A stretch of 30,927 nucleotides of DNA, taken from the IMG/VR virus record IMGVR_UViG_3300048672_000207, positions 1 through 30,927 of that record; one strand, written 5' to 3'. The DNA is from a virus. The position numbers were made by a program, and so were the translations under genes. Under the pieces are notes generated by a model. The model did not search any database. It was not told where the DNA came from and saw only the letters and a program-made list of their open reading frames with translations. Shown piece by piece: positions 1-30,927 of this stretch (position 1 is its first letter; every line of letters starts with the position of its first letter).

Positions 1-1
1 T

Positions 2-376
2 TTCTATAACATGAAAGAGTACAACACCTACGAGGACGAAGTGATCACTGCCGTTGATAAGTCAGCGGGTACCATCACTGTCGGCCAGGCTCCTACTGCT
101 ACGTTCATCGGCGGTCAGGACAAAGTGGTCATGCGGAAGAAGTTCATACAGGACAATGAGTTCCTGTTATTCAGCGATACCCAGAACGGGCAGAAGGTTG
201 CCGAGTTCATGGAAGCTCCTTATGGAACTTCCCGTCGGTGGGGTTTCTTTGCAGACACCAACGATGAATGGGATCCTGAAGGTGTGTGGCTGAGAGTGCA
301 GGATAAGGGTCTTCCTGTTCTGTACTACCCGGACACCGTTTACAGAATCACGACCCATGATCTTGCCGAGTATTAA
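2..376 (+). CDS. Probable major capsid protein, C-terminal part (cut by window edge)
   Basis: The reading frame is already open at base 2 and runs to the TAA at 374-376; the ATG at 11 is probably internal, since no Shine-Dalgarno site precedes it. About 125 residues are visible. The C-terminal half (KKFIQDNEFLLF, then RRWGFFADTNDEWDPEGVW, then LPVLYYPDTVYRITTH) has the beta-rich pattern with a late 'lP.l..Pd..y.i' strand seen at the end of gpE-type major capsid proteins. Its position directly upstream of connector, neck and tail genes fits the usual head-to-tail gene order. The family is inferred from pattern and context; another head protein such as a decoration or scaffold-related protein cannot be excluded because the N-terminus is missing. 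Confidence 0.55.
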   Translation, partial: FYNMKEYNTYEDEVITAVDKSAGTITVGQAPTATFIGGQDKVVMRKKFIQDNEFLLFSDTQNGQKVAEFMEAPYGTSRRWGFFADTNDEWDPEGVWLRVQDKGLPVLYYPDTVYRITTHDLAEY

Positions 377-405
377 TCGGCGCCAAGGAAGAGGAGGCAA
401 TCAAC

Positions 406-762
406 ATGGTTAAAGTTGAACTGCTAGTAAATCTGAAAGTGAAAGATGGTAGAATCATTGATGCGGGAACTATTTACACCGATGAGCATGGCCCCATTCC
501 TGATTTTATCATCAGAAGGTTAAACCGGGGGATGGCCAGAATCTTATCGGGTTCTGTCCTCCCCCAGGTAAATACTTCGGAAGTGAAAACTCAAAGGGAA
601 GCGACAACTTCTCCTGAGCTACAGCCAAGTGGCCCGCCCCCGAAAGCTCCGAAGAAACCACCTGTAAAGGTGCAGAATCAGCAAGGCCCGGCTTCTACGG
701 ATCAAGGAGTTGCAAAAAACGCAAAGCCGGCAGTTCGTAAACCGATCATTAAGAAGAAATAA
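406..762 (+). CDS. Small head-region protein with Pro/Lys-rich tail
   Basis: 118 residues. The ATG at 406 follows a strong GAGGAGG site at 391-397. Residues 1-50 form a compact domain (KVKDGRIIDAGTIY, then a conserved-looking IPDFIIRRLNRGMARIL) of a kind often found just after major capsid genes in siphoviruses. From about residue 60 the chain becomes low complexity, rich in Pro, Lys, Gln and Ala, and ends in a basic IIKKK, so this part is probably disordered. The basic tail could contact DNA or the inner capsid surface, but that is inference. The gene lies 29 nt after the capsid gene and 11 nt before a 37-codon basic ORF. No specific function is recognised. Confidence 0.7.
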   Translation: MVKVELLVNLKVKDGRIIDAGTIYTDEHGPIPDFIIRRLNRGMARILSGSVLPQVNTSEVKTQREATTSPELQPSGPPPKAPKKPPVKVQNQQGPASTDQGVAKNAKPAVRKPIIKKK

Positions 763-773
763 AGGGGATCATC

Positions 774-887
774 ATGGCGGCAAAGAAGAAGACTCCAAAG
801 AAAGGGTTTCCCCCAAAGAAAGGTGACATGGACTCTAAGAACGATAAGTCCATGAGCAAAAAGAGCAAGGGTAAAAAGAATTGCTAA
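774..887 (+). CDS. 37-residue highly basic peptide
   Basis: A short ORF, ATG at 774 to TAA at 885-887, preceded by AAAGGGGATC (761-770) as a ribosome binding site. The product begins MAAKKKTPKKGF and about 40% of its residues are Lys. It lies between two convincing virion genes with only 11 and 12 nt gaps, so it fills a slot that would otherwise be an unexplained gap of about 140 nt. Short basic peptides in this position could be DNA-associated or capsid-internal, but nothing in the sequence proves a role. Chance occurrence is possible but less likely given spacing and the binding site. Confidence 0.55.
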   Translation: MAAKKKTPKKGFPPKKGDMDSKNDKSMSKKSKGKKNC

Positions 888-899
888 TGGGAGGTTGTT

Positions 900-1364
900 A
901 TGGCTACAGAGTTAAACGATTCCGACGAATTGACGGATGCTTTGAAAATACAGCTCTCTACTCTGGCCACTCTCATTACCGACGATGGGTATGAACTCGT
1001 AAGTGACACCGTTGTGCAAGAGCTGGGGTGGGACTATCCAGTTACCACCCCAGCTAAGGTGTTGTGGATGATCAAGCGGGGAACACGACATTCCCTCAAT
1101 CTTCTCCGTCTAGCGTCGGCTAATAAGTTCAAGTACAAGTTAGTCAATCTTCAAAACAGGTTTGAGCATTTCCAAAAACTCATTGAAGATATGGACAAAG
1201 AGTTTGCCGATGCCATGATAGCTGAAGCCTCTTTGTTTTCAGATACTCCGCTGTATGCTTTATTCGGTACAAAGATAGACGCAGGTTTCTCTTACCGCAA
1301 AGACGGTAAAGACGAAACCTATTTTGAGGATAGATATGTCAACTTTAGTCCGATGGAGGCATAA
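900..1364 (+). CDS. Putative head-tail connector protein
   Basis: 154 residues, ATG at 900 after GGGAGGTTGTT (889-899). The first ~100 residues look mostly alpha-helical (DALKIQLSTLATLI, VLWMIKRGTRHSLNLLRLAS, LQNRFEHFQKLIEDMDKEFA), the usual architecture of gp6/gp15-type head-tail connector (adaptor) proteins, which form a dodecamer below the portal. Gene position, after the capsid gene and before a beta-rich neck protein, agrees. Its stop overlaps the next start by one base (taATG at 1362-1366), implying translational coupling. The functional call rests on helical content, length and synteny, not on a recognised motif. Confidence 0.5.
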   Translation: MATELNDSDELTDALKIQLSTLATLITDDGYELVSDTVVQELGWDYPVTTPAKVLWMIKRGTRHSLNLLRLASANKFKYKLVNLQNRFEHFQKLIEDMDKEFADAMIAEASLFSDTPLYALFGTKIDAGFSYRKDGKDETYFEDRYVNFSPMEA

Positions 1365-2035
1365 TGGCAAACGGTCTAGGTCCAGATATTGCGGAGGTGT
1401 ACGAAGAGCTTGGCAGTGATGCCACTATAGTAAGTCGTACTCCTCCCATTACTGGGGAACGTGTCATCTATGACATTAACTCCCAAGCAACCAAACCCTT
1501 TATCAGGGAACACCATGTAGACGCTTCTTTCCCATACAATACCGAACTTCTTGCTGGAGATATTGTTTATATCCTGAAGTCTGATAGATACTACATGGCT
1601 ATGAACAAAACTCCGGAGATGTTTGAAGATGAAATAGTGGAATGGAGTGTTGTTCTTTACCTTTGCAATTTGCCAAGTACGGCTCATCTTCTCAGACCGA
1701 TTGAAATTCGGGATAGCACCACTTTGAAGATGATCAATAGTTGGGAAGTTGTAGTGGATGATCCAATGTACGGTTTGTTGTCCGATAGAATTTTTGGATC
1801 GGCTCTTGATCAAGAAACTCCGAAAGTAGGTCAGTTCCCCGTATGGAGAATGGATTTATATGCTCCCAAATCATACGGAATAAAACCCTTAGACAGACTT
1901 GTTATTTCGGAAACTGAATACTACAAAGTGGAAGCCGTTGAATCTTACAATTATCCCGGCTGTGTTGTTGCTTTAATTGTCGAGGATACTCGGCCTGCTA
2001 CAGTGTTTTTGGAAGGGGACGTTTACGATGGTTAA
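1364..2035 (+). CDS. Putative head closure / neck protein
   Basis: 223 residues, starting in the taATG overlap with the connector gene. The sequence is beta-rich with two similar-looking halves: one around residues 55-85 (LAGDIVYILKSDRYYMAMNK) and one around residues 180-210 (PLDRLVISETEYYKVEAVES). Both have the 'gD.v.i....Yyv......' pattern of small barrel-like head completion proteins, suggesting an internal duplication. Length is greater than the usual 100-120 residue stopper protein, consistent with two such domains or a fusion. It overlaps the next gene by 8 nt. The role is inferred from order (connector, closure, HK97 gp10-like, terminator, tube). Confidence 0.45.
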   Translation: MANGLGPDIAEVYEELGSDATIVSRTPPITGERVIYDINSQATKPFIREHHVDASFPYNTELLAGDIVYILKSDRYYMAMNKTPEMFEDEIVEWSVVLYLCNLPSTAHLLRPIEIRDSTTLKMINSWEVVVDDPMYGLLSDRIFGSALDQETPKVGQFPVWRMDLYAPKSYGIKPLDRLVISETEYYKVEAVESYNYPGCVVALIVEDTRPATVFLEGDVYDG

Positions 2036-2636
2036 AATCTCCGTAAACCGATCTGATCTTACCCGAATACTTGCAGCCATTGACAGGGTAGCGGCAGTGG
2101 TAAATGCCTATTCTAAAAGCATTCCTGAAGAGAGTGCCAGAGAATACACAGATACCATAAAGTCAAACATAACCACTCAGAAATACGGAGACTTTGGTAA
2201 ACCCCATAAGAAATGGAAGAAGGGTAGTGCGAATGAAAGCATGTACTGGTTGTGGTTAGGGACTGTTTTAAAGTCTATTACTCCCAGTCAGCTAAATTCT
2301 CCTGCAGGGTTTATTCGATGGTTTGTTGGGATCAAAAGCACAGGAACAGGTTTAGCAAATCCTTCTAGCGGAACAACTGCTACAGCTAATAAGAGGATAA
2401 TTGTAAAACCTAAGCTTAATCCCCAACAGCAAAGAACAAAGTCGATGCTAAAGGAACAGGCTGAAGCGAGGAAAGCGGCTTCCACAGGAGTAAAGGTTTT
2501 CTCCAAAGAAGAAATAGCCGCATACAGACCACAAAGCGGTAAGAAAACAGGAACAATGCTTGCAGGAGCAAAAACATTAACTTTGGGTCACCAAGTAATT
2601 CAGAGGAAAATAATCTCTGATACGAGTTGGAATTAA
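2028..2636 (+). CDS. Putative neck / tail completion protein (HK97 gp10-like)
   Basis: 202 residues. The frame is open from 1977, but the start is set at the ATG at 2028: it has GGAAGGGG (2011-2018) upstream and gives an 8-nt overlap with the preceding gene. The N-terminus has a long helix (LTRILAAIDRVAAVVNAYSK), followed by a region resembling the gp10-like pattern of tail completion proteins (REYTDTIKSNITTQ, YGDFGKPHKKWKKG). The second half is Lys/Gln-rich and less conserved looking. Position between closure and terminator genes supports a neck role. Family assignment is moderate. Confidence 0.45.
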   Translation: MVKISVNRSDLTRILAAIDRVAAVVNAYSKSIPEESAREYTDTIKSNITTQKYGDFGKPHKKWKKGSANESMYWLWLGTVLKSITPSQLNSPAGFIRWFVGIKSTGTGLANPSSGTTATANKRIIVKPKLNPQQQRTKSMLKEQAEARKAASTGVKVFSKEEIAAYRPQSGKKTGTMLAGAKTLTLGHQVIQRKIISDTSWN

Positions 2637-2637
2637 A

Positions 2638-2796
2638 ATGCCAAGAAAGAACCCAGTACCAAGAGATCCTAAGAAGTATGCCCCTGCTGTAGAAAAAGAC
2701 AGACCGTTGTTTGAATGGACTTTGAGGGATTACAAGTCGAAATTTGTGGCTAAAGTAGCCATAGCTGGAAAAGCCATCTTAGCGGCGTGGAAGTGA
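2638..2796 (+). CDS. Small conserved-position hypothetical protein (52 aa)
   Basis: ATG at 2638, one base after the preceding stop, to TGA at 2794-2796. The product begins MPRKNPVPRDPKKYAP and ends with a hydrophobic/basic stretch (KFVAKVAIAGKAILAAWK) that could be an amphipathic helix. There is no clear own ribosome binding site, so translation is probably coupled to the upstream gene; AGAGGAAAATAA at 2602-2613 is too far away. The ORF spans an otherwise empty interval between two neck/tail genes, which is the main reason for keeping it. Function unknown. Confidence 0.5.
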   Translation: MPRKNPVPRDPKKYAPAVEKDRPLFEWTLRDYKSKFVAKVAIAGKAILAAWK

Positions 2797-2798
2797 TT

Positions 2799-3266
2799 AT
2801 GAATCTGAATCCATTATCAAGAGAGGCAAATGCGAAAACTTCAGTTAAGAAGTATTTCATAGATGCCCTTGGTTCTTCGGTAACCTTCGATACGTCACTT
2901 GCCAGTCCTGATTTGCGTGTTCAGGGCATTAGTGCTGTTCAACAATGGTACAACATAGAATTTGGGGAGTTCGGAAGATCCGAGTTAAATGAGTATTTAT
3001 TTGATGCCTACATGCTATCAAGGCAAGATCCAGAAGGAGTTAAGTTAGCAGAAATTACGGATGTCATGATGGATCTCCTTGTAGATTCTACCAAGACAGA
3101 TGGTATGAAAAGAATACCATTGTATGATATAAGCTTAACCCCTTGGTCACAAATCGCTTCAATGGTAGTACAAGACATTTGGGATGCTCCAATTCTTGAT
3201 ACTGTAGAAGACGAAACCAAAATAAAGATTTTATCAGTGAGGTTGAGATGGGGAGCGGCAATGTAG
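2799..3266 (+). CDS. Putative tail terminator protein
   Basis: 155 residues from the ATG at 2799, chosen over an in-frame GTG at 2787 because GGAAGTG at 2789-2795 can act as a weak binding site for it and the GTG would overlap the preceding gene. The protein has an alternating helix/strand pattern, with KKYFIDALGSSVTFDT near the start, VQQWYNIEFGEFGRSELNEYLFDAYML in the middle and IKILSVRLRWGAAM as a terminal strand. This matches lambda gpU/SPP1 gp17-type tail terminators in size and location immediately before the tail tube gene. Assignment is by synteny and fold pattern rather than motif. It overlaps the next gene by 19 nt. Confidence 0.5.
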   Translation: MNLNPLSREANAKTSVKKYFIDALGSSVTFDTSLASPDLRVQGISAVQQWYNIEFGEFGRSELNEYLFDAYMLSRQDPEGVKLAEITDVMMDLLVDSTKTDGMKRIPLYDISLTPWSQIASMVVQDIWDAPILDTVEDETKIKILSVRLRWGAAM

Positions 3267-3562
3267 GAATCGGCGGAACAACTTTTATCACTTGTATCAA
3301 ATGTGGTAAGAAGTTGATCGAAAGAAGGCCGAATGGTTTATGGCATTTTATATTTGGTAAGCCAGGGGGGAATGGAGAAGGTTTCATTCCTGTTGAAATG
3401 TTTATTCAAGGTAACATAAAAATGAAGTGCTTGAGACGGACTTGCGGTCATTGGCAAACTCTCAATTACTTCCCTAATGTACTACAATCTGAGGGAGATG
3501 CCCCCGAAGCCGACTGTACAGTAAAAAGAAGTAACAACACATCATCACTTAAGGAGGTTTAA
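3248..3562 (+). CDS. Com-like zinc-binding protein
   Basis: 104 residues; ATG at 3248 after GTGAGG (3238-3243), overlapping the terminator gene by 19 nt. It has C16-x2-C19 (TCIKCGKKL) and C61-x4-C66 (KMKCLRRTCGHW), with 'IKMKC' before the second pair. This resembles the zinc finger of Mu Com, the small translational activator of mom, where a CxxC pair is followed by 'I.IKCprC'. The spacer between pairs here is about 40 residues, with a Gly-rich insertion (FGKPGGNGEG), longer than in Com. It could be an RNA- or DNA-binding regulator or a structural zinc protein. No mom-like gene is present in the window. Zinc binding is well supported; the Com relationship is tentative. Confidence 0.6.
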   Translation: MGSGNVGIGGTTFITCIKCGKKLIERRPNGLWHFIFGKPGGNGEGFIPVEMFIQGNIKMKCLRRTCGHWQTLNYFPNVLQSEGDAPEADCTVKRSNNTSSLKEV

Positions 3563-3563
3563 C

Positions 3564-4166
3564 ATGGCTTTAACACGTTCAGGTCCCTTAACCCGAAATC
3601 CTCAGGTTGTAGCTTTGGGACTGGCTCAGATCCGTGTAGGAGTGGCGGCAACTAACATCGCTAATACCGGTGCAGCTTTACTTGCCGCGGCTTCGATCGG
3701 TGCTCTAGCCAACACAAAGTTTACAGGAAAGACGGATTATTGGAAATTGGAATCTGGGTTCCCCCTTCTGGAAGATATGTCCCTGCCCATCAGGGAGTCT
3801 TGTATTCTTGAATGCGGGTTCAAAGAAATTTCAATGGCCAATCTCCAGCTTGCCCGAGGTATCGACCCGTCTGATGAGTATTCGGACACAAACATTGCTC
3901 TCGGTGGTCTCGTTGCCCCCGAGTTCGTCCGTATGGAAGCAGTGTACACGTTCCCGGATAACCTCAGTCAGATGGTCATCATCTTCCCCAGAGCCAACGT
4001 CGTGAGTTCGATGGAAATTGATCTCAAGGCAGAGGACGCCGCAGTTGTTCCAATTACGTTTGAAGCGAAACGTGCGGACTCGGGAATCACGTCAGGAGGT
4101 AACTCCGCGTGGGATGCGATGCCCTTGGGTTCCATCATCTTCCTAACAGGAGCAAGCATGGTGTAA
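3564..4166 (+). CDS. Putative major tail tube protein
   Basis: 200 residues, ATG at 3564 with an ideal AAGGAGG (3551-3557), the strongest binding site in the region, as expected for a high-copy structural protein. The sequence is mainly beta-strand with short Ala-rich stretches (ALLAAASIGALANTK), then LLEDMSLPIRESCILECGFKE and MEAVYTFPDNLSQMVIIFPR, ending in SIIFLTGASMV. It lies directly before the tail assembly chaperones and tape measure gene, the canonical place for the tube subunit. A hairpin 24 nt after its stop may set its expression apart from downstream genes. Identity is from context, size and beta content. Confidence 0.65.
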   Translation: MALTRSGPLTRNPQVVALGLAQIRVGVAATNIANTGAALLAAASIGALANTKFTGKTDYWKLESGFPLLEDMSLPIRESCILECGFKEISMANLQLARGIDPSDEYSDTNIALGGLVAPEFVRMEAVYTFPDNLSQMVIIFPRANVVSSMEIDLKAEDAAVVPITFEAKRADSGITSGGNSAWDAMPLGSIIFLTGASMV

Positions 4167-4189
4167 CAGCAACAACAGGTATAACTCAA

Positions 4190-4217
4190 CCTTCCCGGAA
4201 GCTAACTTCCGGGAAGG
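4190..4217 (+). terminator. Strong intercistronic hairpin after the tail tube gene
   Basis: A perfect 12-bp stem: bases 4190-4201 (CCTTCCCGGAAG) pair with 4206-4217, loop CTAA. It lies 24 nt after the tail tube stop and 24 nt before the chaperone start. There is no T-run after it (ATTCTCTC follows), so it is not a standard intrinsic terminator. It may be a partial terminator, an RNA processing site or a 3' stabiliser that raises tube mRNA relative to chaperone mRNA. Confidence 0.6.
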
Positions 4218-4240
4218 ATTCTCTCAAAGGAGAAATGACT

Positions 4241-4720
4241 ATGGACGAAGACAAAAGCATGAATCCCGATATTACCGATATTACTTACGGGAAAAAAGAA
4301 TTGAAAACCCTTGCATTATATCCTCTCTCTGTTGGTGACCAGTTCAAAGTAACGAACATGATCACAGAAATCGTAAAACAATTGGTTGAGAACAAGGGAG
4401 CCGTCGGAGACTTTGCTTTTATGCAATCAGTCATGATAGCTCTTGAGAAGAATCTAGGAAAGATTCTTTCTTTGGTAGCGGATATTGAAGAAGCCGAAGC
4501 CAATGATATTGTGAATAGTTTAACCAATACTCAGTTGGTTTCCATCATTGAGGTCATCTGGGCAGTAAATTATGAGCCTGCATTAAAAAAAGGTCAGGAC
4601 CTCTTCGATCGGGGGAAGCAACTATTTGCTTCGAGGAGGTCGTCTCCGAGTTCCTCCAGTGCTACCCCCAGTACCGACTTGAAGACATTTACAGAAAATC
4701 CTACCGAAAAGGTGGGATAG
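4241..4720 (+). CDS. Tail assembly chaperone, short form (G-like)
   Basis: 159 residues. The ATG at 4241 is preferred over the ATG at 4235 because GGAG at 4229-4232 is 8 nt from it but only 2 nt from the other. The protein is helical (VTNMITEIVKQLVENKG, FMQSVMIALEKNLGKILSLV, AEANDIVNSLTNTQLVSIIEVI) with a Ser-rich, probably disordered tail (RRSSPSSSSATPS). In siphoviruses this protein and a longer frameshifted form bind the tape measure protein and load the tail tube around it. A -1 slippery site lies at codons 115-117. The identity follows from position, helical content and the frameshift arrangement. Confidence 0.75.
   Translation: MDEDKSMNPDITDITYGKKELKTLALYPLSVGDQFKVTNMITEIVKQLVENKGAVGDFAFMQSVMIALEKNLGKILSLVADIEEAEANDIVNSLTNTQLVSIIEVIWAVNYEPALKKGQDLFDRGKQLFASRRSSPSSSSATPSTDLKTFTENPTEKVG
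4585..4641 (+). promoter_or_regulatory. -1 programmed frameshift site with stimulatory stem-loop
   Basis: The heptamer A AAA AAA is at 4585-4591, read in the G frame as (tt)A AAA AAA GGT. The -1 frame has a stop at 4573-4575 and is then open without interruption to 4983. Six nt after the heptamer, 4598-4608 (GACCTCTTCGA) can pair with 4631-4641 (TCGAGGAGGTC), 11 bp including one G-U. A nested or competing hairpin, 4615-4621 with 4626-4632, is also possible. Slippery site, spacer and stem match the established pattern of -1 frameshift signals. Confidence 0.85.
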
Positions 4721-4983
4721 CTCTTTGTCAATTGACGATACTTTATGAGTTTGCAGTAGAGCGGAAAGTCCGTGATATGAAGTTTTCTGCTGTACTGCAT
4801 GGGGCAGATCCAAAAGAGATTGAAGATGCGGAAATGCCAACACCCAAAAATATCAAAGATAATCTGCTATTCGGAGATCCGGCCGACTATGCGAACATGC
4901 CCGAGGATACGAGAAAAGAACTGTCTGAGAAAATGAGGGCTAAGTATTTCAAGTTTGCTGGGGTAAAAGACGATGGCAGATGA
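4591..4983 (+). CDS. Tail assembly chaperone, frameshift extension (T-like part of GT)
   Basis: This reading frame is joined to the preceding gene by -1 slippage at 4585-4591, giving a G-T fusion of about 247 residues (117 from the G frame, then 130). The extension reads EVVSEFLQCYPQYRLEDIYR, then KGGIALCQLTILYEFAVERK, then KFSAVLHGADPKEIEDAEMP, and looks like real coding sequence well upstream of the first possible internal start (TTG at 4732, no good binding site). In lambda, the GT fusion bridges tape measure protein and tail tube subunit during assembly. The frame ends at 4983, overlapping the tape measure start by 11 nt. Confidence 0.8.
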   Translation, partial: RSGPLRSGEATICFEEVVSEFLQCYPQYRLEDIYRKSYRKGGIALCQLTILYEFAVERKVRDMKFSAVLHGADPKEIEDAEMPTPKNIKDNLLFGDPADYANMPEDTRKELSEKMRAKYFKFAGVKDDGR

Positions 4984-7900
4984 AACTAAAGAATTGGGGT
5001 TGGGGGTACTATTCCAAGCCGCAGTTGGTAACTTTGCTAAGGATCTTGATCTAGTCAAGGAACAACTCAAAAAGGTTGTCACTGACATAGAGGCTTTAAA
5101 CAAGACAGCGGCGGAAGGTGCTGATAAGGTTGCGAAGGCTCAAGCTAAAGCCGCTGAAGCCGCAAGAAAAGCCGCTGAAGAGACAAAGAAATCTTCGGGA
5201 GAAGCAAAAGCAGGAGCAGAGGCTGGGGCCAAAGCTCAGGAAGCTTTAGCTTCTGCCACCGAAAAAACCACAGCCGCTTTAAAAGAACACGGTCGTAGTT
5301 TAGCTCAAGTCCGAACGGATATGCAGGGCTTGGCGGCTCACACCACTTCACAGATTGCCGCCTCCAGAATGTCTGGAGATGTCTACGAATCCCTTAGTAA
5401 AAAACTGAAGTCTGCTTCCGGGGAGACTATACAATACCGAACAGCTCTTGCTGGAGCCGCTGTAGAGGCAGGGACTTCCACTATTCGTTTTAACCAATTG
5501 AGTGGAGCCCTTCTAGCCAATGAGAAAACCCTTCTTCAGACAGAGGCCGCTTTTGGTAAAGTAAGAGCCCAGTTTGGTGCAAATGCTTTGCCCAAAGATT
5601 TGAAAGATTGGGCTACCGGCGTTGACCGTCTGAAGTTAGCTCATGCCACTCTTAACGGAGAACTCTTTAAAGCAAATGGTATCGTTATTGATACAAAGTC
5701 CAAATTCATGGACTTTCAGAGAACGATATCCACCCTCAAAGAAAACTTTGGGGACAGTGCTTGGGCCGCTACAGAAATGGATAAACGACTTGGCTCTTAT
5801 GTCAAGACCATTGCTCAAGCTAAAACAGAGTTAGCCAACTACACAAGAGATCAAATACCTTTCAATAAGTACATGACGGAAGCTTCCAAAGCTGTCGAGA
5901 ATGCTTCCATCAACATGAGCAAATTGGGGTTAGCTGGGGAGAAATGGGCGGCTGGTGTAGACAAAGGATCTGTAGCCACAGCCTTCATGAACAATCAGCT
6001 TATCAATGCCAATGGCACTTTGCTTCAAGCTGGTAAGACTTTTGCCCAGACCGAGCAGGAAGTATCTAAGATAGAAAGAACCTTTAAGAAATTGGGAGCT
6101 GAAACCTTCGGGGAGATCAGGTCTCAATTAGGAACCACTATCACTTCTTTGTCCGACTACAAGAACGCTTTGCAGACAGCTTCGGACAAAGGGGTAATTG
6201 CTCGGACATCCATTGAAAATCTCAATAAAGTTCATGCAGAACTCAGCAAAATTGTTGGGCTAAGTGCTACCGCTCATACTAATTTAGCAGAGTCCGTGGC
6301 TAAAGGTGGTCTGTCTGTCGAGCAGGCTGTGAGTGCAGGAAAGAAACTTGTAGCCAATCATCTTGATGCAAAAGCCGCCACAGAAGGATATGCTTCTCAA
6401 GTAACAAGACTATCGGCTCATTACCAAGAGCTTTTGACTTCTTCCACTTCTTATGCCGAAAGTGCTAAGAAAGTGGTATCGTCCATGAAGTCCGGGTCCG
6501 ACGGAATGTATGTTGCTAATGAGGAGCTGAAGAGACTTAATGCCCAGTTTGTTGCTTCTAAGAAGGAGATAGAAACCTTCAACACAGCCGTTAAAACCTT
6601 AGGGGAACAATCTCCTAAGACAGCTTCTTTTATCAAAGACATAACGGCTCAAGTGGATAAGGGGTCTTTGTCTCATGTAGAAGCCACAAAGAAAATCAAT
6701 GAGCATTCTGCGGAACTCAAGAAGCTGGGGGTAGAAGCTAATAGGGTTACAGGATTCTGGAATAACTTAAACAGCAAGCTTGTTGGAGGGGGTGCCGCCG
6801 CACACGCCGCTACAGATTATATGTCTAAGTTAGGGCAGGCTGTGGCAAGTCTAGCGGCGTGGATTCCAGCCGCTCTTATTATCGGGGGGTTTACTCAAGC
6901 TGTAACCGGAGCCATTGCCGCTATAAGTGATTTTGATCAAGCTCTCAAAAGCTTGCAAGCTATCTCCGATGGTACTGAAGCTGAAATCTCTTTGTTAGGA
7001 AAGGAAATGCTTAAGGTTTCCGATCAAACAAAGTATTCGGCTTCCGAGATTGCTAAAGGGGCTATTTACATAGCTCAGGCTGGTTTTACTGCTGGGGAGT
7101 CTTTGCAAGTCATATCCGCCGCGGCTCGTGGTGCTCAGGGAACTCTGGAACCTCTGACTACCGCCGCAGATTTGCTCACCACTGTTTTGAGAGCTTTCCA
7201 TATAGATGCAAGTCAATCTGCACAGGTCATGGATATGTTGGCTATGGCCGCCAATAAATCTAAGACAGACCTTGAAGGAATGAAGGTTGTCTTTAACTAC
7301 TTAGGACCTGCCGCTTACTCTGCTGGAATAAAGCTAAACGAAACTCTCGGTACGATCATGGCTCTGTCCAACGTAGGTATGAGAATGTCCACAGTTGGTA
7401 CCAGTTTGAGACAGGTTTTCATCGGACTAGAGAATCCAAGTGCAAAACTGAAAGCCGCTCTTAAAGAAGTAGGAATGACTGTAGAAGATTTGAGTGTACG
7501 GAAGTTAGGGTCTGATGGTAGACCTCAAGGACTCGTTCCTGTTCTTCAGAATTTAGACAAAGTGGTCAAAGGTAGTCTTACAAACTCGGTGCAGTTCTTT
7601 AATGTAAGAGCAGGTAATGCGGCTCTTGTTATCTCCCAAATGAATGAGCATGTGGCCCAAATGATCGAGTTTACTCGGCAGTATGGAGCCGCAGCCGTAA
7701 TGGCAGGAACACAGTCTGAAGGTATGGCTGTGAAGATGGCTACCTTGAGCAACCAGTTCCAAAACTTTCTTATAAGGTTAGCCGAAGGTGGACCGACAGA
7801 AGCTTTCAAGTTATTGCTTGATGCGGCTAAAGCCGTGATAAGCACTATTGATTTCTTAGTCAACAACACCTTTACAAATTTCTTGCTAACCACAGGGCTG

Positions 7901-10900
7901 ATGTATGTAGCCATAAGTCAGTTAGCTTCTATTCTCAAGTCTGTTGGTGCTTCTTTAGCCGCATGGGCTTTGGGAGCCGGAGCTTCTGCGGAAGCAATAA
8001 AATTGAGTGGAGTTATCAGCGGTCTAAGTGCCGCTTGGTCCAGACTTGTGCCTATTATAGTAAGTTCTGTGACAGCCATGGCCCAGGCTGTTGTTCAATT
8101 CATAGTAATGGCTTCTCAAGTGAGTGCTACCACAGGAATAATTAATATTTGCACAAGTGCGTGGAATGCTCTAACAGCGGCTTTCCTGAGAAGTCCGATA
8201 GGCTGGCTTATAGCCGGTCTTTCCGTGCTTGCGGCCATTTTGTACACAGTAGCCACCAGTAGTGAGAAATACAGCAAAGCCTTACAAGAGAACACCATTA
8301 GCTACTCCAACAATGCGGCTTCTGCCGAAGAGTATGCGTCTACTTTAAAGAGAATGGCAGAACAGCAACAACAAGGAACACTGGATACCGATGAGTATCT
8401 TGCCGTAATTCGCAAAGTTAAAGATACTTATCCGGAACTGTCCAAAGAGATGATACTTGCCAGCGATAACATAGCAAAGCAAGCAGAAATTGTAGGACAA
8501 GCTGCCAAACAGTACAGAGCTTTAGCCGATTCTTATGCAAGAGCTTCCACACAAGATTTAGTTCGACAATACATAGAAGCTGGTAAAGAGATTCAGATAT
8601 ATACGGATTATCTGAAGTCCAATAGAGGTCAGTTCATGCAATGGATGACCGCTATTGTTGTTGGTATCCCTGCTATCATAAGTTCTTTTGTTCAAATGGG
8701 AGTTGGGGTAGATAAGAGCTTTACCCAAATGACTTGGGCTATAGCCCAGTGGAAACTAGCTTGGAATACTTCCGCTGTAGAAGCCTCTAAACAAGCTTCT
8801 GAAAAAGTAGGAGCGGCCATTGTTAAGCAAATGGATCTTTATAAAGAATTGGCTTCTGTGGTTATCAACTCAAGTCAGAATATAAGGCAATCCCTGATTG
8901 CCAGTATTCCAGATAAAGAAATGAAGATCCAAGTCCAGAAACTTGTCGATCAGCATGATTTTTGGGTACGGTCTCTCAAGGACGGTGTCAGTGAGATAAA
9001 AGCCAAAGAGATTGATGCTGTAGGTTTTATGGGTGGTCTTTGGGTAGACTACTACAGGAAACAAGATGAACTGGGTCAAGCAGAAGTCGCAAAGTATGCC
9101 ATTCTTGCCAGAAAAAAGATAGATGCAGAAATAAAGGCAATGGCTAAAGGCGGAGCTGACAAAGAAGAATTGCAGAACAGGGAAATGGTTCTGCTTCAAG
9201 AACACTTCCAAAAGATGTACGATGAACGTGTTAAGCATATTGGAGAACTAGGTAAGCTGGAAGATAAGCTGTACGAAGCATCCCACAAAAGACGCAAAGA
9301 CGCTTTGGATGTTCAGCTTGGTATGTTGGATATAGCCCAAAAACAAGAGATCATGTTACTCCAGAATGAGAACTTGAAGGAAGAAGAATTTCTTACAAAA
9401 AAGGAATCTATAGAAAACGCATACTTCCAGCGAAATAAAGAAGCAATAGCCGCTAATGCTGCGGCTCAGTTAGCTTCAATTGAGAGTGTTCGGCAGGCTA
9501 AGCTTGCCCAATTGGAGATCAACAAACAGTTATTGACGGACGAGGACTTAGCAGGCAGAAGAGCGGCCATTGAGGCTGAGGCTTCCGGAAGAATGGCTCA
9601 GGCTTACAAAGAACAGTTGGCCGCTCTGAAGACACATATCGGAGAAAAGCTTACCGAGTTTAATAAGTACAAAACGGAGTATGACAAAACTTTAAAGGAG
9701 ATTGAGAAGGCTGAAGCTGACCATTTGAAAGTAGTGGCTAAAGCTAATGAAGATTTCCGAAAAGGGGAACTTGCCGCAGAGAAGGCTTACAGAAAGGAAA
9801 TGGCTGATGCAGCTGTAAATGCGTCCAAGACTATAGAGGATCTCGAAAAGCTGAAGCGGGATGCTCTACAGCTTACGATGGACTATAAACAAAAAGCCGC
9901 TGATAAAGAAAGAGAAGTAAACGAGACAATTTCTAAAGGGTATCAAAAACTTCGGGAGATTGATCTTAACGGGGAAACCGAGAATATAAATGCCAAGATA
10001 AAAATGGCTAATGATTATTTCAAAGAAGCCGCTGGAATGATCAACGGCCTTGTGGTTCAGAATAAAACTGCCGATGGTCAGTTAGTACAAGATGATCAAG
10101 CCACCCAGGTTATAAGACTTAACTTGATAAATCAGCTTATTGAAGCGGCTAAAGAAGTTCAAAAGGCAGAAGAAGGGGCTGCCGAAGCTAAAAGGAAAAA
10201 GATAATTGCGGACTTGGAATTTGAGAAAGCGGAGACAATACGGGTATCCAGTGAAAAACGGGAAGCGATTATTAAGGATTTGAATGCCATTGCTGAAGCG
10301 GCTAAAGCTAATATGGAGAATATTCGGCTAGAGATAGTTGGGATAACAGCGGCTTATAACCAGATTGCTGAAGCAATGAAGCAAGCCTTAACGATCAATG
10401 CCGATACCACTCAAGTATATACAGAGCTTCAAAAACTAACGGATCATATTTCGGCAAGAACAAAGGCCGGAGATTATAAAGTGGTGTTAGATTTTATGGG
10501 GAAGGCTTCACCAGAGGCTCCATTCTCTGATACCATCACAGAAGTAACAAGATTAATGAATGAATTTGCGGAGTTTGTGAAAGGTATAGTTGCCAAATTT
10601 ATTATAGAATTTCTCGGAGATGCCACAGGAGAGGGAACATCCACTCTGTCCTCTACTATAGCTTGGGTTGATGAGAGAATGACCAGACTTTACAATAAGA
10701 TAAACGGAATGAGGGCTGTGTTCACTATTGTTACAAGATACGTTACGGAAGGAGAAGCTCCAGATACATCAGGATCTGATACAAGTTCTTCTAGTGGTAG
10801 TAGTAGCAGTAGTTCTGATGATGGTTATGCCGCAGGAGGACCTGTTCCTGGTTCTGGTGATTCTGATTCCGTACCAGCTATGCTTACTCCCGGAGAGTTT

Positions 10901-11170
10901 GTCATAAGCAAACCAGCTGTTAGATCCGTAGGGGAAGGTTTCTTGAATTTTGTCAATAGATTGAAGAGCTTTACTGTTCCTAAGTTTGCAATGGGAGGAT
11001 CGGTTCCTTCGATGTCTGCCCGTAATTCGTCTGAAGAGGTGTTTACTCTTAACCTTCAAGCAGGAAATTCACAGATACCTCTTAAAGTTGTTGGAGACAG
11101 AAACACCATGAGAACAAATATTCGTAAGCTTGAAAAAGAATTAGGAAGAATGAGGTTGAGCCATGCCTAG
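4973..11170 (+). CDS. Tape measure protein
   Basis: 2065 residues. It sets tail length and, in known phages, takes part in DNA passage across the cell envelope. Residues ~1-600 are Ala/Lys-rich coiled coil. A TP901-type tape measure core lies at about 653-835 (DFDQALKSLQAISDG, IAQAGFTAGESLQVI, MSTVGTSLRQVFIGLENPSA). Hydrophobic, likely membrane-inserting segments are at about 622-651, 969-1004, 1076-1097 and 1224-1246. Residues ~1400-1850 are again long Lys/Glu/Ala coiled coil. A Ser-rich linker (~1935-1950) precedes the C-terminal motif GGPVPGSGDSDSVPAMLTPG, common at tape measure C-termini. ATG at 4973 overlaps the chaperone frame. No lytic transglycosylase or peptidase motif was noticed. 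Confidence 0.95.
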   Translation: MADETKELGLGVLFQAAVGNFAKDLDLVKEQLKKVVTDIEALNKTAAEGADKVAKAQAKAAEAARKAAEETKKSSGEAKAGAEAGAKAQEALASATEKTTAALKEHGRSLAQVRTDMQGLAAHTTSQIAASRMSGDVYESLSKKLKSASGETIQYRTALAGAAVEAGTSTIRFNQLSGALLANEKTLLQTEAAFGKVRAQFGANALPKDLKDWATGVDRLKLAHATLNGELFKANGIVIDTKSKFMDFQRTISTLKENFGDSAWAATEMDKRLGSYVKTIAQAKTELANYTRDQIPFNKYMTEASKAVENASINMSKLGLAGEKWAAGVDKGSVATAFMNNQLINANGTLLQAGKTFAQTEQEVSKIERTFKKLGAETFGEIRSQLGTTITSLSDYKNALQTASDKGVIARTSIENLNKVHAELSKIVGLSATAHTNLAESVAKGGLSVEQAVSAGKKLVANHLDAKAATEGYASQVTRLSAHYQELLTSSTSYAESAKKVVSSMKSGSDGMYVANEELKRLNAQFVASKKEIETFNTAVKTLGEQSPKTASFIKDITAQVDKGSLSHVEATKKINEHSAELKKLGVEANRVTGFWNNLNSKLVGGGAAAHAATDYMSKLGQAVASLAAWIPAALIIGGFTQAVTGAIAAISDFDQALKSLQAISDGTEAEISLLGKEMLKVSDQTKYSASEIAKGAIYIAQAGFTAGESLQVISAAARGAQGTLEPLTTAADLLTTVLRAFHIDASQSAQVMDMLAMAANKSKTDLEGMKVVFNYLGPAAYSAGIKLNETLGTIMALSNVGMRMSTVGTSLRQVFIGLENPSAKLKAALKEVGMTVEDLSVRKLGSDGRPQGLVPVLQNLDKVVKGSLTNSVQFFNVRAGNAALVISQMNEHVAQMIEFTRQYGAAAVMAGTQSEGMAVKMATLSNQFQNFLIRLAEGGPTEAFKLLLDAAKAVISTIDFLVNNTFTNFLLTTGLMYVAISQLASILKSVGASLAAWALGAGASAEAIKLSGVISGLSAAWSRLVPIIVSSVTAMAQAVVQFIVMASQVSATTGIINICTSAWNALTAAFLRSPIGWLIAGLSVLAAILYTVATSSEKYSKALQENTISYSNNAASAEEYASTLKRMAEQQQQGTLDTDEYLAVIRKVKDTYPELSKEMILASDNIAKQAEIVGQAAKQYRALADSYARASTQDLVRQYIEAGKEIQIYTDYLKSNRGQFMQWMTAIVVGIPAIISSFVQMGVGVDKSFTQMTWAIAQWKLAWNTSAVEASKQASEKVGAAIVKQMDLYKELASVVINSSQNIRQSLIASIPDKEMKIQVQKLVDQHDFWVRSLKDGVSEIKAKEIDAVGFMGGLWVDYYRKQDELGQAEVAKYAILARKKIDAEIKAMAKGGADKEELQNREMVLLQEHFQKMYDERVKHIGELGKLEDKLYEASHKRRKDALDVQLGMLDIAQKQEIMLLQNENLKEEEFLTKKESIENAYFQRNKEAIAANAAAQLASIESVRQAKLAQLEINKQLLTDEDLAGRRAAIEAEASGRMAQAYKEQLAALKTHIGEKLTEFNKYKTEYDKTLKEIEKAEADHLKVVAKANEDFRKGELAAEKAYRKEMADAAVNASKTIEDLEKLKRDALQLTMDYKQKAADKEREVNETISKGYQKLREIDLNGETENINAKIKMANDYFKEAAGMINGLVVQNKTADGQLVQDDQATQVIRLNLINQLIEAAKEVQKAEEGAAEAKRKKIIADLEFEKAETIRVSSEKREAIIKDLNAIAEAAKANMENIRLEIVGITAAYNQIAEAMKQALTINADTTQVYTELQKLTDHISARTKAGDYKVVLDFMGKASPEAPFSDTITEVTRLMNEFAEFVKGIVAKFIIEFLGDATGEGTSTLSSTIAWVDERMTRLYNKINGMRAVFTIVTRYVTEGEAPDTSGSDTSSSSGSSSSSSDDGYAAGGPVPGSGDSDSVPAMLTPGEFVISKPAVRSVGEGFLNFVNRLKSFTVPKFAMGGSVPSMSARNSSEEVFTLNLQAGNSQIPLKVVGDRNTMRTNIRKLEKELGRMRLSHA

Positions 11171-11615
11171 TAAATTCGTCATATTCTCTATGGAGTTGGG
11201 TCCTTCTTTAGATCCTCAATCGTTCGGAACTCCTCCAGCTAGTATGGTAGTTTTTGACAGAGATCCTATAGCTACAGGAAGTTATAATCCACACGCTGGT
11301 TCTACTGTGAGAGGCTCTGTTATTCCTACTCTAGGCGGGGTAGTTATTCAAGACTTTGGGGTTCAGATACAGGATCAACGGATAGCCATCTCAGACGAAG
11401 CAGCCATGACGAAAACGACAATTGATGCACTGATAGCACTTTATCAAACAACGTCTGGTAGCTACTACTTTACCGACGGTTATTCGTGCTGGGAAGTACA
11501 GTTTGCAAGACCCGACGGGCTAGTGTATAGAAGAAACTTGCTGACCTCATTTTTCAATACAGCAAGATTTGACTATGAGATTAATCTTGTGGTGAAGGAT
11601 ACTGAAAATGTCTAG
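11163..11615 (+). CDS. Putative tail tip / distal tail protein
   Basis: 150 residues, ATG at 11163, overlapping the tape measure gene by 8 nt, with GAGG (11152-11155) upstream. The sequence is beta-rich with Gly turns (GSTVRGSVIPTLGGVVIQDF) and ends in a run of strands (TARFDYEINLVVKDTENV). The motif '..dG..y.v.F.rPdGl.yRRnLl.' (residues ~110-130) suggests a small beta-sandwich of the kind found in minor tail proteins placed directly after the tape measure gene, such as lambda gpM or distal tail proteins. The exact family was not recognised; the tail-tip call comes from position. Confidence 0.5.
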   Translation: MPSKFVIFSMELGPSLDPQSFGTPPASMVVFDRDPIATGSYNPHAGSTVRGSVIPTLGGVVIQDFGVQIQDQRIAISDEAAMTKTTIDALIALYQTTSGSYYFTDGYSCWEVQFARPDGLVYRRNLLTSFFNTARFDYEINLVVKDTENV

Positions 11616-13320
11616 TAGCGGAGAGTATGGGTACAAATTCATACTGAATGGTACTACCGATATTACGGGCAAAGTGAAGTCTTTTAATATCGAAGCCAGC
11701 TTGGAGATGTACTGCCGGGAGCTTTCTTTTGAGCTTACGGATGAGGATCTATACGATTCGTTTGACTTCTCTATCATACCAGAAGCTCCTACTATAGAAG
11801 TGTTTACAAGGGTTACTGCATTAGGGGCTGTGGATGAATACGATGAGTACGATGAGTACGATGATCCAGCTTGGGTAAGTCAAGGGATTTACTATATAGA
11901 AAGACCGACATATTCAATTGGAATAAATGAAACGTCATTAGGAATCTGGGGAAGACAGTCCACAGCTATTCTCGGAGAACCTTTTGCTCAGAAGACTACA
12001 AAGCTTTGGGAAGTAGACACAACCTTCTATCAGATATGCCAAGAGATTGTAGAATCTGTAGGACTTGTGTGGGATTCTACCAGATGTGATATACAAGACT
12101 TCAAAATATATGCCGATAACTTTGAGGCAGACGATCAATATCCGATAGAAGTTCTGCAATCCCTTGTAGAGTTAGCTGTAGGAGAAGAGGGATTTGTTAC
12201 TTGTGATCGACTTGGTTATGTCTGCATCAAGCGGTTAGATCGTTCTCCCTCTGTAGCCGACTTTGATATAACCGATCTTTCTGTACAGACATTCAATGAA
12301 GAGCCAGAGTGGCCTGAGTTCGGCAATCGAATAAAGATCATTCCTTCTGAAACAGTGTCCCAAGATAAAGTAGAATTGTTTATGGACAGAGAGTGTCTAG
12401 GAACAGGGGCGGCTACGTCTATAGATGTGTACGCTCAGGTTTGTAACGGAGATGGAACTCCGATAAACAATGCTGTTATATCTTGGTCTTTTGCTTTAGC
12501 CGCCCCTAGAAGTGTTTGGTTCAAATACTCTAACAATGTCGAAGGCTTCTACAAGACGGCTTTGCAGAACACTACTAGGATTTTAGTATCAAGGGAACTG
12601 CAAAAAGCTACTGGATTTCATAGCATAGAAGTCAAATTTGCAGTAGAATCCGTTGTAGGTATTTGGGCTTACTCCGATAAAAATAGAGTAACGAATCTTT
12701 GTCCAGAAGGATCTTATACTATAGATGGAAAGATAATCCATCTTGTTGATGTTGAATTTGCTTACTGTGACCAAACCGTGTTTGTTTCTTACTATGCTTC
12801 TGGTATGGCTAAGAACAATGTTTTGTATGAGATAGCAGATGGAGTGATCCTTGTAGAGCCTACGGGAGTTGATGATGTGGGAGATGTAATGTCGGTGATA
12901 GCAGAAGTATCTGGAAGACAGAGCTTCAAGGATTTATACATAGATAATCCGTGCCAGTGTGTAACTACTCTTACAGTAGAGACGGTTGATTTGGAAAGCA
13001 CTACCCCAACTGCTCCAGTTGTGGTAACTCCTTACGCTCGCATAATAGCTACTACATATGGAAATCAAATGCCTCTAGGAGAATCTCAAGCTTTGTGGGC
13101 TTGGGAAAAAGATAAGCAAAGTCAGATACCTGCTGGGACAGTGTTCACTTGGACGTTGACAGGGTATGGCTCTTTAAGTGCAACCCAAGGAGTTTCAGTT
13201 ATTCTCACAGCTCCTCCTATGGGGACTTCCGATCCTAATGGTGTCTATACTACCATTAAGTTATATCAAGATGGTACTTTAAAACAAACTGCTATGTTTA
13301 GTTACAGATCCTGGGTTTAG
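11608..13320 (+). CDS. Putative tail hub / minor tail protein with Ig-like domain
   Basis: 570 residues, overlapping its neighbour by 8 nt. Residues 1-240 (ITGKVKSFNIEASLEMYCRE, WVSQGIYYIERPTYS, VDTTFYQICQEIVESVGLVW, VLQSLVELAVGEEGFVTCDR) resemble the N-terminal part of gp27-like/tail hub proteins. These bridge the tube end to the fibres. Residues ~265-475 are beta-rich and ~475-570 look like an Ig-like domain (GTVFTWTLTGYGSLSATQG). A tandem DEYDEYDEYD insertion lies at residues 76-85, encoded by three 9-nt repeats (11833-11859). A hub role fits position and the N-terminal pattern; it is not proven by a catalytic motif. Confidence 0.55.
   Translation: MSSSGEYGYKFILNGTTDITGKVKSFNIEASLEMYCRELSFELTDEDLYDSFDFSIIPEAPTIEVFTRVTALGAVDEYDEYDEYDDPAWVSQGIYYIERPTYSIGINETSLGIWGRQSTAILGEPFAQKTTKLWEVDTTFYQICQEIVESVGLVWDSTRCDIQDFKIYADNFEADDQYPIEVLQSLVELAVGEEGFVTCDRLGYVCIKRLDRSPSVADFDITDLSVQTFNEEPEWPEFGNRIKIIPSETVSQDKVELFMDRECLGTGAATSIDVYAQVCNGDGTPINNAVISWSFALAAPRSVWFKYSNNVEGFYKTALQNTTRILVSRELQKATGFHSIEVKFAVESVVGIWAYSDKNRVTNLCPEGSYTIDGKIIHLVDVEFAYCDQTVFVSYYASGMAKNNVLYEIADGVILVEPTGVDDVGDVMSVIAEVSGRQSFKDLYIDNPCQCVTTLTVETVDLESTTPTAPVVVTPYARIIATTYGNQMPLGESQALWAWEKDKQSQIPAGTVFTWTLTGYGSLSATQGVSVILTAPPMGTSDPNGVYTTIKLYQDGTLKQTAMFSYRSWV
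11833..11865 (+). repeat. Tandem 9-nt repeat encoding DEY units
   Basis: Three in-frame copies of GATGARTAC (11833-11841, 11842-11850, 11851-11859) followed by GATGAT. They encode DEYDEYDEYDD in a loop between predicted strands of the hub-like protein. The unit is related to single copies of the same 12-nt sequence in other tail genes of this window. Confidence 0.85.
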
Positions 13321-13328
13321 GTGATAAT

Positions 13329-14282
13329 ATGTCAGTTACAAAAGGGAAATCAATAGGAATTGTAGCAAGACTTGAAAATAGCGGAGAGCCAGTAACTGCT
13401 AATATTCACATGGTAGAAACTACTGGTCACGGTACATTAACTTGGGCAGACAAAACAACAGGTGTGGTCCTTGTTGAAAATGAAAAAGTTGAGGTGATCA
13501 ATGATATAGTCGGACAATCTCAATGCGTATTGTCGGTTCCCCCTGATTCAGTTGTTGGTATATACCAAATGAATGATGATGAAGAACCTACTGGTAGCAA
13601 TTTAGTGACTGTAGCCACTAAGTACGGAAGAACAATTGATCTGAATACACAGCTAGCTACCGGTTTAGAATTGCTTGCCTCTTACTACAAGGGAGGAGCT
13701 GTTCAAAATGAAATGTTAGGGGTTAGTGTAGGAACAGCAAGAATTGTTATATCTGCCGACGTTGCTTTAGAAAAAGGACTATCTCAAATCCTAGAAATTG
13801 AAGTTGTAGCCAAATCAACAACGGGTGGTAGTAGCGGTGGTAGCGGTGACTATAACACTTATGAACTAAGTGGTCCTAGTACCTTGAGTTGGGGAGGTCC
13901 TTCTTGGGGTGGTGAGCAAGGTGGATATTACTACCCACCTGGAGTTATCAATCAGAACGGAGGGTTTAATCAAACGCCTAATGATGGCGGGATTCCATTT
14001 ACGTCTATATCTCTAACAAGATGGACTTTGCTTCACAAATGGATGTTTGGTGGTACAGGGAATCCTAATGGGGAAGATGTATCTCCTTTTATTACTAATA
14101 TGATAATGACAGCATCATCTGGTTTGTGTGTTCGTTCTGGAACTTTTGCGGCGGGAAGTCGTATGGGTATATATGCAGTAGGAAAACCAGATGGTAGTGG
14201 TACTACACTAACTATAACAGCAGATTATGAGCATGGGGAACACAAAGGAACAGTTACCAAAAGTGTAACTTTAGCTTTATGA
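13329..14282 (+). CDS. Minor tail protein with Ig-like N-domain and Gly-rich linker
   Basis: 317 residues; ATG at 13329 after TTAGGTGA (13317-13324). Residues 1-165 show a beta-sandwich pattern (GKSIGIVARLENSGEPVTAN, VETTGHGTLTWADKTTGVVL). A flexible TTGGSSGGSGDYNTY linker (~170-185) leads to an aromatic- and Gly-rich section (SWGGPSWGGEQGGYYYPPG) and then another beta domain ending in GTVTKSVTLAL. Two domains joined by a Gly/Ser linker are typical of exposed minor tail or fibre-base proteins. No enzymatic motif is visible. It is 8 nt downstream of the hub-like gene and 19 nt upstream of the next. Confidence 0.5.
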   Translation: MSVTKGKSIGIVARLENSGEPVTANIHMVETTGHGTLTWADKTTGVVLVENEKVEVINDIVGQSQCVLSVPPDSVVGIYQMNDDEEPTGSNLVTVATKYGRTIDLNTQLATGLELLASYYKGGAVQNEMLGVSVGTARIVISADVALEKGLSQILEIEVVAKSTTGGSSGGSGDYNTYELSGPSTLSWGGPSWGGEQGGYYYPPGVINQNGGFNQTPNDGGIPFTSISLTRWTLLHKWMFGGTGNPNGEDVSPFITNMIMTASSGLCVRSGTFAAGSRMGIYAVGKPDGSGTTLTITADYEHGEHKGTVTKSVTLAL

Positions 14283-14301
14283 TTTTCACAAGGAGGATGA
14301 T

Positions 14302-14952
14302 ATGTCGAGACCAACCGTAAACATTTTGTTCAACACTTCCACTAACGATGTGGCCTGCTCTAATCCTGCCGGGGATAGTAATTTTACATTACTGGGGGCT
14401 GGGGATTATCTAGTGTGGAGAGATGCCCAACAGAACAGCGGAGATTTGCTATCAGGAGTGAGTTACCCGACAGTTATTCCTGATACAGGGGACGAAGAAG
14501 CCGATAAGTTGTTCTTAATGGACTCAAGTTCGGGTCTGTATCTTGGTATTCCTTTAGCAGGAACTTCTGATGGTGGTTCTAGCGGAGGGGATACTAGGTA
14601 TGTGTGTAGTGTTTGGTTTAGTGATATTACTGTAACCATTCCTTATCTTGAGGCTTACGATGACAATACTCATTTGACTTGGGCGGGTAAACCTTTAGGG
14701 GATGGCACCCCATCTGACAGTTGTTTAAAAGCAATCACAACAACAAACGCTTCCCCAGGAAGTGCTACTTGGGATGGTACTCCTCTAGCAGGAACTGATT
14801 CCCGAATAGCTTTAGATACAGTACCAATCGGATCAGCTAAGTATTTATACTGGAACATGAAACAAGTTCTATCTGATTGGATGGTCAACTGGTCCACTTC
14901 CGAGTGGTACAATACGTCAATGGTTCTTTCTATTCATTTCACCTATTCGTAA
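14302..14952 (+). CDS. Minor tail protein with Gly/Ser linker
   Basis: 216 residues, ATG at 14302 with AAGGAGGATG (14290-14299). It shares the two-part layout of its upstream neighbour: a beta-rich N-domain (~1-90, TVNILFNTSTNDVACSNPAG), a SDGGSSGGDTRY linker (~93-104), and a C-domain with many Trp/Tyr (VCSVWFSDITVTIPYLEAY, KYLYWNMKQVLSDWMVNW). The two genes may have arisen from each other or share a construction principle, though their domains do not align obviously by eye. Likely a virion surface protein; no specific function recognised. Confidence 0.5.
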   Translation: MSRPTVNILFNTSTNDVACSNPAGDSNFTLLGAGDYLVWRDAQQNSGDLLSGVSYPTVIPDTGDEEADKLFLMDSSSGLYLGIPLAGTSDGGSSGGDTRYVCSVWFSDITVTIPYLEAYDDNTHLTWAGKPLGDGTPSDSCLKAITTTNASPGSATWDGTPLAGTDSRIALDTVPIGSAKYLYWNMKQVLSDWMVNWSTSEWYNTSMVLSIHFTYS

Positions 14953-14963
14953 AGGAGCTGACT

Positions 14964-15383
14964 ATGTGGAAAATCAAGCTGACGCTTGAAGGCGGATTAA
15001 CTCACACCACTAATGATGTGAGAACAGGCAATCCAGGATGGGCTGATTGCAGACCTTCCGGAATCGAAAAATTAGAGTTCGAGTTTGTTGGCAAAGAAGA
15101 AGGTCGAGATGCTAAACTCAAGATCGTAATGGCCGGTATGAGCGAATACAATTTCTTTGTAGAAGCCATACGAAGTGTAATCGGAAGTAAAACAACAATC
15201 AAAGGTCTTTGGTTCTTAGGGAAAGTTCCCGGCACAAACAGAGTAACGGGATTTGTTATTCGGGATAGAGTCCAAATCATTAACACAGTAGCAGGTCAAG
15301 AATATACTGGTACTCCTACTGTGGGATGGAAGAAAGGAATTGTGGGGGGTAAGGTAATATCCACAATGGGAAGGAGTTTCTAA
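14964..15383 (+). CDS. Hypothetical tail protein (139 aa)
   Basis: The start is set at ATG 14964 after AAAGGAG (14951-14957); the frame is open further upstream but would overlap the preceding gene. The product is a compact alpha/beta protein with alternating strands (KLEFEFVGKEEGRDAKLKIV, TTIKGLWFLGKVPGTNRVTG) and many Lys/Arg and Gly. Its stop overlaps the next start by one base (taATG at 15381-15385), indicating coupling. Size and location suggest a small tail-tip subunit. Family not recognised. Confidence 0.55.
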   Translation: MWKIKLTLEGGLTHTTNDVRTGNPGWADCRPSGIEKLEFEFVGKEEGRDAKLKIVMAGMSEYNFFVEAIRSVIGSKTTIKGLWFLGKVPGTNRVTGFVIRDRVQIINTVAGQEYTGTPTVGWKKGIVGGKVISTMGRSF

Positions 15384-15799
15384 TGATCGGTATTTCTACA
15401 ACCATGAGAAATAGTCGATTGCAGTTGATACTTGATGCAATTGATTTGGGAGGGGATGAATACGGGGCGGGAATTTTGCTCATTTACTCAGGCACTCGTC
15501 CCGCTACAGGACTACCCCCAGATGAGTACGATGCTGTATTGGTAGAGTTTATGCTACCATTCCCTTGTGGAGTTATAAGTGATGGAGTTCTTACTTTCGG
15601 AGCTGTGTCCGATGTTCTTGCAACAGCTTCTGGAGTAGCTACTTGGGCTCGCTTGACCGATATAAACGATAACTTTGTTGCGGATCTATCTGTAACTTCT
15701 TTAGTAGGTAGTGGTGATGTGAAGATAGATAGCACTGATATAGTATCAGGTGGGGTTGTCCATTGCAATAGTGCTGTTATTACAGAAGGGAATGCTTAA
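15383..15799 (+). CDS. Conserved phage structural protein, TMRN..DAID..GTRPATG family
   Basis: 138 residues. It shows the pattern 'S.TMRN.RL..I.DAID.G....ILLIYSGTRPATG', then a central beta region (GVLTFGAVSDVLATASGVATWARLTD), then GSGDVKIDSTDIVSGGVVHC. I recognise this layout from a recurrent phage protein of unknown function usually encoded among minor tail genes. Compared with the remembered family layout, this copy carries DEYG (residues ~25-28) and DEYD (~47-50) in loop positions. It is coupled to the upstream gene by overlap and followed 2 nt later by the next ATG. Probably a beta-sandwich virion component. Confidence 0.6.
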   Translation: MIGISTTMRNSRLQLILDAIDLGGDEYGAGILLIYSGTRPATGLPPDEYDAVLVEFMLPFPCGVISDGVLTFGAVSDVLATASGVATWARLTDINDNFVADLSVTSLVGSGDVKIDSTDIVSGGVVHCNSAVITEGNA

Positions 15800-15801
15800 T
15801 C

Positions 15802-16746
15802 ATGTCTACGTTGGATTTAGTCAGTTCTTTATCTGGAATCTCTGGTAATATACAACTGTCTCAAGAGACAGGTTTTGGTAATATTTGCATAGAACTAAGA
15901 TTGGCTAAAACAACCTTTGACGATATTGCTTTACAGATTGAATGGCAAAAAATCCGAGCAGAAGACATTTTGCTTGTGTTTCAAGTACAAAGTCCTGGTT
16001 ACTATAACTTTACCGATGCTAGTATCCATTTTGAAATAAGGACAGGTGTTTCTTACGAAGATGCCCCGATTATCTTTAGTATCGTGAGAGCTGTCCAATC
16101 CTTCTTGTCTTACATTATGGAGAAGCTTTACATCACCTGCTCAGAGATAATCATCCCTGCAATAGGTGGTGGTGATTTAGAGCTTCAGAACTGGAATGTA
16201 AAACCAAACACTACCTGGTATGTACAAGTCACAGGAACACTTGTGATTTTGTATGATACTCAGGCAGAGATGCTGGAGGCTTCTAATGCGGTCGCTTATG
16301 GTGTTGCTGACTCTTCTCGCAATGTGGTACTGTACCCTGTCGATGAATACGATACTTTGGAACTTTACTATGAGGATTTGCCCTATCATTTGTCTCTGTC
16401 CACAATCCTTGGTGATGAATATGATGAGGGGATTACCAGATATTTCAAAGTTAAACCCTTGACAGACATCTCCGAAATTCGGCATCCGATATATAACAAT
16501 TCAAACATAGTCCTCATGAGGGGAGAGGCTGAATTGAACCTGCACACTTATTGTCGTCTTAACAAAGAACTCGTCTTGGGAGTGCATTTACCGACGGCAG
16601 AAGCAGGGGATATTATCAGTTATCAGAGTGCAAGACGAAACAAGACAGAGAAGAGCCAGATACTGTCTCAAACAATAAGTGGGGATACAGATTCCATTAT
16701 AACTAAGATTTCAGTAGCCACTTACACAGAGTTAGTCCGAAGATAA
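15802..16746 (+). CDS. Minor tail protein (314 aa)
   Basis: ATG at 15802; GGGAATG (15788-15794) may serve as binding site. Residues 1-110 are beta-rich (GFGNICIELRLAKTTFDDIA, YYNFTDASIHFEIRTGVSYE). The middle holds WYVQVTGTLVILYDTQAEML and two DEYD copies (residues ~181-184 and ~205-208). The C-terminal third (NIVLMRGEAELNLHTYCRLN, GDIISYQSARRNKTEKSQIL, SIITKISVATYTELVRR) resembles the C-terminal barrel of baseplate/hub-associated proteins that interact with OB-fold subunits. No enzymatic residues stand out. It is followed by a 10-nt gap and another large tail protein. Confidence 0.5.
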   Translation: MSTLDLVSSLSGISGNIQLSQETGFGNICIELRLAKTTFDDIALQIEWQKIRAEDILLVFQVQSPGYYNFTDASIHFEIRTGVSYEDAPIIFSIVRAVQSFLSYIMEKLYITCSEIIIPAIGGGDLELQNWNVKPNTTWYVQVTGTLVILYDTQAEMLEASNAVAYGVADSSRNVVLYPVDEYDTLELYYEDLPYHLSLSTILGDEYDEGITRYFKVKPLTDISEIRHPIYNNSNIVLMRGEAELNLHTYCRLNKELVLGVHLPTAEAGDIISYQSARRNKTEKSQILSQTISGDTDSIITKISVATYTELVRR

Positions 16747-16756
16747 GGAGTAGCCA

Positions 16757-18136
16757 ATGAGTTTGCTGACCAAAATGAAAGATGTTAAGGTTGAACCAGC
16801 TTTCATCACCTCTATTGATAAAGTCAAAGGCAGAGTTGGTTTGTTTCTGAAGAACGGTTTGTCTACTACCGGAACTTATCTGTATGACATAAATGATTTG
16901 AGAGTAGGATTATCCGTTATTGTGAGTAAGGTTGATAATTTCTATGTCATTATAAATTTAGTCAATGCTGATTCTGTTAAAAAATCCTTTGCAAAAACAG
17001 CAACTTTTACAATGCCTGATCCTAACTTAGAACCTGTGCCGCCTGTAGAACCTCCAGAACCTCCCATAGATTGTCAATTGGTACTGACTTTTGACGGTAC
17101 CGACGGGGGAACCGATTTTGAAGAAGAACACGGATTACAGCCCATACTACCACTATCCATCATAAACGGTGATCCGATGGCTCTCAGTGAATTTTGTGCA
17201 ATAGACTATTCCAGATATAACTCTTCCCCGTCTTCTCTGAAGATGTTCTATCAGCATCCAGATTGGCGTGATCCAGCTTATACCAGTCCTACTCGTCTAG
17301 CTTATGATATTGGAGTAAGATTAGGGGATTTTACAGGAACCTTCTATTTTTCTATAGACCAATTTGATCCTGGCAACCATCCTATTGATTTTCTTCTGCG
17401 TAGTAATGATGGAACTGCTTATATAGAAACAGGTTTTTACAAGAATGGTAGTACCATAATAATGTATTGGTACTGTAACGATTTCGATGGTACTTACATA
17501 GGAGGTGATGAAGTAAATGTTACCTCTAGTTTCTTAATGACATCTTGGAATAAACTAGAATGGATTGTTGTCGGAAAGAATTGGACTGTAAAGCTGAATG
17601 ATACTGTAGTTCTTTCTGTAGACGGAATAAGTTATAATCCATTCTTAGATGCTACAATAATGGAATTTTCTAATTGGTCTGAAACAGAAGGAACTGATTT
17701 CTGGCTAGATACTGCAAGTATCTGTGGTGATCCTTATGTTCCCTCTAGTTTGGACATACAAGTAATAGCTGGTCATGTTTTAACTCCTGATGAAGTAACT
17801 TTTTCATTTTATGCAAAAATAGGAGATGTATTTATAAATCAATCGTTTACTTCCACTTACTCAGACGGATACCACCACATTGTTTTTGAAAGTCAGATAC
17901 CCGAATTTTATTTAAATTTAAATGTCGATCCTTTTAACGAACCAGGATATCCTATAATTGAATATGAGATGTATCCAGTTTCTGGGTGGATAACTAATTG
18001 GCATTGGTATGTTCCTGAGCAATATAGGATTTCTGAAGAAGGAACATTTCCTTCTTCTAGTGCAATGGCAGCTTCTGGTAGCTATGTTATTAATGTTCCA
18101 GGAGAGATTAGAACTGATTACTTTTATTCAACATAA
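16757..18136 (+). CDS. Tail protein with OB-like N-domain and lectin-like domain
   Basis: 459 residues, ATG at 16757 after AAGGAGTAG (16745-16753). Residues ~10-75 form an OB-fold-like barrel (FITSIDKVKGRVGLFLKNGL, VGLSVIVSKVDNFYVIINLV). A Pro-rich hinge at ~88-105 (PNLEPVPPVEPPEPP) leads to a concanavalin A/LamG-like beta-sandwich at ~105-335, with SSLKMFYQHP, GTFYFSIDQFD, and NKLEWIVVGKNWTVKLNDTV as typical strands. A further beta domain follows (~340-459). Hinge plus lectin-like fold suggests carbohydrate recognition on the host surface. The lectin call is from strand pattern only and no sugar ligand can be predicted. Confidence 0.55.
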   Translation: MSLLTKMKDVKVEPAFITSIDKVKGRVGLFLKNGLSTTGTYLYDINDLRVGLSVIVSKVDNFYVIINLVNADSVKKSFAKTATFTMPDPNLEPVPPVEPPEPPIDCQLVLTFDGTDGGTDFEEEHGLQPILPLSIINGDPMALSEFCAIDYSRYNSSPSSLKMFYQHPDWRDPAYTSPTRLAYDIGVRLGDFTGTFYFSIDQFDPGNHPIDFLLRSNDGTAYIETGFYKNGSTIIMYWYCNDFDGTYIGGDEVNVTSSFLMTSWNKLEWIVVGKNWTVKLNDTVVLSVDGISYNPFLDATIMEFSNWSETEGTDFWLDTASICGDPYVPSSLDIQVIAGHVLTPDEVTFSFYAKIGDVFINQSFTSTYSDGYHHIVFESQIPEFYLNLNVDPFNEPGYPIIEYEMYPVSGWITNWHWYVPEQYRISEEGTFPSSSAMAASGSYVINVPGEIRTDYFYST

Positions 18137-18331
18137 ATGAACCAACTTGACTACATGAAAGCGTTAGGGATTGAGGGAATGAAGTTCTCTCCCGGAGCAA
18201 AAAGAAAGACAGAGGATAACTGTCCTCTTTGCGGTAAAGAAATGAAAATTTACACAAGATCATGTGGAAGACTCGGATATAAAGCGTGTATATGTGGTCA
18301 TTATGAAAGGATTGTCTTGACTTCCAAGTAA
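18137..18331 (+). CDS. Small zinc-ribbon protein
   Basis: 64 residues, ATG directly after the preceding TAA, so probably translated by coupling. It carries C29-x2-C32 (NCPLCGKEM), C43 (RSCGR) and C51-x-C53 (ACICGHYE), enough ligands for a zinc ribbon. This is the second small zinc-binding protein within the virion gene cluster. Such ribbons in phage late operons may bind nucleic acid or be structural; nothing here decides. A possible promoter and a change of gene group follow, so this is the last gene of the tail-tip block. Confidence 0.65.
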   Translation: MNQLDYMKALGIEGMKFSPGAKRKTEDNCPLCGKEMKIYTRSCGRLGYKACICGHYERIVLTSK

Positions 18332-18348
18332 AATGGGAGTATGTAGAA

Positions 18349-18363
18349 AGTTTTTTGAAAACT
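18349..18363 (+). other. Weak AT-rich hairpin
   Basis: AGTTTT (18349-18354) can pair with AAAACT (18358-18363) around a TTG loop. It is only 6 bp and mostly A-T, and the next T-run is more than 10 nt away, so it is at best a weak terminator. It lies between the zinc-ribbon gene and the putative promoter. Confidence 0.3.
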
Positions 18364-18365
18364 CC

Positions 18366-18393
18366 TTGCATTTTGTCCTTTTTTGTGTATTAT
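18366..18393 (+). promoter_or_regulatory. Putative sigma-70-type promoter
   Basis: TTGCAT (18366-18371) and TATTAT (18388-18393) are separated by 16 nt, close to consensus TTGACA/TATAAT with accepted spacing. The interval is AT-rich with a T-tract (18379-18384). It lies in the only sizeable non-coding gap (18332-18425) of the late region and about 30 nt before a small ORF heading the fibre cluster. This would let fibre genes be transcribed separately from the tail-tip genes. Confidence 0.55.
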
Positions 18394-18425
18394 AAAAACA
18401 TATAGATTTTATTAGAGGTTATCCC

Positions 18426-18587
18426 ATGTGTGAAGAAAAGATAGATCCTACAGAAGAGGAAAGACTGAAGCTACTGAAGATGGAGAAAGCTTTTCTTTTA
18501 GAGAAGAAAGGAACCTCAGTAAACGGACTAAAACAGATGCAGGAGAGAGCGAAAGAAGGTCTGCTAGAACCAGCAAAGGAGGAATAA
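18426..18587 (+). CDS. Small acidic/charged helical protein (53 aa)
   Basis: ATG at 18426 to TAA 18585-18587, with GAGGTT (18415-18420) six bases upstream of the start. The product is almost entirely charged and helical (PTEEERLKLLKMEKAFLLEK), with repeated Glu/Lys heptad-like spacing, suggesting a short coiled coil. It follows the putative promoter and ends one base before the next gene, whose binding site AAAGGAGGAA lies inside its last codons, so the two are coupled. Function unknown; possibilities include an assembly factor for the fibre downstream. Confidence 0.6.
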   Translation: MCEEKIDPTEEERLKLLKMEKAFLLEKKGTSVNGLKQMQERAKEGLLEPAKEE

Positions 18588-18588
18588 G

Positions 18589-18993
18589 ATGTCCTGTATA
18601 AGAGCCAATGTTCCCATTGAAATTGTAGAGGGAGGGACTTTCGACAAAACCTTCATATGGAAGACCGGAGACCCTGCTACACCTGTAGACTTGACCGGCT
18701 ATACAGCCAACATGCAAGTCCGAGCTAAACTCAAAGACACCACATCTTTGCTGGATGTACCTTTCATAGATGATGATTGGGCGGCAGATGAACTTACTGG
18801 TATCTATATCCCCCTTGCTGTTCCGGGTTCTTACCGAATCTATCTTAAAGACGAAAACACCTTAGGAATGTGTGCCTCTCACAAAGACATTGCTGGCGTG
18901 TATGATCTATTCTTGTATAACGCATCAGGAGAAGCTGTCCTACAACAATACGGGGTGGCTACTATTATTGCGGCGGTGACTAGAAATGAGTGA
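18589..18993 (+). CDS. Ig-like baseplate/fibre-anchor protein (BppU N-domain-like)
   Basis: 134 residues, ATG at 18589 after AAAGGAGGAATAAG. The pattern '[32 protein letters not shown]' is characteristic of a widespread phage beta-sandwich domain like the N-terminus of upper baseplate proteins, followed by strands such as [12 protein letters not shown] and [20 protein letters not shown]. In such phages this domain attaches receptor-binding fibres to the tail tip or is encoded right before the fibre. Here it overlaps the collagen-like fibre gene by 8 nt, which agrees. Domain recognition is fairly good; the anchoring role is inferred. Confidence 0.65.
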
Positions 18994-21049
18994 TGAAGCC
19001 CAAGTCATTTATACAGACGGTGAGCCTACAGTAATCATATCGGATGTAACTCCATCTACTGTTACATTGATTGAGTCGATTGAGACTGGTCCTCAAGGCA
19101 CACCAGGATGTACCGTTCGTAACGGTACTACAGCTCCCGACGATGCTGACGGTTTAGACGGAGATTTCTACATAGATACTGTTTTGTATAACATCTATGG
19201 TCCTAAGACCGCCGGTAGTTGGGGAAGTCCCACATCTCTTGTCGGTATTCAAGGAATACAGGGTATTCAAGGAATACAGGGTATTCAAGGTATTCAAGGA
19301 TTCTCTGTACTGAATGGGGTAACTGCTCCAGATCCTAGTACAGGAGTGAATGGAGATTTCTATATTGATACTGCCGCCAGTAACATATACGGTCCGAAGA
19401 CTGGTGGAGCTTGGGGAACTGCTACTTCTCTGATAGGTCCCACAGGTCCTCAGGGGATTCAAGGAATACAAGGTCCCCAAGGAGTTCAAGGACCCCAAGG
19501 AGTTCAAGGACCAGAAGGTCCCCAAGGAGTACAGGGAGTAAAAGGGGATGATTCTACAGTTCCTGGTCCCCAAGGTCCGCAAGGAATACAAGGTCCCGAA
19601 GGACCGGAGGGTCCGCAAGGACTTCAAGGATTACCGGGAACAGCTGGTGCAGAAGGACCAGAAGGTCCTCAGGGACCTCAAGGGGTTCAAGGGCTACAAG
19701 GATTACCGGGAACAGCTGGTGCAGAAGGCCCAGAAGGTCCGGAAGGCCCACAGGGACTTCAAGGATTACAAGGACTTCAAGGATTACAAGGACCGGAAGG
19801 GCCTCAGGGGCCGCAGGGAGTCCAAGGACCAGAGGGGCCAGAAGGTCCAGCGGGGACTACAGATCACGGTTTGCTGATTGGTCTTGATGAATACGAAGAT
19901 CATCCACAGTACAAAGTAAAGTGCGGTGTGTCTGCTAGGACAGCCACTCTTTCTTATGCTTCTGGAATGTTCACTGCTACAAAAGTTACCAACTACGATG
20001 TGTGGACAGGTGGTAAAAGATGGCCGATCTCCGATACACGATCAGTAGCCATCCCTAATGATAATACTCTGTACTATGTGTATTTCGATGTAGACGGAGT
20101 AATGAAAGCTTCCACTTCTGTGTGGGACATAACAGGGGATGCCGCTCCATTTGCTATAGTTTACAGACTCAGTTCCTCCGTTGCGGCAATCGGCGATGAA
20201 CGTCATTCCATGAATCGGGACAGACTGTTACATGCTTGGGCTCATGAGACTATTGGGGCAAGATATGATTCTCTGCATGGTGGTCTTACTGGAACATTCG
20301 GAGCCACTACATTCTCTATTACTCAAGGGGATATATGGGACGAAGACTTAGAGCATGAAATTGTCGGTACCCAGACTCAGTGCAGAAGATGGAGCCGTAT
20401 AACAGGCGGGGCGGCAATGACGTTTGTAGACGCGGCTACCACGTTGTACAAGCTGAACGGGAGCAACATTCAGTATGACAATGCTCCGTTAACTGATGCG
20501 GGAAATAACAAGTATGTCTGCCATTATGTGTTTGCTACCAATGACATTACTACTCCGATATACTGTCTAGTTGGTCAGCAAGAGCATTCCACTCTTGCTA
20601 ATGCTCAGAACGAAACGTCCCCGGTGTTTGCTGGGTTGTCCACTGTAGAGTGGAAACTACTTTACAAAGTTATCTACCGCAACACAGGCGGAACTCCGAC
20701 ATACGTTGCAACGATGGACTACAGAACTGTATCCGGTGTTGCAATAACATTCACTCCGACAGCTCATGCAAGTCTCACCGGTCTTGACGCTGACGATCAC
20801 CCACAATACTTGAAAATTGCTGATCACGTTGCAGGTGAGACCGGTGAATTTAACACAGTGTTGAATGGGACTACAGATCCAGACGAGTACGATGGTTCTG
20901 ATGGTGATTTCTACATCAACACAACAACCCATTACATCTTCGGTCCAAGAACTGCAGGAGTGTGGGGGGCGGGAACTTCTCTCGTAGGACCTGCTGGGGA
21001 AGGTACTGGTGGTGGAGATGGTTGGTTAGTTTCTCAGATATTTAATTAG
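18986..21049 (+). CDS. Collagen-like tail fibre
   Basis: 687 residues. Residues 1-40 probably anchor the fibre. A ~43-residue cassette (NGTTAPD.....GDFYIDT....YGPKT.G.WG..TSL) occurs three times: ~44-86, ~108-150 and ~625-667. Gly-x-y repeats fill ~87-106 (GIQ units) and ~152-290 (GPQ, GPE, GLQ, GVQ units), predicting a collagen-type triple helix. After it comes [12 protein letters not shown] (~299-310) and later [10 protein letters not shown], both variants of the 'GL.DDDHPQY' motif common in phage fibres. The remaining C-terminal domain is beta-rich and likely binds the receptor. Fibre identity is secure; the receptor is unknown. Confidence 0.9.
19244..19300 (+). repeat. Tandem GIQ-encoding repeat with internal inverted repeats
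   Basis: Two perfect 18-nt units GGTATTCAAGGAATACAG (19244-19261, 19262-19279) and a partial third. Each contains GTATTC-AAG-GAATAC, a 6-bp inverted repeat, so the tract is both tandem and palindromic. It encodes GIQGIQ units of the fibre. Confidence 0.9.
19625..19728 (+). repeat. 32-nt direct repeat in the collagen-like region
   Basis: An identical 32-nt segment, beginning CAAGGATTACCGGGAACAGC, occurs at 19625-19656 and 19697-19728. Both encode [11 protein letters not shown] in the same frame, pointing to recent duplication or recombination within the Gly-x-y tract. Confidence 0.9.
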
Positions 21050-21058
21050 GAGGACATC

Positions 21059-21424
21059 ATGGCATCGTCATCAGCTCTTAAAAGAAAACTATCAGGATCG
21101 ACAGATGGAAAGCCGATCAAGATCGCGGCTACAGCCACAGCGGGAACTTTGCTCCACACAGCCGTAGCAGGGCAGACAGCAGGAACCTATGATGAAATCT
21201 GGCTTTGGGCTTATAACAGTGATCTTAATGAAGTTGTTTTGACAATTGAATTTGGTGGGGCTGATGCTCCTGATCAGAACATAAAACTTCCTATTCCAGC
21301 ATTGTCGGGCCTTGTTCCTGTTGTACCGGGACTAATTCTACAGAACGGATTAACTGTGAAAGCGTTTGCTTCCAAAGCAAATGTTATAACACTTAGTGGA
21401 TTTGTCAACGCCATTACTGACTGA
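21059..21424 (+). CDS. Small conserved virion-type protein (121 aa)
   Basis: ATG at 21059 after TAGGAGGACATC. The pattern 'K.IKIAATATAGTLLHTAVAGQTAGTYDEIWLWAYNS....VLTIEFGGADAPDQ.I...IPA.SGL..VVPGLILQNGL.VKAFA..ANVITLSGFVN' is one I recognise from phage genomes as a recurrent small protein of unknown function beside fibre genes. It is a predicted all-beta domain, possibly jelly-roll like, and could decorate the fibre or act as its trimerisation partner. It sits between the collagen-like fibre and the two adhesin paralogs, with 9-nt gaps on both sides. Confidence 0.6.
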   Translation: MASSSALKRKLSGSTDGKPIKIAATATAGTLLHTAVAGQTAGTYDEIWLWAYNSDLNEVVLTIEFGGADAPDQNIKLPIPALSGLVPVVPGLILQNGLTVKAFASKANVITLSGFVNAITD

Positions 21425-21433
21425 GGATAGACT

Positions 21434-23044
21434 ATGCCTTACAAACATTGGAGAATCCCCATTCCGGCAACCAATCAATTACGCATTGATACAGTCGTTG
21501 CCATGATGTACCAGATGGGTTGGGAACTGCATGATCCCGGTGTAAAGGGTACAGCCACATTGACAGTTACCGGTAAGCCTACCAACGGAGAAACACTTAC
21601 GATTGAAGGCAAAAACTATCAGTTTAGACCATCCCCCAGTGTAGAGGGAGAAGTCCTCATAGGGGTTACGGCAGCGGATTGTATGGCAAATCTTAGCAAT
21701 GCTATAAATCATCTAGGCAACCCCGGTACTGATTATGTTTGTGCGGCCGCCGACCCATATGTAACGGCTACTTACGATGCAACCCATGTTTATGTGGAGT
21801 GTAGGCGTGTAGGAGATGTATGCAGAGGAATCTCCTTCGCAAAGACTTATGCTCTTGCTTCGGTAAGCGGATCTGCACTTGCCGGTGGTACACCTATAGT
21901 TTTGAAGAGCAACGGAGAAAAAGGAAATCGTCCTTATGGATATGTAGCGTTTGATCCAGAGTATTCAAGTGACAATTATTTTTTTATTAGGGTCTGCTTG
22001 TATTGGGATCTGGCTACTCATGTTGGATCGTGTTTTGCCTACGGTAGTGATGGAAATAACTACAGTTATTTTAGTCCTACAGAATTTTTTACAGTATGCG
22101 GAAGCAAAGACCTGGTCCTCTTTCATAGCGTTTTAACTGGAATTTCTTACTCAGGAAGGAAATTATTTGGGCACTTCCCAGCCAGAGAAGATTGGGTAAC
22201 AAGAACAACAGCTGGCATCACTGCTGGTAGAAGGGTGTCTGTAGCCGTTCAATCAGCTATAAGGTTAGCCTCTGGAATGGTTGTAACTATTGTTGGTTTA
22301 TCTGAGGGGAGGGATAAATTAATCATTGCTAGTGTTACGGATGATACCCATATTGTTATCGAGGACCTTCCTAGAGATTACACGGCAGGTGCCTATATTG
22401 GAACTCCTGCTATGAATTTTGGATGCAATTTTTCATCCGATAGTTATAATTGGTATGAAGTAGCTAATCCTAGTCATGTAGGGTTGGTTGCGGGGACATC
22501 TCTGATCAAGTCTACCGTATCCGCTTTTGGTCTTTCAGAGCTTGGACACGGAGACCCTGATGATTTTACTTGGAGATATAAGCTACAACCTATTCATACT
22601 GGTAGTGATTCTTCAAATCCATCATTGATATCCTTACAGACTGATGGTAATTTTGGAGCTATGGAGGGTTGCGTTGCAGGCGATATTCTGTTTATAAATA
22701 AAGATAGAAGTGAGCCAGAGGCTGGAACGATTAGTTCTTCTACTCCTACAACCCTTACGGATTCGACTAAAAACTGGATTGTAAACTCTCTTGCAGGTAA
22801 AAACATCGGTATTGTCAACGGGCCTTACTCAACGGTTGTGCGGAAAATAATCAGTAATACGGCAACAGTAATAACGGTGGATTGTGATTGGAAACTTGTC
22901 CAACTTCCACTTCCTAGTGACTACCCCGCTCCGGGATGGAGCTATCGGATTGCAGACTGGACGTGGAGAGCGATGGAGGTTCAGAATATAACATATTACG
23001 GACACTTTTGCTATAGAGAAATAGATTTTACTTTCACTTTATGA
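21434..23044 (+). CDS. Adhesin-like tail protein, paralog 1 (intact)
   Basis: 536 residues, ATG at 21434 after GAGGATAG (21424-21431). The N-terminus (YKHWRIPIPATNQLRIDTVV) is followed by a phage repeat-type domain at ~40-105 (TLTVTGKPTNGETLTIEGKN, GEVLIGVTAADCMANLSNAI). Next come a beta-rich middle with RPYGYVAFDPE and YGSKD/CGSKDLVLF-type segments, a 'GM.VTIVGLSEGRD' strand, and a C-domain with SSSTPTTLTDSTKNWIVNSL, YRIADWTWRAMEV and a terminal REIDFTFTL. It is collinear with the next gene along its whole length. Likely a receptor-binding or fibre-tip protein, by position and by the presence of a diverged second copy. Confidence 0.6.
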   Translation: MPYKHWRIPIPATNQLRIDTVVAMMYQMGWELHDPGVKGTATLTVTGKPTNGETLTIEGKNYQFRPSPSVEGEVLIGVTAADCMANLSNAINHLGNPGTDYVCAAADPYVTATYDATHVYVECRRVGDVCRGISFAKTYALASVSGSALAGGTPIVLKSNGEKGNRPYGYVAFDPEYSSDNYFFIRVCLYWDLATHVGSCFAYGSDGNNYSYFSPTEFFTVCGSKDLVLFHSVLTGISYSGRKLFGHFPAREDWVTRTTAGITAGRRVSVAVQSAIRLASGMVVTIVGLSEGRDKLIIASVTDDTHIVIEDLPRDYTAGAYIGTPAMNFGCNFSSDSYNWYEVANPSHVGLVAGTSLIKSTVSAFGLSELGHGDPDDFTWRYKLQPIHTGSDSSNPSLISLQTDGNFGAMEGCVAGDILFINKDRSEPEAGTISSSTPTTLTDSTKNWIVNSLAGKNIGIVNGPYSTVVRKIISNTATVITVDCDWKLVQLPLPSDYPAPGWSYRIADWTWRAMEVQNITYYGHFCYREIDFTFTL

Positions 23045-23055
23045 AAGGATAAGCC

Positions 23056-24120
23056 ATGTCATACAAAGGGTATAGATTTCCATTTGTTTCTATTGCTGAC
23101 AGCACTGCTAAACTCAGATCAGCTTTACTTGCGATGGGATGGGAAGAGCATGATGCTGGTGTAAAAGCAACGCAGACATTTACGGTGACGGGTCAGCCTG
23201 CTAACGGGGAAACAGTAACGGTAGCTAGTAAGACTTACACTTTCAGAACAACCCTTACACCTACTGAAGGGGAAGTTCTTCGAGGAGCAACTGCGGCAGC
23301 CGCATTAGATAATCTGAAGGCCGCCATCAATCATACAGGCACCCCTGATACGGATTATAAATGTGCCGTTGCACATACCTTAGTATCGGCTACGACAAAC
23401 ACGGATACCACTCAGGTAGTGGAAGCGTTAAAGGTCGGTGTTGTTGGTCATTATGCAACGACAGACACCTGTGCTAATGGAAGCTGGGGTGCTGGTGCCA
23501 TGGCTGGCGGAAAACCGTTTGTCATGAAAAGCAATTCAGAGAGTGCAGATAGGCCATACGGATATGTTTCGTTAGATGAACACGGTTCATATATAATTGT
23601 AAAAGCTTTCCTGTATTATGATGCTGCGGCTCATGCAGGTACGCTTCCGGCGTATTTTAGTACGTCTTATTATACTTGGACTCCGTCTACGATTGTTGGA
23701 ATTTACGGAAGCAAGGATCTTGTCTTGTTGGTAGGAACGACAGGGGCCGGAGCTATTGCAGACAGACACTGGTTTGGTCATGTCCCCTCATACTTAAACG
23801 ATCTAGTGACAAACTCGACCGATGCAGTTACGAGCGGATCGAATAAGTCTATTCCAGTAACTTCGTCCGCAGGCTTTGGGGTAGGAATGTACGGTACGAT
23901 AGTAGGCGTAACGGAAGGACGTGATCCGATTTACATCGAAGCCATTCCCGACGCTACGCATATACAGGTCACCACGCTTGCAAGAAATTATGCTTCGGGG
24001 GCATTTATCGGAACGCCAGCAATGATGTTTGGGGCAAGTGGTGGATCCTCAAATGTTAACAGTTTTTATGAAGTAGCAGCGTGGAATGCAGCCGGAACAA
24101 CAGACTTCTCAAGATCCTGA
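23056..24120 (+). CDS. Adhesin-like tail protein, paralog 2, N-terminal part
   Basis: 354 residues, ATG at 23056 after AAAGGATAAG (23044-23053). It aligns by eye with the preceding protein throughout: MSYKGYRFPF, then TVTGQPANGETVTVASKTYT, EGEVLRGATAAAALDNLKAA, RPYGYVSLDE, YGSKDLVLL, GTIVGVTEGRDPIYIEAIPD, GAFIGTPAMMFGASGG and SFYEVAAWN. It then meets a TGA at 24118-24120 where paralog 1 continues. The missing C-domain is found in the +1 frame directly downstream. So this is the front part of a gene broken, or shifted, between 24077 and 24120. Confidence 0.65.
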   Translation: MSYKGYRFPFVSIADSTAKLRSALLAMGWEEHDAGVKATQTFTVTGQPANGETVTVASKTYTFRTTLTPTEGEVLRGATAAAALDNLKAAINHTGTPDTDYKCAVAHTLVSATTNTDTTQVVEALKVGVVGHYATTDTCANGSWGAGAMAGGKPFVMKSNSESADRPYGYVSLDEHGSYIIVKAFLYYDAAAHAGTLPAYFSTSYYTWTPSTIVGIYGSKDLVLLVGTTGAGAIADRHWFGHVPSYLNDLVTNSTDAVTSGSNKSIPVTSSAGFGVGMYGTIVGVTEGRDPIYIEAIPDATHIQVTTLARNYASGAFIGTPAMMFGASGGSSNVNSFYEVAAWNAAGTTDFSRS

Positions 24121-24559
24121 TGCCTTTTCCCAGAAGTACACATTGACCCCATGGATATTCAAATCCCAGGGAGCAGCTTACGGATATTGTGCGGCGAATA
24201 TTCTTGGAGTTGAGGGAGTGTCTGGCGGTGAAGTTTTGGGTTGTAATACTGATAAGTCAATACCGGAAACTGGAACCACTTCCTCAGCAACTCCGACTAC
24301 CTTGGTAGATTCTGGAAAATCATGGACTCCGGATGCTCTTATAGGCAAATATATAATCATTACAGACGGGACAGGGGTTGGACAAGTTCGGAAGATTCTT
24401 GATAACGATGGTACGAGCGTTACGGTAGATGCGTGGGCAACCGAGCCAGCAGCTCCTGCTCCTTACAGAATTGCAGATAAAGCGTATCGGGTTGTGTCTG
24501 ATGCTATCTTTACAGCAACTAATCATACGGTTGCTCTTGAAACTGATTTTACAATTTAA
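24086..24559 (+). CDS. Adhesin-like tail protein, paralog 2, C-terminal part in +1 frame
   Basis: Open from just after a TAG at 24074-24076 to 24559; the first ATG, 24086, has no good binding site. The product matches the C-domain of paralog 1: DPDAFSQKYTLTPW against DPDDFTWRYKLQPI, SSATPTTLVDSGKSWTPDAL against SSSTPTTLTDSTKNWIVNSL, and PYRIADKAYRV against SYRIADWTWRA. It is therefore the tail of the same ancestral protein and not an independent gene. The shift could be a real inactivating or switching mutation, a +1 recoding event, or a base-calling error. Confidence 0.6.
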   Translation: MQPEQQTSQDPDAFSQKYTLTPWIFKSQGAAYGYCAANILGVEGVSGGEVLGCNTDKSIPETGTTSSATPTTLVDSGKSWTPDALIGKYIIITDGTGVGQVRKILDNDGTSVTVDAWATEPAAPAPYRIADKAYRVVSDAIFTATNHTVALETDFTI

Positions 24560-24573
24560 TAAGGAAGGAAGAA

Positions 24574-24777
24574 ATGGCTAATATCTACAGAGAGGCGGAT
24601 GACCAAGGTGCTTGTGCCGGTTTTCAAGGGGCTAATTGGGTACAAAATGTGCAGTCTCCTACCGGATGGACTCAGTATACCATTGTTAGGATTGGTGAGT
24701 TTCTTAAACAACCAGAGTTTCCTGTGACAAAAGAACCGTCGTTACTTATCCCGCGAGGAGTTAGAAGAGGGTTTTAA
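24574..24777 (+). CDS. Small hypothetical protein (67 aa)
   Basis: ATG at 24574 with AAGGAAGGAAG (24561-24571), a strong binding site. The sequence (MANIYREADDQGACAGFQGA, then NWVQNVQSPTGWTQYTIVRI, ending LLIPRGVRRGF) is unlike a membrane protein and has no recognised domain. It is the last gene of the fibre cluster, 20 nt before the lysis module. It may be a small fibre-tip or attachment factor, but this is only positional. Confidence 0.6.
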   Translation: MANIYREADDQGACAGFQGANWVQNVQSPTGWTQYTIVRIGEFLKQPEFPVTKEPSLLIPRGVRRGF

Positions 24778-24797
24778 CATAAGATTAAGGAGTAGCA

Positions 24798-25067
24798 ATG
24801 CTGGATAGCTTGGATCTGCTTTTTAAAAACTTGAAGGACCCGATGATGGTTCTTGTGTTCATGTTGATCATCGGCGGTTACATCGGAATGGGCTGGATAA
24901 TCAATGGTCTATTGAAAGTAATCAAGACGAGGGATGAATATGTCAAAGATTTACACGAATGCCTTTCAACCGGACTCGGAGAAAGCAATAAGACCCAGGC
25001 CAAACTGGTTACTCTCATTGAAACCGTCGTATATAGAGGGAGGGGCGGCAATGGGAATCTTGGCTAA
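24798..25067 (+). CDS. Small single-helix membrane protein, lysis module
   Basis: 89 residues; ATG at 24798 after TAAGGAGTAG (24785-24794). One transmembrane helix at about 16-40 (MMVLVFMLIIGGYIGMGWII) is followed by a cytoplasmic-type charged region (KVIKTRDEYVKDLHECL). The arrangement, with a short N-terminus, one helix and a helical C-terminal tail, recalls small holin-like or i-spanin-like proteins. Proximity to the endolysin supports a lysis role. It overlaps the next gene by 17 nt. Confidence 0.6.
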   Translation: MLDSLDLLFKNLKDPMMVLVFMLIIGGYIGMGWIINGLLKVIKTRDEYVKDLHECLSTGLGESNKTQAKLVTLIETVVYRGRGGNGNLG

Positions 25068-25248
25068 GCTTATGAAAATCCTGCACAATGAGGAAGCTGT
25101 AGAAAAGGTGGATACTTGCATCCGAGAAACGCAAAGGCTTATAAAGGAGCAGGTGGAAATGAGGGACCGTCTGGATAAAGTATCCGCGACGTTAGACGGA
25201 GAAGAAGATTGGTTCATAACATTTCACAGGAAAAAAGGAGTACCTTAA
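25051..25248 (+). CDS. Small coiled-coil protein (65 aa)
   Basis: The start is set at ATG 25051, preceded by GAGGGAGGGG (25037-25046); the longer frame from 24934 would lie inside the previous gene. The product is a single amphipathic helix (AVEKVDTCIRETQRLIKEQV, then EMRDRLDKVSATLDG) with a short C-terminal DWFITFHRKKG. No membrane helix or signal is present. It overlaps the flanking genes at both ends (17 nt and 1 nt), so it is probably made in fixed ratio with the two membrane proteins and could form part of the same complex. Function unknown. Confidence 0.55.
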   Translation: MGILAKLMKILHNEEAVEKVDTCIRETQRLIKEQVEMRDRLDKVSATLDGEEDWFITFHRKKGVP

Positions 25249-25673
25249 TGTCCATAAACTGCACCGAAACGTACAACGCTTATAACTTGATTTCAGCTTG
25301 TTTTAGTTACGGAGAATGTGTCCAAGACGAAACAATGTGGTCTTATATAGTGGCTGCTACTCTCAATCTTTACGGAATAGGTTTGTTTGCTTGGTGGTGG
25401 AAGAAAGCAGGAAACCCTTCTTCTGTCTATATGCTTGTTACCTTTCTTTACGTCGGATCTTTTTTAGAAAGCATAGCGTCTTTGTATGCCAGAGTCAGCT
25501 ACTTTGTGTACGGATCAAAATACTGGGAAGCTTTTATTATAGAGTCAGTAGTTTGGCCTTTCCGAAAACTTATAACTAATGCGGCTTTGCTTATTCTAGC
25601 CATACACATGACACACAGGGCTTGGAGCAGAAGGCGTAACATAGATCATAAAAGGAGGAATGGGGATGTCTGA
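25248..25673 (+). CDS. Multi-pass membrane protein, holin candidate
   Basis: 141 residues from ATG 25248 (taATG overlap at 25246-25250; AAAAAAGGAG at 25230-25239 as binding site). Three hydrophobic segments are visible: ~30-50 (MWSYIVAATLNLYGIGLFAW), ~58-82 (SVYMLVTFLYVGSFLESIAS) and ~105-122 (LITNAALLILAIHM), followed by a basic tail (RAWSRRRNIDHKRRNGDV). Three helices, small size and a positive C-terminus fit class I holins, and the gene lies upstream of the endolysin. A different envelope protein is possible, since holin sequences are poorly conserved. Confidence 0.55.
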   Translation: MSINCTETYNAYNLISACFSYGECVQDETMWSYIVAATLNLYGIGLFAWWWKKAGNPSSVYMLVTFLYVGSFLESIASLYARVSYFVYGSKYWEAFIIESVVWPFRKLITNAALLILAIHMTHRAWSRRRNIDHKRRNGDV

Positions 25674-26964
25674 AGAATGGTTGAGAGTAACTTCCCAGCA
25701 GTATCTGGATGCAAACGATGACGTAAGAAATGGCAAAGCAGATCCTTTGCGTCATGCTCTTTCTCGGGTCATTGATCTAGGGGAACCCAGATGTCTCAAA
25801 TACCCAGCGGCTCTTGATACACCAGAAGGGAAAGCGGCATACTGGAAAGCATGGAAAGACGTAGCTGATGCTAAGATGGATCCTCTGAAACATTACATTC
25901 GACACGGGTGGAGAGAGCCAAGATGGCCTCTTCCTGGTACAGTAGTTATTCCTCCCACTCCACCTACTCCTCCTACTCCTTCTCCCTCAGGAGAGATCAT
26001 TCGTTTTGATGCAATCCCAGCTCTTGACGATCCAGATAACTGCTACTTTACTGGGTGCAAAGTTAACGGTAAGATGTGGTTTTGCACTTACAAAGATGGC
26101 AGTTATACATCATATCTGAAAGACATTACGGGGAAAGAACTGGCTCGTTTCAATGCAGAGTCTGGCTTCATGATTATTGCTTTCAAAGGAAAGTATTACA
26201 TGAGCCAAGAACACGGGGACTACCCGAAAACAGATCGTGGTCGTATTCTTCAGCTTCAGGTAGACGGGTCTTGGAGACCTGTTTACACCCATCCTCGTTG
26301 GCATCTGATTACAGAAATGCACGTTCACGGAGATTATCTGTATGCTACGGGATGCAGATGGGATGATGATTCAGACCCTGCTGGAATTATCAGGACGATT
26401 GACGGTACTAATTGGGAACTGTATAACGAAAGCAAGAATGAGTATCGCTTCTGGGGAATGACTTCAGAGGGCGGTAACCTCATTGTTGCTTCTACTTCAT
26501 CCGGAGCCGATTGGGGAAAGAACAATTGTCGGCCTACTGTGTGGAGAAACAGAGATATGATCTGGACTGACTACGATCATCCTATGAGTGGCTTTTGGGC
26601 CGCTGAATACTGGCCTAAAGTGAAGGACACTTTCCTCGGAAGATGTGGGGATGGTGCTGTAGTCAGACTGTCCGATCACAAAGAAGTATTGACAATGAGT
26701 GGATGCGATGCTATCCATGATCTTCTGATTGATAAGAAGACAGACACATTGATGGCTTTCTGCAATAGACCAGGAAACGGCGGGTGTATTGTCAAAGGCA
26801 CTAAGACAGGAAATCCAGGAGATTGGTACACAGTTGATGAGGGTTTCTCAGTGCCATCTATCATTGATGGTTACTATGATGATGAAACCGGAGATGTTTA
26901 CTTGATGACAGGTCTTTTCGCAGGACGCGGCAGGGTGTACAAGAGTGTAAGAAAAGCGGCATAA
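25666..26964 (+). CDS. Beta-propeller protein with YLDAN..DV repeats
   Basis: 432 residues. ATG 25666 is preferred over ATG 25660 because AGGAGG ends at 25658, only 1 nt from the latter. Residues 13-31 (YLDANDDVRNGKADPLRHA) and 59-86 (YWKAWKDVADAKMDPLKHYI... then RHGWREPR) are two copies of the 'YL..NpDV...g.dPl.HY...G..EgR' motif found in bacterial surface and extracellular proteins. A PPTPPTPPTPSPS hinge (~96-108) leads to a ~320-residue beta-propeller-like domain with repeated G-x-[YMW] strands (GKMWFCTYKDGSY, GKYYMSQEHGDY, GDYLYATGCRW, GDVYLMTGLFAGRG). No Asp-box enzyme residues were identified. Likely a surface or receptor-interacting protein. Confidence 0.6.
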   Translation: MSEEWLRVTSQQYLDANDDVRNGKADPLRHALSRVIDLGEPRCLKYPAALDTPEGKAAYWKAWKDVADAKMDPLKHYIRHGWREPRWPLPGTVVIPPTPPTPPTPSPSGEIIRFDAIPALDDPDNCYFTGCKVNGKMWFCTYKDGSYTSYLKDITGKELARFNAESGFMIIAFKGKYYMSQEHGDYPKTDRGRILQLQVDGSWRPVYTHPRWHLITEMHVHGDYLYATGCRWDDDSDPAGIIRTIDGTNWELYNESKNEYRFWGMTSEGGNLIVASTSSGADWGKNNCRPTVWRNRDMIWTDYDHPMSGFWAAEYWPKVKDTFLGRCGDGAVVRLSDHKEVLTMSGCDAIHDLLIDKKTDTLMAFCNRPGNGGCIVKGTKTGNPGDWYTVDEGFSVPSIIDGYYDDETGDVYLMTGLFAGRGRVYKSVRKAA

Positions 26965-26978
26965 CCAAGGAGGTTTTT

Positions 26979-27170
26979 ATGTTTGAAGGATTGATCAAGA
27001 AAGAAGTTGATTCATTTATCCAAACTACGTTTACCCCTGAGAAAATTGCGGCACTGAAAGCCAGTATTGTTGCCAAGATTGCAGAAGAAAGACTTGTCGA
27101 GAATCTGGTAGACAGTCTCATTGATTCTGCCGCAGCCGGTATCACTTCTATTGCTAAGGATGTCGAATGA
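26979..27170 (+). CDS. Small amphipathic helical protein (63 aa)
   Basis: ATG at 26979 with AAGGAGGTTTTT (26967-26978), an ideal binding site. The whole product is helical with alternating charged and hydrophobic faces (EKIAALKASIVAKIAEERLV, ENLVDSLIDSAAAGITSIAK). It has no transmembrane segment. Its stop overlaps the endolysin start in an ATGA (27167-27170), so translation is coupled. It might regulate or accompany the endolysin, for example as a pinholin-like amphipathic peptide or an assembly factor, but there is no direct evidence. Confidence 0.6.
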   Translation: MFEGLIKKEVDSFIQTTFTPEKIAALKASIVAKIAEERLVENLVDSLIDSAAAGITSIAKDVE

Positions 27171-27622
27171 ACCTAGCCTTCCTCAAGCTTGACGAAAAGC
27201 AAGTGATGGGTCTTACAATATACGGGGAGGCTAGAGGAGAGCCGATAGAGGGAAAGATAGCCGTAGGGACTGTGATTCTTGAAAGAGTTGATCACAGAGA
27301 TTGGGACGGAACTACTGTAAAAGAAGTTTGTTTAAGGAGACGGCAGTTTTCTTGTTACAATGAGTTTGACAAAGAGTACGGAAAGATGCTACACATAGCT
27401 GAAAATTGGGATGAGTGTATTGCCACCGATTTCTGTCTTATGAATTGTTACACAGTAGCAGTAGGTTTGTTATCTGGCAAAATTCCAAGGGATCCGGTTC
27501 TTTCTAAAGCCCATGTTTGTCAGTATCTTAATCCGAAGTATGCAGAACCTACAAAGGATATATGGATTAAATCAGGAATGAAAGTCGTAGCTACCATAAA
27601 GAATCACGAATTTTTTGCGTGA
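27167..27622 (+). CDS. SleB-family cell wall hydrolase (endolysin)
   Basis: 151 residues. It matches the Hydrolase_2/SleB fold: IYGEARGEP at 18-26 with the presumed catalytic Glu in GEARGE, EGKIAVGTVILERV at 28-41, VKEVCLRRRQFSCYN at 51-65, then ALNP-like region KAHVCQYLNPKYAEP. Members cleave glycan strands in peptidoglycan (lytic transglycosylase/muramidase activity). There is no signal peptide and no binding domain, so release through a holin is expected. The ATGA overlap couples it to the preceding helical gene. The neighbouring membrane proteins support its role in host lysis at the end of infection. Confidence 0.88.
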   Translation: MNLAFLKLDEKQVMGLTIYGEARGEPIEGKIAVGTVILERVDHRDWDGTTVKEVCLRRRQFSCYNEFDKEYGKMLHIAENWDECIATDFCLMNCYTVAVGLLSGKIPRDPVLSKAHVCQYLNPKYAEPTKDIWIKSGMKVVATIKNHEFFA

Positions 27623-27634
27623 AGGAGGACAAAC

Positions 27635-27832
27635 ATGAATTTCTTTAAAAAGTTGTACAATAGCCCAACGGTTAAGCGTATCTTCAGAGGAAGTGTTGCC
27701 CTAGCAGTTGCTTATGGTCTTCAAGTTGCGGCGACAAGTACGAATCCAACAATTCTGCTTCTTGGTCCTGCTATAAACGGAATTGGTAAGTGGCTTCGTG
27801 ACAAGTATAAAATCCCCAATGTCCCTATATAA
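27635..27832 (+). CDS. Small membrane protein (65 aa), lysis module
   Basis: ATG at 27635 with GAAGGAGGAC (27621-27630). A basic N-terminus (FFKKLYNSPTVKRIFRG) precedes one or two short hydrophobic stretches (VALAVAYGLQVAATS, TILLLGPAINGIGKWL) and a basic C-terminus (RDKYKIPNVP). This resembles a hairpin-type holin or antiholin of two helices. It lies directly after the endolysin and before a second putative hydrolase. With two other membrane proteins upstream, which one is the holin cannot be decided. Confidence 0.6.
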   Translation: MNFFKKLYNSPTVKRIFRGSVALAVAYGLQVAATSTNPTILLLGPAINGIGKWLRDKYKIPNVPI

Positions 27833-27842
27833 AGGAGGTGGT

Positions 27843-28364
27843 ATGCCTGAGCTAAACTTGTCTTTAAGTGAAGTCAAATTGATCGAACCACCTATGGCAA
27901 TATATTGTTTTAAACCAGGGGCATTCTTCACTTTTGGTGTGCAAGGTAAAACCCATAGTTTGTATAGTCACTTTATGTGGCTCGTAGGAAAGAATGAAGT
28001 AGCCACTCAAGGATGGGTTTTTAAGAGTGCTACACTAGATGACTACTCCAAATACTACATGAAGTTTGTCTATAAGACAGATTGGACTGCCGAGCAGAAA
28101 CGGAAGATCATCGAAAGCTTGCGAGCTGATTTAGCTAAGCCGAAGTGGGAAACTCGTTATGATGTGTGGGCATTGTTTGGGCATCTTCTCAATATGAAAT
28201 GGATTCAGTCCAAACAGTTTGAAGTGTGTAGTGATTCTGGAGATCATTTTAAACACGGAGATGATCGTTATAACTTGAAAGATCCTACCCCAGAAGATGT
28301 AAACAAATGGACTAAGAGCGTCGGCGGCTATGAAGTATATGGCCGGTACTGTGCCGGAGATTAG
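27843..28364 (+). CDS. Permuted papain-fold (YiiX/NlpC-P60-like) hydrolase, putative
   Basis: 173 residues from ATG 27843, with AAAGGAGGTGGT (27831-27842) upstream; the longer frame from 27783 lies within the previous gene. The order of motifs fits the circularly permuted papain-like amidase group: a His first (H43 in YSHFMWLVG, followed by WVFKSATLDDYSKYYMKFVY), then a helix pair (YDVWALFGHLLN), then a Cys (C129 in QFEVCSDSGDHF). Members cleave amide or peptide bonds, and some act on cell wall peptides or lipid-linked substrates. In the lysis module it could complement the SleB glycan hydrolase. The catalytic pair is inferred from pattern, so moderate confidence. Confidence 0.5.
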   Translation: MPELNLSLSEVKLIEPPMAIYCFKPGAFFTFGVQGKTHSLYSHFMWLVGKNEVATQGWVFKSATLDDYSKYYMKFVYKTDWTAEQKRKIIESLRADLAKPKWETRYDVWALFGHLLNMKWIQSKQFEVCSDSGDHFKHGDDRYNLKDPTPEDVNKWTKSVGGYEVYGRYCAGD

Positions 28365-28371
28365 GAGATTT

Positions 28372-28485
28372 ATGTGTATTCTGCTAACAATATTGGTAAT
28401 CCTTTTGCTGAGTTCTTTCTTTGCATACTTTGTAGGACGAATCTTAGCAAAGCCAACCCCAATTCAAAATGACAAGGAGAGTTAA
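28372..28485 (+). CDS. 37-residue single-pass membrane peptide
   Basis: ATG at 28372 after TTAGGAGATT (28361-28370), stop at 28483-28485. The N-terminal 25 residues are one hydrophobic helix (MCILLTILVILLLSSFFAYF), followed by VGRILAKPTPIQNDKES. The helix starts almost at residue 1, with a Cys at position 2. A tiny bitopic protein at the end of a lysis module may be a spanin-related or holin-accessory peptide. It ends one base before the next ATG, whose binding site AAGGAGAG is within its final codons. Confidence 0.6.
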   Translation: MCILLTILVILLLSSFFAYFVGRILAKPTPIQNDKES

Positions 28486-28486
28486 G

Positions 28487-28903
28487 ATGAAGAAATTATT
28501 GTTAATCGTGTTTGTGGTCATGTCTTTGTTTCTATGTCTGCCAGCATTTGCCGCTGATCCAATTACTTTTCAGTGGGAGCAAGATGCCGCAGACATTCCC
28601 AACTTGCAGGGTTGGAATTTCTATGTCAGTGATGTCAACGGTCCTCCGTGGGTAAAGATTGGGACAGTGACTTACACTACTGGCAACGGTCCTTGGACTG
28701 GAGACATTCCACTTACTGTAACAGGAGCACCGGGAAGTACAGTTACGAAATACTTTGCGGCAACTGCTGTAAACAAAGATGGATTAGAATCGACCTACGC
28801 AACAGGTCAGCCAGCAGCTACGGAGGTTAAGAAAGACTTTAAAATTCCGTGGGGTTCTGTGGCAGGACCGTTTAACTTCATGATCAAGGTTATAGTAAAG
28901 TAA
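28487..28903 (+). CDS. Exported protein with FN3-like domain
   Basis: 138 residues; ATG 28487 is chosen because AAGGAGAG (28474-28481) precedes it, instead of ATG 28469. A clear Sec signal peptide, basic MKK then LLLIVFVVMSLFLCLP, ends with AFA-AD, a good signal peptidase I site after residue ~22. The mature part (FQWEQDAADIPNLQGWNFYV, VTKYFAATAVNKDGLESTYA) has a fibronectin type III-like pattern. No lipobox is evident despite Cys17. It is the last late gene before the terminator. A phage protein sent to the periplasm or surface could affect lysis or superinfection; no function is established. It resembles host-type secreted proteins. Confidence 0.65.
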   Translation: MKKLLLIVFVVMSLFLCLPAFAADPITFQWEQDAADIPNLQGWNFYVSDVNGPPWVKIGTVTYTTGNGPWTGDIPLTVTGAPGSTVTKYFAATAVNKDGLESTYATGQPAATEVKKDFKIPWGSVAGPFNFMIKVIVK

Positions 28904-28910
28904 TCAGCAA

Positions 28911-28935
28911 GGGGGCGGGCTAACTGCCCGCCCCT
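28911..28935 (+). terminator. GC-rich hairpin between convergent operons
   Basis: GGGGCGGGC (28912-28920) pairs perfectly with GCCCGCCCC (28926-28934), loop TAACT, extendable by a G-T pair (28911/28935). On the + strand it is followed by TTTCG, a short T-run. It lies 8 nt after the last rightward gene and overlaps the stop of the last leftward gene, so it probably terminates late transcription and perhaps both directions. The right arm is inside the last codons of the minus-strand ATPase gene. Confidence 0.8.
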
Positions 28936-29540
28936 TTCGTACACTTCACTTCTGAAACCCCGTCAACATTATCCACTTCAAATACTGTATCAGCTTTGTC
29001 GATGATCTCTGGAATATGGGAAATGATGATATGCTGAATGCCTAGCCGTTCTCCCAGCGTGTGTACCATTTCAGAGCATTTGCTTTGCAAGTCTCTACTG
29101 ACATACTTGAACGGCTCATCCAGAATGAAAGTGTTTCTTGTGGGTTTTAAAGACCACAGAGCAGGACGCAAAGCATAGGCGGCAACATCTATCGGTCCTC
29201 CCCCAGAAACATCAAGTGGTCTACCCTCATTGCCCTCTTTGACGAAAAGAAGATCGGCCTCAGTTTTATTCCTTCTCTGTACAAAACGTAACACAAATAC
29301 ATATGGATCAGGGAACACAGAAGCCAGAGCTAATGTCACAAGATTGGAAATGTGATATTCGATCTGTTTCTGGGTTTGCTCGGCTACCGTTTGAACAACT
29401 ATGCGAGCTTTCAGAGCTACATTTAGATAAGTTTCTTCGGCAGAGAGATTGTCTACCACGGTATCCAGCTTCTTCTGATAGATGTCTCTCTCTGTTACAG
29501 CTTTGTCAAAGCGTTTTCGGAGAGCAACAATGTCTACCAT
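28920..29540 (-). CDS. SbcC/Rad50-type ATPase half lacking a P-loop
   Basis: 206 residues, ATG at 29538-29540 after GGAGGA. Residues ~1-65 are coiled coil (ALRKRFDKAVTERDIYQKKL). The rest is the C-terminal lobe of an ABC-type recombination ATPase: signature SGGGPIDVAAYALRPAL (112-128), Walker B NTFILDEPF (136-144) with D141/E142, and H-loop IIISHIPEI (171-179). No Walker A (GxxxxGKS/T) exists in this protein or in the operon within the window. Short proteins of this kind occur in other phages as recombination/repair ATPases. It should act with the SbcD-like nuclease upstream; its nucleotide-binding partner would have to be another subunit or lie outside. Confidence 0.75.
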   Translation of the reverse strand: MVDIVALRKRFDKAVTERDIYQKKLDTVVDNLSAEETYLNVALKARIVVQTVAEQTQKQIEYHISNLVTLALASVFPDPYVFVLRFVQRRNKTEADLLFVKEGNEGRPLDVSGGGPIDVAAYALRPALWSLKPTRNTFILDEPFKYVSRDLQSKCSEMVHTLGERLGIQHIIISHIPEIIDKADTVFEVDNVDGVSEVKCTKGAGS

Positions 29541-29779
29541 TGGTATTCCTCCTTAAGCTTAGTGTAATCGGCTTCAATCGAAGAGCCCTCTTTGGTAATG
29601 TCTTGGTCTAGTACCAGCAGAGTCTTGTCTATCTCCCCTTCGGATGATAACCCGTGGTTTTTCTTCAGTTGGCTTAACAGCTCCGATTCCCGACCCTTTA
29701 GATTTGCCGAACTTATCTTTGCCGAATCTATTCCCTTTTTGAGTTCTAATAAATCTTTTTGTATTTCCGGTACGTTCAT
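29534..29779 (-). CDS. Small coiled-coil protein (81 aa)
   Basis: ATG at 29777-29779, with AGGGGG about 7 nt upstream as a possible binding site. The product is a regular charged helix (EIQKDLLELKKGIDSAKISS, ESELLSQLKKNHGLSSEGEI, GSSIEADYTKLKEEYQW), clearly coding in character. It overlaps the ATPase gene by 7 nt. The coiled coil could correspond to a detached arm of an SbcC-like protein, since SbcC arms are long coiled coils placed between the two ATPase lobes. It also overlaps the preceding gene by about 200 nt in a different frame. Confidence 0.6.
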   Translation of the reverse strand: MNVPEIQKDLLELKKGIDSAKISSANLKGRESELLSQLKKNHGLSSEGEIDKTLLVLDQDITKEGSSIEADYTKLKEEYQW

Positions 29780-29957
29780 AAATCAACCCCCTATTCATTA
29801 CATAGTAAATGGCTATCTTGCCAAATTGACTGAAATACTCTACCATAGAAGAGAAAGTCTTATTGTGAAACTGTTTCCAGTAAGCTGGCTCTTCCACTAC
29901 AATGTCTTTCTCGTCTACAATCATACTGCCGGAAGCTTTAACTGTCTGCAATCGCAA
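29574..29957 (-). CDS. Hypothetical protein with possible non-standard start
   Basis: About 127 residues from the TTG at 29957. The first ~55 residues (GSMIVDEKDIVVEEPAYWKQ, then NKTFSSMVEYFSQFGKIAIY) look like genuine protein; the rest is basic and low complexity and overlaps the coiled-coil gene in another frame, so the true C-terminus is uncertain. The only good binding site (GGAAGGAGG) lies about 17 nt from the TTG, but 8 nt from an in-frame ATA at 29964-29966, so an AUA start is possible. Function not recognised. Confidence 0.45.
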   Translation of the reverse strand: MRLQTVKASGSMIVDEKDIVVEEPAYWKQFHNKTFSSMVEYFSQFGKIAIYYVMNRGLIYERTGNTKRFIRTQKGNRFGKDKFGKSKGSGIGAVKPTEEKPRVIIRRGDRQDSAGTRPRHYQRGLFD

Positions 29958-29962
29958 TTGTT

Positions 29963-30091
29963 TTATGACAGCAACCTCCTTCCAAGTATGTACAGGCTAA
30001 TGATGGCAAAGAACTCAAAAGAAGGAGCATGTATTCCTCCGAAGTGAAGCAATACGGCAATGATTGTTATCACTATTAAATCAACCAGCAT
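29963..30091 (-). CDS. 42-residue membrane peptide in recombination operon
   Basis: ATG at 30089-30091 with AAGGAGGAAACA directly upstream, stop at 29963-29965. The product MLVDLIVITIIAVLLHFGG is a hydrophobic helix, followed by EFFAIISLYILGRRLLS, a second hydrophobic segment with a basic end. The start overlaps the end of the phosphoesterase gene by 11 nt. Its final codons carry the GGAAGGAGG site for the next gene. A two-helix membrane peptide between nuclease subunits is unexpected. It may tether the complex or be an unrelated small gene. Confidence 0.6.
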   Translation of the reverse strand: MLVDLIVITIIAVLLHFGGIHAPSFEFFAIISLYILGRRLLS

Positions 30092-30926
30092 TGTTTCCTC
30101 CTTGCAAGCTCCACTTTACGGTTTCCCTAACATCTGGTTCAATATTGTTTTCTTCCATAAAAATATGGATGTTGTCTTGAAAACTCGTACCGACTTTCTT
30201 ATGTCCGGGCATAGTCAAAGCCTTTACAAAGGAATCAAGCATCTCGTTCTTTTGCTCTTCTTTAACCTTTGTCTCTAAGTCAAAAACTTCTGACCAATCC
30301 TGTACCGGTATGTAGTATTTCTCATACGTTCTTTTTACTGTATCAAAGATACAGTAAAAGGGCTTATGGTAAATCTGATCTATTTTTGAACGCATGAGAG
30401 ATCCACAGTTGATAAGGTGTCTTTGCTTCGGACCACCGGTAGAGATTATAAACCCTTTGTGATTGTCTCCGCTTACGATCAAATCAAATTCCGATTTTGA
30501 CAGAAGAGAGGAACCTAGAACATGGCCTTCTTCCCATTTTTCTACATGCCGATCCACAATTAGACGATGGATAAGCAAGATATTGAATTTGTTATGATGG
30601 TCAATCATCGGAATCTCCTCTTCAAAAGAGCATCCGTAAATATCGACTTCTGGAAAACTGACATACTCTTTGTTTGTTAAAATCCTGAAAGATTTCAACG
30701 CATCTTGCAAAGCATCTATCGGGGTATTGCCGTTGTTTCTGTACAACAGATCATGTTGTCCATATACTGTGTGTATAGTGGCATCCCGCAGAAGACTTAA
30801 CAAACGCCGATAAGACAGATAGTTAAGAAGGGCATTATCGGTAATGTCCCCTCCCAGTAACATCGGAGCTTCGTGTTCCAGAGATGCAGTAAGTAAGTGT
30901 TTTATCTTACCCTCTTGAACTTTTGG
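30081..30926 (-). CDS. SbcD/Mre11-like metallophosphoesterase (5' end outside window)
   Basis: The frame is open to the window edge (first full codon at 30926), so the N-terminal metal motif DxH is missing. Visible motifs: LLGGDITDNA (the GDxxD metal motif), VYGQHDLLY (GNHD equivalent, Gln in place of Asn), LLIHRLIVD, and IVSGDNHKGF (late GD/GHxH-type motif). The C-terminal part (~190-260) is helical and charged (KVKEEQKNEMLDSFVKALTM), like the capping/accessory region of Mre11-type nucleases. It should form a DNA end-processing nuclease with the SbcC-like ATPase, as gp47/gp46 do in T4. Product from the visible ATG is 260 residues. Confidence 0.8.
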   Translation of the reverse strand, partial: PKVQEGKIKHLLTASLEHEAPMLLGGDITDNALLNYLSYRRLLSLLRDATIHTVYGQHDLLYRNNGNTPIDALQDALKSFRILTNKEYVSFPEVDIYGCSFEEEIPMIDHHNKFNILLIHRLIVDRHVEKWEEGHVLGSSLLSKSEFDLIVSGDNHKGFIISTGGPKQRHLINCGSLMRSKIDQIYHKPFYCIFDTVKRTYEKYYIPVQDWSEVFDLETKVKEEQKNEMLDSFVKALTMPGHKKVGTSFQDNIHIFMEENNIEPDVRETVKWSLQGGNNAG

Positions 30927-30927
30927 G

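Follow-up and report, generated by a model that had tools for sequence, protein, structure and literature searches.

We conclude with high confidence that the tail chaperone genes of an uncultured phage are expressed through programmed −1 ribosomal frameshifting of the lambda G/GT type, with a conserved stem as the stimulator. The stretch of DNA that we analyzed (hereafter the window) is one whole virus record of 30,927 nucleotides. A first-pass annotation of the window had proposed a −1 programmed frameshift in these genes with the stem as stimulator, and we uphold this reading because the frame order, the slip site and a covarying stem are all conserved among related loci. The components that we observe are a slip site, an ordered pair of frames, a second frame with no independent start, and a covarying stem at a fixed spacing. 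The features to which we refer are these:

3564..4166, plus strand: putative major tail protein gene, 200 aa, named from gene order; the anchor for finding relatives
4241..4720, plus strand: tail assembly chaperone, zero frame, G-like, 159 aa (PHROG, Pfam and Foldseek matches)
4576..4983, plus strand: −1 reading frame with a T-like domain; fused product of about 247 aa (open frame, family conservation)
4585..4591, plus strand: slippery heptamer A AAA AAA (phase, and kept in relatives)
4592..4597, plus strand: 6-nt spacer (spacer lengths across loci)
4598..4608, plus strand: 5' arm of the putative stimulatory stem (covariation)
4631..4641, plus strand: 3' arm of the putative stimulatory stem, encoding F-E-E-V in the −1 frame (covariation)
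4615..4632, plus strand: 7-bp hairpin, initially proposed as a competing fold; present, nested in the stem and sharing 2 bp with it
4973..11170, plus strand: tape measure protein, 2065 aa, overlapping the end of the −1 frame (Pfam and PHROG matches)

Overlapping frames and an in-phase heptamer

Reading the sequence directly, we find that the zero frame starts at ATG 4241 and carries AAA codons at 4586-4588 and 4589-4591, and that the run of seven A residues at 4585-4591 forms A AAA AAA in the X XXY YYZ phase of the 159-aa gene. The −1 frame is bounded by TGA 4573-4575 upstream and TGA 4981-4983 downstream, and the in-phase heptamer lies within the overlap of the two frames. Slippage at this site would join 117 codons up to the slip to 130 beyond it, for a fusion of 247 residues. 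Downstream, arms GACCTCTTCGA (4598-4608) and TCGAGGAGGTC (4631-4641) can pair over 11 bp, one of them G-U, after a 6-nt spacer, and the arms of the inner hairpin, GAAGCAA (4615-4621) and TTGCTTC (4626-4632), flank a CTAT loop. The coordinates originally assigned to the heptamer, frames, stem and hairpin were in every case exact to the base. A Shine-Dalgarno-like sequence, AGGAGGT (4634-4640), sits within the 3' arm of the stem.

Identity of the gene products

The zero-frame protein matches PHROG 1442, tail assembly chaperone, with an E-value of 1.7e-5, and the same PHROG is matched by 13 of 25 aligned chaperone sequences; Pfam Phage_TAC_15 gives a weak match in 10 of the 25. A Foldseek search of viral models with the predicted structure of the chaperone (mean pLDDT 78) ranks a "Pre-tape measure frameshift protein G" second, at E 2.7e-4; several tail assembly chaperones also match, at weaker E-values. 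Searches of the chaperone against the PDB by sequence and by fold returned no meaningful match. PHROG 1442 and Foldseek, together with the weaker Pfam match, identify the first product as a tail assembly chaperone.

The product of 4973-11170 matches Pfam PhageMin_Tail (E 1.7e-37) and many tape-measure PHROGs; its C-terminal part (residues 1859-2016) also shows a weak match to an endolysin PHROG, phrog_971 (E 1.3e-4). The product of 3564..4166 has no PHROG or Pfam match, and we call it a putative major tail protein from gene order alone, a homologue being found directly upstream of the chaperone pair in related loci. The two overlapping frames, the second of them −1, lie between a major tail protein placed by its position and the tape measure gene. 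No Rfam family matches the window at gathering score.

Relatives and the order of the frames

The chaperone is too variable to recover its relatives directly: a scan for close relatives with the chaperone protein alone found nothing, and the A1 and A2 alignments proved so divergent that they could not serve for scanning. Nor did a set of 50,697 annotated phage records contain a match to the three proteins. By using the upstream putative major tail protein as the query we obtained 28 and then 80 viral loci, together with 6 genome loci, and by using the T domain we obtained 27 loci, which overlap with those found through the upstream gene. Profiles of both chaperone domains were applied to these, and 86 distinct loci contain both.

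The second domain lies in the −1 frame in all 86 of these two-domain loci, and in four loci that contain the first domain only, the locus ends shortly after that domain. Beyond the heptamer the −1 frame is conserved (A2 alignment), unlike the remainder of the zero frame, whose length ranges from 12 to 73 codons across loci. The only exception to the −1 arrangement is L140 (3144-3899), where both chaperone domains occupy a single frame; this locus lacks 38 nt relative to L139, just upstream of GGGAAAG, and may represent a real variant, a decayed prophage or an assembly error.

The slip site is kept or replaced

A AAA AAN is kept in 70 of the 86 loci, with a last base of C in 47, A in 18, G in 3 and T in 2. 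The first-pass annotation had reasoned that relatives in which the heptamer is lost while both frames persist would count against frameshifting, and 16 loci do lack A AAA AAN. In 15 of these a different 3+3 slippery motif, either G GGA AAR or C CCT TTN, occupies this position or one close to it, so we interpret the change as replacement rather than loss; only one locus, L026, is degraded. There the site (882-888) reads G GCA AAA, at which the A-site tRNA alone could re-pair well; the −1 frame is retained, as is a downstream helix, AGGCTTTC/GAAAGCCT.

A covarying stem downstream of the heptamer

We compared, locus by locus, the best helix starting 5-8 nt past the heptamer with those of dinucleotide shuffles, widening the search to 5-16 nt for five C CCT TTN loci. 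The helix reaches p ≤ 0.05 in 63 of 75 loci and p ≤ 0.01 in 46, with p = 0.01 in the window; among the 63 significant loci the spacer is 6 nt in 30, 7 nt in 21 and 5 nt in 9. The stem is not universal, since the helix is weak or absent at this spacing in the other 12 loci, which include nearer relatives of the window (L002, L005, L006, L008 and L012). In three of the C CCT TTN loci, L050, L070 and L093, the helix closes a long loop of 62-74 nt and finds its 3' partner downstream of the F-E-E-V arm that is used in most loci, as though the stem had formed anew at another position; this helix is significant in L050 and L070 and not in L093.

Covariation was assessed without fitting to structure by placing the 3' arm through the T-domain protein alignment, with the five C CCT TTN loci, whose spacing differs, excluded. 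Arms placed in this way are paired in 80.9% of cells, as against 34-52% when slid, and give 623 paired cells compared with 562 ± 5.7 after arms have been exchanged among the loci, a control that leaves the relatedness between sequences in place and in which none of 5000 swaps scored as high. Among the codon positions of the −1 frame, the third shows the greatest excess of pairing (199 versus 163 ± 4.2).

A second alignment, of 43 loci of equal loop length, came out gap-free. Here 81.4% of stem cells are paired, compared with 73.6 ± 0.9% after partner shuffling (which likewise preserves relatedness) and 33-51% when slid, and two-sided changes occur at all 11 stem pairs. The covariation score is 0.340, against 0.221 for shuffled partners (0 of 500 as high) and 0.055-0.149 for slid arms across the same 43 rows. 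Clear examples of compensated arms are GACCTGGTCG/CGACCAGGTC in L053 and GGCTTCATCGA/TCGATGAAGCC in L135. RNAalifold, run on these 43 rows with none pruned, returned no consensus pairs, we think because about ten rows do not have this exact register.

These data point to a structured RNA 5-8 nt downstream of the slip site, with support from covariation. Two checks had been set out in advance for the stem. Conservation of the heptamer and stem in related phages holds up well, both being kept across the family and the stem covarying. Folding of 4580-4660 is less telling, as the plain minimum free energy by itself is not striking (z = −1.4), and the support for the stem is mainly comparative.

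Alternative readings

The fused protein might also come from an altered mRNA, if RNA polymerase were to add or drop an A within the run; the window has seven A residues, a few relatives have eight or nine, and transcriptional slippage has been named as a possible reason for the avoidance of A7 in E. coli genes (PMC4066793). Yet the run is only six A residues long in 44 of 75 relatives (seven in 14), and in others its place is taken by GGGAAAG or CCCTTTN, sites that preserve the logic of tandem tRNA slippage and are no long homopolymer. Short runs and non-homopolymer G and C types favor re-pairing of tRNAs over slippage by RNA polymerase, and the stem at the spacing of a ribosomal stimulator and the X XXY YYZ phase of the heptamer also argue against a transcriptional origin, which we regard as very unlikely. 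It is harder still to credit that the second frame constitutes an independent gene, with a start of its own, that overlaps the first by coincidence. A perfect AGGAGGT lies at 4634-4640, but with no −1-frame start codon at a usable distance, and the first ATG, GTG or TTG of the frame, TTG 4732, could begin an 83-aa ORF, but the conserved T domain starts near the heptamer, about 49 codons before it. The independent start that the first-pass annotation had named as a refutation was thus sought and found only past the start of this domain; no −1-frame start codon precedes the conserved F-E-E region in 66 of 75 loci, among them the window. We consider a separate gene extremely improbable and retain programmed −1 ribosomal frameshifting as our reading.

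A further proposal concerns how the rate of frameshifting might be set in this phage, namely by a switch between the stem and a different fold that includes the 7-bp hairpin (4615-4632), which shares bases 4631-4632 with the stem. The sequence of this hairpin is real; the competing hairpin first suggested is not supported as a conserved regulator. The hairpin is nested inside the stem, and forming it in full costs the stem 2 bp only: locally, an 11-bp stem with a 5-bp hairpin is predicted at −21.3 kcal/mol and a 9-bp stem with the 7-bp hairpin at −20.8 kcal/mol. The predicted probability of the stem is highly sensitive to the ends chosen for the folded stretch, being 0.12 when about 100 nt are folded from 4592 (with the 7-bp hairpin at 0.75-0.85) and 0.63 at 37 °C when 4598-4697 is folded, as with a ribosome on the heptamer and the spacer covered. 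The latter value, however, rises to 0.93-0.99 at 15-25 °C, and in the same ribosome-on-heptamer setting the stem is dominant (probability at least 0.8) in 41 of 46 relatives with a good stem. The inner hairpin itself was rejected as a conserved element, with 47.8% of its pairs kept in the gap-free alignment against 33-50% in slid controls; the folding of the loop is barely above that of shuffles (mean z −0.4), and the length of the loop varies from 3 to 71 nt among significant helices. Since most relatives keep the stem while the long folds of the window differ, any such switch would be peculiar to this phage; the relatives offer it no support, and we judge it improbable that it tunes the frameshift rate. 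Folding more downstream sequence of the window does predict a larger, near-isoenergetic alternative, in which the 7-bp hairpin is joined by a second hairpin that takes up the 3' arm of the stem, with an energy gap inside the error of the model. That a switch between this fold and the stem lets temperature or ribosome spacing shift the chaperone ratio appears quite improbable. The window also holds a candidate pseudoknot, for which a helix between GGGGG in the loop (4611-4615) and CCCCC at 4665-4669 is possible; across 47 loci, pairing of the loop with downstream sequence is not above that of shuffled loops (mean z −0.17).

Proposed mechanism and comparison with known systems

We infer the slippage itself, its rate and the roles of both proteins from the arrangement described above. 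On programmed −1 frameshifting, the majority of ribosomes would stay in the zero frame and produce the 159-aa chaperone, and a minority would be paused by the stem 6 nt downstream of the heptamer. The two tRNA-Lys molecules that occupy the P and A sites on AAA AAA would then shift back by one base, pairing again with AAA AAA, and translation would resume in the −1 frame at 4591 to yield the 247-aa protein with its T-like domain. If lambda is a guide, the short form would coat the tape measure protein, the rarer long form would recruit the major tail protein, and the rate of slipping would set the ratio required for tail assembly.

The tail chaperone frameshift of lambda G/GT was reportedly described by Levin in 1993 and by Xu in 2004 and 2013, and is reviewed in PMC5009743. 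The window shares with it the order of major tail protein, G, T in the −1 frame and tape measure, as well as a heptanucleotide slip inside G; the slip site differs, being A AAA AAA in this phage and G GGA AAG in lambda, although some of the relatives carry the lambda heptamer. In lambda the ratio of G to GT is about 30:1, and GT connects the tape measure with the tail tube protein (PMC5009743). The g-t frameshifts of the archaeal siphoviruses HCTV-1, -2 and -5 involve the same gene pair (PMC5009743); these are different viruses, and the comparison made here is of the gene pair.

An A-rich X XXY YYZ heptamer followed a few nucleotides later by a stem-loop also resembles bacterial signals such as those of dnaX (A AAA AAG) and the IS3 family. 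Unlike in those systems, the last base of the heptamer is A (C in relatives) rather than G and the gene is a phage tail chaperone; a Shine-Dalgarno-like element upstream of the heptamer was looked for by eye in the window and none was seen. Frameshifting levels of 10% have been measured for A AAA AAA in bacterial cassettes, and levels of 6-7% for two tail chaperone genes (PMC3711429).

Significance

The mechanism is an ordinary one, already known in phages, and the covarying stem is its noteworthy part; we consider both the mechanism and the stem well supported. Earlier work has portrayed the frameshift as having no stimulators in certain tailed phages (PMC5009743), and a hairpin was judged relevant in only one phage cluster (PMC4066793), which is what makes a covarying stem here worthy of note. 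Its evolutionary support is unusually clear, coming from about 75 related sequences. A wide family of uncultured phages thus combines a well-supported stem with natural swaps among A AAA AAN, G GGA AAR and C CCT TTN and with one fused locus, and it offers a natural series in which to study the trade-off between slip site and stem in holding the ratio of tail proteins.
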